Shown here piece by piece: positions 1-60,419 of a DNA stretch of 60,419 nucleotides. The stretch is from the NCBI GenBank assembly GCA_024641305.1, contig JAHEDI010000013.1:1-60419 (forward strand), written 5' to 3'. The notes under the pieces were generated by a model. The model had not been told where the DNA came from and ran no database searches. It saw nothing but the letters and a program-made list of their open reading frames with translations. Both the position numbers and the translations under genes were made by a program. Every line of letters starts with the position of its first letter. The stretch's first letter is position 1. The stretch is from a bacterium. Its GTDB lineage: Bacteria > Actinomycetota > Acidimicrobiia > Spongiisociales > JAENVV01.

Positions 1-84
1 CATGCCGATCAGAAGGGCGGTTCCATCCGTGTTGAGCAGTCGATCAGCGATCGCATCGCCGGTGATCTCCAGGGTTCCTTTCAT
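1..84 (-). CDS. HhH-GPD-type DNA repair protein, N-terminal fragment (partial)
   Basis: Only the first 28 residues are in the window; the gene continues past the left edge. The translation from the ATG at 84 reads KGTLEITGDAIADRL and then an LLIGM segment. That pattern resembles the N-terminus of actinobacterial HhH-GPD base-excision proteins, where LLIGM is followed by a DQQ motif, but the diagnostic part is outside the window. No clear Shine-Dalgarno sequence precedes the ATG. A GTG twelve codons upstream in the same frame is another possible start. The gene is divergent from nuoE, so nuoD is not immediately upstream of nuoE. The assignment is tentative because so little sequence is visible. 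Confidence 0.4.
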   Translation of the reverse strand, partial: MKGTLEITGDAIADRLLNTDGTALLIGM

Positions 85-144
85 GGTTTCAACAATACCG
101 CGCGCCAGATCATCGAGCACCCGCTATTCGGCGCGGTTCGCCGA

Positions 145-172
145 TTGAGAATCTCGTCAGTCATCTTGTAAT
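145..172 (+). promoter_or_regulatory. Candidate promoter of the nuoE-N cluster
   Basis: TTGAGA at 145-150 and TGTAAT at 167-172 are separated by 16 bases, a reasonable sigma-70-like pair. The -10 ends only 10 bases before the nuoE ATG at 183 and no Shine-Dalgarno sequence lies between them. The transcript could therefore be leaderless, which is common in Actinomycetota. Inferred from spacing only. Confidence 0.35.
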
Positions 173-182
173 CTTCCGCCTG

Positions 183-818
183 ATGAGTTGGTCGGCCGAG
201 ACAATCAAACGTGCCCATGACATCGTGGCCCGCTATCCCGAACCCCGCTCAGCGGTTATGCCCTTGCTGTATCTCGCTATGCGGCAAGATGGCTACCTCA
301 CAGCCGACGGCATGAAACAAGTTGCCGATCTGGTTGGCATCACTCCAGCCCAGGTCCAGTCGGTCGCCACCTTCTACGTGATGTTCAAGACCGAGCCCAA
401 AGGCAAGTACCTCATCTCAATGTGCACGTCGATCTCCTGCTACCTGATGGGGGCCGATGATGTATTGCACGCCATCGAGGAAGCCTCAGGCGTTCCAGCT
501 GGTGAAGCCGACGATGAAATCGGCGTTGAGCATGCCGAATGTATTGGTGCGTGTGGGGGCGCTCCGGCCTGTCTCGTGAATTATGAGTTGATTGAGGGTC
601 TGACAGTCGAGAAAGCCAAAGAGTTGGTCAGATGGCTTCGAGATGGAAAACCAGAAACCATCAACGGTGATGAGCTCCAGACTCTCTTCGGGAGCGTGAC
701 CAGTTTCGATTGGGCCATCAAGGAAGATAACGCCGCGATCGGACCGTATCCGGCGTTTCCGGTATTTGGCACTGCTGCTCAAAACACCGACGCTCTCGAA
801 CCTGGCCGGGGCGCCTGA
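183..818 (+). CDS. nuoE: NADH-quinone oxidoreductase subunit E (NuoE)
   Basis: Thioredoxin-like 2Fe-2S subunit of the NADH-dehydrogenase module of complex I, facing the cytoplasm. It holds cluster N1a next to the flavin of NuoF. The protein has 211 residues. The cluster ligands are visible as C81-x4-C86 (CTSISC) and C120-x3-C124 (CIGAC), the standard NuoE arrangement. The N-terminal helical part (about 1-75) and the ferredoxin fold (about 76-160) match the family, and there is a 45-residue C-terminal tail. It is the first gene of the run; its TGA overlaps the nuoF ATG by one base (TGATG). No nuoABCD precedes it, because the upstream gene is on the other strand. Confidence 0.95.
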   Translation: MSWSAETIKRAHDIVARYPEPRSAVMPLLYLAMRQDGYLTADGMKQVADLVGITPAQVQSVATFYVMFKTEPKGKYLISMCTSISCYLMGADDVLHAIEEASGVPAGEADDEIGVEHAECIGACGGAPACLVNYELIEGLTVEKAKELVRWLRDGKPETINGDELQTLFGSVTSFDWAIKEDNAAIGPYPAFPVFGTAAQNTDALEPGRGA

Positions 819-2146
819 TGGTCTACCCGTTGGTCGTGACGAAACGGATGATGGAACATCCGGCCGACTCCCACACGATGAAGCGCTACGAAGCGACCGG
901 TGGATACGTTGCGGCTCGCCAATCCGTCGGCCAGACTCGCGAAGAACTCGTCGAACTGGTCAAGGCCTCCGGGTTACTGGGACGAGGGGGAGCGGCATTC
1001 TCGGCCGGCTTGAAATGGTCGTTTCTGGCCCCGGCCCGTCCGGCATATCTGGTCGTCAACGGCGATGAGTCAGAACCAGGAACCTTCAAGGATCGTCAAC
1101 TCATGGAGCGAGACCCCCACCAGATCGTCGAGGGGATGATCATCGCTGCCAAGGCCAACGAGGTGCACGACTCGTTTGTGTACATCCGGGGCGAATACCC
1201 CAAGCCCGCCCGGCGCCTTCAGCAGGCCGTGGCCGATGCCTACGCCAAGGGCTACCTTGGGAAAGGCATATTCGGGACGGACTACGACCTTGAACTCACT
1301 GTTCATCTCGGGGCAGGAGCGTACATTTGCGGGGAAGAGACCGCGTTGCTCAACAGCCTCGAAGGCCGGCGCGGCGAACCGCGCATCAAACCGCCTTATT
1401 TTCCTGCAGCCAAAGGGCTCTACATGAAGCCCACCATCGTCAACAACATCGAGACGATCTCCAACTTGCCCCACATCATCAATCAGGGCAGCGAATGGTT
1501 CGCCGGCCTTTCCGACTCGGCCGACACCGGAACGTTCATGATGTCGATCTCGGGCCACGTGAACAAACCCGGCAATTATGAACTCCCGCACGGCCTGACT
1601 TGGCGGGAGGTCATTTATGACGTAGCTGGTGGAATTCGAAACGGCAACGAACTGAAGGCCTGGGTCCCTGGCGGAGCCTCAGCTCCTTGGTTCGTGCCAG
1701 AACTTCACCTCGACAGACCGGTGACGAAGGAAGCCTGTGCCGCCGATGGTTCGATGCTCGGGTCTGGTGCCATCATCGTGATGGATCACACGACCGACAT
1801 GGTCGGAGCCGCTGAACGCCTGGTGGCGTTCTTTGCGGAAGAGTCGTGTGGGCAATGTACACCGTGCCGGGAAGGCACCACCTGGCTCGACATGATCCTC
1901 CAACGAGTGCTCAATGGCGCCGGCCGGGACGCCGACATCGACCTTCTGCTCGATGTGGCAGACAACATCTCGGTCGGTCTTGGCTGGCCACCGAAACAGA
2001 CGACGATCTGCCCGCTTGGACCCTCGGCGGTCTCCCCGGTCATGTCGCTGGTCCGTCACTTTCGCGATGAAGTCGAAGCGCATATCGCCAGCGCTCCGCA
2101 CTCCGGTGGTCAAGGTGTGGCGGTCAGCATTCGGGGGATCGCATGA
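818..2146 (+). CDS. nuoF: NADH-quinone oxidoreductase subunit F (NuoF)
   Basis: FMN- and NADH-binding subunit that accepts hydride from NADH and passes electrons to the Fe-S chain. The protein has 442 residues, the usual length. The glycine-rich nucleotide-binding segment is GLLGRGGAAF at about residues 52-61. The N3 4Fe-4S ligands are C344, C347 and C350 (SCGQCTPC) plus C398 (TTICPLG). The SLBB-like region and the C-terminal helical bundle are present. The start overlaps the nuoE stop and the end overlaps the nuoG start (ATGA), so the three are translationally coupled. With NuoE and NuoG it forms the only NADH-input module in the window. Confidence 0.96.
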   Translation: MVYPLVVTKRMMEHPADSHTMKRYEATGGYVAARQSVGQTREELVELVKASGLLGRGGAAFSAGLKWSFLAPARPAYLVVNGDESEPGTFKDRQLMERDPHQIVEGMIIAAKANEVHDSFVYIRGEYPKPARRLQQAVADAYAKGYLGKGIFGTDYDLELTVHLGAGAYICGEETALLNSLEGRRGEPRIKPPYFPAAKGLYMKPTIVNNIETISNLPHIINQGSEWFAGLSDSADTGTFMMSISGHVNKPGNYELPHGLTWREVIYDVAGGIRNGNELKAWVPGGASAPWFVPELHLDRPVTKEACAADGSMLGSGAIIVMDHTTDMVGAAERLVAFFAEESCGQCTPCREGTTWLDMILQRVLNGAGRDADIDLLLDVADNISVGLGWPPKQTTICPLGPSAVSPVMSLVRHFRDEVEAHIASAPHSGGQGVAVSIRGIA

Positions 2147-4566
2147 GTGACCAACTCGTCAAGATCACGATCAACGGCGTTGCTCACCACGTGCATGGGA
2201 AGTCCGTCCTCATCAAAGCTGCTGAGGACACCGGAACTTACATCCCGCGATTCTGCTGGCATCCCCGCATGGCGCCGGTCGGCATGTGCCGGATGTGTCT
2301 CGTCGAGGTCGAAGGCCCGCGCGGCGTGATGCTCGTGCCATCGTGTACCACGCCTATTCATGACGAGATGGTTGTCCATACGGAAACTGACACCGTCAAG
2401 AAGGCTCAAGAGGGCGTCCTTGAATTCTTGCTTGCCAACCATCCGCTTGACTGTCCGGTGTGCGATCGGGGCGGTGAGTGCCCGCTCCAGGATCAGACCA
2501 TGGCCTACGGTCCTGGCGAGTCGCGCTTCGTCGAAGAGAAGCGCCACTACGAAAAGCCGATTCCCATTTCGGATCTGGTCATGCTCGACCGCGAACGCTG
2601 CATCCTCTGCGCCCGCTGTACGCGGTTCTCGGACGAAATCTCCGGCGACCCGCTCATCGAGTTCATGGATCGAGGAAACAGCACCCAGGTCAACACGTTC
2701 ACCGAAGAACCGTTCGCCTCGTACTTCTCAGGCAACACGGTCCAGCTATGTCCAGTGGGTGCCCTTACTGCCAGCCCATACCGATTCCGAGCCCGCCCAT
2801 GGGATCTACGGGTTATCGGATCGACCTGCACCGTCTGTACCGCGGGCGACTCGATCAGCGTTCACGCCTCTCAGAACGAAGTCCTGCGGTACCTCGGGGT
2901 GGACAACGATGCCACCAATCATGGATGGCTGTCAGATAAATGCCGGTTCGGTTTCGAATACCTCAATAGCGATGACCGCCTGACGACACCGTTGGTGCGA
3001 GGAGCAGACGGCGAATTCGCCGAGGCCAGTTGGTCTGAAGCCCTCAGCCTGGTAGCTGAGAAGCTCACCGCGATCGTTACGGACCACGGCCCGCAGGCAG
3101 TGGCCGGACTCGGCGGCTCACGAGGGACGAACGAGGACGCCTACGCTTTCTCCAAGTTCATGCGAACCGTGGTCGGGTCGGGTCATATCGACTCTCAGAT
3201 GGATGACGGGCTCAATCCCCAGTTGCTTGCCGCCCTTTCAGGCAAGGGTCTGATAGGCGATCTTGAGTATGCCAGAACCATTCTGTTGTGGGCAGCCGAT
3301 CTCAAAGAAGAACACCCGACCCTTTACTTGCGAGTCCGCCGGGCCGCCCAAGAACTCGGCGCCAAGCTGATCATCGTCCATCCCCGGCGTACCGGACTGG
3401 ACGATCGGGCCACGTTCAAGTTCGGGTACAAGCCTGGTGATGGCGCCCGGGTCCTCAGCGAACTGATGGCGGGCCAGGGCGAGTATGCCGCGGCTCGGGC
3501 AGCTCTCAGCGAGGGACCAGTTGTGGCGATCGTGGGCCGGACCGGGCTTACGGAGTCTCCGGTTCTTGCCGAATCCGTGGCCGCCTTCGCCCGGGATCTT
3601 CCCAACGCTTCGGTCCTTCCGATCGTGAGGCGATCCAACACCTATGGGGCGTTGGACATGGGTCTTGCCCCCAACCTGCTGCCCGGAAGGGCTGCGATCG
3701 GTTCGCCAGGTTGCGCCAACCTTGAGGCGACCTGGGGAGGACTCCCCACCAAAGCCGGTTACGACGCAGCGGCCATTGCCACCGGCGTCGACGAAGGATC
3801 GATCAAGGGGGTCATCTTGCTTGGGGCCGATCCCGTGGCCGACATGCCGAACGGCCTTGACTTGAGCTCCCCAGACTTTGTCGTGGCCATAGACCTCTTC
3901 CTGACGGAGTCGTCATCCCAAGCCGATGTCGTGTTCCCAGCGCTTGGTTTCGCCGAGAAAGAAGGAACCGTCACCAATCTCGAAGGGCGGGTCCAAAAAG
4001 TCAATCGGGTGGTTCCGGGACCAGGGCAAGCGCGCGAGGACTGGTCGATCCTTGACGACCTCTCCGCCCGGATGGGCAAGCCGATGGGTCTTGCTTCGGC
4101 CGAAGCAATTGCCAAGGAGATTGCCCACGTCGCGCCGGCATACGAGTCGGTCACCTGGGACCTCATTACCTGGGATCATCCGGATGGGGCCGTCGTACCG
4201 GTCGTCGCCGAGCGATCACCCCTCGAGTACGTGCCGATCGTCAGTTCGGCCAGTAGTACGCCTACAAAGAGCGAATTTGTCCTCCATTCGGCTCGCACCA
4301 TGTACGACGACGGCGTCATGTGTCAGCAAGGTCCCAGTATCGGCAGGCTGGCACCCGGCGCCGCGGCCTACCTGAACCCTGACGATGCCCAGCGCCTGGG
4401 TGTGACCGACGGCGATCTCGTCAGGGTCGCTTCGACCAAAGGCCAGGGCGACCTTCCGGTGGTTATTGATGTCTCGCTGACCGTCGGCGTCGTGTACGTC
4501 CCGTTCAATCAGCCAGGCGGCCCCCATTTTGGATCTGACCTTGCTGTAACGCTGGTGAAGCTCTGA
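2143..4566 (+). CDS. nuoG: NADH-quinone oxidoreductase subunit G (NuoG)
   Basis: Large Fe-S subunit of the NADH module, 807 residues. Visible in order: the 2Fe-2S ferredoxin domain with C38, C49, C52 and C68; the N5 site H100, C104, C107, C113; the N4 site C153, C156, C159 and C203; and a long molybdopterin-oxidoreductase-like domain (about 220-800) that binds no cofactor in this family. The extra N7 motif (CxxCxxxC...C) is incomplete. C229, C232 and C267 are present, but the expected third cysteine is aspartate (position 236), so N7 is probably not assembled as a normal cluster. The start overlaps nuoF by 4 bases and the stop overlaps the nuoH ATG by one base. Confidence 0.95.
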   Translation: MSDQLVKITINGVAHHVHGKSVLIKAAEDTGTYIPRFCWHPRMAPVGMCRMCLVEVEGPRGVMLVPSCTTPIHDEMVVHTETDTVKKAQEGVLEFLLANHPLDCPVCDRGGECPLQDQTMAYGPGESRFVEEKRHYEKPIPISDLVMLDRERCILCARCTRFSDEISGDPLIEFMDRGNSTQVNTFTEEPFASYFSGNTVQLCPVGALTASPYRFRARPWDLRVIGSTCTVCTAGDSISVHASQNEVLRYLGVDNDATNHGWLSDKCRFGFEYLNSDDRLTTPLVRGADGEFAEASWSEALSLVAEKLTAIVTDHGPQAVAGLGGSRGTNEDAYAFSKFMRTVVGSGHIDSQMDDGLNPQLLAALSGKGLIGDLEYARTILLWAADLKEEHPTLYLRVRRAAQELGAKLIIVHPRRTGLDDRATFKFGYKPGDGARVLSELMAGQGEYAAARAALSEGPVVAIVGRTGLTESPVLAESVAAFARDLPNASVLPIVRRSNTYGALDMGLAPNLLPGRAAIGSPGCANLEATWGGLPTKAGYDAAAIATGVDEGSIKGVILLGADPVADMPNGLDLSSPDFVVAIDLFLTESSSQADVVFPALGFAEKEGTVTNLEGRVQKVNRVVPGPGQAREDWSILDDLSARMGKPMGLASAEAIAKEIAHVAPAYESVTWDLITWDHPDGAVVPVVAERSPLEYVPIVSSASSTPTKSEFVLHSARTMYDDGVMCQQGPSIGRLAPGAAAYLNPDDAQRLGVTDGDLVRVASTKGQGDLPVVIDVSLTVGVVYVPFNQPGGPHFGSDLAVTLVKL

Positions 4567-5705
4567 TGGACTGGTGGGACGTTCTTCTTGTTGTAGTCAG
4601 GGTGGTGGGAGTATTCGCCCTGCTTATGACCGTGACAGTTCTTCTGGTGTGGATCGAGCGGAAGCTGGTCGCCGATATGCAGAATCGGCTCGGCCCGATG
4701 CGGGCGGGACCCCACGGGGTTCTCCAGACGGTGGCCGATGGACTCAAGCTGTTCTTCAAGGAACAGATCACCCCGGCCAAGTCCGAGTTCCTTATCTATA
4801 TGTTGGCCCCGGCTCTTTCGGTCATCACGGCGTTCTTGATGTTCCTGGTGGTTCCGTTTGCCCGACCATTCGACATCACGCTGGGCGGTCAGGTGAGGAG
4901 CTTCACCTTCCAGGCCATGGATCTGAATATCTCTGTGCTGTACGTACTGGCGATTTCCTCAATCGCCGTATACGCGGTAGTCCTGGCAGGATGGTCTTCC
5001 GGGTCCAAATATCCGTTGCTCGGTGGTGTTCGCGCCACCGCCCAGGCCATTTCCTACGAGGCGGCGATGGGTCTTTCGTTGGTGGCCCTCATCATGTTCA
5101 TTGCCGTGCAAAACCGAGGTGGTGACGTGATGTCGATGGCCTCGATCGTCGACTTCCAGGCCGGAACATATGGCGCCACCGAAGGCTTTCTAAGTTTTCT
5201 CAACCCGATCATCACCCGGGTCCCGAAGTGGTTCATTCTTCCGCAGGTGATCCCCTTCATTATCTTCGCCACGGCTGGCGTCGCAGAAACGAACCGGGCA
5301 CCATTCGACCTCGTCGAAGCCGAGCAGGAGTTGGTTGCCGGGTTCCATACCGAGTACTCCGGCATGCGCTTCGCCATGTTCTTCCTCGCTGAGTACATCA
5401 ACATGTTTACGATGTCGGCGCTCATGGTCACCCTCTTCTTTGGCGGGTGGGGCGGACCATTCCTCGACACGATCGCCCTGAACGTCGGTCCGTGGCTCGC
5501 CTCGGTCGTCTCGTTTGGATACTTCATGGCGAAGGTGTTTGTCTTCCTGTTCCTATTCATCTGGATTCGGGCGTCGTTCCCACGTCTTCGGTACGACCAA
5601 TTGATGGATCTTGGATGGAAACGACTGATCCCTGGCGCCCTGCTGTGGCTGGTCGCTTCGAGTTTGGCGTTGGCAATCCGACAATTCGGCCTTCCTTGGA
5701 CTTGA
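4566..5705 (+). CDS. nuoH: NADH-quinone oxidoreductase subunit H (NuoH), copy 1
   Basis: Membrane subunit that joins the peripheral arm to the proton-pumping arm and forms much of the quinone chamber. It has 379 residues with about eight to nine hydrophobic helices. The family signature NRLGPMRAGPHG is near the N-terminus (about residue 40). The conserved acidic loop ETNRAPFDLVEAEQEL, followed by EYSGMRF, is in the middle of the protein. It is placed directly after nuoG with a one-base overlap. A second NuoH is encoded at 36842; the two are clearly diverged (NRLGPMRAGPHG here, [13 protein letters not shown] there), which points to an old duplication or separate origins. Confidence 0.95.
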   Translation: MDWWDVLLVVVRVVGVFALLMTVTVLLVWIERKLVADMQNRLGPMRAGPHGVLQTVADGLKLFFKEQITPAKSEFLIYMLAPALSVITAFLMFLVVPFARPFDITLGGQVRSFTFQAMDLNISVLYVLAISSIAVYAVVLAGWSSGSKYPLLGGVRATAQAISYEAAMGLSLVALIMFIAVQNRGGDVMSMASIVDFQAGTYGATEGFLSFLNPIITRVPKWFILPQVIPFIIFATAGVAETNRAPFDLVEAEQELVAGFHTEYSGMRFAMFFLAEYINMFTMSALMVTLFFGGWGGPFLDTIALNVGPWLASVVSFGYFMAKVFVFLFLFIWIRASFPRLRYDQLMDLGWKRLIPGALLWLVASSLALAIRQFGLPWT

Positions 5706-6400
5706 TGATGGGCATTATTGGAGATCTCGTAAAAGGCATGGGAGTTACCGGGCGTCAAATGATCGCCACCATTTTTGGTGACGGGATGATCACGACCGAG
5801 TACCCCAAAGCGTTCCGTGAGAAGCCCGAACGTTTTCATGGACGGCACGTGCTCAACCGGTACGAAGACGGTATGGAAAAGTGTATCGGGTGTGAGCTAT
5901 GCGCTGGTGCGTGTCCGGCCCGCTGCATTTACGTTCGTGGCAAAGAAAACCCCGCCGATGCTCCGGTGAGCCCTGGCGAGCGCTTCGGGTTCGTCTACGA
6001 GATCAACATGCTCCGCTGCATCTTTTGTGCGCTCTGTGTCGAGGCCTGCCCGACCGAAGCCATCACGATGACCCACCTGTTTGAGATGTCAACGACCAAC
6101 CGGGAAGATGCCATCTACACCAAGACCGAACTCCTCATCAATGAGGATGGATCGGCCAATCACATGTTCCCGGACGACCGCTTGGCCAACCTCCCCGAAC
6201 TCCTCAAAGCTGACGGATGGATGCGGGCCACCGCCCCGCAGGGCCGGGTCGAATATGAAGGAATCCCCGGATGGACGCCATCGGCCGGCGTCGGACTTCG
6301 GCCACCCGAGGTAGGTCAGTCAGGTGATGCCGCAGCCAGAGACTTCACTTTGCCGGACGGCACAACATCGCTCGAAGTAGAGCCGGATGAGGAGGAATAA
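5705..6400 (+). CDS. nuoI: NADH-quinone oxidoreductase subunit I (NuoI), copy 1
   Basis: Ferredoxin-like subunit carrying clusters N6a and N6b, which hand electrons to NuoB. The start chosen is the ATG at 5705, which overlaps the nuoH stop; the adjacent ATG at 5708 is equally possible. The open frame extends further back but lies inside nuoH. This gives 231 residues. The two CxxCxxCxxxCP sites are C60, C63, C66, C70 and C105, C108, C111, C115. The C-terminal tail of about 80 residues beyond the second cluster is longer than in copy 2. The stop overlaps the nuoJ ATG (TAATG). Confidence 0.95.
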   Translation: MMGIIGDLVKGMGVTGRQMIATIFGDGMITTEYPKAFREKPERFHGRHVLNRYEDGMEKCIGCELCAGACPARCIYVRGKENPADAPVSPGERFGFVYEINMLRCIFCALCVEACPTEAITMTHLFEMSTTNREDAIYTKTELLINEDGSANHMFPDDRLANLPELLKADGWMRATAPQGRVEYEGIPGWTPSAGVGLRPPEVGQSGDAAARDFTLPDGTTSLEVEPDEEE

Positions 6401-6990
6401 TGGTTGAGGTCATCCTCTTCGCCGTGTTCGGAACGGTCGCCATCGCCGGCGCTCTGACAGTCATCCTGGCTCGAAACCCGATCTACTCGGCCTTGGGCCT
6501 GATGGCAACCATGTTCTCGCTTTCAGTGTTTTACATCATGCACCTTGCCCACTTCGTCGCGGCGATTCAGATCATCGTCTACACCGGGGCGGTGATGACT
6601 CTCTTCCTGTTCGTCATCATGCTTATCGGTGTCGATCGGACCGAGGACACGGCCGAACAATTGCCCAATCAGCGACGAATCGTGATCGGACTCGGACTCA
6701 CGATCGCCATCACGACCGTCGTGCTGACGGTGGGACAGAACTTCAAATGGGTCACGGCTCCAGGATCGGGTCCCGTCAATTGGGACGCCAACGCCGACGC
6801 GACGAACGGCACGATCCAGGCGGTCGGCCGGGTGTTATTCGGCGCGGACACAGCTGAGCGGACCGCCGGTTGGGCCCTTCCGTTCGAGGCGGTCTCGCTT
6901 CTCCTCATCGTGGCGGCAGTCGGTGCCATCGCACTGGCGTTCTTCCGTCCGCTGCGCAAAGTCGGACCTTCACCGGTGGAGGACGAATAA
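6400..6990 (+). CDS. nuoJ: NADH-quinone oxidoreductase subunit J (NuoJ), copy 1
   Basis: Small integral subunit at the joint between NuoH and the antiporter-like subunits. It has 196 residues with five predicted membrane segments, about at 1-20, 28-48, 52-75, 92-112 and 155-180. The conserved stretch [24 protein letters not shown], including the YTGAVM pi-bulge motif of helix 3, identifies the family. The ATG overlaps the nuoI stop by one base, and the stop overlaps nuoK in the same way. An extended hydrophilic loop (about 115-150) lies before the last helix. Confidence 0.93.
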
Positions 6991-7292
6991 TGGCCGGCCC
7001 CACCCCCTACATGGCTTTGGCGTTCATTCTCTTTGTGATCGGGGCCACGGGTTTATTGACCCGGCGCAACGCTCTGATCATGTTCATGTCGGTGGAGCTC
7101 ATGCTCAACGCCGTCAACCTCACGTTCGTGGCCGCCGGGCGAGCCATCGGTAACTTCACCGGGCAGATTTCGGTGTTCTTCGTACTCGTGGTTGCAGCCG
7201 CAGAAGTTGTGGTTGGCCTGGCGATCATCGTGGCGGTTTTCCAGAAGCGGAACTCGGCGTCAGTCGATGAACTCTCCGAGATGAAGGGCTGA
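6990..7292 (+). CDS. nuoK: NADH-quinone oxidoreductase subunit K (NuoK), copy 1
   Basis: Three-helix membrane subunit of 100 residues, the normal NuoK length. The start is the ATG at 6990, overlapping the nuoJ stop; the longer open frame lies within nuoJ and is not used. The conserved [11 protein letters not shown] segment in helix 2 carries the family's buried glutamate, and a second glutamate follows in the helix 3 segment [15 protein letters not shown]. Both are part of the proton path. Seven bases separate it from nuoL. Confidence 0.94.
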
Positions 7293-7299
7293 GACAGAA

Positions 7300-9222
7300 A
7301 TGGATCTCCTTCTCGACAATCTCTGGCTGATTATCGCCCTGCCGCTTGCCGGAGCCATCGCCCTCCATTTTGCTGGACGGTTCCTACCCGAGCCGCTACC
7401 GGGGCTAGCCGCCGCCGGGGCCATCGGTCTGGCCTTCGTCATCGCAGTCATTGCCTTCGTGCCATTGGCAACTGGCGACGCCGAACCGCGCACGCTCATG
7501 CTGTGGGAATGGATGCCCGGTCTGGGAGCGGCGTTCGAGATTCGGTGGGATCAGCTATCGGCCTTGATGACTCTCATCATTACCGGGGTCGGCACGCTCA
7601 TCCACATCTACTCGGTCGGATATATGCACGGCGATCCGCGCTTCAGCAGGTTCTTCACCTACCTCAACCTGTTTGCAGCCTCGATGCTGACGCTGGTCCT
7701 CGCCAGCAACTTCGCAATGATGTTTGTCGGGTGGGAACTGGTCGGGCTGTGTTCTTATTTGTTGATCTCTTTCTGGTTCACCCGTCCATCTGCGGCAGCC
7801 GCAGGCAAGAAAGCGTTTGTGGTCAACCGGATCGGCGACTTCGCCTTCATCGTTGGTCTCATGCTGATTTTCTCGCAGTTCGGATCTCTGTCGATGTCCG
7901 AGACGGTGCTGAACCATCCTGGCGAGGTCATATCGCCTTCGATGGCCACCGCCATCGCTATCTTGTTCTTGATCGGTGCGGCCGGTAAATCGGCGCAGAT
8001 CCCGCTGTATGTTTGGTTGCCGGACGCCATGGAAGGTCCAACTCCCGTTTCGGCGCTCATTCACGCCGCCACCATGGTTACGGCGGGCGTCTACCTGATT
8101 GCCCGTAACGCCGCCATCTTTGAGCTGTCGCCGGTCGCCCTGCCGATCGTCGCTACGGTCGGAGCTGCCACTGCCCTGGTAGCTGCCTTGATCGCCATCG
8201 GTCAGAATGACATCAAGAAGGTTCTGGCTTATTCGACCGTCAGCCAGCTCGGGTACATGTTTTTGGCGGTAGGTTCAGCCGGTTATGTGGCCGGGGTTTT
8301 CCATCTCATGACCCACGCCTTTTTCAAGGCGTTGCTCTTCCTTGGAGCGGGTTCCGTCATTCATGGGATGCACGAAGAGCAAGACATGCGCAAGATGGGC
8401 GGGTTACGCAAAGCGATGCCGATCACTCACGCCACGATGCTCGTGGCAACTCTGGCCATTGCCGGAATCTTCCCGTTCGCCGGCTTCTTCTCAAAGGACG
8501 AGATCCTGGCGGCCGTTTTTGCCAATGGCGGTTACTACTTCGTGCTGTGGGGTGTGGGGCTTTTCACCGCATTCCTGACTGCCTTCTACATGACCCGCCA
8601 ATACATCATGGTGTTTTGGGGTACCCCCCGTTGGGTGGAAGGGCTTAAGCCTCACGAGTCGTCGTTGTGGATGACGCTTCCGCTGATGGTCCTGGCAGTC
8701 TTGTCGGCAGGGGCTGGATTCCTTAACGCCCCGCAACTGCTGACGCTGGAGCACTATCTGGACCCGGTGTTCGAAGCGTTGCATCCTGCCCACCTCGAAT
8801 CGGAATTGCCTCGGCTTCTCGGCATGGACGGGCTGGCTCTGGGGTTGGCCCTGGTTTCGCTTGCCGTCGCCCTTACCGGCATCGGAACGGCCCTTTACGT
8901 GTACGCCCGGTCCTCTGAACGCTTCCGGGAGTGGTTCGCCAATGCCACCCGACGGCCGATGGCCGCCAGTGAAAACGCGTTCTGGGTCGACAAGTTCTAT
9001 GGGAAAACCATCGTCCTTCCCGGCAAGAAACTCGCCCAAGGCATGGCCTCATTCGACGCAAGCTTCGTAGATGGGACGGTCAACAATGTTGCCGGGGCCG
9101 TGAAGCGGATAGGGATGGCGCTCAAACCGCTTCAAACAGGGTACGTGCGTAGCTACGGGGCCGGATTCGTGGCAGGTGTCATCGGCCTCGTGATTTTCTT
9201 TCTGACCAGGGGCGGCGTCTGA
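7300..9222 (+). CDS. nuoL: NADH-quinone oxidoreductase subunit L (NuoL), copy 1
   Basis: Distal antiporter-like proton-pumping subunit of 640 residues. The helix 5 glutamate motif GWELVGLCSYLLI and the helix 7 lysine region GKSAQIPLYVWLPDAMEG, followed by PTPVSALIHAATMVTAGVYL, are intact. The C-terminal third contains the long lateral helix and a final membrane anchor. It is about 50 residues shorter than the second NuoL (39271), mainly in the N-terminal and C-terminal parts. Its TGA overlaps the nuoM ATG by one base. Confidence 0.95.
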   Translation: MDLLLDNLWLIIALPLAGAIALHFAGRFLPEPLPGLAAAGAIGLAFVIAVIAFVPLATGDAEPRTLMLWEWMPGLGAAFEIRWDQLSALMTLIITGVGTLIHIYSVGYMHGDPRFSRFFTYLNLFAASMLTLVLASNFAMMFVGWELVGLCSYLLISFWFTRPSAAAAGKKAFVVNRIGDFAFIVGLMLIFSQFGSLSMSETVLNHPGEVISPSMATAIAILFLIGAAGKSAQIPLYVWLPDAMEGPTPVSALIHAATMVTAGVYLIARNAAIFELSPVALPIVATVGAATALVAALIAIGQNDIKKVLAYSTVSQLGYMFLAVGSAGYVAGVFHLMTHAFFKALLFLGAGSVIHGMHEEQDMRKMGGLRKAMPITHATMLVATLAIAGIFPFAGFFSKDEILAAVFANGGYYFVLWGVGLFTAFLTAFYMTRQYIMVFWGTPRWVEGLKPHESSLWMTLPLMVLAVLSAGAGFLNAPQLLTLEHYLDPVFEALHPAHLESELPRLLGMDGLALGLALVSLAVALTGIGTALYVYARSSERFREWFANATRRPMAASENAFWVDKFYGKTIVLPGKKLAQGMASFDASFVDGTVNNVAGAVKRIGMALKPLQTGYVRSYGAGFVAGVIGLVIFFLTRGGV

Positions 9223-10745
9223 TGGATTTTCCGATGCTCAGCCTGCTCATTCTGGTGCCGGTCATCGCTGCCGCAGCCGTGATGTTGCTGCCGAAGGAAC
9301 GCACCGAACTTCACCTTCCGGTGGCATTGGTCCTCTCGCTATTGCCGGTTGGCCTTGGCGGGGTGCTCTTCGCCCGCTTCGAGTCGGTGGTCGGTTTTCA
9401 GTTCGTCGAACAAGCCCCCCTGATTGAGCGGTGGGGTATTTCCTGGCACGTTGGGATCGATGGCGTTGCTCTGCCACTTATCCTCCTGACGACGATCCTC
9501 ATTCCGATTTCGATTGCGGCGTCGACTTCGATCGCCAAGAACGCTCAGCTGTTTCTTGCCATGGTCTTGATGCTCGAAGCCGGACTGATCGGAGTCTTCT
9601 CGGCGCTTGACTTGATCGTCTTCTTTGTCTTCTTCGAAGCGATCCTGATTCCGATGTATTTCATAATCGGGATCTGGGGCTCAGAGAATCGCATCTACGC
9701 GGCTATCAAGTTTTTTCTCTATACGGCGTTTGGTTCGGCTCTGATGCTCGTCGGAATCATTGCCCTGAGCGTCATGCAACAGAACAAGACCGGCGTCTCG
9801 TCGTTCGATTACACCGTCTTGCTCGGCCTAGAAATTTCTCCTGCCGCCCAGGCCTGGCTCTTCGCAGTATTCGGGATTGCGTTCGCCATCAAGGTCCCCA
9901 TGTTTCCATTCCATACCTGGCTGCCCGACGCCCATGTCCAGGCGCCGACCGCTGGTTCGGTCCTGCTCGCCGGAGTCATGCTGAAGCTGGGAACCTACGG
10001 GTTCTTGAGGTTCAACCTTCCGCTGTTCCCCGATGCGGCCGTCCGGTTCGCCCCGGTAGTCGCCACGCTGGCGGTTATCGGAATCGTGTACGGAGCGGCT
10101 GTGGCCATCGTGCAGACCGATCTCAAGAAACTGGTTGCCTACTCGTCGGTAAGCCACCTTGGATTCATCATGCTCGGTATCGTGGCCTTCACCCAGAACG
10201 GGCTTGACGGCGGTGTGATCCAGATGGTCAATCACGGGCTGACGACCGGTGCGCTGTTCCTCCTCGTCGGGATGCTCTACGAACGTCGCCATACCAAGCT
10301 CATCGCCGATTTCGGCGGGCTGCAAAAGGCGATGCCGATATTTGCCGGCGTGTTCTTGTTTTCTACATTTGCCTCAATTGGACTGCCTGGCCTAAACGGA
10401 TTTGTAGGAGAGTTCCTGGTCTTGATCGGTTCCTACGCCACGCTGCCAGGATTCGCGATCGTGGCGACTGCCGGAGTGGTTCTGGCCGCGGTGTATCTCC
10501 TGTGGGCCTATGAACGGGTCTTCACCGGAGTGGCTGACAAACCAGAAAACCAGGACGTTCCAGACCTGAATCTTCGCGAGACCCTCATCTTCGTCCCGAT
10601 TATCGCTCTCATTCTGCTGCTTGGGCTGTATCCGAAGGTTTTACTCAACCGCATTGAACCGTCGACGGCGGGGATCATCGACCGAATTGAAGCGACCACC
10701 GACTACGTTGAACCGACTTTTGTCATAGGAGAACCCAGTGAGTGA
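9222..10745 (+). CDS. nuoM: NADH-quinone oxidoreductase subunit M (NuoM), copy 1
   Basis: Middle antiporter-like pumping subunit of 507 residues and about 14 membrane helices. The key glutamate is in FFVFFEAILIPMYFIIGIWG and the key lysine in AIKVPMFPFHTWLPDAHV, followed by QAPTAGSVLLAGVMLKLG. The downstream motif DLKKLVAYSSVSHLGFI is also present. The last eight bases overlap the start of nuoN (GTGAGTGA), so the two are coupled. The hydrophilic C-terminal tail (about 480-507) is short. Confidence 0.95.
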   Translation: MDFPMLSLLILVPVIAAAAVMLLPKERTELHLPVALVLSLLPVGLGGVLFARFESVVGFQFVEQAPLIERWGISWHVGIDGVALPLILLTTILIPISIAASTSIAKNAQLFLAMVLMLEAGLIGVFSALDLIVFFVFFEAILIPMYFIIGIWGSENRIYAAIKFFLYTAFGSALMLVGIIALSVMQQNKTGVSSFDYTVLLGLEISPAAQAWLFAVFGIAFAIKVPMFPFHTWLPDAHVQAPTAGSVLLAGVMLKLGTYGFLRFNLPLFPDAAVRFAPVVATLAVIGIVYGAAVAIVQTDLKKLVAYSSVSHLGFIMLGIVAFTQNGLDGGVIQMVNHGLTTGALFLLVGMLYERRHTKLIADFGGLQKAMPIFAGVFLFSTFASIGLPGLNGFVGEFLVLIGSYATLPGFAIVATAGVVLAAVYLLWAYERVFTGVADKPENQDVPDLNLRETLIFVPIIALILLLGLYPKVLLNRIEPSTAGIIDRIEATTDYVEPTFVIGEPSE

Positions 10746-12198
10746 TCTGATCTGGTCAGCCATCGCTCCCGAACTGGTGCTGGTCATCCTCTCTGGCCTC
10801 ATTCTGGTTGTCAGCGTTTGGAAAAAGCCGCCCCTCAAATCGATGGCAGTGCTGGTCGGCGCCGGACTAGTCGCCACCTGGGCAGCCTGGGGATTGCAAC
10901 TTTCGCGCTTGCAGGACATCGTCGATGCCGGGTCGTTCGGAGCTCTGGCCTTCAACGATATGGTGATCACCGACGGCACGGCGGTCATCGCCCGCCTCAT
11001 CTTGATGGTGATACTCACTTTGGCAGTCGCGCTGGCTTGGCCGATGCTCGACGAAATCGGTCAGCGATCCGCCGAAGCACTCGTCCTTATGTTTTTGGCT
11101 ACGGCCGGATTCATGTTGCTGGCGGCCGCAACCAACCTCGTCATGGCGTTTATCGGGCTCGAAGTTGGCTCGATCAGTCTGTACGTCCTGGCGGCCGTGG
11201 CCCGCAAGTCCCGGTTGGCCGATGAAGCCGCAATGAAATACTTCCTGTTGGGATCGTTCGCGTCGGCGGTCTTCATCTATGGCGTAGCGCTGCTGTATGC
11301 CGGGTCCGGTTCGGTCAGCATTGACGCATTGCGGTCATTCAGCGGTCGGGTGATCGTGAGTCCAGGCGTGCTCTATGTCTCGATGGCGATGCTGGTCGTC
11401 GGGGTTCTTTTCAAGGTAACTGCCGCCCCGTTTCATGCCTGGGCGCCTGACGTGTACCAAGGCTCCGCCGCCGGGGTGGTCGGATTCATGGCAGCGGCCG
11501 CCAAAGTTGGTGGATTCGTCGCACTGGTGCGGATCGTTGGTATCACCTATGTTCGATTCGCCGACGACTGGCGACCTGCGTTGGCCGCCATCGCGGCGCT
11601 GTCGATCGTTCTCGGAACCCTGTTGGCCCTGAGCCAGACCGATTTTCGGAGAATGCTGGCCTACTCCGGAATTGCTCATGCCGGTTTCATCCTCGTAGGC
11701 GTCGCCGCCGGCCGGTCGGCGAACGAAGCAATCTTGTTCTACCTGGCCGTCTACACCGTTCAACTGGTGACCGCTTTCGGGATCGCCGCCATCGTGTCGG
11801 GACCAACGTCGTCCGGTTCGCCATTTTCCGCGTACAAAGGCCTGGCAAGTCGTTCGCCGTTTCTGGCCGCAGGTTTGGCAACGACCATGTTGGGCATGTC
11901 CGGAATGCCGATAACGTCTGGATTCATTGGCAAGCTCGGTGTGTTCCGGGCGGCGTGGGAAAAGGGTCTTGAGTGGTTGGTAGTGGTAGCGCTGGTCGCT
12001 TCGGTGGCAGCCTTCTTCTTCTATCTCAGGGTCATCGTTGACATGTACATGCGCGACCCCGATGAGGAGACCGCGGATGTAGCTGCTGAGCCTCAGGTGG
12101 CTGGCCGGGTTGCGATTGCGGTGGCCGTGGTTGTGACCGTCCTGTTCGGCCTTTATCCCTCACCACTGCTAGACCTAATCAGGAATGTGGTTTCCTAA
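10738..12198 (+). CDS. nuoN: NADH-quinone oxidoreductase subunit N (NuoN), copy 1
   Basis: Proximal antiporter-like subunit of 486 residues. The GTG start at 10738 lies inside the end of nuoM and is followed at once by hydrophobic sequence (SDLIWSAIAPELVLVIL), a typical NuoN N-terminus. The helix 5 glutamate is in FIGLEVGSISLYVLA and the central lysine in KVTAAPFHAWAPDVYQG. It differs from copy 2 just after that motif (SAAGVVGFMAAAAKVG against APTPVTAYMSVSSKAAG). The end overlaps the next gene by 14 bases. Confidence 0.94.
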   Translation: MSDLIWSAIAPELVLVILSGLILVVSVWKKPPLKSMAVLVGAGLVATWAAWGLQLSRLQDIVDAGSFGALAFNDMVITDGTAVIARLILMVILTLAVALAWPMLDEIGQRSAEALVLMFLATAGFMLLAAATNLVMAFIGLEVGSISLYVLAAVARKSRLADEAAMKYFLLGSFASAVFIYGVALLYAGSGSVSIDALRSFSGRVIVSPGVLYVSMAMLVVGVLFKVTAAPFHAWAPDVYQGSAAGVVGFMAAAAKVGGFVALVRIVGITYVRFADDWRPALAAIAALSIVLGTLLALSQTDFRRMLAYSGIAHAGFILVGVAAGRSANEAILFYLAVYTVQLVTAFGIAAIVSGPTSSGSPFSAYKGLASRSPFLAAGLATTMLGMSGMPITSGFIGKLGVFRAAWEKGLEWLVVVALVASVAAFFFYLRVIVDMYMRDPDEETADVAAEPQVAGRVAIAVAVVVTVLFGLYPSPLLDLIRNVVS

Positions 12199-13321
12199 AG
12201 TCCTGATTCTTACAATTTTGATGGTCGGTCCGGTATTACCGCTCGCGGGTATTGGCACGGCAGCCGATTTCGTCGTCGTAGGCAGCGACGAAACCGTTCC
12301 TGATGATCTGTATGCAGCCGGGAATGTTGTCGACGTGCGTGGGGTCGTCGAAGGCGACGTGACAGCTGCCGCCTCGCAGCGCGTAGTTGTTTCGGGAACA
12401 ATCGAAGGCGACCTGATCGCCATCGCGCCGTATGTCGAAGTGTCTGGCGAGGTGACGGGGTCTGTCAGAGTGATCGCCGATCGGGTATCGATTGTCGGGA
12501 CGGTTGGTACGGACGTGGTGGTTGCCGGTCGCCGGGCGACTGTCGAAGGGACCGTCGGCGGCGACCTGCTGACAGTCGGCCAGCAAGCCCAAGTTCTCGG
12601 GTCGGTCGAGAGGAATGTGAAGGCCACGGCCATCGGAGTGATCACGATCGAGGGGGATGTCGGCGGAGATCTCGAAGTCAACGCCAATCGACTGGAAGTG
12701 TCGCCGACCGCCGCGGTGGCCGGCGATGTCCGGTACCGGGGAGACGCGGAGATCAGCCCGACCGCCGATCTGGCCAGCGCCGCCATCCAGCTCGGGAAGA
12801 CTCCGGTTCCGTTGCGCGTCAGAGCGCTGCTTCTGGCCGGCGAGATCGTTGCCGGCCTCCTCGTCTTGCTCGGTGGGTTGTCCATGTTCTGGCTGGCTCC
12901 CCACCTCACGGAGGCGGCCGCCGGGGGGAGCCGCAACTTTTTAAGGGGGGCATTGGCCGGAGCGGCGGTCCTCATTCTTCCGGCGGTGTTTGTTGGAGCG
13001 GTCATCGCCGGCATGGGAGCCGCATCACCGGACCTATACGGGGTGGCTCTTTTGGCGACCGGCCCGATTGCCGTTCTCTATCTGGCCATGCTCTTTTTCA
13101 TGGTCGTGCTCGGGTGGGTACCGTTGGCTACCGGGCTGGGCCAGGTCGTCACCAGAGCCCGAATCTCGACGGTTGGAAGCTTCATGATCGGCGTCCTGAT
13201 CCTGGTCGGGATCTCCTTCGTCCCTGTGGTGGGTTGGCCCGTGTTGATGGTGCTTTGGGTCGTCGGCGTTGGCGGTTGGGTACTCGGAGCCCGTTCCCTC
13301 CGTCACGGGTCGATTGCTTGA
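12185..13321 (+). CDS. Bactofilin-like polymer-forming membrane protein
   Basis: Protein of 378 residues. A signal or anchor helix (about 1-27) is followed by a repeating G-x-V-x-G-D beta-helix pattern (about 30-190) like that of polymer-forming bactofilin domains. About four membrane helices follow (215-235, 250-285, 290-330, 335-365). In the family the beta-helix part assembles into filaments or scaffolds; here it would sit at the membrane. The ATG at 12185 lies 14 bases inside nuoN, so translation is probably coupled to the complex I operon. Whether it has any role with complex I is unknown. The domain call rests on repeat pattern and topology. Confidence 0.7.
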   Translation: MWFPKVLILTILMVGPVLPLAGIGTAADFVVVGSDETVPDDLYAAGNVVDVRGVVEGDVTAAASQRVVVSGTIEGDLIAIAPYVEVSGEVTGSVRVIADRVSIVGTVGTDVVVAGRRATVEGTVGGDLLTVGQQAQVLGSVERNVKATAIGVITIEGDVGGDLEVNANRLEVSPTAAVAGDVRYRGDAEISPTADLASAAIQLGKTPVPLRVRALLLAGEIVAGLLVLLGGLSMFWLAPHLTEAAAGGSRNFLRGALAGAAVLILPAVFVGAVIAGMGAASPDLYGVALLATGPIAVLYLAMLFFMVVLGWVPLATGLGQVVTRARISTVGSFMIGVLILVGISFVPVVGWPVLMVLWVVGVGGWVLGARSLRHGSIA

Positions 13322-13336
13322 CCGACCGGTTACGCT

Positions 13337-14428
13337 GTGCGAAGACGCCCAATGGACCCGGCCATGACGATTGAAAACCACGAAGACCATGATGCTGGAA
13401 CAGCACCGGACCCGTCGGGTTCTGGGGTCATTGATACGTTCGGGCGTGCACTCAAAGACCTGCGGATTTCCGTAACTGACCGCTGCAACTTCCGTTGCCG
13501 GTATTGCATGCCGAAAGAGATCTTCAATCGCGACTATGAGTTCCTTGAGAGGGAACTGTTGTTGTCATTTGAGGAGATCCATCGGCTCGTCGGTGTCTTT
13601 GCCGGGTTCGGCGTGAACAAGATTCGCATCACCGGAGGGGAGCCACTGCTCCGGCGAGGTGTCGAAGATCTGATTTCGATGGTCAAGTCTGTCGAAGGGA
13701 TCAATGACGTGACCTTGACTACCAACGCTTCGCTCCTCCAACGCAAAGCATCATCGCTGGCTGCTGCAGGCCTTGATCGAATCACCGTTAGCCTCGACTC
13801 TTTGGACAATGAGGTGTTCATGGCCATGAACGACGTCGGGTTTTCGGTCGATGACGTTCTTGCCGGGATAGAAGCCGCCGGCAACGCTGGCCTGGCTCCG
13901 ATCAAAATCAATATGGTCGTCCAGAAAGGTGTCAACGATCACACGGTGGTTGATATGGCCCGACACTTCAAAGGTACCAGCCACATCGTCCGCTATATCG
14001 AGTACATGGATGTCGGTACGACGAACCATTGGTGCATGGATGACGTCGTTCCGGGTAAAGACATCGTGGCCATGATTTCGGAGGCTTTCCCGCTCGAACC
14101 GGCTGACCCCAACTACACGGGGGAAGTTGCGTCGCGTTGGAAGTACGCCGACGGTACGGGCGAGATCGGAGTCATCACCTCAGTGACCCAACCGTTCTGT
14201 GCCACGTGCACGCGGGCCCGGATTTCGGCAGAAGGTTCGATGTACACCTGCCTGTTTGCTTCGAATGGCACGGACCTGCGGTCGATGCTGAGGGCCGGGG
14301 CAACCGATGACGAACTTGCAGAGGCGGTTCGTTCAGTCTGGATTCGGCGCGACGACCGATACTCTCAGCTCAGATCTTCTCGGACCGCCGGTTTGCGAAA
14401 AGTAGAAATGAGCTACATCGGGGGCTAA
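13337..14428 (+). CDS. moaA: GTP 3',8-cyclase MoaA (molybdenum cofactor synthesis)
   Basis: Radical SAM enzyme that, with MoaC, converts GTP to cyclic pyranopterin monophosphate, the first step of molybdenum cofactor synthesis. The radical SAM cluster is C50-x3-C54-x2-C57 (TDRCNFRCRYCMP). The C-terminal substrate-binding cluster is C288-x2-C291 and C305. The C-terminus ends in GG, as MoaA requires for activation. Start uncertain: GTG at 13337 gives 363 residues, while ATG at 13352 or 13364 is also in frame; no Shine-Dalgarno sequence separates them. It precedes the Mo-enzyme region, which fits a demand for cofactor. MoaC and MoaE are not in the window. Confidence 0.93.
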   Translation: MRRRPMDPAMTIENHEDHDAGTAPDPSGSGVIDTFGRALKDLRISVTDRCNFRCRYCMPKEIFNRDYEFLERELLLSFEEIHRLVGVFAGFGVNKIRITGGEPLLRRGVEDLISMVKSVEGINDVTLTTNASLLQRKASSLAAAGLDRITVSLDSLDNEVFMAMNDVGFSVDDVLAGIEAAGNAGLAPIKINMVVQKGVNDHTVVDMARHFKGTSHIVRYIEYMDVGTTNHWCMDDVVPGKDIVAMISEAFPLEPADPNYTGEVASRWKYADGTGEIGVITSVTQPFCATCTRARISAEGSMYTCLFASNGTDLRSMLRAGATDDELAEAVRSVWIRRDDRYSQLRSSRTAGLRKVEMSYIGG

Positions 14429-14730
14429 ATCCCTAGGGGATACGCGGTCAGGCCTGCATGGCGTTCGGCGAGGATTCATCCGCATTCCCGAGTGCCGTAT
14501 CGATCGCAGCCCTGGCTCGAGTCCTCCGGCTCAGGCGTCGGATGGGCGTAGGTGCGCAACCCGGCTCAACGACCACGACCAGCTGACTGCGCAGCAAGGC
14601 TGACGCTTACGAAGGCACCGATCCGCGAGGTGCCGCTCTGTGCGGGTAGGCGAAGTGTGCGTCGTGGGCCGGGAAGCATGATCTGGGCGGGTCAAACGGA
14701 GTCGTGGTCGGGGTTCCAGTGCCGGTCGCT
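14429..14730. other. Intergenic region without a recognised gene
   Basis: This gap of 302 bases lies between the convergent moaA and the zinc-protease gene. Near the moaA stop is a short inverted repeat, ATCCCTAGGGGAT. Further on, GGCACC at 14614 pairs with GGTGCC about nine bases later. Neither has a T-run typical of an intrinsic terminator. Open frames here have arginine- and proline-rich translations typical of shadow frames. I see no tRNA or other RNA gene. Confidence 0.5.
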
Positions 14731-16125
14731 TCAAAAGATCGCTTCGACGACGACGATAGTGAAGCCGGTGGCGACAAGGACCAGGAGCGGTCCCAGGAAC
14801 GCGCCGCGCAAGTGGTTGGCCCTCCGACGAATCGCCCACATCAGGATGCCGGCCGAGGTGACCACATAGGCCGCGGTGGTCAGGTAGCCGGGTGCTCTCC
14901 GTGCGTATGGCGGCAGGTCGGAGACAGCGATCCTGACCAGGAGGAGAACAGCGAACCCAACCGAAATGACCGCAACCGCCCAGATCTCAACCAGGAATCC
15001 CCTCCGGGTCGGGCGACCGTCGGCCGCCGCGCCGCTTACCCCTGTGGGGGCGGCAACGGCCGGCCACTGCCGCAAGCCCCAGACCAATGAGCCGCCCATG
15101 AGGCCGGCGACTAGCAGCGACCCCAGCCCTAGTCCCATGGCCTCGATGGGGAACTTGCTCTGGGGGAGGTACGCGTCCATCCGGGCGAAGAACTGCGCCT
15201 CGTAGTCAGATTCGCTGATGCCGATGTGGGACTCGAAGGCCTCGGCGAACGAGGCATCGTTGCCCATGTCGAGCATTACAGCTGCGAGGTCTTTCGGCGA
15301 TCTGTCCGGGCCGTCGGTGTCGAGGAGGTACTCGACGGCGAGGTGAGCCATCGGGTAGTAGTAGTTGGGATAGGACCGCAGGACGTACTCTGAAGGTGGA
15401 AGGTCGACCTTCCAGGCGATCGGGTTGATCCGCCCGTACTCGGCGATCAGTTCGTTCATCTCATCGAGGGTCCGGGGTGCACCACCCGTTGACCCTCCCG
15501 ACAACGCTTCGGCTGTGCCCTCACTGAACCACACCGGCATGCGGCGCGGGTCACCAACCGCAACATCTCCCACGTACCGGCCCTTCAACAGCGCCTCCAC
15601 CACGTGGACCAGTTCATGCTTCAAGGTCACGCGGACCTTTCTGACATCGGTGGAATCCTGCCCTGTTTCAGAGTCGAACGACCAGATAATCACGCCGGCG
15701 TAGTACGCCCTCGCCCCCCCACCCTCCAGGACGTGGTACCGGTTGGCGTACAGGTCGATCTTGTCCTGATCAGCGGGAAAACGAAACATCTTCTCCGGGT
15801 CGACGCCCATCTCATCGACCACCTCAACCAGGACCTCCTCCGCCAGGTCGGCGAGCTGCTGCCGGGCCTCAACACTGGCGCCATCGCTGTACACGACGAA
15901 GTGCTTGCCCTTTAACGGCCTGCCGTCGTGGGGCCACGGCTCGCGCGCATACCAGGAGCCACTGCTCACCATCTGAGCCGGGTTGGGCCGTTCCATATGC
16001 GAAGACGAGTCGGCACAACCCGAGGCGACACCCACGAGCAACACCCCGCTGAGCAATATCGCCGTCAAACTCGGATAAACCCGTTTTGCCATCAACGCCG
16101 ACGGATCGCGAGTTCGATCGTGCAT
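14731..16125 (-). CDS. Membrane-anchored zinc metallopeptidase (HExxH lipoprotein)
   Basis: Protein of 464 residues. The start is the ATG at 16125, preceded at good spacing by GGGAGG; the open frame runs further upstream but has no such site. A lipoprotein signal ends in VASGC (C37). The zinc site is H170-E171-L-V-H174, and the third ligand is probably E202 in WFSEGTAE, the gluzincin arrangement. Three membrane helices follow near the C-terminus (about 335-360, 385-410, 420-460). The catalytic part therefore probably faces outward, anchored at both ends. The family is not identified more precisely and no substrate is suggested. It is divergent from the cNMP-binding remnant at 16233. Confidence 0.7.
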   Translation of the reverse strand: MHDRTRDPSALMAKRVYPSLTAILLSGVLLVGVASGCADSSSHMERPNPAQMVSSGSWYAREPWPHDGRPLKGKHFVVYSDGASVEARQQLADLAEEVLVEVVDEMGVDPEKMFRFPADQDKIDLYANRYHVLEGGGARAYYAGVIIWSFDSETGQDSTDVRKVRVTLKHELVHVVEALLKGRYVGDVAVGDPRRMPVWFSEGTAEALSGGSTGGAPRTLDEMNELIAEYGRINPIAWKVDLPPSEYVLRSYPNYYYPMAHLAVEYLLDTDGPDRSPKDLAAVMLDMGNDASFAEAFESHIGISESDYEAQFFARMDAYLPQSKFPIEAMGLGLGSLLVAGLMGGSLVWGLRQWPAVAAPTGVSGAAADGRPTRRGFLVEIWAVAVISVGFAVLLLVRIAVSDLPPYARRAPGYLTTAAYVVTSAGILMWAIRRRANHLRGAFLGPLLVLVATGFTIVVVEAIF

Positions 16126-16232
16126 TTCGGTCCTCCCACGCCCCACGGCGCTCGGGCGCCAACGGAGATTTCCTTCGCGAAAACGATACCAATCTGCGCC
16201 ACTCGCCGAGGCCCTAAACCCGAGCAGATTCT

Positions 16233-16803
16233 TTGAGATCAGCGAGGACGATTCGTCACTTAGCCGGGGCGAAACCCGCTCGTTCTCTCGCCGAAGGCGT
16301 TCGATGGGTCGAAGAGCAATTGCTCGACGACCACAGTCAAACGGATCCCTCTGGTTGGCTTCTTGCGTACCCAGCTCCCTGCCGGAGGGGACGGGATCAG
16401 CAGTTTTTTCGTTCGGGAGGACGTCCGAGCCGGGGATCTGTTGATCGCAGAAGGTCGGCCTCCGACCGGGGTCATCTATCTGGAGGACGGAGCTTTCGCG
16501 GTGACCATCCGACGCCTCGACGGTGGCGGCGGCCATCGGATCCGGATCCTGGAGCCGGGCTCCATCGTTGGTGAAATCGGTTGGTATGACGGTTCGCCCG
16601 CAACGGCCAATGTTGAGGCAATGTCTCCGGGTGTTGTGTGGCGCTTATTGGCTGAGGGATTTGGGCGATTGGAGGCTGAGGAGCCTGGCGCAGCGGCGGC
16701 TTTTCATAAGATGACCGCCCGCCTGTTGGCTGGGCGGGTTCGAGATGTCGATCGGTCGATCCGGGCTTTATTGGGCGGCGGATCGGAGCACCGGACCGAC
16801 TAG
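16233..16803 (+). pseudogene. Frameshifted SulP-type C-terminal remnant with cyclic-nucleotide-binding domain
   Basis: From 16258 to about 16353, frame 3 encodes ARSLAEGVRWVEEQLLDD, like the helix at the end of the STAS domain in SulP transporters that carry a cNMP domain. The sequence then continues in frame 1 (from about 16354: VGFLRTQLPAGGDGIS) into a complete cNMP-binding fold with GEIGWYDGSPATANVEA, ending at 16803. The join needs a frameshift of one base near 16353, and no membrane part remains. An intact 146-residue cNMP-binding protein starting at 16363 is the alternative, but its N-terminus would be truncated and it has no Shine-Dalgarno sequence. The stop interlocks with that of mobA. 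Confidence 0.5.
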
Positions 16804-17363
16804 CCGGGGGGTCCGAACAGCTCAAGTCCCTTTTTGATCGCCCCTGGTGAGTCGACCGAAAACCAGCTACGGCCATCTTCTCCATCAATGTCGGTGATCG
16901 GGTCAAACGATGCCACGTCGATGAGCGATTGAATTGATCCACCGTTGGCCAACTCCTGAGCAGCGAGTTCGGCCAGCCCGGACGGGTACACCGCGCACAG
17001 TACCTGCCTGGTCCCTCCGTGAACCGGGACCGCAGCCAAATCTGTGAAATCTCGGCGAATGGCCCGCAGCGTGCCGGGCTGCACCCACGGCTGATCGACA
17101 GCCACGAGAAGTAGGGGATCGTGTGGATAGGCGTTGGCAGCTGCGAACAACCCGCTGAGCGGCCCCCGGTGTGCCTCCCCGATATCGGCGACGGCACCAT
17201 ACGGTCCGAGGGCCTCGGACCGACCAGCGACGATGACCCTCCCGGTAACCTCGTCGAGCGCCTTGCCAACCCATTCGAACATGGGTCGACCCTCGATCTC
17301 CACAAACGCCTTGTCGGTTCCCATGCGGGTGGACGCGCCGCCGGCGAGGATGATTCCAATCAT
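16800..17363 (-). CDS. mobA: Molybdenum cofactor guanylyltransferase MobA
   Basis: Transfers GMP from GTP to molybdopterin to make the guanine dinucleotide cofactor used by DMSO-reductase-family enzymes. The start chosen is the ATG at 17363, which places the nucleotide-binding signature LAGGASTRMGTDKA at residues 6-19. The longer frame adds 15 residues not seen in the family. The protein has 187 residues. The metal-site segment LLLVAVDQPW (about 85-95) is present. The cofactor it makes is what the large Mo enzyme at 25453 needs. Its TAG shares bases with the stop of the convergent cNMP-binding remnant. Confidence 0.9.
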   Translation of the reverse strand: MIGIILAGGASTRMGTDKAFVEIEGRPMFEWVGKALDEVTGRVIVAGRSEALGPYGAVADIGEAHRGPLSGLFAAANAYPHDPLLLVAVDQPWVQPGTLRAIRRDFTDLAAVPVHGGTRQVLCAVYPSGLAELAAQELANGGSIQSLIDVASFDPITDIDGEDGRSWFSVDSPGAIKKGLELFGPPG

Positions 17364-17471
17364 GGCCACATACTGGCACACCGGCCAGATCGCCGAACCC
17401 GGTGGCACCGACGTTCCTGGCAGTTACCCGCTCCAGGTGCCTCGGTCTCGCCAGCCGTTTCTCGCCGTCCG

Positions 17472-19016
17472 TTACTGGGAGCCGTTGGTGCGGTCCCTGG
17501 TATCGGTTTCGGGAATCCCGGTTTCCCAGACGCGTGACAGGATCCGGCGGGCGTGTTCGGGGATGCCGGACAGTTCCACCGTCACGTCGGCCTCGATTGC
17601 CTCCTTAACGGCTTGTTTCAGGGCCACCGCACCGGTGTAGTCGATACGACCCAGGCCTTGCAGTTCGATCACGACCGAGGTTGCGTCGGGGTGTGCGGCG
17701 AGTTCCTTGTTGAGGTGGTCACCGAGGCCGGGCGCCGATCCGAAGTACAACACTCCACGGGGGAGGAGATGAACGACGGTGCCGGCGGTCCACGAGGCCA
17801 CGTCTAGTCGCATCTCTCGCCACAGGTGCACGGCGATTCCGAGGAGCGTACCGAAGATGACGGCTCGATCGATGCGTGGTGCGAGCGCCAGCGTGAGTAC
17901 GAACGTGGTGGCGGCCACGACGCCTTGTAACCGGGAGAGTTTCCAGATATCGAGTAGCGCGGGGAGGTCGATCAGCTTAAAGACGCTGATGATCACGATC
18001 GCGCCGAGCACGGCACTCGGCAACGGCTCGATTACAGCGGCAAATGGGAGGAATATGAGGACTCCAAGACCGGCAATGGCGCCGGTTGCCCTGGTTCGAG
18101 CTCCAGCCAACCTGGCCAGAGAGCTTCTGGAGAACGAACCGCCGACCGGGAAGGCCGAACTCAAACCGGCCGCCAGATTGGCAACGCCTTGGCTGATCAG
18201 CTCCCGGTCCGGGTTCCAGGCCTGTCGGTCCATCGTGGCAAACGTTCGCGAGATAGCCGTCGGTTCGGCGAAGCCGACAATGGCGATAACCAGCGCCGGG
18301 ATCACCAGCGAGCCGAACGACGACCATGGCAGGTCAAGAGACAGGGGAGGGAGGCCGGTGGGCACTGTTCCGACGATGGCCCCGTCGTAACCGGACATCG
18401 CCGAATATGCGATCCCGACGAGCATGGCCACGAGTACGCCTGGAAAGAGGGAGTGGAGCTTGCGGCCGGCGAGGATGAGGACGATGGTCGTAACCGACAA
18501 CGCTACGGCCCGCCAATCCCATGCGGCGGTGAGAGCGCGGCCAGCCTCGACGAGTAGCCCACCGTCGCCGGCAGTGACGCCGAGCACTTTGGGAAGTTGG
18601 CTGGCACTGATCAAGATGGCTGATGCCGCGCTGAACCCGGCCACGACGGGTTGTGACATCAGATAGGCGATGAACCCTCCGCCCGTGAGGCCGAGTCCAA
18701 CGCGGATGACTCCAACCATCACAGCGAGAAGCGCCGCCAGCTTCACGTACTCGGCTGAAGCGGTGGTTGCACCAGAGCCGGCCAGGACTCCAAAGGTCAA
18801 GATGGCCGTCATGGCGACTGGACCGGTCTGCAGATACGGAGAAGAGGCGAAGAATGCGGCGATGATCGTCGGGAGGATTGCCGCGAAAAGCCCAACGTAG
18901 GCCGGCATACCGGCTAGCTGCGCATAGGCCAACGCTTGAGGAATCAGGACCATGGCGACGCTGATTCCGGCGACAACGTCGTAGACGCTTAGTTTGTGGG
19001 CGGTTAACCGTTTCAA
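17472..19016 (-). CDS. SulP-family anion transporter with STAS domain
   Basis: Membrane transporter of 514 residues, family SLC26/SulP, whose members move sulfate or other anions. It has about 12-14 hydrophobic segments (10-400) followed by a cytoplasmic STAS domain (about 415-500). The family features near the N-terminus, AGISVAMVLIPQALAYAQLAG, and GGSFSRSSLARLAGARTR in the middle are clear. The TTG start at 19016 lies 22 bases after the stop of the rhodanese-MBL gene, so the two are probably one operon. Together with the sulfur genes nearby this suggests sulfate handling, perhaps removal of the oxidation product, but the direction is not shown by sequence. Confidence 0.88.
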   Translation of the reverse strand: MKRLTAHKLSVYDVVAGISVAMVLIPQALAYAQLAGMPAYVGLFAAILPTIIAAFFASSPYLQTGPVAMTAILTFGVLAGSGATTASAEYVKLAALLAVMVGVIRVGLGLTGGGFIAYLMSQPVVAGFSAASAILISASQLPKVLGVTAGDGGLLVEAGRALTAAWDWRAVALSVTTIVLILAGRKLHSLFPGVLVAMLVGIAYSAMSGYDGAIVGTVPTGLPPLSLDLPWSSFGSLVIPALVIAIVGFAEPTAISRTFATMDRQAWNPDRELISQGVANLAAGLSSAFPVGGSFSRSSLARLAGARTRATGAIAGLGVLIFLPFAAVIEPLPSAVLGAIVIISVFKLIDLPALLDIWKLSRLQGVVAATTFVLTLALAPRIDRAVIFGTLLGIAVHLWREMRLDVASWTAGTVVHLLPRGVLYFGSAPGLGDHLNKELAAHPDATSVVIELQGLGRIDYTGAVALKQAVKEAIEADVTVELSGIPEHARRILSRVWETGIPETDTRDRTNGSQ

Positions 19017-19038
19017 AACGAATCGAGCCTACAACCCG

Positions 19039-20160
19039 TTACTTCGACAGCGCGCACTCGTTCCGCCCGACTTCGAGCTCCTTGGCTTCCTGTTCGGTGG
19101 GGGTCACCCGCCCCAGGTTCACCTTGCGAATGTCGGCGTAGATTGCCGGCGGGGTTCCGAGGTGGGAGACGACATGTTCGACAAACGCCTCTTCGTCTTC
19201 GATGGACACCACCGGGTCAAACTCAAGAAGGTCTCCGAGGCGTCGCCGAATGGTGCCATCGGCGTTCGACTCGGAACGACTCGTGTAATGGGCTGGACAG
19301 ATTTCCAGATCATGATCGAGGGGGCTCAGTTTGTCGTGAATCGTGTGAAACAGATCACGCGCCCACGGCTCGGTTTCGCCACCGAGGTCGGGACGTCCAA
19401 CGCCAGTAACAAAGACAGCGTCACCGGTCATGAGGAATTTCCCTGCTACTTCTAGCGAAGTGGACCCGGGAGTATGCCCGGGAGTGGCTACGGATCGCAC
19501 GACCAGTTCAACCTCTCCGAATGTAAAGGTTTGGCCATCGACCAGAGTCTCGTAGACAAAGGCGGCGGATTCAGCATCGCCCTCGGCGATGTGATAGGTG
19601 GCGCTCGTGTGCTCTCGAAGATCGCGACCGAGCGAGATGTGATCGGCATGCAGGTGGGTATCAAAGATGTGGGTGAGGGTGGCGTCCATGTCCGCGGCGA
19701 CCTTCAAGTACGCCTCCATGTTGGCCGCTCCATCAATAACAGCCATTTCGTGTCCGCGAGCCCCGACTGCGTATGAGAGGCATGCCTTGGCGGTTCGATC
19801 GAACTGGATCACGAAATGGGTGCCGTCGTCGAGGATCGTGCGAGGGACAAGCGTGGCCGCCCAGGCATCCATGCCCCCGGCAAGGTTGACAACGTTGGGC
19901 AGTTCAAGCATCTCGGCCACCATTTCCGAGGATCCACCATGGGCACAGACGACCACCACATCGCGGTCTTTCGGAACCGATATCTTGGAGATATCCTCAA
20001 GAGCGGTCCAGTAGGGAATGTTGACGGTTTCCACCGGCACCTTGCCCTCGATCTTCCATCGATCGAACGCGTCGGGAGCCCGGACATCGAGGATATAGGG
20101 CGCCTCGGCCGGATCCTCGATCCGGGCGGCGAGTTCGTTGGTAGTCATCGATGAAATCAC
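19039..20160 (-). CDS. Rhodanese / metallo-beta-lactamase fusion (persulfide dioxygenase-like)
   Basis: Protein of 373 residues with a rhodanese domain first (about 6-105) and an MBL domain second (about 110-330). The rhodanese loop is C72-A-H-G-G-S-S, with the sulfur-carrying cysteine. The MBL metal site shows THLHADH (H169, H171, D173, H174), H229 in TPGHTPG and the later TGDAVF and PAHY residues. This fits an iron-dependent persulfide dioxygenase that converts glutathione-type persulfide to sulfite. The start is the GTG at 20160 because AGGAGG (20167-20172) lies six bases upstream; ATG at 20148 is weaker. The domain order is the reverse of known dioxygenase-rhodanese fusions. It is first in an operon with SulP. 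Confidence 0.85.
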   Translation of the reverse strand: MISSMTTNELAARIEDPAEAPYILDVRAPDAFDRWKIEGKVPVETVNIPYWTALEDISKISVPKDRDVVVVCAHGGSSEMVAEMLELPNVVNLAGGMDAWAATLVPRTILDDGTHFVIQFDRTAKACLSYAVGARGHEMAVIDGAANMEAYLKVAADMDATLTHIFDTHLHADHISLGRDLREHTSATYHIAEGDAESAAFVYETLVDGQTFTFGEVELVVRSVATPGHTPGSTSLEVAGKFLMTGDAVFVTGVGRPDLGGETEPWARDLFHTIHDKLSPLDHDLEICPAHYTSRSESNADGTIRRRLGDLLEFDPVVSIEDEEAFVEHVVSHLGTPPAIYADIRKVNLGRVTPTEQEAKELEVGRNECALSK

Positions 20161-20207
20161 GGTGTGCCTCCTGTCTGCATCGACAGGTGAGTCTCGCAGA
20201 TCTTCAA

Positions 20208-20227
20208 GTATTCGAATACGCGCATAC
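20208..20227 (-). promoter_or_regulatory. Inverted-repeat operator of the rhodanese-MBL operon
   Basis: On the plus strand GTATTCG and CGCATAC flank a six-base spacer (7-6-7, one mismatch). Read on the gene's strand, GTATGCGCGTATTCGAATAC matches the site at 22898-22917 at 15 of 20 positions. It lies 16 bases downstream of a possible -35 (TTGCCC, 20249-20244) and upstream of the GTG, where a repressor would block transcription. The likely ligand is the ArsR-family protein encoded at 22491-22814. Confidence 0.6.
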
Positions 20228-20329
20228 AAGTGTGCCATCGGACGGGCAACTGCGCAACAGGATGTTTGTTTCCCTGACTCAGAATGGGGTCTTTCCCCTA
20301 TGGTGGAGAAGCTCGTTGAGGAGGAAGAT

Positions 20330-20776
20330 ATGGGGATGAAAGATCGCACTCGTACCCCGCTGATTGTCCTGGCTGCCGTCGTATTTGCGGCGGTGCTGGG
20401 GGGTGCTCTGTATGGAGCGCTTACCGAACCCGATACCTACGACCCGACCACCCCGGAGGGAGTCGTCCAGGTGTATCTCAAGGCCGTCTTTGATGGCGAC
20501 GAGATCGCCTCTCTGAATAGCATGACGGCTGATCTGGCTGATCGCTGCCGACAGGACTCGAACTCCCTCGACTATCGAACAGATGGTGCCAGGGTGTTTC
20601 TGGATACGACCACGATTGACAATGACACCGCCACCGTGGCCATTGAGATCCGTCATTCGAGTGACGGAATAGATGAATGGATAGAAAACGAAACGATCTG
20701 GCTTGAAAAGTCCGCCGATAGTTGGCAGATCAGCCAGCCACCGTGGCCGTATTGGGACTGTGTGAAGGAGCAATGA
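20330..20776 (+). CDS. Small membrane-anchored protein, NTF2-like
   Basis: Protein of 148 residues. The ATG at 20330 follows GAGGAGGAAG at good spacing; upstream in-frame codons lie in the opposite-strand promoter. One membrane helix (about 9-32, LIVLAAVVFAAVLGGALYGA) is followed by an outside domain. That domain begins TPEGVVQVYLKAVFDGD, the layout of small NTF2-like domains (often DUF4878 or similar). The function is unknown. One base separates its stop from the ATG of the large membrane protein at 20778, so the two are one operon. Their link to the sulfur genes on either side is not evident. Confidence 0.65.
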   Translation: MGMKDRTRTPLIVLAAVVFAAVLGGALYGALTEPDTYDPTTPEGVVQVYLKAVFDGDEIASLNSMTADLADRCRQDSNSLDYRTDGARVFLDTTTIDNDTATVAIEIRHSSDGIDEWIENETIWLEKSADSWQISQPPWPYWDCVKEQ

Positions 20777-20777
20777 C

Positions 20778-22466
20778 ATGAACTTCGTGATTCTCTTGGT
20801 GGCGGTCGTGGCGGGGGTTGCCGTATTCATGTCCGTCCGGCGACCATCGGCCGAAGGTACCGCCGAACAAACCGGCTCAACGATCCGGCGTCTCTTCCAA
20901 TACGCCCTGCTCTTCGGGACGGTTGTCCTCGTCGCAAATGGTCTTAGCTCCGTTCTCGGGCAAGCCTTCAGTATCAACGAGATTGCCGGTGACCGCCGCA
21001 GCCTCGCTCTGCCACTGGCGTACCTGTCGGTTGGCTTACCAGCCGGCCTACTTCTCGCCAGATGGGTCCGCAGACAGCACCTTCGCCAGCCGCTCGAAGC
21101 TGAGTCCCCGGCGTGGACGCTGTACCTGTCGATCGCCTCGATTACGTCTCTGATCGTATTCGTTGTGGCTGCCCTTAGGATGCTTGAGGCGCTGTTCGGA
21201 GCTGAGAGCTACTCCGGTGATGCGTTAGCCAGGATGATCGTCTGGCTCGCCGTATGGGCTGGCCATTGGGTTCTCGCCAGCCGCGCCCCCCGTCAGGACC
21301 GACTGGTCTGGCATCGGCTGGCTGGATCGGCCACCGGACTCGTGGTGGCTAGCGTCGGCCTTGGCAACACGATTGCTTCGGCCCTTCGGCAGCTGTTCGA
21401 TCAGATGTCGGGAGGTCTGGCCGCCGCCAACTACTCGTGGACGTGGCGCAACGGGGTGTCCTGGCTGATCATCGGCGGTCTCGTGTGGGGTTGGTACTGG
21501 ATGGCGAATGCCATTCGCACCGACCGGTCCAGCGGTCCGTTCCAGGGATACGTTGTCATTTTGGGTGTGCTATCTGGACTGATCACGGCCCTGGTGGCGA
21601 CCTCGGGGCTCTTGTATGACGTTCTCGTGTGGTTTCTGGGTGATGCCGAATCATCCGCCTGGAAGCAGTTCGAGTCGGCCCCTGGCGGGGTGGCAGCCCT
21701 TGTCACCGGGCTGTGGGTGTGGTGGTATCACCGGACGGTCTTGAGCCCGGAGCGGTCGGAGGGCCGGCCTGAGATCTATCGTGTCTATGACTACCTCGTG
21801 TCCGTGGCGGGCCTCGTCACATCCGCAACCGGTGCAACGATTCTGCTCGTCGCTTTCTTTGATACCTTCTCCCGCCAGGGAGAGGTTGCCGGTAGCGGCG
21901 GAGGTATCAACCTCGTGTTGGCCGCGGTCACTGCTTTCCTGGTTGGCGTGCCGGTTTGGGGACTGGTCTGGTTGCGCACGCAACGGTTGGCGGCCGGTTC
22001 GGGCGAAGAGACGAACTCGGTTTCACGGCGTACGTACCTCTTCTCGCTTATCGGCGTTGGTGGAACGACTGCCCTCATTAGCCTCATCTCGGTCTTCTTC
22101 TCGGTTTTCCAGTCGATACTCGGAGAGACGAGCAATCTGTTGCGTGACATTCGGATCCCGTTGTCGCTGGTGATAACGGTCGGATCGTTGGCCGTCTATC
22201 ACTGGCTCGTGTTTAAGCGGGATCGGGTGGCCTATCCGGCAGAATCGAGCGGGATCCGGTCGATTCTGCTGGTTGGTGCAAGCGAAGAAGTCGGCAAAGC
22301 GGTTGCCCACAAGATCGGGGCCAAGGTGCAGATTCTTGAGCGGTCCGACGATGCTGAGATGCTCGCGTTCGACGACGTTATGAAAGCTCTCGAAGGGAAG
22401 ATGGCAGCACGGGTGCTGGTGGTAGCCAATGGCGATACGCCTGAAGTTATCCCGCTGAAACACTGA
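20778..22466 (+). CDS. DUF5671-type multi-pass membrane protein
   Basis: Protein of 562 residues with about 14 hydrophobic helices in repeated groups of four, like DUF5671-domain proteins. The N-terminus MNFVILLVAVVAGVAVFMSV and the pattern RRLFQYALLFGTVVLV are typical of that family. After the last helix (about 480) comes a soluble tail of 80 residues with alternating strands and helices (SILLVGASEEVGKAV). AAGGAG precedes the ATG, and the gene is coupled to 20330. It converges on arsR with 24 bases between the stops. No biochemical role is known for the family. Confidence 0.65.
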   Translation: MNFVILLVAVVAGVAVFMSVRRPSAEGTAEQTGSTIRRLFQYALLFGTVVLVANGLSSVLGQAFSINEIAGDRRSLALPLAYLSVGLPAGLLLARWVRRQHLRQPLEAESPAWTLYLSIASITSLIVFVVAALRMLEALFGAESYSGDALARMIVWLAVWAGHWVLASRAPRQDRLVWHRLAGSATGLVVASVGLGNTIASALRQLFDQMSGGLAAANYSWTWRNGVSWLIIGGLVWGWYWMANAIRTDRSSGPFQGYVVILGVLSGLITALVATSGLLYDVLVWFLGDAESSAWKQFESAPGGVAALVTGLWVWWYHRTVLSPERSEGRPEIYRVYDYLVSVAGLVTSATGATILLVAFFDTFSRQGEVAGSGGGINLVLAAVTAFLVGVPVWGLVWLRTQRLAAGSGEETNSVSRRTYLFSLIGVGGTTALISLISVFFSVFQSILGETSNLLRDIRIPLSLVITVGSLAVYHWLVFKRDRVAYPAESSGIRSILLVGASEEVGKAVAHKIGAKVQILERSDDAEMLAFDDVMKALEGKMAARVLVVANGDTPEVIPLKH

Positions 22467-22490
22467 GGTCTGCGACGGAATGCCGGCGGT

Positions 22491-22814
22491 TTACGAGGCC
22501 AGTTCAGCCAGTCCGGCGGGGATCTGCTCGTTCATGACTTCCCGGAGCAGATCCATCGCCTCGATGATCTTTGGCGACGTTACCGAGTAGAACACCTTTT
22601 GGGCGTCCTTGCGAGAACGAACGAGACCTTTTTCCCGCAGCACAGCGAGGTGTTGGGAGACATTGGCCTGAGGCAAGTCGAGGTCGTCGCACAGGTCCAT
22701 GACGGCCAGCTCGCCATCGCGTAACGCGTTGATGATGAGCAGTCGTTTGGGGTCGGCGAGGCCTTTGCAAACGCTCGCATGGAGCTGGATCAGTTCTGTC
22801 TCGATTGCTGACAT
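22491..22814 (-). CDS. ArsR-family transcriptional regulator
   Basis: Winged-helix repressor of 107 residues from the ATG at 22814; a TTG six codons upstream is also in frame. The DNA-binding helices are in LDLPQANVSQHLAVLREKGLV (about 45-65), with the wing in RKDAQKVFYSV. The metal/arsenic motif ELCVCDLC of classical ArsR is here ELAVMDLC, so only the last cysteine (C42) remains. C16 is the only other cysteine. It is therefore unlikely to be an arsenic sensor. A thiol or persulfide switch is possible, though the C16/C42 pair does not match the known BigR/SqrR positions. It is divergent from the DsrE-like gene; the shared operator suggests autoregulation. Confidence 0.85.
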   Translation of the reverse strand: MSAIETELIQLHASVCKGLADPKRLLIINALRDGELAVMDLCDDLDLPQANVSQHLAVLREKGLVRSRKDAQKVFYSVTSPKIIEAMDLLREVMNEQIPAGLAELAS

Positions 22815-22872
22815 GCGCCCATGATGGCACAACTTGTCCGAGAAGAAAACCTTGTGTCACCGGAATTCTTCC

Positions 22873-22901
22873 TTGACAATCGTATGGTCCGCCACAAATA
22901 T
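22873..22901 (+). promoter_or_regulatory. Promoter of the DsrE-TusA operon
   Basis: A perfect -35 TTGACA (22873-22878) is followed after 17 bases by AAATAT (22896-22901) as a weak -10. The operator at 22898-22917 overlaps this -10, so bound repressor would exclude RNA polymerase. Confidence 0.55.
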
Positions 22902-22917
22902 GCGCATGTTCGCATAT
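22898..22917 (+). promoter_or_regulatory. Inverted-repeat operator between arsR and the DsrE-like gene
   Basis: ATATGCG (22898-22904) and CGCATAT (22911-22917) form a perfect inverted repeat around a six-base spacer. It sits over the -10 of the DsrE-like gene and within the region upstream of the divergent arsR. ArsR-family dimers bind AT-rich inverted repeats of this size. The same layout recurs at 20208-20227. Confidence 0.65.
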
Positions 22918-22947
22918 GTGTATATGTCGACATCGGAGGAGACCGTC

Positions 22948-23493
22948 ATGACAACCACTGACTTGGAGGACGCCGTCGCGGCAGCGGCTGAGGCCGCGGC
23001 CGAGGATACGGTGCCCCAAAAAGAGAAGATGGTGCTCATCGCAGCATCGGGTGACCTCGACAAGGCCTGGCCGGTGATGATTCTGGCTACCACTGGAGCG
23101 GCGTATGGGATGGACGTGACTGTGTTCTTTACGTTCTGGGGCCTTGGTATTTTGAAACGGCACGACGCCGGAATCACCGGTGATGATTGGCGCCAGAAGA
23201 TGATGTCCGTATTCAAGAAGGGTTCGCCAGACGGCCTCCAGTTGTCCACGATGAACTTCGGAGGAATCGGAGCCAAGCTCATGAAAGATCTGGCCGACGA
23301 CAAGAAGGTGGCCTCCGTCCAGGAGCTCCTGGAGTTGGCTCAGGGGATGGGCGTCAAGTTATGGCCGTGTCAGATGACGATGGACCTCATGGGTCTTGAC
23401 CTCGATGACATGATTCCCGGCCTTGACCAGCCGGCCGGCGCCGGTTCAGCAATTTCCCTTATGAAACAAGCTTCGATCTCCCTGTTCATTTGA
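22948..23493 (+). CDS. DsrE/DsrF-family sulfurtransferase-like protein
   Basis: Protein of 181 residues. The start is the ATG at 22948, eight bases after GGAGG; the longer frame runs through the promoter and is not used. After a charged alanine-rich N-terminus (1-28), the DsrE fold starts at KMVLIAASGDLDKAWPVMILA. FFTFWGLGILKR and LWPCQMTMDLMGL carry the family's features. C141 in WPCQM is the only cysteine and is the probable sulfur-accepting residue, as in DsrE2-type proteins. In sulfur oxidisers, DsrE2 and TusA exchange sulfane sulfur. TusA follows 61 bases downstream. Confidence 0.88.
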   Translation: MTTTDLEDAVAAAAEAAAEDTVPQKEKMVLIAASGDLDKAWPVMILATTGAAYGMDVTVFFTFWGLGILKRHDAGITGDDWRQKMMSVFKKGSPDGLQLSTMNFGGIGAKLMKDLADDKKVASVQELLELAQGMGVKLWPCQMTMDLMGLDLDDMIPGLDQPAGAGSAISLMKQASISLFI

Positions 23494-23554
23494 GCAGGCC
23501 GTTCGGCCAATCCCACGATCTGAAGCAGTTCATCCCCACTTGGAAGGTACCTAC

Positions 23555-23779
23555 ATGGCAGACAAAGTTGTTGACGCACGAGGGCTTCAGTGCCCGATGC
23601 CCGTGATCAAAGTTGCCCAAGGCATCAACGAAATCACATCCGGTCAAACCCTTGAGGTGATCGCCACCGACAATGGTGCGCTGTCCGACATCCCCGCCTG
23701 GTCCAAAGACATGGGCCATTCGCTCAAGGAGCAGTTCTCCCAGGAAGGCGAGCACCACTTCATCATTGAGAAGTCCTAG
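23555..23779 (+). CDS. tusA: TusA-family sulfur carrier protein
   Basis: Small cytoplasmic persulfide carrier of 74 residues. The signature CPMP with the sulfur-binding C13 is in DARGLQCPMPVIKV, and the alternating strand-helix pattern of the family continues to HHFIIEKS. The start is the ATG at 23555 with GGAAGG upstream; a TTG at 23540 is in frame but less likely. It is cotranscribed with the DsrE-like gene. In sulfur oxidisers TusA receives sulfur from rhodaneses and passes it towards oxidation; in other bacteria it serves tRNA thiolation. The neighbours here favour the first role. Confidence 0.93.
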   Translation: MADKVVDARGLQCPMPVIKVAQGINEITSGQTLEVIATDNGALSDIPAWSKDMGHSLKEQFSQEGEHHFIIEKS

Positions 23780-23862
23780 TCGCTGGTTTTCCGGCCTCTC
23801 CGGTGGTGCCGGCGAGCGGACCACAAGCGATAGGATATCCGTCGAGCCTTGAAGGAGTCCCA

Positions 23863-23895
23863 TTGGTTGCCCACTGCATTGGTGAAGTCGCGTGA
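23863..23895 (+). other. Possible leader mini-ORF before the FeS-NrfD gene
   Basis: GAAGGAG (23851-23857) is followed five bases later by a TTG that opens ten codons (M-V-A-H-C-I-G-E-V-A) ending in TGA at 23893-23895. That TGA overlaps the GTG start of the next gene (GTGA). The large gene has no Shine-Dalgarno sequence of its own, so it may be translated by coupling to this leader. Inference only; a chance ORF is possible. Confidence 0.3.
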
Positions 23896-25439
23896 GATAC
23901 GGTTTTGTCATCGACCAGCACAAGTGCATCGGCTGTCACGCCTGCACGGTGGCTTGCAAAACGGAACACGATGTTCCACTTGGGGTCAACCGAACCTGGG
24001 TCAAGTATGTCGAAAAGGGTGCCTGGCCTGATTCGACCAGGGTGTTTTCTGTTATGCGGTGTAATCACTGCACCGACGCCCCGTGTGTGACGATCTGCCC
24101 GACCAGGGCGTTGTTCAAGCGAGACACCGGGATCGTCGATTTCAATACGGATTCGTGCATCGGCTGCAAGTCCTGCATGCAGGCCTGCCCTTATGACGCC
24201 CTCTATATCGATCCCCACGAGCACACGGCCCAGAAGTGCAACTACTGCTCACACCGTACAGAGATCGGCCTTGAGCCGGCTTGCGTGGTTGTGTGTCCCG
24301 AGCAAGCGATCATTGCCGGCGACCTTGAGGACCCCACCACGAAGATCGCCAACCTGGTCCGCTCTGAAAAGACGAGTCAACGCGCCGTCGAGCAAGGCAC
24401 CCGGCCCAACTTGTATTACATGGGTGCCGATCAAGCGAGCCTCGATCCGTTGGCCGCCCAACCGCTCACCCACGGAGGGATCTGGAAGGACAGTGACTCG
24501 TTCCTGACCGTTGACCCGTCAGCCGACCATCACACCGCCCACCTTCAGGCCGACAGCGGTGCCCCACCCCGGGTTGTCTACAACACCGAACATCCCATGC
24601 CATGGGGTTGGCGGGTCTCGTCGTATTTCTTGACGAAGGGCATCGCCGCCGGGCTGATCCTGGCAGTTGCCATGGCCATGCTGGCGGGTGCTTCGACCGA
24701 CAATGCCTTCACGGCCTGGGTGATTCCGCTGGTGGCCGGATTGTTCCTTGCTCTCACAGGTGCCTTACTCGTGTGGGACCTGAAACGACCTGATCGCTTT
24801 TACTACTTGCTGACAAGGGGTAACCCGGGTTCATGGTTGGTCAAGGGCGCCTACATCCTGTCGGCCTATGCCGCGTTGATGGGCGTGTGGTTCCTGGCTG
24901 GAGTGTTCGGGGCGGATTCGATCGTGCGGATATGCATCTTGATCGGAGTTCCGTTGGCGCTGGCCCTGTCTGGCTATACGGCCTTCCTCTTCGGCCAAGC
25001 CGAGGCACGGGACCTGTGGCAGTCGCCGATGCTGCTCTGGCACATGCTCGCCGGGGCCTTTGCCGTCGGCGGTGGGTTTGCCCTCATCCTGTCATTGTTT
25101 GTTGACCTTTCGGAGACGGCCACCACGGCCTTTTTGTGGACCATGATCGGTGGGTCGGCCGCCCTGGGAGCCATCGCCTGGGGCGAATTGGTTTCGAGGC
25201 ACCCAACCCGCAATATCACCGAGGCGGTCCATCACATGACCCAGGGCGTGTATCGGACCGAGTGGTGGGTTGGGGGAATTCTCCTCGGCGTATTCGCTCC
25301 GATTGCTTCGGGCGCCCTCGCCCTCACCGGTAACGGGGGAGCGGGCATTGCTGCCCTCGGCGGTCTGGCCGCCTGTACCGGAATTTGGTTCTCCGATGAT
25401 GCGATGGTCAAAGCCGGCCAGTCGGTTCCACTGTCGTGA
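23892..25439 (+). CDS. Ferredoxin-NrfD fusion: electron-transfer and quinone-linked subunit of a Mo oxidoreductase
   Basis: Protein of 515 residues joining two subunits that are usually separate. Residues 1-145 are a PsrB/DmsB-type ferredoxin with 16 cysteines for four 4Fe-4S clusters (C12, C15, C18, C22; C57, C60, C65, C69; C89, C92, C95, C99; C116, C119, C131, C135). A linker (about 145-235) leads to a NrfD/PsrC-like membrane part with about eight helices (240-505). The fusion would pass electrons between the Mo subunit encoded 14 bases downstream and the quinone pool. The GTG at 23892 is the only start, since a stop lies three codons upstream. There is no Tat signal, so the ferredoxin end is cytoplasmic. 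Confidence 0.88.
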   Translation: MRYGFVIDQHKCIGCHACTVACKTEHDVPLGVNRTWVKYVEKGAWPDSTRVFSVMRCNHCTDAPCVTICPTRALFKRDTGIVDFNTDSCIGCKSCMQACPYDALYIDPHEHTAQKCNYCSHRTEIGLEPACVVVCPEQAIIAGDLEDPTTKIANLVRSEKTSQRAVEQGTRPNLYYMGADQASLDPLAAQPLTHGGIWKDSDSFLTVDPSADHHTAHLQADSGAPPRVVYNTEHPMPWGWRVSSYFLTKGIAAGLILAVAMAMLAGASTDNAFTAWVIPLVAGLFLALTGALLVWDLKRPDRFYYLLTRGNPGSWLVKGAYILSAYAALMGVWFLAGVFGADSIVRICILIGVPLALALSGYTAFLFGQAEARDLWQSPMLLWHMLAGAFAVGGGFALILSLFVDLSETATTAFLWTMIGGSAALGAIAWGELVSRHPTRNITEAVHHMTQGVYRTEWWVGGILLGVFAPIASGALALTGNGGAGIAALGGLAACTGIWFSDDAMVKAGQSVPLS

Positions 25440-25452
25440 AAGGTCTGCTGAG

Positions 25453-28233
25453 ATGACAATTGCCAAACGTAACCCGAATGACATTCCCCGCCTGTTGCCT
25501 GGCTCGGAACTCATCAACTTTCCGCCCCCCGACCGGTGGGACGACTGGGAAGAGTACGACGCCAGAGAATGGCCGAACAAGGTCAAAAAGCAAGTGCGGT
25601 ATGTTCCGACGACCTGTTTCAACTGCGAATCGGCCTGCGGACTCCTGGCGGTCATCGACAAAGAAACGGGTGATGTCCGGCGGTTCGAAGGTAATCCCGC
25701 CCACCCTGGATCCCGAGGCCGCAACTGTGCGAAGGGCCCGGCGACGCTCAACCAGATGTACGACCCGGAGCGAATCCTCTACCCGATGAAGCGGGTCGGA
25801 GAGCGGGGCGGTGGTGATTGGGAGCGGGTTAGCTGGGAAGAGGCCCTTGACGACATCGCCGGTCGCATGCGCAAGGCGCTCCTAGAAGATCGCAACGACG
25901 AAATCATGTATCACGTTGGTCGACCTGGCGAAGACGGCTTCATGGATCGCACGCTCAAGGCATGGGATGTTGACGGCCACAACTCGCACACCAACATTTG
26001 TTCGGCAGGAGCTCGTACCGGCTACGCCATGTGGATGGGTCACGACCGCCCTTCTGCCGACTTTGCGAATGCTCGTTTCATCCTTTTGTTGAGTTCCCAC
26101 CTCGAGACGGGCCACTATTTCAACCCACATGCCCAGCGGATCATGGAAGGCAAACAGGCCGGCGCCAAGTTGGCCACGATCGATCCGCGTTTGTCCAATA
26201 CGGCGGCGATGTCAGACATCTGGGTTTCCTCCTGGCCAGGAACCGAGCCGGCCCTCCTGCTGGCTATCGCCAAGTTGTTGCTGGATCATGACCAGATCAA
26301 CCGCGACTTTATGAAGCGATGGATGAGTTGGGAACACACGATGGCGAATCGCCATCCGGATCGACCTCAGACCTTTGAAGAGTTTGTCGAGATCCTCAAG
26401 GAGGAATACGTCGATTACACCCCGGAATGGGCGGCCGAGGAGACCGGTGTCACGGTGGATCGTATCCTCGACATCGCCGCCGGGATCGCCGATGCCGGGA
26501 CTCGATTTGCGTCACACACCTGGCGTTCTGCCGGGTCGGGAAACCTCGGCGGTTGGCAGACGGCCCGTTGCCTGTGGTTCCTGCACGTGCTGACCGGGTC
26601 CATCGGGACGGTCGGCGGTACTGCTCCGAGCGCCTGGGATAAGTTCAAACCGGCCCATTGGAACACTCCGCCCCCGCACAGTCGATGGAACGAACTGCTC
26701 TGGCCGAAGGAGTACCCGTTCGCCCACCATGAGATGTCATTTCTTCTGCCGTACTTTCTCAAGGAGGGTCGCGGCAAACTCGACGTCTACTTCACGAGGG
26801 TGTACAACCCGGTGTGGACGAACCCTGACGGGTTCTCGTGGATCGAAGCACTCACGGACGAGAGCAAAATCGGACTGCACGTCGCTCTCACTCCGACCTG
26901 GTCGGAGTCGGCCTGGTATGCCGATTACATCCTCCCGATGGGAGTCGGTTCGGAGCGCCATGACACGCACTCATATGAGACCCATATGGGGCAGTGGCTC
27001 GGCTTCCGCCAGCCGGTTCTGCGGGTCAATGCCGAGCGTGACGGCAAGGTCGTAAACCGCACGTACGAGACCAATCCAGGCGAAGTCTGGGAAGAGACGG
27101 AGTTCTGGATCGACCTTTCCTGGAAGGTGGATCCAGACGGATCGCTTGGTATCAAGAAATGGTTTGCTTCTCCAAACGATCCGGATCGGCCCGTCTCGGT
27201 CGATGAGTACTACGGCTGGATGTTCGAGAACTCGGTCCCCGGTCTGCCCGAGAAGGCCTCTGCTGAGAACATGACTCCGCTGCAGTACATGCGCAAGTAC
27301 GGGGCCGTCGAAGTCGCGTCCGACGTCTACAACGTTCAGGATCGCCCGGTCCAAGCCGATACGGTCGGGTCCGACGGCCTGGCCAGACGTGACGGCAAAG
27401 TGGTCGGGGTCCAAGCGGGTGATGACACCGTCACTGGGTTCGGTTCACCGACCAAGAAGCTCGAGTGGTGGTCCAAGACGATGGAAGATTGGGGCTGGAA
27501 AGATGAGTCAATCCCCACCTACATCAAGACCCACGTGTACTGGCGAGATCTGGATCAATCAGCCGGCGAGCGGGTTCTCGTGCCGATTTTCCGACTTCCG
27601 ACGCTCATCCACACCCGATCGGGTAACGCCAAGTATCTCTATGAGATCAGCCACGGCCACCCGCTTTGGATGAACCCGGTCGATGCCGATGCTCTCGGCC
27701 TCGAGTCTGGCCAACTGGTTCGGGTCACAACTGACAACGGCCATTTTGTGATTCGGGCCTGGCGGACCGAGGGAATCCGGCCTGGTGTGGTCGCTGCCAG
27801 CCATCACATGGGGCGATGGCGCCTCGACGACGAACAGGGCAACGAGCGGTGGTCGTCGGCCCTCGTGGACATTGACAGCCTGGGAGACGGAAAGTGGCGC
27901 ATGCGACAGAAGAAAGGCATCGAGCCGTTCACGTCGTCGGATCCTGACTCGGAGCGCATCTGGTGGAAGGACGCCGGCGTTCATCAGAACCTGGCTTTCC
28001 CACCCCACCCTGATCCGATATCGGGCATGCACGCCTGGCATCAGGTTGTAAAGATCGCGGCGGCCGAACCGGGTGATCAATATGGTGATGTGGTCGTCGA
28101 TACGAACAAGAGCTTTGCGGTCTACGAGGAATGGCTGAAAAAAACCAAGCCAGGTCCTGGACCTGACGGCACTCGTCGACCAACATGGTTGGATCGCCCT
28201 ATCAAACCGACGTTGGATGCATACCAAGCCTGA
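25453..28233 (+). CDS. Molybdopterin oxidoreductase, DMSO-reductase family (SoeA/PsrA-like)
   Basis: Catalytic subunit of 926 residues from the ATG at 25453; the longer frame overlaps the upstream gene. The N-terminal 4Fe-4S site is C55-x2-C58-x3-C62 with C92. The region DGHNSHTNICSAGART contains the likely Mo-ligand cysteine. The molybdopterin-binding domains follow, and the C-terminal dinucleotide-binding domain begins near 770 (YEISHGHPLWMNP). No Tat signal is present, so the enzyme is cytoplasmic. This, with the sulfur neighbours and the FeS-NrfD partner, fits a sulfite dehydrogenase of SoeABC type. A polysulfide reductase or another member of the family cannot be excluded. The end overlaps the next gene by 17 bases. 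Confidence 0.85.
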   Translation: MTIAKRNPNDIPRLLPGSELINFPPPDRWDDWEEYDAREWPNKVKKQVRYVPTTCFNCESACGLLAVIDKETGDVRRFEGNPAHPGSRGRNCAKGPATLNQMYDPERILYPMKRVGERGGGDWERVSWEEALDDIAGRMRKALLEDRNDEIMYHVGRPGEDGFMDRTLKAWDVDGHNSHTNICSAGARTGYAMWMGHDRPSADFANARFILLLSSHLETGHYFNPHAQRIMEGKQAGAKLATIDPRLSNTAAMSDIWVSSWPGTEPALLLAIAKLLLDHDQINRDFMKRWMSWEHTMANRHPDRPQTFEEFVEILKEEYVDYTPEWAAEETGVTVDRILDIAAGIADAGTRFASHTWRSAGSGNLGGWQTARCLWFLHVLTGSIGTVGGTAPSAWDKFKPAHWNTPPPHSRWNELLWPKEYPFAHHEMSFLLPYFLKEGRGKLDVYFTRVYNPVWTNPDGFSWIEALTDESKIGLHVALTPTWSESAWYADYILPMGVGSERHDTHSYETHMGQWLGFRQPVLRVNAERDGKVVNRTYETNPGEVWEETEFWIDLSWKVDPDGSLGIKKWFASPNDPDRPVSVDEYYGWMFENSVPGLPEKASAENMTPLQYMRKYGAVEVASDVYNVQDRPVQADTVGSDGLARRDGKVVGVQAGDDTVTGFGSPTKKLEWWSKTMEDWGWKDESIPTYIKTHVYWRDLDQSAGERVLVPIFRLPTLIHTRSGNAKYLYEISHGHPLWMNPVDADALGLESGQLVRVTTDNGHFVIRAWRTEGIRPGVVAASHHMGRWRLDDEQGNERWSSALVDIDSLGDGKWRMRQKKGIEPFTSSDPDSERIWWKDAGVHQNLAFPPHPDPISGMHAWHQVVKIAAAEPGDQYGDVVVDTNKSFAVYEEWLKKTKPGPGPDGTRRPTWLDRPIKPTLDAYQA

Positions 28234-29017
28234 AACCTCATCGTTAGCTGCCGACGCAGCTGCAGAAGAAGCCAAGATCTGGATCGACCTGTCGAATCAA
28301 TGGCAGGCCGAAGCTCACGCTCACGTGTGGGACGATGTGCCGGGTTCGGAACTGGCGACCATCAGGCTGTATAACCCGGCCAAGGACCTTGGTAGGCGAA
28401 TGGTCAGCTGGTCCTATCCGGTCGGCGAACTGGACTTTGCCGACGTCGCTCGATTCGCCTCCGGGCTCGCTCAGGCAGAATCCGATGCCTGGGCGAACGA
28501 TCAACCCCATGTGGCGACCCGGGCATACGCCGAGCGTCGGTTCTTGATCGGCGATCGGATCTTGCACTGGGCGGTTCCATGGTTTGATGCCATCGAGCGG
28601 TCCCATTCGGATCGGGCAGGCGAGGCCAGGGAGGCCAAACAGCATTTGCTGGACATAGGCGATCGAATGCGGCCTGCTCCGGCCTTGACCGGATCCGAGG
28701 GCTTGGTGGTCCCCGGCTTTGACGGGTACGGCCCATTGGCCCCTGATGTCCCGATGCATGAATTTCTGCTGACGCTATGGTCGGGATCGTTGCTTACGAA
28801 AGCCGACCTGGCAGCGGCTCGGAACTCGTCGGTCGATCGCCGATCCATTGATTCAGCATGGATGGATCACTCCGAAACCCGGTCGGGTCTCGCAAATCAT
28901 TACGGACGGGCCGCCCTCCGTTGGGAATCGTTGGCGGTCGTGTACACCGGGACGGCTCAACTCTGGCTGGACGTCGCCAGTCGAGCGCGCAATACGGCCC
29001 GATTGTTGGCGGCCTAA
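28217..29017 (+). CDS. Unrecognised protein coupled to the Mo oxidoreductase gene
   Basis: Protein of 266 residues that I do not recognise. It starts at the ATG at 28217, inside the end of the Mo-enzyme gene, and has no Shine-Dalgarno sequence, so translation is coupled. It is soluble, acidic and mostly helical, with no signal peptide, no membrane helix and no cysteine. Tryptophan and histidine are frequent in the first half (WIDLSNQWQAEAHAHVWDD, HWAVPWFDAIERSHSDR). The position is where a dedicated assembly chaperone is often encoded, and the helical composition would fit, but TorD/DmsD motifs are not seen. A fourth subunit is the other possibility. Confidence 0.75.
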   Translation: MHTKPETSSLAADAAAEEAKIWIDLSNQWQAEAHAHVWDDVPGSELATIRLYNPAKDLGRRMVSWSYPVGELDFADVARFASGLAQAESDAWANDQPHVATRAYAERRFLIGDRILHWAVPWFDAIERSHSDRAGEAREAKQHLLDIGDRMRPAPALTGSEGLVVPGFDGYGPLAPDVPMHEFLLTLWSGSLLTKADLAAARNSSVDRRSIDSAWMDHSETRSGLANHYGRAALRWESLAVVYTGTAQLWLDVASRARNTARLLAA

Positions 29018-29083
29018 CCTGCTTCGGTGTTATATCCGCATCGCCGGTAGCCTGTCGCCCATCGACGATCTCGAGGTGCCAAC

Positions 29084-31084
29084 ATCAAGCGCGTAATTGG
29101 AGGTCTTGTCGGTCTGGCCCTGCTGGCCGGAGCCTGCACGACGAACGCCACCTCGACGACCACTACAACCACCGATGATTCGGCGGTGTCGACTACGGTC
29201 GATCGAAGTTCCGGGACGACGACCTCGGATGCCGGCGGAGTCCCCGGTTACCAGCCCCGGTTTGTCGAGGGCAAATGTCAATTCGTGGCAGTCCCCGACC
29301 AGGATCCTCGGTGTGGCTACCTTGAGGTTCCGGAGAATCGGTCGGTGGCCGGGTCTTCAATCATCCGTCTTCACGTGGCCATTTTTGAATCAACTTCGGA
29401 CAGCCCGGCACCCGATCCGGTTGTTTATCTCGAAGGTGGCCCAGGAGGTGATGCGCTCGAGACCGTGCAGTACTCGTTCAAGGATACGTTCGCACCCCTG
29501 CTCAGCGAACGTGATGTCATCATCTTCGATCAACGCGGAACCGGGTTCTCTGAGCCATCGTTGGCTTGCAAGGAGGTCGAGGATCTGACTGTCGATTACA
29601 TCGGCACGATTCTCGAACCCGAGCAAGGGCTCCAGATCGAACTCGCTGCCGAGCAGGCGTGCCACGATCGCATTGCCGCCGGTGGGGTCGATTTCACGGC
29701 CTACAACTCAGCCGAGTCCGCCGCCGACGTGGCAGATTTACGCACCGTGCTTGGGTATGACGAGTGGAATCTCTATGGGATCTCGTATGGGACCAAGTTG
29801 GCATTGACGGTTATGCGGGATCACCCTGAGGGAATCCGGAGTGTGGTCCTGGATTCCGTGTATCCCCCGGAACGAGATCTGGTTACCGAGACACCGGCCG
29901 ACTTCGCTAGAGCGTTGGGGGAGTTCTTTGCTGCCTGTGAAGAAGATGCGAATTGTTCCGCAGCCTATCCCGACCTCGAGCCGCGGTTTTTCGCGCAGGT
30001 GGATGCGTTGAATGCGTCGCCGATCATGGTGCAAGTCAGCGATGCCTTGACTCTGGCTCGGTACGACGCGGCCATCGATGGAGACGCCCTGATGGGGACT
30101 ACCTTCCAGGCGCTCTACTCGATTGATGCAATCCGGTATCTGCCGCGGATGATTACCGATCTTGAGGATGGCGAGTCTTTCGTTCTCGGCTTGCTCGTTT
30201 CGAACGCGGTCACCAACCGGTCCTTCCTGTCGAGTGGGTACTATTCGGTGGTCCAGTGTCGAGAAGAAGCCCCGTTTTCCGACCCGGACTCTGCCCAAGC
30301 TGCCATCGACGCCTACCCGGAATTCGGCGATTACTTCGACGCTTCCTTCGGGGTTGGCCCGGCCACCTATCAAGCCTGCCAAATTTGGGACACCGGCCGC
30401 GCCGACGACGTCGAGAACGAGGCGGTGGTCAGCAGCATCCCGACGTTCATAACGACGGGACTGTACGATCCGATTACCCCACCGGCCTGGGGGACAGGGG
30501 TTGCCGAGCATCTTCCAAATTCCTTCTATCGGGAGTTCTTTTCGGGACATGCAGCCACAGCCACCGATCTCTGTGCCCAGACTCTCATGCTGGCGTTTCT
30601 AAATGACCCCGATATCGAACCGAACGACTCGTGTATCGACACGCTGGCCCCTCCCGAGTTCCTTGACCCGGCTTTGGCGACGGGTCCGAGCGGATATGTC
30701 GAGGTGTCGATCGATGGCTTGACCGGAGCTACCACCGTCCGACCCGAGGGCTGGGAAGAGGTCAACGACGGTGTCTGGACGAGAGGCGAGACCGACCTGG
30801 ATACGACGGTTCTATTCGTGGTGGGCTTTCCGTCCGTTGACAAGGACCTACTGATCGGCGCGCTCGGCTCCCAGTTTGGTCTTGATAGTGACAGCAGTAC
30901 TGGATACACGACCAACGGGATCGATTGGTCGATTCGCGACGGGAGTTTTAGCGGGGCACCAGTCAAGGCGGGATTCGGGAACACCGACGCCGGGGCGATT
31001 GCCATCATCGTCGTGTACGACCCGGCCGAGGCCGCCCTCTGGGAATCGACCATCTTCGAGGTGCTGGACCGTACTATCGGCTAA
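29084..31084 (+). CDS. Secreted alpha/beta hydrolase, tripeptidyl-aminopeptidase-like lipoprotein
   Basis: Serine hydrolase resembling the actinobacterial tripeptidyl aminopeptidases. YLEGGPGGDALE is the oxyanion region, DQRGTGFSEP follows, and the nucleophile elbow is YGISYGTK. The late motif TGLYDPITPPAWG has the acid residue, and FFSGHAAT the histidine. The open frame with a usual start begins at GTG 29186, but the same frame upstream encodes a clear lipoprotein signal (KRVIGGLVGLALLAGAC) and a threonine-rich linker. That frame has no ATG, GTG or TTG before the stop at 29048. The best start is an ATC at 29084, five bases after GAGGTG, giving 666 residues; this is inference. The stop interlocks with the next, convergent gene. 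Confidence 0.8.
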   Translation: MKRVIGGLVGLALLAGACTTNATSTTTTTTDDSAVSTTVDRSSGTTTSDAGGVPGYQPRFVEGKCQFVAVPDQDPRCGYLEVPENRSVAGSSIIRLHVAIFESTSDSPAPDPVVYLEGGPGGDALETVQYSFKDTFAPLLSERDVIIFDQRGTGFSEPSLACKEVEDLTVDYIGTILEPEQGLQIELAAEQACHDRIAAGGVDFTAYNSAESAADVADLRTVLGYDEWNLYGISYGTKLALTVMRDHPEGIRSVVLDSVYPPERDLVTETPADFARALGEFFAACEEDANCSAAYPDLEPRFFAQVDALNASPIMVQVSDALTLARYDAAIDGDALMGTTFQALYSIDAIRYLPRMITDLEDGESFVLGLLVSNAVTNRSFLSSGYYSVVQCREEAPFSDPDSAQAAIDAYPEFGDYFDASFGVGPATYQACQIWDTGRADDVENEAVVSSIPTFITTGLYDPITPPAWGTGVAEHLPNSFYREFFSGHAATATDLCAQTLMLAFLNDPDIEPNDSCIDTLAPPEFLDPALATGPSGYVEVSIDGLTGATTVRPEGWEEVNDGVWTRGETDLDTTVLFVVGFPSVDKDLLIGALGSQFGLDSDSSTGYTTNGIDWSIRDGSFSGAPVKAGFGNTDAGAIAIIVVYDPAEAALWESTIFEVLDRTIG

Positions 31085-31749
31085 CGCCCACTCTGACCGA
31101 TGGAACCTGTTTCAGGTGTGTCGGCAAACTGAACGGCACAAACGGCCCGGCGGTCGCCTTCTTGCCATGACGACTTCGACGGGTATAGCACGCCAAGGCT
31201 CAATTCTGATGAGTCCGGCTCGACGCCGACAAACTGCGTGAATTGGCCGATACAGGCCGTGTTCGCCCAACCTTCCAAAACGTCTGTTCCTGGATAGTCT
31301 TCGGCATCTTCCCAGTCGGCCCCGCCAACCACTTCGCCATCGTGAGGGTTTGAGCAGGCGGTCTCGGAGAAAAGCCCTGGACCATCGACGATGAAGCACG
31401 TGCCGGCGGCAAAAGTGTTGATCTCAGGCAACTTTGAGAAGTCTCCGAAGATGCGGGGAAAGATCCCGATCGCGATGACACCTAGAAAGACCAGGAGAGC
31501 GATCCCGCCGGCTATCTCCTTGATTGGGCCCTTAACCTTTTTGGGAAGAAGCTCGGAACCAACCGGTCTTCCAGTCACTGGGCCGCGACCGGTGACTGTA
31601 GGCAGGGACGACTGGCGGGGGGGTATAGCGGGTGGGTCGGACCGAGGACCGGCGAACGGGTCGGCGGCGAGTGGCGCGACCGTTGCGCCGCAGCCAGGGC
31701 AGGTCGCGTCTGTCGTTGCTATTCCGCATGCACCGCAGTTCGTAGTCAT
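31081..31749 (-). CDS. Zinc-ribbon membrane protein with septum-formation-like domain
   Basis: Protein of 222 residues. An N-terminal zinc ribbon (NCGACGIATTDATCPGCG, two CxxC pairs) is followed by a proline-rich linker, one membrane helix (about 78-100) and an outside domain. That domain's spaced cysteines (GTCF, ETACSNPHDGEVVG, NTAC, AVCAV) and SLGVLYPSKSSWQEGDR match the septum-formation family of Actinomycetota. The role of that family is poorly known. The gene lies 27 bases downstream of the phosphodiesterase gene in the same direction. Its TAG shares bases with the TAA of the convergent hydrolase. Confidence 0.72.
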   Translation of the reverse strand: MTTNCGACGIATTDATCPGCGATVAPLAADPFAGPRSDPPAIPPRQSSLPTVTGRGPVTGRPVGSELLPKKVKGPIKEIAGGIALLVFLGVIAIGIFPRIFGDFSKLPEINTFAAGTCFIVDGPGLFSETACSNPHDGEVVGGADWEDAEDYPGTDVLEGWANTACIGQFTQFVGVEPDSSELSLGVLYPSKSSWQEGDRRAVCAVQFADTPETGSIGQSGR

Positions 31750-31776
31750 CTCCAGGATCTGTTCGGACGACGGTAG

Positions 31777-32883
31777 TCAGGAACCGGTCGCCGGACGTGC
31801 AACCAGGATCGGGATCTCGAGTTCGCCTGGCTCGAGCCCGCCATGCATGCCGATCAGGCGTCTGTCCATATAGCTGGCGAGGAGCAGGTAGCCAGGGTCT
31901 GGAAGCAAAACGCCGTCCGGCAATCGCTCTTCGAGAGCGGGATGCGGAGCACCCGGACCCAACCATTCTCGTAGTTCGGATTTCGGAACCCAGCGGGCAG
32001 GAAACGCTGCCAGACTTGGAGGTAACCCGGCCGAATCACTTCTATCTCTCGATACGTAAATCGCCCGCGGTTCTCCGAATATCGTAAGGTCGGTCGCCGG
32101 CAAGCCCAGTTTGTGGTCGTCGGCGTAGTCGAGGTGGCCGTGATCAGCCGTACCCACCATCACGGCTTGGTCCCCAAGACGGTTGGCGATCGCTTGCCAA
32201 ATCGTATTGGCAGTCCGCATCGCCGTGGCATAGCCGTCTGATCGCTGTCCTCCAACGTGAGCGGCGACATCGACATGTGGCACGTAGGTGAAGATCAACC
32301 GGCCCGGTTCGGCGGCCAATTGAGCCGTGGCGTCGACGATGTCGTTCTCGGTCCAAACGCTTTCGAACCGGGCGCCCCGGTAGAGGGCCCGGCTCAGGGG
32401 AGTGTCTTGGAAATTGCCAGGTTGCACGCAGATCGGTTCTACTCCCGCCATTTGGAGCCGTTCCCACAAGTTCGGCGCCGGCAACAGGTAGGTGGTGTCT
32501 GTTTCGATGGGCGGACCTCCCGGCTTCGCCCACTTCAACATGTTGACGACGCCATGCTCGGGAAAGTTCATGAGGTAGCCGATGATTCCGTGCTGGGTGG
32601 GCATCATGCCGGTCGCGATGGTTGACAGGCTTACCGTGGTCGTCGATGGGAACATCGCATCGATGGTGGCCACGTTGGCGGCGGCCAGATCTGAGGCATT
32701 GCGGTGGTCAAGTTGATGGACACCCAGGCCGTCGAACAGGGTGAGCACATAGGTTTCTCCTGGCGGGATCAGATCGGCCAGATCCGGATCGAGTCGAGGA
32801 GCCTGGCAGCTGCCGGTCAGTCGGTGTTCGAGTTCGGCAATCAGGTTGACCAACGATCGGCCGTTGACCCGGGGTGGACGCAT
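31777..32883 (-). CDS. Alkaline-phosphatase-superfamily phosphodiesterase
   Basis: Protein of 368 residues of the type I phosphodiesterase/nucleotide pyrophosphatase family. TLFDGLGVHQL supplies the first metal ligand. MFPSTTTVSLSTIATG has the threonine nucleophile region. YVPHVDVAAHVGG and GTADHGHLDY carry the remaining metal ligands. The start is the ATG at 32883; the longer frame overlaps glycerate kinase. It has no signal peptide, so it is probably cytoplasmic. Ten bases separate it from the glycerate kinase gene upstream, so they are probably one operon. The substrate is not evident. Confidence 0.82.
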   Translation of the reverse strand: MRPPRVNGRSLVNLIAELEHRLTGSCQAPRLDPDLADLIPPGETYVLTLFDGLGVHQLDHRNASDLAAANVATIDAMFPSTTTVSLSTIATGMMPTQHGIIGYLMNFPEHGVVNMLKWAKPGGPPIETDTTYLLPAPNLWERLQMAGVEPICVQPGNFQDTPLSRALYRGARFESVWTENDIVDATAQLAAEPGRLIFTYVPHVDVAAHVGGQRSDGYATAMRTANTIWQAIANRLGDQAVMVGTADHGHLDYADDHKLGLPATDLTIFGEPRAIYVSRDRSDSAGLPPSLAAFPARWVPKSELREWLGPGAPHPALEERLPDGVLLPDPGYLLLASYMDRRLIGMHGGLEPGELEIPILVARPATGS

Positions 32884-32893
32884 AGACGCGAGC

Positions 32894-33871
32894 TTACCGG
32901 CTGGTACCCACCGGCCCGTCGAGTACCTCTCGCACTGCTGCCTCGATCGAACCCGCGGGATCGTTCCACGCGGACTCACCAAATCGGTCGACGAGCGAAA
33001 TGACATCCGGTCCAGCTTCTGAAGCGGTTCCGGCAATGACAATCGCCCGAACCCCGGCGTTTGCCGCAAGGCCGAGTACTCCACCGACGGCTTTTCCCTG
33101 CCGGGACGTCTCGTCGAAGCGCCCTTCGCCGGTGAAGATCAGATCGACCTCCCTAATCCTTCTGGCCAGGTGGAGGTGTTCGGCGACCATCGAAAACCCC
33201 GGTTTCAGGTCGGCGCCGAGACTGGCCAGTCCGCCGGCCAGTCCACCCCCGGCACCCGAACCGGCGATTTCGTCAACGTCGAAACGATCGAGCCACTCGA
33301 TCCGCATCGAGCGGAGTCGTTCGGTCAGTATTTCGACCTGGGTGGGGGAGGCGCCTTTTTGTGTCCCGAAGATGCTTGCGGCATCCGTGAAGACCGTTGA
33401 AACGTCGCAGAGAACCGTGACCGGTACCGGAAGTCGACCGGCCTCAAGCAGGGGAGTAACAGCTTGGATGGCGCCGGCTCCACCGTCGGTGGTTGCCGAC
33501 CCGCCGACGCCAACCAGGATTCGGCCGGCGCCGAGCCGGATGGCCTCGGCGATCAACTGGCCGGTTCCATAGGTGGTGGCTCCGACAGGGTCGTGGCGAT
33601 CGTTGCTCACTACCAGGCCGGAGGCCGCGGCCATCTCGATATAGGCAGTATCGCTGTCAAGTAGCCAATGTGCGTCGAGTTCCTGTCCGTGGGGTCCGAC
33701 GACTGGCGAGACACGATTTGGCCGACCGAACGCTTCAATGGTGCCGTCTCCGCCGTCACCGACCGGGCAGGCGTCGCACCAATGATCGCCTGATGCGCGG
33801 CAGACAGATTGGGCCGCATCCCGGGCCGAGAGGGTGCCTTTGAACTTGTCCATGGCTGCAAGGATTCGCAA
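32894..33871 (-). CDS. Glycerate kinase (type 2, GlxK/GarK family)
   Basis: Phosphorylates D-glycerate with ATP, feeding glycolysis. The family N-terminus, normally IVIAPDKFKGSL, is RILAAMDKFKGTLSA here, so a TTG at 33871 is the likely start (325 residues). The ATG at 33853 would cut away part of the first strand. Other family segments are PVGDGGDGTIEAF, the central GVGGSATTDGGAGAIQA, GAGGGLAGGL and the late TGEGRFDETSRQGKAVGG. All point to an active enzyme. The gene is divergent from nuoA of the second complex I cluster and shares that promoter region. Confidence 0.92.
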   Translation of the reverse strand: MRILAAMDKFKGTLSARDAAQSVCRASGDHWCDACPVGDGGDGTIEAFGRPNRVSPVVGPHGQELDAHWLLDSDTAYIEMAAASGLVVSNDRHDPVGATTYGTGQLIAEAIRLGAGRILVGVGGSATTDGGAGAIQAVTPLLEAGRLPVPVTVLCDVSTVFTDAASIFGTQKGASPTQVEILTERLRSMRIEWLDRFDVDEIAGSGAGGGLAGGLASLGADLKPGFSMVAEHLHLARRIREVDLIFTGEGRFDETSRQGKAVGGVLGLAANAGVRAIVIAGTASEAGPDVISLVDRFGESAWNDPAGSIEAAVREVLDGPVGTSR

Positions 33872-33897
33872 AGGATCATCCCGAATGTCGGAGAGGT

Positions 33898-33925
33898 TTG
33901 GCCGTCTCTTTCTGCACCCTATACT
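33898..33925 (+). promoter_or_regulatory. Promoter of the nuoA-N cluster
   Basis: TTGGCC (33898-33903) and TATACT (33920-33925) are separated by 16 bases, a good sigma-70-like pair between the divergent glycerate kinase and nuoA genes. About 45 bases of leader precede nuoA. Confidence 0.5.
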
Positions 33926-33973
33926 TGCGCCCGACTTCGTGTATTCGACGCGGCGTGAGTCAGCCGTTAGAGG

Positions 33974-34345
33974 ATGGGGCAAGTGGAGTACTTTGAGCAG
34001 TACATAACGGTCGGCGCCTTTGCCGGCTTCGGCGCTGCTCTTGTGGCGGTGACGCTGGTGATCACCTGGCTGATTCGCCCGAAGAACCCGACGCCGACCA
34101 AGCTCCTTACCTACGAATGCGGTGTCGATCCTGTCGGATCTGGCTGGAGCCAGTCTTATGTTCGGTACTACGCCTACGGTCTCCTGTTCGTCATCTTCGA
34201 CGTCGAGGCGGTGTTCATCTTTCCGTGGGCCATCCGTCTCGAGCAGCTCGGAACCTTTGGTCTCGTGGAAATGCTCGTTTTCATTTGGATTCTCGTTTTG
34301 GGCCTTGTGTATGCCATCCGAAAAGGGGTACTCCGATGGGAGTAG
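33974..34345 (+). CDS. nuoA: NADH-quinone oxidoreductase subunit A (NuoA)
   Basis: Three-helix membrane subunit at the base of the peripheral arm, 123 residues. The conserved segment [36 protein letters not shown] carries the loop cysteine and the acidic residues near the quinone channel. Start: the ATG at 33974 abuts AGAGG, so the GTG three codons later (33983, protein starting MEYFEQY) may be the real start because its spacing is better. This is the only nuoA in the window. The end overlaps nuoB by 10 bases. Confidence 0.94.
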
Positions 34346-34833
34346 TCGAGAAGTTCGGCATTCCAAAGCCGATCAGTTCGTTATTGAACTGGTCCCGCAA
34401 GTATTCCTTGTGGATGTTCCAGTTCGGGCTCGCCTGCTGTGCGGTGGAGATGATTGCCGCCGCAGGACCCCGTTACGACATGATGCGATTTGGCATCATT
34501 CCGTTTCCCGCCTCGCCGCGGCAAGCCGATCTGATGATCGTGGCCGGAACCGTTACCGACAAGATGGCGCCGTCGGTTCGTCGGTTATACGATCAGATGC
34601 CCGACCCGAAATACGTCATCTCGATGGGCTCGTGCGCCAACTGCGGTGGCCCTTACTGGGATTCCTACTCGGTTACCAAGGGTGTCGATCAGATTATTCC
34701 CGTCGACGTGTACATCCCGGGCTGCCCGCCTCGCCCGGAAGCACTGATGGACGGAATCGTTTTGCTCCAGAAAAAGATCCAGGCCGAGGATATGCGCGAG
34801 AAGTGGATGGAACGTGACCACCAGCCCATCTGA
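34336..34833 (+). CDS. nuoB: NADH-quinone oxidoreductase subunit B (NuoB)
   Basis: Holds the terminal cluster N2, which reduces quinone. Protein of 165 residues. Ligands: the tandem cysteines C34-C35 (GLACCAVEM), C100 (MGSCANCGG) and C130 ([11 protein letters not shown]). The start is the ATG at 34336 inside the end of nuoA, preceded by AAAGGGG; the longer frame lies in nuoA. The basic short C-terminus overlaps nuoC by 20 bases. It is the only NuoB in the window, so both membrane arms would have to use this one or a copy encoded elsewhere. Confidence 0.95.
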
Positions 34834-35467
34834 TCTACCCGCAACCGATGAAGCTTCCGTTGAGCTAGATGCTTATGCAGCGGCCGTTGCAGATGCGGTT
34901 GGAGCGCTCAGTTGGTCGACGAATTTTGCGACCGTCAAGGTTGGCGTAGCCCCTGATGCGTGGGTGAAGAGCCTCCGAACGGCCAAAACCGACCTCGGTC
35001 TGATTTTCTTCTCGTTTCTCTCGGCTGTCCATTGGACCAATAAGGTAGAAGTTGGCGATCCCCCCGCCGAAACCGTCGATGAACGGCTCGAGGTCCTTGC
35101 GGCAGTTGGAGATCTCACGGAGGGGCGACTCGTGCACTTTTCGACGGACCTTCCAATCGACGGCGCCGCGTTGGCGACCCTCACCGGTGTCTATGCCGGA
35201 GCCAACTGGCATGAACGTGAAGCAGCCGAAATGTTCGACATCGACTTTGTCGGTCATCCGCAGCTCGAAAAGCTGTACCTGCCGAGCGAGTTCGAAGGCC
35301 ATCCACTTCGCAAGTCCTTCCCGCTCTTGAGCCGTGAGGTAAAACCATGGCCGGGAATGGTTGATGTCGAAGGCATGCCAGATTCGGCAGAAGCCTCCGA
35401 AGAATCCGACGGCGCAGACGCCGAAACCTTGCCGTCCGGAGTCAGCACAGAAAACCCTGGCCGATGA
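34814..35467 (+). CDS. nuoC: NADH-quinone oxidoreductase subunit C (NuoC)
   Basis: Peripheral-arm subunit of 217 residues with the 30-kDa subunit signature [19 protein letters not shown], followed by [17 protein letters not shown]. It is separate from NuoD (not the fused CD form of enterobacteria). The first 30 residues and the last 35 (acidic, [13 protein letters not shown]) extend beyond the conserved fold. The GTG at 34814 lies inside nuoB, and the stop overlaps the nuoD ATG (ATGA). Confidence 0.94.
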
Positions 35468-36654
35468 CTCTCGAACAAGACGCACTCAAGCATTTCTCAG
35501 AAGTCAGCGTGGCGCTTGAGCTCCAGACGCCGGATATGACCTTGAACATTGGCCCCCAGCACCCATCGACGCACGGTGTGCTGCGGATTGTCGCCCAGGT
35601 CGATGGCGAACGAGTAACCGACGTGAAACCAGTTATCGGGTACATGCACCGGGGGTACGAAAAGATCGCCGAAGTGCGCACCTACCCCCAAATCACGGCA
35701 CTCGTGAACCGAATCGACTGGGTGTCCGGGTTTGCCAACGAAATCCCGTTTATGGCCGCCACCGAAAAACTCATGGGCATCGAAGTTCCGGAGCGAGCCC
35801 GGTACATTCGGATGATTCTCACCGAGATGGCCCGAATTTCTAGCCATCTGATGTTCATGGCTTCATACCCGCTCGAGCTCGGTGCCACCACCCCCCTCAT
35901 GTTTGCCCTGCGCGAACGGGAGAGAATCCTCGACTTGATCGAGTCGGTCACCGGCGGCCGCTTCCACCCCAACTTCAACCGCATCGGTGGCGTAAAGCCG
36001 AACGCCGGAGCAGGCCCGAGCCAGAAGAAGACGGTGCAGGACCTACCAAAGGGTTTCCTGCAAGCGACCCGTGATGCCATGGATGAGCTGCTGTCTACCT
36101 GTGATCAGTTCGATGAACTTGTTACGGGCAACGAGATCTTCCTCGCCCGCTGTAAGGGGGTGGGCATCATGCCAGCGGCACTCGCTGCAGACTTCGGGGT
36201 TTCCGGTCCTAACCTGCGTGCGTCCGGGGTCGCTTTCGATCTCCGAACCCACACGGACTATCTGCCATACGATCAGGTCAACTTCGAGGTGGTCACCGGT
36301 ACGGTTGGCGACTCGTTCGATCGCTGGCAAGTCCGTTTGGAAGAAATCCGTCAGGCGGCCTACATCGTGCAGCAAGCCGTGGATCAGATTCCCTCGGGTC
36401 CGCTCCAGGCCAAAGTGCCCAAGGTCATCAAAGTGCCCAAGGGCGAAGTGTACGTTCGGGCTGAGAACCCCAAAGGCGAGATGGGCTATTACATCGTTTC
36501 CGAGGGCGGACAAGGTCCGTATCGACTCAAGATTCGTTCGGCCTCGTACTCCAATATTTCCGTGATTCCCCAACTCCTCGAAGGCGTGCTTGTTCCTGAC
36601 ATCATCGCCATCATGGGAAGCTTCGACTTCGTGCTCGGGGACGTTGACCGATGA
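35464..36654 (+). CDS. nuoD: NADH-quinone oxidoreductase subunit D (NuoD)
   Basis: The 49-kDa subunit, which forms the quinone site with NuoB. Protein of 396 residues. NIGPQHPSTHGVLR contains the conserved quinone-site histidine, and GYMHRGYEKIAE follows. As expected for complex I, and unlike the related hydrogenases, the NiFe cysteines are missing. The C-terminus SFDFVLGDVDR is the normal end of the family. It is followed not by nuoH directly but by a 187-base structured insertion. Its stop lies inside the first hairpin of that insertion. Confidence 0.95.
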   Translation: MTLEQDALKHFSEVSVALELQTPDMTLNIGPQHPSTHGVLRIVAQVDGERVTDVKPVIGYMHRGYEKIAEVRTYPQITALVNRIDWVSGFANEIPFMAATEKLMGIEVPERARYIRMILTEMARISSHLMFMASYPLELGATTPLMFALRERERILDLIESVTGGRFHPNFNRIGGVKPNAGAGPSQKKTVQDLPKGFLQATRDAMDELLSTCDQFDELVTGNEIFLARCKGVGIMPAALAADFGVSGPNLRASGVAFDLRTHTDYLPYDQVNFEVVTGTVGDSFDRWQVRLEEIRQAAYIVQQAVDQIPSGPLQAKVPKVIKVPKGEVYVRAENPKGEMGYYIVSEGGQGPYRLKIRSASYSNISVIPQLLEGVLVPDIIAIMGSFDFVLGDVDR

Positions 36655-36841
36655 TTCGTCATGAAATGACAAATCATCGGTTCGGCAGTTCGATGAAATC
36701 GAACTGCGTTATCGGTCCCCCCAGCGAGCGAAGCGAGCGTCCGGGGGGAAGGTTCCTGTGGGTCGAAGGCCCGGAGGTAGGGGGGCTCGTTCCCCTCTCC
36801 GAGCATGTAAGTGACTTCTCCTCAACCACGAGGTCGGCGGC
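36648..36841. repeat. Structured REP-like insertion between nuoD and nuoH copy 2
   Basis: Three structures lie in this gap. Hairpin 1 (36648-36680): CCGATGAT pairs with ATCATCGG and GTCAT with ATGAC, around a GAA loop. Hairpin 2 (36685-36707): GCAGTTCGAT-GAA-ATCGAACTGC, a perfect ten-base stem with the same GAA loop. Then CCCCCC (36717-36722) and GGGGGG (36743-36748) flank GCGAGCGAAGCGAGCG. The small open frame through this DNA (PPSERSERPGG) is typical of palindromic repeats, not of a protein. The other cluster has no such gap before nuoH. It could be a mobile palindromic element or an mRNA processing or stability element that sets the ratio of nuoABCD to nuoH-N. Confidence 0.5.
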
Positions 36842-37894
36842 GTGATTGATTCGGTTGTGGAGTTCTTGCAGGGGAACTTTTGGGCGCTTACGGCGCTCAA
36901 ATTGGTGGCGATCCTTGGGTTGATTCCGGTGTCGGGACTGGCCATTGGATTCGCCGAACTCAAACTTTCGGCCAAGATGCAGAACCGGGTTGGACCGTAT
37001 TTCGCCGGTGGTCGATGGGGATGGGCCCAGCTACTCGCTGACGGCATCAAGTTCATCCAGAAAGAAGACATCATCCCGGCCGATGCCGACCGGCCCGTAT
37101 TCCGTTGGGCGCCGGCCCTGGTCATGGTCTCGACGGTGGGGTTGTTTGTTGTCATACCGTTCTGGGACGGCGGAGCCGTCGCCGACCTCAGCATTGGTAT
37201 CTTCTACGTCCTGGCGATTTCGTCCATCAGTACCATCGGCATCCTCATGGCCGGCTGGTCATCTGCCAACAAGTACTCCCTCATGGGTGGGCTCCGGGCG
37301 GCCGGACAGCTGATCGCCTATGAGCTGCCAATGGTGCTGGCGGTCATTGGCGTCGTCATCATGGCCGGCACGATGTCGTTGAGCGGCATCATCAAGGCCC
37401 AGGCCGACTTCTCGCTGTTCGGATGGTCAGGATTTGGCGACCAGCCGATCGCCAACTTCATTTCCCCCTTCTTCATTCTCCAGTTCGTCGGTTTCTTGAT
37501 CTTCTTCATCTCGGCTCTGGCTGAGCTGAGCCGCATCCCCTTCGACATGCCAATAGCCGAGTCGGAACTGGTGACTGGCTACCTCACCGAGTACTCCGGG
37601 TTCCGGTTCCTCTTCTTCTTTCTCGCGGAGTTCGCCAACATGTTCACGATGTCGGCGATTGCTGCCACCTTGTTTCTCGGCGGGTACCTTGGCCCATTCG
37701 TCAACGTGGTTCCCTGGCTCGGACCCCTGTATCTGGTCACCAAGATCGGTGTCCTGTGCTTCCTCATGATCTGGTTCCGGTGGACCTTCCCACGGTTCCG
37801 GGAGGATCAGCTGCAAAGCGTGGCCTGGAAGGTGCTCGTACCGCTCGGTCTTGCCAACATCGTCGTGACGGCGATTTTCAAGGTGGTGATGTAG
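36842..37894 (+). CDS. nuoH: NADH-quinone oxidoreductase subunit H (NuoH), copy 2
   Basis: Membrane subunit of the quinone chamber, 350 residues from the GTG at 36842. The signature [19 protein letters not shown] is near the N-terminus. The acidic loop is [20 protein letters not shown], where copy 1 has APFDLVEAEQELVAGFHTEY, so the two differ at several loop positions facing the peripheral arm. It is 29 residues shorter than copy 1. This is the first gene after the structured insertion. Two bases separate its stop from the nuoI start. Confidence 0.94.
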
Positions 37895-37896
37895 GA

Positions 37897-38424
37897 ATGG
37901 CGAATCTGCCGAAATTGCCGGGGATCGGCCTCGCTACGGGTCTGAAAGTGACCTTCGTGACGATGATCAAGACCTTGATCTCATCGGTGCGGACGCCAAG
38001 CAGTTCCTGGGTCCTCGGATTCGAAGACGACCTCGTCACCGTCAACTATCCCCGTTACAAAGAAGCGCCGGTACCCCGGGCGAGGGGGGTTATTGCTCTT
38101 GACCAGGAAGCGTGCACGTCCTGCATGCTCTGTGCTCGATCATGTCCTGACTGGTGTATCTATATCGAAGCCCATAAGGAAGAGAAGCCGCCGTCCAAGC
38201 CGGGAGGTCGTCCCAGGCAGCGGGCCGAGCTAGACCGGTTCGACATCGACTACGCCCTCTGTATGTACTGCGGAATCTGCGTGGAGGTCTGTCCCTTCGA
38301 TGCCTTGTTCTGGACCCCCGAGTACGAGTATTCGGAGTACAAGATGGGCGCCATGCTGCACGACAAGGACCGGCTGCAGGATTGGCTGGCGACCGTTCCG
38401 ACCGCCCCGGCTCTGGAGACCTGA
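37897..38424 (+). CDS. nuoI: NADH-quinone oxidoreductase subunit I (NuoI), copy 2
   Basis: Ferredoxin-like subunit with two 4Fe-4S clusters, 175 residues from the ATG at 37897; the longer frame overlaps nuoH. Ligands are C73, C76, C79, C83 and C122, C125, C128, C132. A basic insertion ([15 protein letters not shown], about 95-110) separates the two sites. Compared with copy 1 the C-terminal tail is about 55 residues shorter. In a complex without NuoEFG this subunit would be the probable entry point for electrons from an outside donor such as ferredoxin. Confidence 0.94.
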
Positions 38425-38425
38425 G

Positions 38426-38965
38426 ATGATGGACTTCACCGAACCAGTTACGTGGGTGGCCTCGATCCTTGGATTGGTCATCGCTATTTCCGGCTTCATC
38501 GTCGTGACTTCAAAGAACCTCATTCACGCTGCATTGGGACTGGTCGGCGCCCTCGCCGGGACGGCTGGTCTCTTCCTCGTGCTCTCGGCGGAGTTTGTGG
38601 CCTGGGTTCTCGTCCTCGTCTATATCGGAGCGGTTCTCGTGTTGTTCCTGTTTGGCATCATGATTACCAGGGCGCCCGTCGGCTATGACGTCGACCTTGA
38701 CAACGACCGGAAAGTCATCGCCGCCGTTGGTGCCGGCTCCTTGTTCGTTCTGACCTCGTTTGCGGCGCTCGACTCATTTGGGGACACGGCGCTGTTGGGC
38801 ATTGGCGACCCGACCAGTACCGGCGATCTCGCCGACGCACTGCTTGGCAGATTCGTTCTTCCCTTTGAGCTCGTCTCGTTTGTGTTGCTCGCAGCGCTCA
38901 TCGGCGGGATCACCGTCGCCAGGAAAGATGCCACGCCAATCGCAGTCGGGGAGACCGAAGAATGA
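38426..38965 (+). CDS. nuoJ: NADH-quinone oxidoreductase subunit J (NuoJ), copy 2
   Basis: Five-helix membrane subunit of 179 residues. The helix 3 stretch AEFVAWVLVLVYIGAVLVLFLFGIM contains the YIGAV pi-bulge motif. Starts at 38426 and 38429 (tandem ATGs) cannot be told apart; the longer frame lies in nuoI. It is 17 residues shorter than copy 1, mainly in the loop before the last helix. The stop overlaps the nuoK start by four bases. Confidence 0.92.
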   Translation: MMDFTEPVTWVASILGLVIAISGFIVVTSKNLIHAALGLVGALAGTAGLFLVLSAEFVAWVLVLVYIGAVLVLFLFGIMITRAPVGYDVDLDNDRKVIAAVGAGSLFVLTSFAALDSFGDTALLGIGDPTSTGDLADALLGRFVLPFELVSFVLLAALIGGITVARKDATPIAVGETEE

Positions 38966-39267
38966 CGCTCGGTCCGGTTCTCGTACTCGCAGCGCTCCTC
39001 TTTTCGATGGGGGTGTACGGCGTCCTGGCCCGCCGCAACGCCGTCACTGTCCTGTTGGCTGTTGAACTCATGCTCAATGCGGTCAATATCAATCTGGTCG
39101 CCTTCCAATCCGCGTTGCAAAGTCCCCAGGGACTTGGGCAGATCTTTGCCATATTTGTGATTACGGTGGCCGCCGCCGAGGTCGGTATCGGTCTGGCGAT
39201 TGTGCTGCTCATATTCCGTAACCGGCGTTCGGCCAATCTCGACGACTTTGCGACGATGAAGGGCTAG
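38962..39267 (+). CDS. nuoK: NADH-quinone oxidoreductase subunit K (NuoK), copy 2
   Basis: Three-helix subunit of 101 residues. The helix 2 segment [16 protein letters not shown] has the conserved buried glutamate and helix 3 has VAAAEVGIGLAIVLL. It starts at the ATG at 38962 inside the end of nuoJ. The C-terminal ending DDFATMKG parallels copy 1 (DELSEMKG), showing common ancestry of the two sets. It is three bases from nuoL. Confidence 0.93.
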   Translation: MTLGPVLVLAALLFSMGVYGVLARRNAVTVLLAVELMLNAVNINLVAFQSALQSPQGLGQIFAIFVITVAAAEVGIGLAIVLLIFRNRRSANLDDFATMKG

Positions 39268-39270
39268 CCG

Positions 39271-41346
39271 ATGACCAACCTCTTTCTGGCGCTCGCATCT
39301 GAAGGTGAAAAAGCTGTCGAGTTCGGCTCCGGTGGTCAACTACAAGAGTGGGCGTGGCTCATTCTGGTTGCGCCGTTCGTGGCCTACGTACTGATCCTTG
39401 CCTACGGCAAAAAGCTTAAGTACGAGGGTGGAGAGATCGCCGTCGGCATGATGGCTTTTGTGTTCGGCTACGGCCTGCTCCTGTGGGTCGACACGATTCG
39501 CAACCACACGGTGTTCGAGAAGAGCATCGAGATTGGCCGGGTCGGAAACGGCATGGTCTTTGAGTGGGGCTGGGTAGTCGACGGTTTGTCCTCGATGATG
39601 TATTTCGTGGTCGGTACCGTCGGCCTGCTCGTCTTTACGTACGCCCTCGGGTACATGAAAGGCGAACGGCGCAACACCTTTTTCTACGCCTCCTTCTCCC
39701 TCTTTGCGGGCGCCATGCTGGTGCTCGTGGCGTCGGCCAACCTGGCTCAGTTGATCGTTGGATGGGAACTGGTCGGGGTCGCGTCGTATCTGCTGATCGG
39801 CCACTACTGGGAAGACAAGGCCAATTCCTCGGCCGGCATGAAGGCGTTCTTCACGAACAAGGTGGCCGATGTCGGTCTGATCGTTGGTGCCCTGGCGTTG
39901 TCGGTTTCGGTCGGTTCGTTCCGTATCAAGGACATCCTCGAAGTCGCCACCACCAACGGCGACAGTCTGAACGCTCCCTACTTCGGATCGACGGTGGCAG
40001 TGGCCGGTGCGCTCTTGCTGTTCTTTGGAGCGATGGGTAAGTCTGCCCAGTTCCCGCTCCACATATGGCTGCCAGACGCCATGGCCGGCCCGACCCCGGT
40101 GTCGGCATTGATGCACGCCGCCACGATGGTCACCGCGGGTATCTACCTGATGGCGCGCATGTTCCCGCTCTATCAGGAAATGGCGACTGCCGCCCGCCCG
40201 ATCATGATCGCGGTCGGTGCAGCCACTCTCTTCCTTACCGGCCTGATCGCCCTCGTTCAGGACGACATCAAGAAGGTCCTGGCCTATTCGACGGTTAGTC
40301 AGCTTGGCTACATGATGGTGGCCATTGCCGCCGGCGGCTATACCGCCGCCCTCTTTCACCTGTTCACCCACGCGTTCTTCAAGGCACTTCTATTCCTCGG
40401 GGCCGGGTCGGTTATCCACGGGGTGCACTCGAACAACATGTCCGACATGGGCGGCCTCCGCAAATACATGCCTCGTACCTTCTGGACCTTCATCATTGGT
40501 TCGGGAGCGCTGGCGGGCATCATCCCTCTAGCCGGGTTCTTCTCGAAGGACGAGATTCTCGGCACCCTTGACTATGAGGGGTATACGGCGGTGCTCTGGA
40601 TTGCCATTGCTGGTGCGTTTGTTACGGCTTTCTACATGACCCGGGCCGTGGCATTGACCTTCTTCGGGAGTTACAAAGGCCACGGCCATCCTCACGAGTC
40701 CGAGGGGCTCATGACGGTGCCACTCATGATCCTGGCCGGCTTTTCGGTGGTCGCCGGTGCGGTCAACATGGCGGGTTTCAAGTTCGGCGAAACGATCGTT
40801 CTCAGGTACACCGGGTTCACCGAGTGGTTGGCCACCCGGGACTTTTCTCCGCTTGGCGATCATCATCCCGAAGCGCTTGAGTGGGGCCTGGCGTTGTATG
40901 GCACGGCCGCCGCGGTGGGCGGCATCGCCATCGGATGGATGCTGTTCTCGAAAGACGCCGAGACCCAGGAGGCTCGCGATCGGTTAACCATTCCAGTGCT
41001 GTATCCGATATTGCGTGCCAAGTATTACCTCGACGATGTAGCCCTTGGCCTGGTCGGGGTCATCAAGGGTCCGGCCGCCCGGTTTGTCGACTGGACCAAC
41101 ACCTATATTTTCGACACGATTGTCAACTCGTTTGGTTTCGCAGCCGGGTGGCTCGGCAAGGTCGTCTACAACGTGGCCGATCAGGGCATCATCGATGGCA
41201 TCTTCAACGGTTCGGCCGGGGTGGCATCGGTGGCCGGGGGTTGGCTCCGAAAGATCCAGACCGGCAAGATCCAACAGTACGCCGGTGCGCTCGTCATAGG
41301 TGCGGTAGCGCTCGTCGTTGGCTTCGTAATTTTCAACAGCAACTGA
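39271..41346 (+). CDS. nuoL: NADH-quinone oxidoreductase subunit L (NuoL), copy 2
   Basis: Distal pumping subunit of 691 residues. The helix 5 motif GWELVGVASYLLIG and the lysine region GKSAQFPLHIWLPDAMAG, then PTPVSALMHAATMVTAG, are intact. The C-terminal lateral helix and anchor follow a long segment (about 590-690) with GVASVAGGWLRKIQTGKIQ. It is longer than copy 1 by 51 residues. The next gene is 22 bases away and has a strong Shine-Dalgarno sequence (ACAGGAGGA), the only clearly non-overlapping junction among nuoL-N here. Confidence 0.94.
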   Translation: MTNLFLALASEGEKAVEFGSGGQLQEWAWLILVAPFVAYVLILAYGKKLKYEGGEIAVGMMAFVFGYGLLLWVDTIRNHTVFEKSIEIGRVGNGMVFEWGWVVDGLSSMMYFVVGTVGLLVFTYALGYMKGERRNTFFYASFSLFAGAMLVLVASANLAQLIVGWELVGVASYLLIGHYWEDKANSSAGMKAFFTNKVADVGLIVGALALSVSVGSFRIKDILEVATTNGDSLNAPYFGSTVAVAGALLLFFGAMGKSAQFPLHIWLPDAMAGPTPVSALMHAATMVTAGIYLMARMFPLYQEMATAARPIMIAVGAATLFLTGLIALVQDDIKKVLAYSTVSQLGYMMVAIAAGGYTAALFHLFTHAFFKALLFLGAGSVIHGVHSNNMSDMGGLRKYMPRTFWTFIIGSGALAGIIPLAGFFSKDEILGTLDYEGYTAVLWIAIAGAFVTAFYMTRAVALTFFGSYKGHGHPHESEGLMTVPLMILAGFSVVAGAVNMAGFKFGETIVLRYTGFTEWLATRDFSPLGDHHPEALEWGLALYGTAAAVGGIAIGWMLFSKDAETQEARDRLTIPVLYPILRAKYYLDDVALGLVGVIKGPAARFVDWTNTYIFDTIVNSFGFAAGWLGKVVYNVADQGIIDGIFNGSAGVASVAGGWLRKIQTGKIQQYAGALVIGAVALVVGFVIFNSN

Positions 41347-41368
41347 TACAACAGGAGGACCCACAATC

Positions 41369-42952
41369 ATGGAGCTTTTGGACAACGGAACAGTCCTTAG
41401 CCTCATCACGTTTTTGCCGCTGGTCGGTGCCCTTGTAGTGGGTTTGATTCCCCGGGCGCAAGAAGAGGCATATAAGTGGGCGGCTCTCATCACGGCTCTG
41501 GTCGTGGGTGTTCTGTCAATCGTGGTGGCGTTTGTATTCGATTACGGCGATTCGGCCAAGTTCCAGTTCGGGACGGATCTGTCGTGGATCGAATCCATCG
41601 GCTCGAATTTTCACATCGGGGTCGACGGGATCTCGCTGCCGATGCTGGTGCTGTCTGCAGTCATAACCATCCTGGCCATCATCTACTCCTGGGACCACTG
41701 GGAAGAACCGCGTAACCCAAAGGCGTTCCTCATTCTCATGCTGTTGCTCGAGACCGGCATGAACGGCACCTTCGTGGCGCTCGATCTCATCTTATTCTTC
41801 ATCTTTTTCGAGCTTGTGCTGCTCCCGATGTACTTCATGATCGGGATCTGGGGTGACAAGACGCCCAGGACGATTGCGATGTTCAACCTCACGACCGAAA
41901 CCCGCCTTTACGCGTCGATCAAGTTCTTCCTGTTCACGCTCTTCGGATCGGCGTTCATGTTGTTGTCGTTTCTCGGGTTGTATTTCAATTCGGGAGATGC
42001 CGGAGCGAGAACCTTCGACATCCCGAAGCTGATCGAGATGGCCCCGCACCTGTCGGCTTTGCCGATCGCCGGATGGCTGTTTGCGGGCATGTTCCTGGGG
42101 TTCGCCGTGAAGGTGCCAATGTGGCCGTTCCACACCTGGTTGCCGGATGCTCACACCGCGGCACCAACCGTCGGATCGGTGCTGCTGGCCGCCATCTTGC
42201 TGAAGCTTGGCTCGTACGGGTTCATCCGGATTGCCCTCCCCATCCTGCCCGAGCAGGCCATGCAGTGGGCACCGACTATCGCCATCCTGGCGGTTATCGG
42301 GATCATTTATGGATCTTTGGCCTGTTTGGCCCAGACCGATATGAAGCGCCTCATTGCCTTTTCGTCGGTTGGTCATATGGGTTTCGTGATGCTCGGAATC
42401 TCGACGATGACCGAGGCAGGGATCAACGCAGCCATTATCGGCATGGTTGCCCACGGCGTCATCACCGGCATGCTCTTCTTCGTGGCGGGCTCGATGCACC
42501 ATCGGTATCACACGCGTGACATGGCCCGGCTCGGCGGCAACGCCACACTGATGCCGAAGATGGGATTTATTCTCGGTTTCATCGCCATGGCCTCGCTGGG
42601 TCTTCCCGGTCTGGCAGGCTTCTGGGGTGAGTTCATGGCTCTGCTCGGTGCATTCCGCCCGGCGGCTGGTTTGCCGGTTGGCCTGTTCCAGACAGCCATG
42701 GTTATCGGCGCGGTTGGCACGGTTCTAACGGCCGGTTACTTGCTGTGGATGCTCCAGAAAGTCAATCTTGGTGAGCCAAAGGACGAGTGGGCCGGCCACG
42801 AGTTCCATGATGTAGATAGGTTCGAAATGGCAGCCTGGGTCCCGCTTTTGCTGGCGACCGTGGCGATCGGCGTATATCCGAGGCTTGTGCTTGGATCTAC
42901 CAACGGGGCCGTCAAAGAACTCGTATCGACCATTCTCGAGAACCTGGCGTAA
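41369..42952 (+). CDS. nuoM: NADH-quinone oxidoreductase subunit M (NuoM), copy 2
   Basis: Antiporter-like pumping subunit of 527 residues. The key glutamate is in FFIFFELVLLPMYFMIGIWG and the lysine in AVKVPMWPFHTWLPDAHT, followed by AAPTVGSVLLAAILLKLG. An extra hydrophilic stretch near 165-180 (GDKTPRTIAMFNLTTETR) is not found in copy 1. AGGAGG precedes the ATG at good spacing. Three bases separate it from nuoN. Confidence 0.94.
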   Translation: MELLDNGTVLSLITFLPLVGALVVGLIPRAQEEAYKWAALITALVVGVLSIVVAFVFDYGDSAKFQFGTDLSWIESIGSNFHIGVDGISLPMLVLSAVITILAIIYSWDHWEEPRNPKAFLILMLLLETGMNGTFVALDLILFFIFFELVLLPMYFMIGIWGDKTPRTIAMFNLTTETRLYASIKFFLFTLFGSAFMLLSFLGLYFNSGDAGARTFDIPKLIEMAPHLSALPIAGWLFAGMFLGFAVKVPMWPFHTWLPDAHTAAPTVGSVLLAAILLKLGSYGFIRIALPILPEQAMQWAPTIAILAVIGIIYGSLACLAQTDMKRLIAFSSVGHMGFVMLGISTMTEAGINAAIIGMVAHGVITGMLFFVAGSMHHRYHTRDMARLGGNATLMPKMGFILGFIAMASLGLPGLAGFWGEFMALLGAFRPAAGLPVGLFQTAMVIGAVGTVLTAGYLLWMLQKVNLGEPKDEWAGHEFHDVDRFEMAAWVPLLLATVAIGVYPRLVLGSTNGAVKELVSTILENLA

Positions 42953-42955
42953 CGG

Positions 42956-44446
42956 ATGGGACCGACCCTCGACTACCTGGCACTCGCGCCGGAGCTTGCT
43001 CTCGTCGCGACACTGATGGCGGTGCTCACAGCCGACATCGTGCTGCCCCACGCCCAGAAGTACTGGACGGCGGTCTTGTCGGTGCTCGGCCTGACGGTAA
43101 CGGCCCTCCCGATCCTTTTTTTGCTGTTGAGCGACGAGGGCACTCGCACGATGCTCGACGGGTCCTATGTCGTAGACGACTTCGCCCTTATCCTCAAAGG
43201 TCTCTTCGTGGCGGCCGGCTACATCGTGATTCTCATGTCGGTGAGCTACATCGAGTCGGACCGCTATTACCAGGGCGAGTACTACTTCTTGCTGCTGGCT
43301 TCGATTCTCGGGTCGGTCGTCATGGCGTCGGCGAGAGACCTCATCTTGCTGTTCGTTGGTCTGGAACTCGTCTCCGGGCCATTGTTCCTCCTCGCCGGGT
43401 GGCGTAAGGGTGACGTCAAATCCAATGAAGCCTCGCTGAAGTTCTACCTGCTCGGCGTGCTGTCGGCGGCCATCTTGTTGTACGGCATGTCGTTCCTGTA
43501 CGGCTTGACCGGTACCGTCGACTTCGACGGCATCCGGGAGGTCTCGGCCGGTCTGTCCGACACGCCAGCCTTCATCATGGCTGTGCTCTTCATCATGGTT
43601 GGGTTTGCGTTCAAAATTTCGGCGGTTCCCTTCCACTTTTGGGCGCCAGACACCTACGAGGGTGCGCCGACGCCGGTCACCGCCTACATGTCGGTCAGTT
43701 CCAAGGCCGCCGGGTTCGTCGGCATGCTGATCGTGACCTATGTGGCCGTTCCCGGTGCGTCGAATATCTGGGGCCCGGCATTGTGGATCATGGCCGCTTT
43801 GACCATGACCGTTGGAAACCTGACGGCCCTGCGGCAGACCAATATTGTGCGGCTACTTGCGTACTCGTCGATCGCCCAAGCCGGATTCATGTTGGTCCCC
43901 TTTGCGGTGGCCGGCGTGAGTTCGGATCCCACCGCCGTTGCCAGTGCCTTCGGAGCGACGGTCACCTACATCGCCATCTACACCTTTATGAACCTGGGAG
44001 CTTTCGCGGTCGTCATCGCCGGTGCGCGCTACACCCGTTCGGGCGATATCGACAAGTGGGCCGGACTGGCCACCTATCAGCCAGGCGTGGCACTGTTCGG
44101 ACTCATCTTCTTCCTGTCACTAGCCGGGATTCCACCGCTGGCGGGTTGGTACGCCAAGCTGGTCATGTTCTCAGCCGCGATTGGAGGCGGTTCCGTTTGG
44201 ACGGCTGTCCTGGCCGGCATCGCCGCCATAAACGCGGTAATCGCTTTCTACTACTACGCCCGGGTCGTCAAAGCCATATGGTTCGATCCCGTACCCGACG
44301 GTCACGTAGCTGGCAAGCCCGAGCAGAGCCGGTCACTCCAACTGGCGTTGGTCATCACCATGCTCTTCGTGATTGCCGCGGGCATCTACCCGCCGATCTC
44401 GGCGTACTTCGGAGATACGGTCGCTTCGATCGTCGGGGGCGGCTAG
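42956..44446 (+). CDS. nuoN: NADH-quinone oxidoreductase subunit N (NuoN), copy 2
   Basis: Last gene of the second cluster, 496 residues. The helix 5 glutamate is in LLFVGLELVSGPLFLLAGW and the central lysine in KISAVPFHFWAPDTYEG, then APTPVTAYMSVSSKA. It is followed by a 55-base gap with a small GTGGG-TCAA-CCCAC hairpin lacking a T-run, and then by ispD in the same direction, so some read-through is likely. Confidence 0.94.
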   Translation: MGPTLDYLALAPELALVATLMAVLTADIVLPHAQKYWTAVLSVLGLTVTALPILFLLLSDEGTRTMLDGSYVVDDFALILKGLFVAAGYIVILMSVSYIESDRYYQGEYYFLLLASILGSVVMASARDLILLFVGLELVSGPLFLLAGWRKGDVKSNEASLKFYLLGVLSAAILLYGMSFLYGLTGTVDFDGIREVSAGLSDTPAFIMAVLFIMVGFAFKISAVPFHFWAPDTYEGAPTPVTAYMSVSSKAAGFVGMLIVTYVAVPGASNIWGPALWIMAALTMTVGNLTALRQTNIVRLLAYSSIAQAGFMLVPFAVAGVSSDPTAVASAFGATVTYIAIYTFMNLGAFAVVIAGARYTRSGDIDKWAGLATYQPGVALFGLIFFLSLAGIPPLAGWYAKLVMFSAAIGGGSVWTAVLAGIAAINAVIAFYYYARVVKAIWFDPVPDGHVAGKPEQSRSLQLALVITMLFVIAAGIYPPISAYFGDTVASIVGGG

Positions 44447-44501
44447 GCGGTCCGGTGCGTGTGGCCCGGTGGGTCAACCCACATCTCGGTAAAGTAACCC
44501 C

Positions 44502-45152
44502 ATGGATCAACGAGTCGCCGTCGTCATTCTCGCCGGTGGTTCCGGTACCCGCTTTGGTGGACCGGTCAGCAAGGTGTATCGACCGCTAAACGGTCGGCCT
44601 GTTCTCCAGTGGTCGTTGGAAACATTTGCTCCACTCGTCGGGCACCTGGTCGTGGTCGCCCGCCCCGACGATGCCGACCTGCTAGAACCGATCGTGGCCG
44701 GATATGAGGTGTCCGTGGCCGAGGGTGGGTCGACAAGGACCGGTTCGGAACGAGCTGGGCTTGAGACGCTTCGGAGTCGGATCGAATCGGGAGAAGTGGA
44801 TCTCGTTGCCATCCATGACGGGGCGCGACCCTTTGTGACCGCAGCGCTGACGGGCGAACTTATCGATACGGCCCGCCGGGTGGGGGGAAGCGTACCTGGC
44901 TGGGCTACGGCTGACCGACCGGATGCCGCCGACGGCTCGGCCGGATATGAGCTTGTAGGGTTCGGACATGTGACTGTTCAGACCCCCCAGGTGTTTCGAG
45001 CGAGGGAGCTTCTGGCGGCCTACGACGCATTACCGGAGTATGAGGCGGCCGACACCGCGCTGGTTGTTCAACGGCACGGGGGTGTGGCGATTGTGCTCGT
45101 TGCCTCCGATCTTGCCAACCGAAAAGTCACGTTTCCGGGGGACCTGGGCTAA
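44502..45152 (+). CDS. ispD: 2-C-methyl-D-erythritol 4-phosphate cytidylyltransferase IspD
   Basis: Third step of the MEP isoprenoid pathway: CTP plus methylerythritol phosphate gives CDP-ME. Protein of 216 residues. The CTP-binding loop is LAGGSGTRFGGPVSKVY, with the catalytic arginine and lysine. GGSTRTGSERAGL, VAIHDGARPFV and QTPQVFRARELLAAY are the other family motifs. The usual D-D-A motif near 178 is EAADTALV. The partner ispF is not in this window. The C-terminus NRKVTFPGDLG is normal. Confidence 0.94.
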   Translation: MDQRVAVVILAGGSGTRFGGPVSKVYRPLNGRPVLQWSLETFAPLVGHLVVVARPDDADLLEPIVAGYEVSVAEGGSTRTGSERAGLETLRSRIESGEVDLVAIHDGARPFVTAALTGELIDTARRVGGSVPGWATADRPDAADGSAGYELVGFGHVTVQTPQVFRARELLAAYDALPEYEAADTALVVQRHGGVAIVLVASDLANRKVTFPGDLG

Positions 45153-45214
45153 CCGGCCAAAAAACACCCGGTTTCCGGCCGTGTTCTGCCGGTGCATTCC
45201 GATAGGCTCGAATC

Positions 45215-45772
45215 ATGGACGGAACCGGTTTAGTCGTTGCTGTCATTGTCATTCTGCTTGTGCTGGTGCTTCTGGCGTACCTGTACAACGGGCTCGTCCG
45301 AGCCCGAAATCGAGTCGAGAACGCCTGGGGTCAAGTCGACGTGCAGTTACGCCGTCGGTATGACCTGATTCCAAACCTGGTGGAGACCGTCAAGGGATAC
45401 GCCAGTCACGAGAAATCGACGTTCGAAGCAGTCGTCGAGGCCAGGGCGGCATCTCAATCCGCCACCACGGTCGAGGCGCAAGCCCAAGCCGAAAACATGT
45501 TGACCGGAGCTCTTCGCCAGCTCTTTGCACTTGCCGAGGCCTACCCGGAACTCAAGGCGGCCACCAACTTCCAGTCGTTGCAGCAGGAGTTGTCCGAGAC
45601 CGAAGGCAAGATCGCCATTGCTCGACAGATCTACAACGATACAACCCTCACGTACAACAACGCGGTCCAGACCGTGCCGAGAAATATCGTCGCTTCTCTC
45701 CTGGGATTTCGCATAAAGCCGTACTTTGAGGCCGTCGGCGACGAGCGAAGCGTGCCACAGGTGGACTTCTGA
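45215..45772 (+). CDS. lemA: LemA family protein
   Basis: Protein of 185 residues with one N-terminal membrane helix (about 4-25) and a helical-bundle domain. The family motifs [28 protein letters not shown] and, near the C-terminus, [20 protein letters not shown] are clear. LemA proteins are membrane-anchored with an outside N-terminus; their function is not firmly known. They are often encoded beside a DUF2207 protein, as here: the next gene starts within the stop codon of this one. Confidence 0.93.
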
Positions 45773-47637
45773 AACGATCGCTCCTCGCGCTGGGAGGGCT
45801 GCTTGTTCTGGCGGGGCTGTTTGCGCCCGCCGCCCAGGCACAGTCAAAGTCGTTCTGGTTCCCCGACGTCAAAGTCGCCGTTGAACTCACCGACGATGGC
45901 ACCGTCGTCGTCACTGAGCATCTGACCTTCTCTTTTAGTGGCTCATTCGAGGGTGCCTATCGCGACATCCCGGTCCGACGAGGAGAGACCATTTCGGCCG
46001 TGACCGTTTCCGAATTTGGTGCCCAGTATCAGCCAGGAGCATCTACGGAGCTGGGTTCGACAGATACACCAGGCACGTTTGGTGTCGAGGACATGGGCTC
46101 GGTCACACGGGTGGTTTGGCACTATCGGGCCAGCGACGAGGAGCGGACGTTCACCGTCAGGTATGCACTCAGCGGACTGGCCGTCGCCTATGACGATGTG
46201 GTCGATGTCAACCTCCAGGTCTGGGGCGACCAGTGGGACGTGGGGGTAAGCCGTCTCACGGCTGGATTCCTCGGTCCCGGGGATCTCCCGTCGGGTGAAG
46301 TATTGGTGTTCGGCCATCCAACTGATGTTGATGGGAGCACCTCGCTGGGATCCGATGGGGTATCTCCTGGACTGTCGGCACGCGACATCCCTGCGCACCA
46401 GTTCGTCGAACTGCGCGTCGTGGTGCCCCGGTCGGTGTTGACCTCCACTGCGGGAGCCAAAGTCGTTTCCGGCCCGGGTCTCGCAGCCATCATGGCCGAC
46501 GAAAAAGTCGAGACTGACCGGGCAGATCAGCGGGCCAGGAGCCTCCGGACAGCCCTCATTGCGGTAGCCCTGGCGTTTGCTGCCTATCCTTTGGCCGTGG
46601 TGGTCGGATTTGGTCTCTACGGGTCAGAGCCACGGGTTGATTACGACCGTGAGTATGAACAGGCCCCACCGGCCGACACGCCACCGGCCATTGTCGATGC
46701 CCTGGCCCGCCAGGGGATGGTCGACGAACGTGGCTTCACCGCAACACTTTTCGACCTGATCCGGCGCGGTCGGTATAGAGCAACCCCGGCTACGGTTGAG
46801 AAGGCCACCTGGCTCGGATTGCGAACGGAGCAGATCACCGACCTTGAGATCGGTATGGGACTCAACACGGTCCCACTTGAGAGTCATGAACGGCCGGTGG
46901 TGGCGATCATCGATCGTATCGTGGCCGAAGGGCCCCTGCCGCTCACCGAATTCCGTCGAGAACTTCGCCAAGATCCAGCGAAGAATCACGCCGATTATGA
47001 GCTCTTCAAGAAAGCGTCCGCCGCCGCGCTCAAGCAACGTGGGCTGCTCGACACCATTGGCAAGCGCTATCCGGTCTTTCTGGCCCTGGGTGTTGTCGTG
47101 GTGGCCTTGCTTGGAGCTCTCGCCCTTCCGCGGCTGCTTGGCACACGGCTCTCCTTTGATGCCAAGTCGCTCATGGAGGCGGGTTTCTTCGGCTTTGGGA
47201 TCACCGGAGTGTTCTTGAGCGTGGTTCTCGGTGCCAAGACCAAACTCTGGGTGCGGCGAACCCGGGAGGGTGCCCTTCTCAATGAGCGTTGGAAGGCGTT
47301 TCGGCGGTACCTGGAAGACTTCAGCCGGCTTGAGGAAGCCCCCGCCCTGTCGCTCGGACTCTGGGAGGAGTATCTCGTGTACGGCATTGCCTTGGGAGTG
47401 GCCCAAGATGTCCTCGAGGCAGCTCGACTGTATGCCCCTGAGGACCTTGAGCAGACCTCGAGTGTCTATTGGTACGGAAGTCACGGCTATTCGGGCGGGC
47501 ACTCAAGCAACGCCATTTCGGGCATCGAATCGGCGCTATCGGGAGCTTTTGCTCCGCCGGCCTCATCAGGAGGCGGGGGAGGGTTCTCGGGTGGCGGCGG
47601 TGGCGGTGGCGGTGGCGGCGGTGGCGGAGCCTGGTAG
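45769..47637 (+). CDS. DUF2207 membrane protein with glycine-rich tail
   Basis: Protein of about 622 residues. A signal peptide ([23 protein letters not shown]) is followed by the DUF2207 beta-rich domain (about 25-220; [17 protein letters not shown]). Membrane helices (about 265-290, 440-485), a cytoplasmic region and a C-terminus ending GGGGAW complete it. A frame with a usual start opens only at 46000 (GTG), deep in the domain. The same frame upstream has no ATG, GTG or TTG after the stop at 45727. The likely start is the CTG at 45769, overlapping the lemA stop (CTGA) with AGGTGG four bases upstream. This start is inference. The function of the LemA-DUF2207 pair is unknown. Confidence 0.85.
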
Positions 47638-47644
47638 GCCGGTA

Positions 47645-48628
47645 CTACCAGCGTTCGTGCACGTAACCCCGAATGTATCGATCGTAGGTGTTACGTACGG
47701 CGGCCATATCGTCTCCGTTCAACGGGGCTAAATCGCCGGCGGCGGCGTTGTCCGCCGCTTGTTGGGGATTGCGGGCGCCCGGAATGACGACCGAAACCTC
47801 CTCGTGCATCAGGATCCAGCGTAACGCCCACTGCGCCATGCTGGCCCCTTCCGGCACCAGCGGTCGGAGGGCTTCGACGGCTTTGAGGCCGGTCTCGAAC
47901 GGAACACCCGCGAAGGTTTCCCCGATGTCGAAGGCCTGTCCATCCCGGTTGTAGTTGCGATGGTCATCGGACCTAAATGTCGTTTCGGGAGTCATCTTGC
48001 CCGCCAACAGGCCCGACGCAAGTGGCACCCTGGCGATAATCGCCACATTCTTTCTCGCCGCGTGGCCGAGCAGCTCCCTGGCAGGTCGTTGACGAAAGGC
48101 GTTGAAAATGACTTGGATGCTGGTCAGGGTTGGCCAGGTCAGGGCGAGCTCAGCCTCGCTGATTTTCTCGACGGAGACGCCCCAGTACTGGATCTTGCCG
48201 GCAGCCACCATGGCGTCCATGATCTCGAACTGCTCAGTCCCTTCATAAACGTCCGAGGGAGGGCAGTGCAGCTGAACGAGATCGAGCGTGTCGACACCGA
48301 GGTTCTGGCGAGATCGATCGACAAAGGCGTTCAAATTAGTTTCGTTGTATTCGGCCGATGTGTGCGGATCGCACCGGCGGCCTGTCTTGGTGATGATGTG
48401 GAACGGCTCGGATCGCTCACTGCGAAAATTCGCCAGTCGCCGCTCGCTTAGTCCGTCGCCGTATACATCGGCGGTATCGAAAAGCGTCACCCCCGCGTCG
48501 AGAGCAGCGTGCAATGTCGAGGAAGCGTCCTCCTCGGAAACCTCGCCCCATTCGGCCCCGATCTGCCAGGCCCCGAACCCAATCTCGCCAACGGTCCAAC
48601 CGGTTTTGCCAAAGGTTCGTGTTTTCAT
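47645..48628 (-). CDS. Aldo/keto reductase
   Basis: NAD(P)H-dependent oxidoreductase of 327 residues with a TIM-barrel fold. The catalytic set is visible: D in LFDTADVYGDGLSE, Y in the same segment, K in IITKTGRR and H in DLVQLHCPP. The cofactor-binding end is SVVIPGARNPQQAADN. The substrate cannot be named. It is convergent with the DUF2207 gene (seven bases between stops). No Shine-Dalgarno sequence precedes the ATG, so the transcript may be leaderless. Confidence 0.92.
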   Translation of the reverse strand: MKTRTFGKTGWTVGEIGFGAWQIGAEWGEVSEEDASSTLHAALDAGVTLFDTADVYGDGLSERRLANFRSERSEPFHIITKTGRRCDPHTSAEYNETNLNAFVDRSRQNLGVDTLDLVQLHCPPSDVYEGTEQFEIMDAMVAAGKIQYWGVSVEKISEAELALTWPTLTSIQVIFNAFRQRPARELLGHAARKNVAIIARVPLASGLLAGKMTPETTFRSDDHRNYNRDGQAFDIGETFAGVPFETGLKAVEALRPLVPEGASMAQWALRWILMHEEVSVVIPGARNPQQAADNAAAGDLAPLNGDDMAAVRNTYDRYIRGYVHERW

Positions 48629-48698
48629 GAGGCGAGGGTAGCGGTGCTAGTGAGGTTGGCGGATCCGCGGGTGGTGACCCGGTGCGGATCTGACCAGG

Positions 48699-49151
48699 TC
48701 AGTCCCGGTTGCTCTCCCGGCCTTCGAGCAGGATCGTGAGGCGTGCATAGTCGGCATTGATTGATCGTTTGACCATCAGGTTCATAATCGGGCTGAGGAT
48801 CTTGAATACCCCGGTGGCATCACCCTCGATGATGGCCCGAACCCGCGATCCGCCGGCGTCGGCATCGACTATTCGAGTAAAGGTGATCGGAAATGTCGAT
48901 CTGGTTGTCGTGGCTTTTACCTTTCGGCCCGGTTCATACTCGACAACTTCGAATGAAGACAAGATCTGGCGCTTGGCCATGTGGGCGATCTGGTCGTACG
49001 TCGAACCGACGCCAAACTCGCCGTCGGACGTCACGGTGCATGATTCCATCCCCTTTTGCCATAGCGGGTTGTTGCCGAAATCGGAGATGAAAGCGAAGAC
49101 CTCTTCGGCTGGCCGATCGATATGAATATCGATTTCAACATGGGTGGCGAT
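48699..49151 (-). CDS. SRPBCC-family (START-like) protein
   Basis: Ligand-binding helix-grip protein: ATHVEIDIHIDRPAEEVFAFISDFGNNPLWQKG is the typical SRPBCC N-terminus, and the C-terminal helix is LSPIMNLMVKRSINADYARLTILLE. About 150 residues from the ATC at 49151, which has GAGGGAG seven bases upstream. The nearest usual start in frame is TTG at 49187 with no such site, and longer frames (to 49283) add non-family sequence. Which start is used is uncertain. The function is not predictable. It is divergent from ilvC. Confidence 0.75.
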   Translation of the reverse strand: MATHVEIDIHIDRPAEEVFAFISDFGNNPLWQKGMESCTVTSDGEFGVGSTYDQIAHMAKRQILSSFEVVEYEPGRKVKATTTRSTFPITFTRIVDADAGGSRVRAIIEGDATGVFKILSPIMNLMVKRSINADYARLTILLEGRESNRD

Positions 49152-49153
49152 AG

Positions 49154-50314
<1,161 letters not shown>

Positions 50315-50333
50315 AACGGGCCGGACCCCTGCC

Positions 50334-51221
50334 ATGAATATCGGGATTCTCTCTCGAAATGCCTCTTTGTACTCGACGGCTCGCCTGGTTCAGGCCGGGC
50401 GGCGCCGCAATCACAACGTAACGGTCGTCGACTACTTGCGGGCCTACATGGAGATTACGTCCACCCGGCCCGAGGTCATCCTGGGGGGAAGTCGGCTTAT
50501 GTACGACGCGGTTATTCCGCGGGTTGGCGCCAGCCACACGTTTTATGGCACCTCGGTAGTCCGCCAGTTCGAGATGATGGGGACGCTCACGGCCAACGGT
50601 TCGGTGGCGATCGAACAATCGCGCGACAAGCTGCACTCCATGCAACTGCTGGCCCACGCTGGTATTCCGATGCCGGTTACCGGATTCGCCCACAACATCC
50701 AGGACATCGATTTGCTGCTCGAGGCGGTCGGAGGACCACCAGTGGTGATCAAGTTGCTGGAGGGCACTCAGGGTCTGGGCGTGGTACTCGCCGAGACCCG
50801 GAAAGCCGCCGAGTCGGTGATCGGCGCTTTCCGTCAACTGGATGCCAATATCCTCGTCCAGGAATACATCGAAGAGTCTGATGGGGCCGACACCAGGGTC
50901 ATCGTGGTTGGTGGCGAGGCGGTGGCCGCCATGCGGCGGATCGCCCCGGTCGGTGAGTTCCGTTCGAACCTCCACCGGGGAGCCACGGCCGTTCCAGTCG
51001 AGCTGACCGAAGAAGAACGAGTTCTGGCGGTCAGCGCCACCCGGGTGATGGGACTCGGCGTGGCGGGCGTCGATCTACTCCAGGCTGATCGCGGTCCGGT
51101 GGTGTTGGAAGTCAATTCTTCACCGGGACTCGAGGGCATCGAAACCACTACCGGAGTCGACGTTGCTGACCGGATTATCCAGTGGCTCGAAGTGGTGGCG
51201 GGGGTCGAGAATGGCTCGTAG
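50334..51221 (+). CDS. rimK: RimK-family ATP-grasp ligase
   Basis: ATP-grasp enzyme of 295 residues, related to RimK, which adds glutamate residues to the C-terminus of ribosomal protein S6. The N-terminus [22 protein letters not shown] is typical. The ATP-grasp features [35 protein letters not shown] and [21 protein letters not shown] are present. The true substrate may be S6 or a small molecule. The next gene, a zinc-dependent deacylase, starts 11 bases inside this gene, a pairing known from several RimK loci. Confidence 0.92.
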
Positions 51222-52191
51222 GCCCCCTCGACCACGCTTCGAAATCGCCGGGGTCAAGATCTCTTCCGGGTATCGAAAGACTCTGGAGATCCCGCTCATG
51301 AAGCTGCCGACCGGGTCGTCGTTGTCCTTGCCGATGACGGTACTCAACGGGGTTGAGGAAGGGCCGGTCGTCTTCCTGTCGGCTGCCATTCATGGAGATG
51401 AGTTGAACGGTGTCGAGATCATTCATCAGCTTCTCGGGTCGATATCGCCTAGATCGCTGAAGGGTACGATCATCGCGGTGCCCGTGGTCAACGTGCTCGG
51501 CTTCGTCAACGAGTCCCGATACCTTCCCGACGGTCGTGATCTCAACCGCCACTTCCCGGGTTCGGCCCGCGGTTCACTGGCCTCCCGTATTGCCGACCTG
51601 TTCATGAACAACGTTGCGATCCATTGCGAACTCGGAATTGACTATCACACGGGGACCGGCCATCGAGGCAATGTTCCACAGATTCGCGGAAACATGGACG
51701 ACCCCGGCGTCTACTCGCTTACAGAGGTTTTTGCTCCTCCAGTGGCTCTTCACGCCAGGCTTCGCGATGGGTCGCTGAGAGGTGCGGCGTCCGATGACCA
51801 TCGGAAAATCTTGCTTTTCGAGGGCGGTCAGGCGCACCGATTCCAGCACAGCGTCATCCGAGAAGGCGTCGATGGAACCCTTCGAGTTCTCGCCCACAAA
51901 GGAATGATTCCGCAAGCGCCTCCTCCGTCACATTCGACGTTCTGGTCGCGGTCTGCCAAATGGGTGCGTGCTCGCCGTTCCGGAGTCCTGCGACTTGAAG
52001 CGGCGCTGGGCGACTCGGTTCAAAAAGGCGACGTCATCGGTCGCATCGGTTCGACTTCTCCGGGGAAGTCGCTGCGGGTTCTGTCTCCGGTCACCGGGGT
52101 GATCATCGGTATCATTCGCAACCCCATCATCAACCAGGGTGGACCAATTGCCAACATCGCCGAAGAGGACCCAAACGGAGGCGTCAAGTGA
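51211..52191 (+). CDS. Succinylglutamate desuccinylase/aspartoacylase-family zinc hydrolase
   Basis: Zinc-dependent amide hydrolase of 326 residues, M14-like. The start is the ATG at 51211 inside rimK. The metal residues are in [13 protein letters not shown] (H and E) and IDYHTGTGH (H). DLNRHFPGS supplies the conserved DxNRxFPG substrate-binding arginine. The C-terminal part (about 240-320) resembles a biotinyl-like beta domain ([16 protein letters not shown]). Coupling with RimK suggests that it trims or recycles the ligase product. The stop overlaps the glgB start. Confidence 0.88.
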
Positions 52192-54098
52192 GTAGTTCTG
52201 ACTGGTCGCCGAAGAGCACGACCACTCGTCTGACGCCCGCCGAAGCCGGACCAGGTCGACCAAGAGGCTGGGAACCGGCCACCGCCGCCGACTTGCAGCG
52301 CTTCAAGTCAGGTACCCATGCCGGTGCCCATCGCTTTCTGGGTGCCCATCGCACCAACATCGCCGGCGCTCCTGCCGTGGCCTTCGCGGTATGGGCACCG
52401 GCCGCCACCCGGGTGACCGTTTTGGGAGACATGACAGAATGGCATGAAATCCCACTACTACCGCGCGACGGAATCTGGGAAGCCACGGTTCCAGGCGGAA
52501 CTATCGGTGACAGCTACCACTTCAAGATCTACTCGGCCAACGGCGTTGCCGATAAGTCTGATCCGTTCGGTGGCTGGTGGGAGATAGCGCCAGATCGGAA
52601 CACCCGGTTGTGGTGGGATGAGTTCGGCTGGACCGACGGTGAATGGATGAGTCGGCGCGGGGCGTCTCACGACGGTCCAGTATCGATATACGAAATGCAT
52701 ATCGGGTCCTGGCGCACTGACGACGGTGATCTGCTCGGATATCGGGGCCTCGCAGAACCTCTCATTGAGCACATCGCCCGCATCGGCTTCACCCACGTCG
52801 AATTCCTCCCGCCGAATGAACATCCGTTCGGGGGCTCGTGGGGATACCAGCCGATCGGCTGGTTTGCTCCAGCTTCACGGTGGGGCACCCCGGAAGATTT
52901 TAAGTACCTGATCGATCGGCTGCATGGGGCCGGGATCGGGGTGATCGTCGACTGGGTCCCGGCCCACTTTGCCGTCGATTCTCACGGCCTGGTCTCGTTC
53001 GATGGTGGCCCGCTGTACGAGTACGCCGATCCGCGCAAAGCGACGCATCCGGATTGGGGCACGTACGTCTTTGATCTTGGACGTCCCGAAGTGCGGAGTT
53101 TCTTGCTTTCGAGTGCCGCGGCGTGGTGCGAACGCTTTCACGTTGATGGGCTGCGGGTGGATGCCGTGGCGTCGATGTTGTATCTCGACTATTCACGCCA
53201 GGCCGGGGAATGGGTACCGAATCGATACGGGGGCCGCGAGAACCTTGACGCTATCGACTTCTTGCGCCAGTTCAACGACACGATTCATGCAGAGTTTCCC
53301 GGGGTGGCGACCTTTGCGGAGGAGTCGACTGCCTGGCCAATGGTGTCGTCGCCAACGTACGTCGGCGGGCTTGGCTTCGACTACAAGTGGGATATGGGAT
53401 GGATGCACGACACCCTTCAGTATCTCGGTCGGGATCCCATCTACCGCTCGCATCATCATGGGGAGATCACGTTCCGGGCGGTCTACGCGTTCTCGGAGAA
53501 CTACACGCTGCCGTTGAGCCACGATGAAGTGGTTCACGAAAAAGGTTCGCTGTTCACACGGATGCCCGGCGATGACTGGCAGAAATTCGCCAACGTGCGC
53601 CTGTTGTTCGCAGAACAATTCACTCAGCCCGGCAAGAAGTTGCTCTTCATGGGCGGCGAGTTCGGACAAGTTTCCGAATGGAACGATGCCGGTCAACTCG
53701 ACTGGCTGGCGCTGGAGGATCCAGCCCACGCAGGGATCCTGGCGTTGGTGTCGGACCTGGCGGGCCTGTATCGGTCGGTTTCGGCGCTGCATCGGGGCGA
53801 TCATGAACCTGGCTCCTTTGCCTGGCTGATGGCTGACGACACTGACCGGTCCGTCCTGGCATGGTCGCGGTCCGATGGAGAGGACGTGGTTGTTGCCGTC
53901 TTCAATTTCACGCCGGAAGTTCAGCGCGAATACCGGTTGCCAGTTCCGGTCGATGGGCCCTGGCAGGAATTGATCACCACAGACAACGGCAAGTACGGCG
54001 GTTCGGGCGTCATGCAATCTGGCCCCCTCGTGGCAACGGACGGAACATTGACGTTGACCTTGCCACCTCTGGCCGCATTGATCCTCGCCCCACAATGA
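52188..54098 (+). CDS. glgB: 1,4-alpha-glucan branching enzyme (GlgB), short form
   Basis: Makes alpha-1,6 branches in glycogen. GH13 enzyme of 636 residues. A CBM48 domain (about 60-130; AFAVWAPAATRVTVLGDMTEW) precedes the barrel. The nucleophile is D325 in GLRVDAVASMLYLDYSR, the acid is E378 or E379 in TFAEESTAWP, and LSHDEVVHEKGS is the last family motif. The first 45 residues are not family-like. It is closer to GlgB than to TreZ because of the YLDYSR and HDEVVHEKGS segments. The GTG start at 52188 overlaps the previous stop. No other glg gene is near. Confidence 0.9.
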   Translation: MSSSDWSPKSTTTRLTPAEAGPGRPRGWEPATAADLQRFKSGTHAGAHRFLGAHRTNIAGAPAVAFAVWAPAATRVTVLGDMTEWHEIPLLPRDGIWEATVPGGTIGDSYHFKIYSANGVADKSDPFGGWWEIAPDRNTRLWWDEFGWTDGEWMSRRGASHDGPVSIYEMHIGSWRTDDGDLLGYRGLAEPLIEHIARIGFTHVEFLPPNEHPFGGSWGYQPIGWFAPASRWGTPEDFKYLIDRLHGAGIGVIVDWVPAHFAVDSHGLVSFDGGPLYEYADPRKATHPDWGTYVFDLGRPEVRSFLLSSAAAWCERFHVDGLRVDAVASMLYLDYSRQAGEWVPNRYGGRENLDAIDFLRQFNDTIHAEFPGVATFAEESTAWPMVSSPTYVGGLGFDYKWDMGWMHDTLQYLGRDPIYRSHHHGEITFRAVYAFSENYTLPLSHDEVVHEKGSLFTRMPGDDWQKFANVRLLFAEQFTQPGKKLLFMGGEFGQVSEWNDAGQLDWLALEDPAHAGILALVSDLAGLYRSVSALHRGDHEPGSFAWLMADDTDRSVLAWSRSDGEDVVVAVFNFTPEVQREYRLPVPVDGPWQELITTDNGKYGGSGVMQSGPLVATDGTLTLTLPPLAALILAPQ

Positions 54099-54244
54099 TC
54101 GGCGTACCCGAACGGTTCTGATCCGGATATCCGCCAGCTGGCTGACAATCAGCCCAGGTCGGTGGCGGGTTGAGTGGGACGGTGGATCGTAGACTTATGG
54201 TCTTGGCTCGGAAGCGCAGGCATCTTTCGGAGAAAGGGGTGACC

Positions 54245-55285
54245 ATGAGAGACCAATTGGTGGACCTCATTGTCGAGAATGGGCCGATTCCATTCGAAGA
54301 GTTTCAGGAGCGTGCTCTGTATGGGGCGGGCGGGTTTTTCGTCGGTGATGCTCTCAGGTCCGTCAAAGCAGGCGACTTTCTGACCAGTCCGGAAGTCTCG
54401 CCCCTCTTTGGGGCGACATTGGCCGCGTTTGTGACGGCTGAAGCAAAGCGCCTGGGTGCCACGCCGCGGGTGGTGGAAGTCGGGGCAGGATCAGGCTCCC
54501 TGTTGAAGGCTTTGCTGGAGGTCATCGACGCCGAGGCCTGGGCGGTTGAGGTTTCGATGGCTGCCCAGATTGCCACCAGCTACGTGGTCGGCGCCGAGCG
54601 GGTCGTCGCTTCGCTCGATGACGTGCCATTCGACGGCCCCGTCGTCGTCATCGCCAACGAACTTCTAGACAATTTCCCGGTCGCCATCGCAGTTCGCACA
54701 GATTCCGGATGGGAGGAGCGATGGATTGGTGTGGATGGCGGGAACTTGTGTCTGGTCGCCGCCCCGCTTCGTGACGACGTGGCCGATTGGCTGGAACGGT
54801 TCGGGGGCGATGTGCCGGTCGGAGGACTGGTCGAAGCGCATGTTCTTGGCGATGCCTGGTTTCGTGACCTGCTCGGACGCATCGAAACGGGGACCGTCTG
54901 CATTATCGACTACGGCGACACCGCAGAAGGGCTCGTGCCGAGACGTAGCTTCGGAACCCTGCGGACGTATCGATCACATCATCTCGGTCCCGATCCGTTG
55001 GCGTTTCCAGGTGAGACCGATATCACCGCCGATGTGAACTTCTCGTCTTTGCTGGCCATTTGTGGCGAGCTTGGCTGGGAAGCAACCCTCCAGAGGCAAG
55101 AAGACTTTTTGACCGAGTACGGATTGCGGGCTGAACTCTCCGAACTGCGTCGACAGGAACTGGCTCTCGCCAGGGACGGCGACCCGATGGAACGGTTGGT
55201 GGTCCGGAGTCGCAAGAACGAAGCAGAAACGTTGCTTCATTCGAGAGGTCTTGGCGACTTTCGGGTCCTCGTCGCCCGTCGGTGA
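54245..55285 (+). CDS. SAM-dependent methyltransferase, MidA/NDUFAF7 family
   Basis: Class I methyltransferase of 346 residues, formerly DUF185. LTSPEVSPLFGATLA and RVVEVGAGSGSLLKALL (SAM-binding glycine motif) identify the family, and VIANELLDNFPVAI is the conserved NELLDN block. In mitochondria this family methylates an arginine of the NuoD homologue and is needed to assemble complex I. A similar role here is an inference helped by the two nuo clusters, though the bacterial role is not established. The start is the ATG at 54245; a GTG-led extension to 54170 is in frame. Followed by a hairpin. Confidence 0.88.
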   Translation: MRDQLVDLIVENGPIPFEEFQERALYGAGGFFVGDALRSVKAGDFLTSPEVSPLFGATLAAFVTAEAKRLGATPRVVEVGAGSGSLLKALLEVIDAEAWAVEVSMAAQIATSYVVGAERVVASLDDVPFDGPVVVIANELLDNFPVAIAVRTDSGWEERWIGVDGGNLCLVAAPLRDDVADWLERFGGDVPVGGLVEAHVLGDAWFRDLLGRIETGTVCIIDYGDTAEGLVPRRSFGTLRTYRSHHLGPDPLAFPGETDITADVNFSSLLAICGELGWEATLQRQEDFLTEYGLRAELSELRRQELALARDGDPMERLVVRSRKNEAETLLHSRGLGDFRVLVARR

Positions 55286-55321
55286 GGCGTCGTCGCCGCC
55301 ACTAGCCCATCTGATCGCTGG

Positions 55322-55351
55322 AACCCTGGGTTCGGACCCGAACCCAGGGTT
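55322..55351 (+). terminator. Perfect hairpin after the MidA-type gene
   Basis: AACCCTGGGTTCGG (55322-55335) and CCGAACCCAGGGTT (55338-55351) form a 14-base perfect stem with a two-base gap. It lies 36 bases after the stop, in a position for a terminator, but only a short GTTCTT follows instead of a T-run. It belongs to a small repeat family with the AACCCTGGGTT units at 55389-55411. Confidence 0.4.
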
Positions 55352-55388
55352 GTTCTTCGGGCGGTAACTACCGTTTTCGAGGGGTAGG

Positions 55389-55411
55389 AACCCTGGGTTT
55401 AACCCTGGGTT
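55389..55411. repeat. Tandem AACCCTGGGTT units
   Basis: AACCCTGGGTT occurs twice in direct order here, one base apart, and a third time in the hairpin at 55322, where its reverse complement also occurs. GGGGGATCCCCC follows within 15 bases. The 262-base gap between the methyltransferase and acyltransferase genes is thus mostly repeats and has no gene. Confidence 0.55.
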
Positions 55412-55547
55412 GGTTTCCAGGGGGATCCCCCAGGCGATTCGCTAGGTCGCAGGTGGGTCCGCCGGTATCCTGCCACCAGGCCTACGAGCGTAGGTGACGG
55501 AAGGGTTTCACCATGACGGTCAACCAACAACATCGCATGGGGCTCAT

Positions 55548-56855
55548 ATGAGCATCCTGGCCCGACCCCGCGAGATCGCCCGCCAAACCCCGGACGATCG
55601 GTTACGAAGCATCGATATGGTGCGGTCGGTTTCGATGCTCGTCGTGGTCTTCGGCCACTGGTTGATGGCCCTCGTATGGATCAACACGCTCGGCGAAGCC
55701 CAGTTCGGAGACGCGTTGGCGGAGAGTCGGGTACTCCAATACGTCACCTGGATTCTGCAGGTGATGCCGCTGTTCTTTCTGGCGGGCGGATTCTCGAACG
55801 GCCGGTCAATCGTGGCAGCTCGCAAGGCCGGAACACCCCGACGCGAGTGGCTCGCATCTCGCGCTCAACGGCTGATAACCCCGACCCTGCCGGTCATCGC
55901 GGTGTGGAGCCTCGGGGTCTTTGCGCTTGGACGGTTCATCGATCCAGGGTTGCTGCGAGTCGGCACGATTGCTGCCACGATCCCAATGTGGTTCCTGGCT
56001 GTCTACCTCATGGCCGTCGTGGCAGCCCCCTTCACGTATGCCGCGTGGGAACGCTGGGGATTCGCATCAGTGGCGGTCGGGGCGGGCCTGGCGATTCTCA
56101 TCGATGTGCTTCGGGTCGGTTTTGATGTTCCGTATGTCGGCTACCTCAACTTTCTGGTTGTCTGGTTGACGATCCATCAACTCGGACACGGATGGGATCG
56201 ACGCCCGAAGCCCCGGACCGGATGGTTGCTCGCCGGCCTCGGTCTGATACTGCTGGTTGGTCTGACGCAGTTCGGCCCGTACTCGGTTGCGATGGTTGGT
56301 GTCGACGGCGCCAAAGAAATGAGCAACAACTCGCCGCCCACGATTGCCCTGCTGGCCTTGGCACTATTTCAAGCCGGATGGCTCGCCGGCATGACGCCGA
56401 CGCTTGAGAAGTGGTTGAAGCGGGAAACGCCCTGGGCGGTGGTCATCCTCTCCAGTGGCTTTACGATGAGCGTGTACCTGTGGCATATGACTGCGATGGT
56501 TCTCTTGGTCCTCGTCTCCCTCTCCTTCGCACAAGGCCTCCTCCAGGCAGTTCCGCTGAGTGCCGATTGGTGGGCTACCCGGCCGATTTGGATTGCCATA
56601 TTGATCATCATCACACTTCCGCTCGTGCTCATCTTCCAGCGCTTCGAGCATCGCAGCGCCAGGCGAGTGAGTCGGCACCCGGTCGCGCTTGGCTTCGGGG
56701 TTGCCATTTTTGCGATGGCTTTGGCAGCGACGGTGACGCTCGGACTGTCGAACGCCGCAGGCGAAACCCGACTCTGGATACCCCTTTCGGCATTTGTCGG
56801 CGCCACACTGGCAGGGGTTGTGGAGATCAAGCCAAAGTCGACCCACGGCATCTAG
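55548..56855 (+). CDS. Acyltransferase 3 family membrane protein
   Basis: Integral membrane O-acyltransferase of 435 residues with about ten to eleven helices. The family's N-terminal motif is RLRSIDMVRSVSMLVVVFGHWL (R and H conserved), and RAQRLITPTLPVIAVWSLG follows. Such enzymes acetylate cell-surface sugars, lipids or antibiotics; the substrate here is unknown. The start is the ATG at 55548; a GTG at 55494 is in frame. The C-terminus carries two further helices (about 380-425). Its stop interlocks with the convergent LLM oxidoreductase. Confidence 0.88.
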   Translation: MSILARPREIARQTPDDRLRSIDMVRSVSMLVVVFGHWLMALVWINTLGEAQFGDALAESRVLQYVTWILQVMPLFFLAGGFSNGRSIVAARKAGTPRREWLASRAQRLITPTLPVIAVWSLGVFALGRFIDPGLLRVGTIAATIPMWFLAVYLMAVVAAPFTYAAWERWGFASVAVGAGLAILIDVLRVGFDVPYVGYLNFLVVWLTIHQLGHGWDRRPKPRTGWLLAGLGLILLVGLTQFGPYSVAMVGVDGAKEMSNNSPPTIALLALALFQAGWLAGMTPTLEKWLKRETPWAVVILSSGFTMSVYLWHMTAMVLLVLVSLSFAQGLLQAVPLSADWWATRPIWIAILIIITLPLVLIFQRFEHRSARRVSRHPVALGFGVAIFAMALAATVTLGLSNAAGETRLWIPLSAFVGATLAGVVEIKPKSTHGI

Positions 56856-57769
56856 CGCAAGCAGGCAAACAGGTCGCCAAGTGAGTCTTCAGTGACCTCT
56901 TTGAGGCGAGCTTGAACGTACCAACGTTCGACGCCGATCTCTTCCATCTGTCCGAGGATGTCGGCCACCTGGTCGGGCGTTCCATGCGGAAAGTTCCTTC
57001 GCTCCAACAGGTCGTGGAGGTCGCCGGCGGTCTCCTTACCCATGATCGGTACGGCGCCTTCCAGTGCTGATCGGTACTCTGATTCCGTGAGGCCAACGAT
57101 CGGCGGGCAGGCGGTGCTGATAAACAGGTCGTCACCGGAACGGCCGGCTGACTCTGCAGCATCTCGAGCCCGTTCGATTTTCACTCGCATGTCGTCGATC
57201 GGACCCGAATAGACGTTGAACTCATTGCAGTAGAGGCCCGCCAGACGAGGTGTCTTGTGCGGTCCCACCCCGCCAATGAGCAGCGGAACCGGGACTACTG
57301 GCTGTAGATCGAACGACGACAACTGGTAGAACTCTCCTTCGTAGCCGGGGTTGGTCGGGTCGAAGGCTGCTCGACAGTACGCCAGGGCTTCCTCCAGGTG
57401 TCGGAACCGTTCCGCCCGTTCGGGGTAGGGGATTCCGAAGACTTCGTGCTCGGCGTCCATCCATCCGGTCCCCAGTCCCAGCTTGAATCGGCCGCCCGAC
57501 ATGTCGGCCAGCGTCACGGCGGTCTTGACATAGACGGACGGATGCCGAAACGTGATGGGGGAAACCAACACGACGAGCTCGATCGTGTCCGTCTCTCTGG
57601 CGAGCCCGGCGAATTGGATCAGGGCGTCGTAGACCGGACGGGGATCGTCGACTGCCGACATCAAGTAGTGGTCGGGAAGCGCGATGGCTCCGAGACCATT
57701 CGATTCGGACCACCGGGCCGCCAGCTTGACCGTTTCATAATTCCCGGAAGTCTGTAGTGCTAGCTCCAT
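56852..57769 (-). CDS. LLM-class F420-dependent oxidoreductase
   Basis: Luciferase-like monooxygenase-fold enzyme of 305 residues, probably using F420. The first strand is MELALQTSGNYETVKLAARWSE, and the conserved segments are LVVLVSPITFRHPSVYVKTAVTLADMSGGRFKLGLGTGWMDAEHEVFGI and PLLIGGVGPHKTPRLAG. The typical P-x-F dimer region and the C-terminal QMEEIGVERWYVQ are present. The substrate is unknown. GAGGA precedes the ATG at 57769. Confidence 0.9.
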   Translation of the reverse strand: MELALQTSGNYETVKLAARWSESNGLGAIALPDHYLMSAVDDPRPVYDALIQFAGLARETDTIELVVLVSPITFRHPSVYVKTAVTLADMSGGRFKLGLGTGWMDAEHEVFGIPYPERAERFRHLEEALAYCRAAFDPTNPGYEGEFYQLSSFDLQPVVPVPLLIGGVGPHKTPRLAGLYCNEFNVYSGPIDDMRVKIERARDAAESAGRSGDDLFISTACPPIVGLTESEYRSALEGAVPIMGKETAGDLHDLLERRNFPHGTPDQVADILGQMEEIGVERWYVQARLKEVTEDSLGDLFACLR

Positions 57770-57987
57770 GGCGTTCCTCAGATCGGATGGCGACCAACCT
57801 AATCCGGCAATGCTTCGCTCCGCTATCCGTGGGCCGCTCGGCGCTGTTCCCGGTCAAGAAGATCCCACCTGGGTCACTGTTGGTGAGATTCACGGTCTGA
57901 TCGGGCGCCAAGGGTGAGATTTCTTTGCTAGCTTGGTACGGACCGACTGTCGGGGTCGGTGTTCAACTACTACAGGAGGCGAACCTG

Positions 57988-60419
57988 ATGCGTACCGCGC
58001 GGATGGGTCGAGTATCGGCGAATAAGACCATTTTCGTCATCATGGCAATGCTGGCCACAACGATGCTGGCCACAACACCGGCTCTGGGTGAAACCCAACT
58101 AGAAATTCCGGATGTTGCTGCCCAGTTTGCGGCAGATAAAGCCGAAGGCTCGTACATCGTTCTGTTCGAAGCCGACCCAGCAATTGCCTACGACGGAAAC
58201 GTGAAAGGGTTCAAGGCCACCAAGCCTTCTCCTGGCAAGAAGATCAACCCGAACTCCGCGGCCGTCAAGAGGTACTCGGCGTATCTCATTGGTACTCACG
58301 ATGCCGCTTTGGCGTCGGTTGGCGCCTCCAAGAAGATCTACGACTACACGATGTCCTTTAACGGTGCTGCCGCTCGGATGACCGGTGCCCAGGCTGCTCA
58401 ACTGATGGCGCGTGACGGGGTCGTGATGGTCTGGAAGGACGAGCTCAGACAACTCACGACCGATGCAAGCGACGACTATCTGGATATGCCTGCCATTTGG
58501 GACGCGCTTGGCGGCATTGGTGTCGCCGGTGAGGACATCGTCGTTGGAGTCATCGATACGGGTATCGACCCTGACAATGCCTCATTCTCGGAGGCGACAA
58601 GTCTCTCGAACCGATCGGGCAAATCTGACAAGCGTGCGTTGGCCTACGGGCCGGTTCCGGCCGAGTTCACCGGCAAATGCAAATCGGGTGAGCAGTGGTC
58701 CCAGGACGACTGCACGAACAAGATCGTCAGTGCCCAGTTCTTCAAGGACGGGTTCAGCAACTTCGAGATCAATTTCTCGGGCGACTGGCTGTCAGCCCGG
58801 GACTGGGATGGCCACGGGTCACACACCGCCAGCACGGCGGCAGGCAATGTGGTCGATGCGGTTCTCCCGAATGGTGAGACCGTCTCGATCTCCGGCATGG
58901 CACCGCGGGCTCGCATTGCCGCCTACAAGGCCTGCTGGGCAGATGCCGGGTGTGCCAACTCGGACCTGGTGAGGGCTATCGACCAGGCAGTGGCGGACGG
59001 TGTCGATGTGATCAACTATTCGATCGGATCACCAACGGGTTCGTACACGAGTCCTGACTCGGTGGCATTCCTGTTTGCCGCTGATGCGGGTGTGTTTGTC
59101 GCTACCTCGAACGGCAATGAGGGCCCGGATGCCGACACGACTGGTTCACCAGCTTCGGCTCCGTGGGTGATGTCGGTAGGGGCGGTCCAGCATGGCCGCA
59201 ACTTCCTCGGCACTGCCGAAACGGGCGACGACGTCTCCTACACCGGCGCCTCACTGAACAGGACGGAAGTTACCGGCACTTTGGTCGATGCGGCAGATGC
59301 AGGTGATGCTCTGTGTGCCATCGGTAGCCTTGATTCGACTGTCGTCGCCGGAAACATTGTCTTGTGCGCGCGGGGAACCTACAACCGGGTCGACAAATCG
59401 GCGGCGGTCGCCGAAGCCGGTGGTATCGGGATGATCATGTACAACCCGACGCCGGACTCGCTGAACGCCGACACGCACTCCGTCCCCTCGATTCACGTCG
59501 ACCATGTCGATGGACCGGCCATCAAGGCGTACATCGCATCGGCTGGAGCTACCGCGACCGCAACTATCTTGGAAGGCGGCGCGCTTGGGACCGTCGGCCA
59601 AGATGTAATGGCCGGATTCTCGTCTCGGGGGCTCGGCCGGTCGAGCGACATTGTCAAGCCTGACATCATCGCTCCCGGGGTGAACGTGTTCGCCGCGGTC
59701 CCCGGCGGTTACGACTTCCTGTCGGGGACCTCGATGGCCTCACCGCACATCGCCGGTATCGGAGCTCTGATCAAGTCAGCGCATCCGAACTGGTCTCCGG
59801 CAGCCATCAAGTCGGCACTCATGACGACGGCTGACGCAACGAACACGCTCAAAGAGGACCAATCCAGTCCGGCGGATGCACTCGATCAAGGTTCCGGTCT
59901 CGTCCAGCCGTTCGCAGCTCTCGATCCGGGCCTGGTCTACGATGCCGGTCTTTTTGAGTACGCCGCCTTTGCCTGCGGTGGAGACTCGATATTCAACCAG
60001 GCCTCATGTACCTTTTTGGCTGGCCTGGGTCTGTCCTTCGACGGCTCCGATCTCAACCAGCCAAATATTGCGATCGGCGAGTTGGCTGGATCCCAAACGG
60101 TGACGAGGACTGTGACCAATGTGTCGAACGGTACCCACACATATGAGGTCTCGGTGACGCCACCGCCGGGCATCTCCGTCGACGTCGATCCTATGAGTGT
60201 CACCGTCGCACCGGGTGAGTCAGCATCCTATGCAGTGACATTCACGAACGTGTCTGCCACGGCCGGGTTCAAGTACGGTTCGCTGTCTTGGATACACGGG
60301 CCCCATACGGTGACGTCTCAGCTGGCGGTTCGTCCCGTTACGCTGGCCGCTCCGGTCGAAGTCACCGGGAGCGGGACCGGCGGATCTGGATCATTCGGCA
60401 TTCAGTTCGGCGTGGCGGC
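57988..60419 (+). CDS. Secreted subtilisin-like serine protease (S8), partial at the window end
   Basis: Secreted protease, 810 residues visible, with no stop before the right edge. A signal peptide (1-38) is followed by an I9-type inhibitor domain (about 50-155). The catalytic triad is D190 (GVIDTGIDP), H276 (GHGSHTAS) and S582 (SGTSMASPHIAG). Between H and S lies a PA domain (about 430-525) and near 680-780 a fibronectin-like domain, the plant/actinobacterial subtilase arrangement. The ATG at 57988 has AGGAGG eight bases upstream. The glycine- and serine-rich end at 60370 suggests a linker or a further domain outside the window. No homologue is identified beyond the family. Confidence 0.93.
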   Translation, partial: MRTARMGRVSANKTIFVIMAMLATTMLATTPALGETQLEIPDVAAQFAADKAEGSYIVLFEADPAIAYDGNVKGFKATKPSPGKKINPNSAAVKRYSAYLIGTHDAALASVGASKKIYDYTMSFNGAAARMTGAQAAQLMARDGVVMVWKDELRQLTTDASDDYLDMPAIWDALGGIGVAGEDIVVGVIDTGIDPDNASFSEATSLSNRSGKSDKRALAYGPVPAEFTGKCKSGEQWSQDDCTNKIVSAQFFKDGFSNFEINFSGDWLSARDWDGHGSHTASTAAGNVVDAVLPNGETVSISGMAPRARIAAYKACWADAGCANSDLVRAIDQAVADGVDVINYSIGSPTGSYTSPDSVAFLFAADAGVFVATSNGNEGPDADTTGSPASAPWVMSVGAVQHGRNFLGTAETGDDVSYTGASLNRTEVTGTLVDAADAGDALCAIGSLDSTVVAGNIVLCARGTYNRVDKSAAVAEAGGIGMIMYNPTPDSLNADTHSVPSIHVDHVDGPAIKAYIASAGATATATILEGGALGTVGQDVMAGFSSRGLGRSSDIVKPDIIAPGVNVFAAVPGGYDFLSGTSMASPHIAGIGALIKSAHPNWSPAAIKSALMTTADATNTLKEDQSSPADALDQGSGLVQPFAALDPGLVYDAGLFEYAAFACGGDSIFNQASCTFLAGLGLSFDGSDLNQPNIAIGELAGSQTVTRTVTNVSNGTHTYEVSVTPPPGISVDVDPMSVTVAPGESASYAVTFTNVSATAGFKYGSLSWIHGPHTVTSQLAVRPVTLAAPVEVTGSGTGGSGSFGIQFGVA

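Follow-up and report, generated by a model that had tools for sequence, protein, structure and literature searches.

Within the ArsR/SmtB family, the known persulfide sensors are defined by a pair of cysteines in helices 2 and 5 (PMC10509353, PMC10451225, PMC12423496), and the documented DNA site of SqrR reads ATTC-N8-GAAT (PMC9774250). A CXC motif in helix 3 marks in turn the ArsR proteins that sense arsenic or metals (PMC10509353). Many of the ArsR regulators found beside sulfur-oxidation genes lack the two persulfide-sensing cysteines, and other modes of action are possible for them (PMC12423496). In one actinobacterium, Streptomyces coelicolor, intracellular sulfane sulfur is controlled through a gene circuit (PMC7533328). 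No description of the regulon presented below was found in the open-access literature searched on TsoR/RegPrecise and on sulfur in the Acidimicrobiia. What would be new is a sulfur regulon under an ArsR protein, with operators resembling that of SqrR and a predicted repressor devoid of the known sulfur-sensing cysteine pair.

The window (the whole stretch of 60,419 nt that was analysed, from an acidimicrobiial genome) contains an arsR gene flanked by sulfur genes and by two palindromes, hereafter operators 1 and 2. The families of the genes were assigned with Pfam and NCBIfam profiles, and the features of the locus are as follows:

17472 to 19016, minus strand: SulP-family anion permease with a STAS domain (PF00916, 250 bits)
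19039 to 20160, minus strand: N-terminal rhodanese fused to a metallo-beta-lactamase fold (rhodanese-MBL; PF00581, PF00753), first gene of the second predicted target operon
20208 to 20227, minus strand (20227-20208): operator 2, GTATGCGCGTATTCGAATAC, arms matching at 6 of 7 positions, before rhodanese-MBL
22494 to 22814, minus strand: arsR, predicted ArsR/SmtB repressor of 107 aa (PF01022, 61.4 bits), with an invariant C16 in helix 1 and a variable C42
22898 to 22917: operator 1, ATATGCGCATGTTCGCATAT, a perfect ATATGCG-N6-CGCATAT with arms matching at 7 of 7 positions, before dsrE2 in the divergent arsR-dsrE2 gap
22906 to 22925: second register overlapping operator 1, 8 bp further on, scoring 16.3 with the matrix described below and conserved in four related genomes (G001-G004)
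22948 to 23493, plus strand: dsrE2-type sulfurtransferase (PF13686, 157 bits) with a conserved C141, first gene of the first predicted target operon
23555 to 23779, plus strand: tusA (PF01206)
23892 to 25439, plus strand: fused 4Fe-4S/NrfD membrane subunit, PsrB-PsrC-like (PF13247, PF03916)
25453 to 28233, plus strand: molybdopterin oxidoreductase similar to DMSO/thiosulfate/polysulfide reductases, PsrA-like (PF00384, PF01568, PF04879)
28217 to 29017, plus strand: conserved ORF that follows psrA, at the position of a chaperone gene, with no family match

The rhodanese-MBL protein scores 26.8 bits with the NCBIfam Blh model, far under the 625 of that model. Two genes at 20330-22466 (one of 148 aa without a family, the other of 562 aa with a DUF5671 domain) separate arsR from rhodanese-MBL. 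Among the genomes compared, this pair occupies that place only in the genus of the window, where both operators remain, and it was not retained as a part of the system, as other families have arsR and rhodanese-MBL adjacent without it.

Judged from sequence comparison, the two palindromes are very probably binding sites of one small ArsR repressor, which would have several operons for the handling of sulfur under joint control. As a whole, the explanation that we hold to be highly probable is that the adjacent ArsR represses the sulfur operons through both palindromes and that a reduced-sulfur signal releases them. Its parts differ in strength: that the adjacent ArsR is the protein that binds the palindromes is very likely, and that it would act as a repressor is only slightly less so, whereas a reduced sulfur species as the signal is simply the probable choice.

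The membership of the regulator in the ArsR/SmtB family is clear from its HTH_5 domain (the cut-off of PF01022 being 22 bits) and from a structure model (pLDDT 85) that Foldseek relates to ArsR proteins with a probability of 1.00, and a near-palindromic operator at promoters next to its own gene, a trait of the family, also appears to be present. Sequence and fold comparisons place NolR, HlyU, SqrR, BigR and YgaV among the nearest solved structures, and the NCBIfam BigR equivalog NF040642 gives 60.7 bits, under its curated cut-off of 155. The cysteine pair of helices 2 and 5 of SqrR, BigR and SoxR is absent in all 21 orthologues: the helix-2 cysteine of HlyU aligns with N29, a position occupied by N, Y, Q, D or G, and helix 5 contains no cysteine. 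The sole invariant cysteine is C16, which the model places near the end of helix 1, C42 being lost in several orthologues. This C16 was present in 6 of 6 orthologues and in none of 20 further ArsR-type proteins drawn as a sample from these genomes. Distant ArsR proteins linked to dsrE2 in other Actinomycetota and Chloroflexota retain C16, with T in place of H12. Tentatively, C16 may be the sensing residue. Two described classes of sensors were considered and rejected: the As(III)/metal sensors (SSN cluster 1), whose helix-3 CXC is missing here (the stretch reads ELAVMDLC, and no orthologue has CXC), and the RexT-type peroxide sensors (SSN cluster 6), whose two proximal helix-3 cysteines are missing, only the inconstant C42 being found.

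The label 'sulfur-responsive' of the original prediction is read from the target genes only, and it is possible, if rather unlikely, that the palindromes are operators of this ArsR but that its inducer is not a thiol-acting sulfane sulfur; it could then be a metal ion, non-covalently bound sulfite or thiosulfate, or a protein partner (persulfidated TusA or DsrE2, for example). The lack of the dithiol throughout the orthologues and the losses of C42 are consistent with such an inducer, as is the proposal that ArsR proteins without both cysteines beside sulfur-oxidation genes may act otherwise (PMC12423496), and H12-x3-C16 could form a metal half-site. However, the distant relatives that keep C16 have T instead of H12, the helix-3 CXC motif of arsenic and metal sensors is absent, and the best-supported targets handle sulfur, with no metal transporter or ars gene among them.

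Turning to the DNA sites, both 7-6-7 palindromes of the original prediction were recovered, with 15 of their 20 positions identical, and arsR does diverge from dsrE2, as it had claimed. The placement at a core promoter, also claimed, is weak: a TTGACA lies at 22873, but the hexamer that follows it at the proper distance of 17 nt, AAATAT, agrees with TATAAT at only 3 of 6 positions, and a scan for sigma-70 promoters and terminators gave nothing usable at operator 1 or operator 2. In most cases among the relatives, 15-37 nt separate the end of the operator from the start codon, which fits occlusion of the promoter or start site. It is improbable that this ArsR works instead as an activator, in the manner of HlyU, or that the palindromes are non-regulatory, for example a terminator; the presence of the activator HlyU among the closest folds speaks for the former, but the distance to the start codons suits occlusion and no terminator-like site coincides with the palindromes. 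Operator 2 also has an overlapping register 8 bp away (score 14.4; the two together span 20200-20227), as operator 1 does, and among 106 flanks such second registers exceed a score of 10 at 8 bp in nine and at 16 bp in five, compared with 0.4% and 0.2% of random flanks, the count being inflated by related copies. These overlapping registers, at either 8 or 16 bp, could accommodate two dimers per promoter.

As a bare pattern, the pair of palindromes proves little. The window contains two sequences that differ from the perfect palindrome at no more than 3 positions, against an expectation of 1.38, and two are reached in 41 of 100 shuffles, so that the raw statistics were rejected as proof: the pair alone is within chance and the second site needs outside evidence. 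A symmetric 20-position matrix was built, its training set being the regions upstream of dsrE2 and rhodanese-MBL outside the genus of the window only, in which a site was obtained in 37 of 39 cases. In the window, this matrix ranks operator 1 first (25.5) and operator 2 second (20.2), the next places going solely to registers that overlap these two, whereas the best unrelated site scores 7.5; under a first-order Markov model, 6e-5 sites per window are expected at 25.5 and 0.009 at 20.2.

The comparison set comprised 59 genomes, including that of the window, with an ArsR orthologue in 21 and none in 38. Most of the former share the order SulP - rhodanese-MBL - arsR // dsrE2 - tusA - psrBC - psrA, and the scan of relatives that had been suggested, upstream of their dsrE and MBL genes, showed the palindrome as a conserved footprint at two places, between arsR and dsrE2 and directly upstream of rhodanese-MBL, also in families of this acidimicrobiial taxonomic order other than that of the window. 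Four further species of the genus have operator 1 unchanged, and it is conserved in other families. A site lies beside arsR or before dsrE2 in 21 of the 21 genomes with the regulator (20 of 21 in one count, the site of G003 being on another contig). Copies with up to 1 mismatch were found in 15 of 21 genomes with ArsR versus 1 of 38 without it (29 copies versus 1), with Fisher p-values of 1.9e-8 and, without the genus, 3.2e-6, which are indicative only because the genomes share ancestry and the test overstates their independence. The motif also follows the genes when they are rearranged: where psrBC-psrA is on a different contig from dsrE2-tusA (G052), psrBC has its own operator (26.4); where arsR adjoins a different TusA-DsrE pair (G057), the operator is present (24.4); and a second MBL gene in G053 has one too (25.2). 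An operator before sqr was detected in 5 of 15 genomes with ArsR, from the genus of the window and another family, versus 0 of 15 without it. In genomes other than that of the window, a few near-perfect copies have unrelated positions (G004 C145:13762, G016, G029, G037). Outside the Acidimicrobiia, a similar ArsR together with a site scoring 18-21 was found at some loci linked to dsrE2 in other Actinomycetota and on one contig from the Chloroflexota (L172, L173, L178, L179), and further such loci have a related ArsR without the site.

The genome of the window encodes four HTH_5 proteins, and the binding by this ArsR is a prediction, so that a different transcription factor could in principle occupy the palindromes, with arsR as a passenger of the cluster. 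This is a quite improbable reading: the motif tracks the presence of ArsR across the order, it lies at one side of arsR or at both, also where the neighbouring genes differ, as in G057, its geometry is that of the SqrR site, and the sampled ArsR paralogues belong to other subfamilies. The footprints across families, the synteny and the co-occurrence of motif and ArsR thus strongly support the proposal of one ArsR regulon over dsrE2-tusA and rhodanese-MBL/SulP, operons that the original prediction had tied together.

The ranking was extended to the whole genome of the window, covering sites with up to 3 mismatches from the perfect palindrome, and a degenerate-pattern search was run besides. Among the near matches listed, the five best are:

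first, C47:1580, score 26.5, before two rhodanese genes
second, operator 1 (22898-22917), score 25.5, before dsrE2
third, C47:4799, score 22.3, immediately before type III SQR-DsrC-DsrE2
fourth, C64:822, score 21.0, before a DUF302 gene
fifth, operator 2 (20208-20227), score 20.2, before rhodanese-MBL

All five were found again in other species of the genus. That operator 2 is a chance resemblance and control is limited to dsrE2-tusA-psr is very improbable, since, for all that the raw count is at chance level and about 0.5 sites of such a score are expected per genome (0.0035 at the score of operator 1; first-order Markov model), it recurs in G001, G002 and G003 (20.2, 18.6 and 22.1) and the same place before rhodanese-MBL holds a strong, equivalent site in most other families. 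Frequent copies at unrelated places, which would have counted against the regulon, were not encountered either: 3.42 Mb contain only four sites with up to 2 mismatches, of which two precede sulfur-related genes (dsrE2 and rhodanese), one a DUF302 gene and the last an unknown membrane protein. Elsewhere in the genome, sites scoring 15-18 (C53:112095, inside a sigma-factor-like ORF; C53:56688; C80:8780) are no more than chance would give.

Some further observations concern the neighbours of these sites. A near match (16.3-17.3) is conserved before a 257-aa membrane protein with no family match (L045:174-193 on G000 C58, the genome of the window, and L114:2912-2931 on G001 C99), and is possibly an extra member of the regulon or a product of chance. 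Molybdopterin domains of the sulfite-oxidase type (PF00174, PF03404) adjoin the putatively regulated rhodanese genes (L041:15-791). The SQR of the genome of the window matches an NCBIfam model named as a selenoprotein subtype, and a type III orthologue (L098; G010 C31:27378-28613) has one in-frame TGA, and may be a selenocysteine SQR.

The existence of a regulon larger than two operons, predicted to add SQR-DsrC-DsrE2, the rhodaneses and DUF302 elsewhere in the genome, is strongly supported. In the proposed mechanism, an ArsR dimer would sit on ATKC-N8-GMAT palindromes over the start regions of at least four to five operons, namely dsrE2-tusA-psrBC-psrA, rhodanese-MBL-SulP, sqr-dsrC-dsrE2, the two rhodaneses and probably the DUF302 gene, keeping them off when the intracellular reduced-sulfur signal is missing. 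This signal, for which sulfane sulfur in the form of persulfide or polysulfide is the likeliest candidate, would weaken the grip of ArsR on the DNA. Upon release, sulfide oxidation by SQR, the relay through rhodaneses, TusA, DsrE2 and DsrC, the molybdoenzyme and a putative SulP export would rise together. If C16 were the sensor, it might act, for example, by bridging to C16′ of the other subunit or as a stable persulfide, a chemistry different from that of the helix-2/helix-5 dithiol. More speculatively still, this ArsR could stand for a new class of sulfur sensor, with an operator geometry of the SqrR type and a sulfur regulon but a single helix-1 cysteine for sulfane sulfur in place of the dithiol, which would be widespread in the Acidimicrobiia and have relatives in other Actinomycetota and Chloroflexota. 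For an actinobacterial class that is largely uncultivated, the locus supplies a candidate regulon of sulfur control, together with its operator and a protein that can be tested, and with the operator model more sulfur genes can be sought in the Acidimicrobiia genomes of this set.

With regard to the known systems, the top structural match is NolR, an ArsR protein of Sinorhizobium with 36% identity over the aligned part. NolR is a controller of nodulation genes, and is not known to have a role in sulfur metabolism. The regulator of the sulfane-sulfur circuit of Streptomyces coelicolor reportedly belongs to the CsoR family, not to ArsR. That circuit is likewise an actinobacterial control of intracellular sulfane sulfur (PMC7533328). 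The ArsR proteins beside shdr clusters that are devoid of the dithiol share with the one described here the sulfur neighbourhood and the missing helix-2/helix-5 pair (PMC12423496), and the present locus is a clear case of the problem stated in that work, an ArsR beside sulfur-oxidation genes without the two defining cysteines. The persulfide sensors SqrR, BigR, HlyU, YgaV, SoxR and sHdrR (ArsR SSN cluster 4) resemble it in their fold, being among the nearest solved structures, in a small regulon of several promoters and in their targets, which comprise sqr, rhodaneses, MBL-rhodanese and genes for the relay or transport of sulfur, here assigned by operator position. They have, however, both sensing cysteines, whereas the ArsR described here has C16 in helix 1 instead. 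In SqrR, BigR and SoxR, persulfide or polysulfide lowers the affinity for DNA, and a reductant restores it. As for the operators, the consensus ATKC-N8-GMAT has the same spacing as the SqrR site, and its half-site is mostly ATGCG, in contrast to the ATTC of SqrR, which some of the half-sites nevertheless match exactly.
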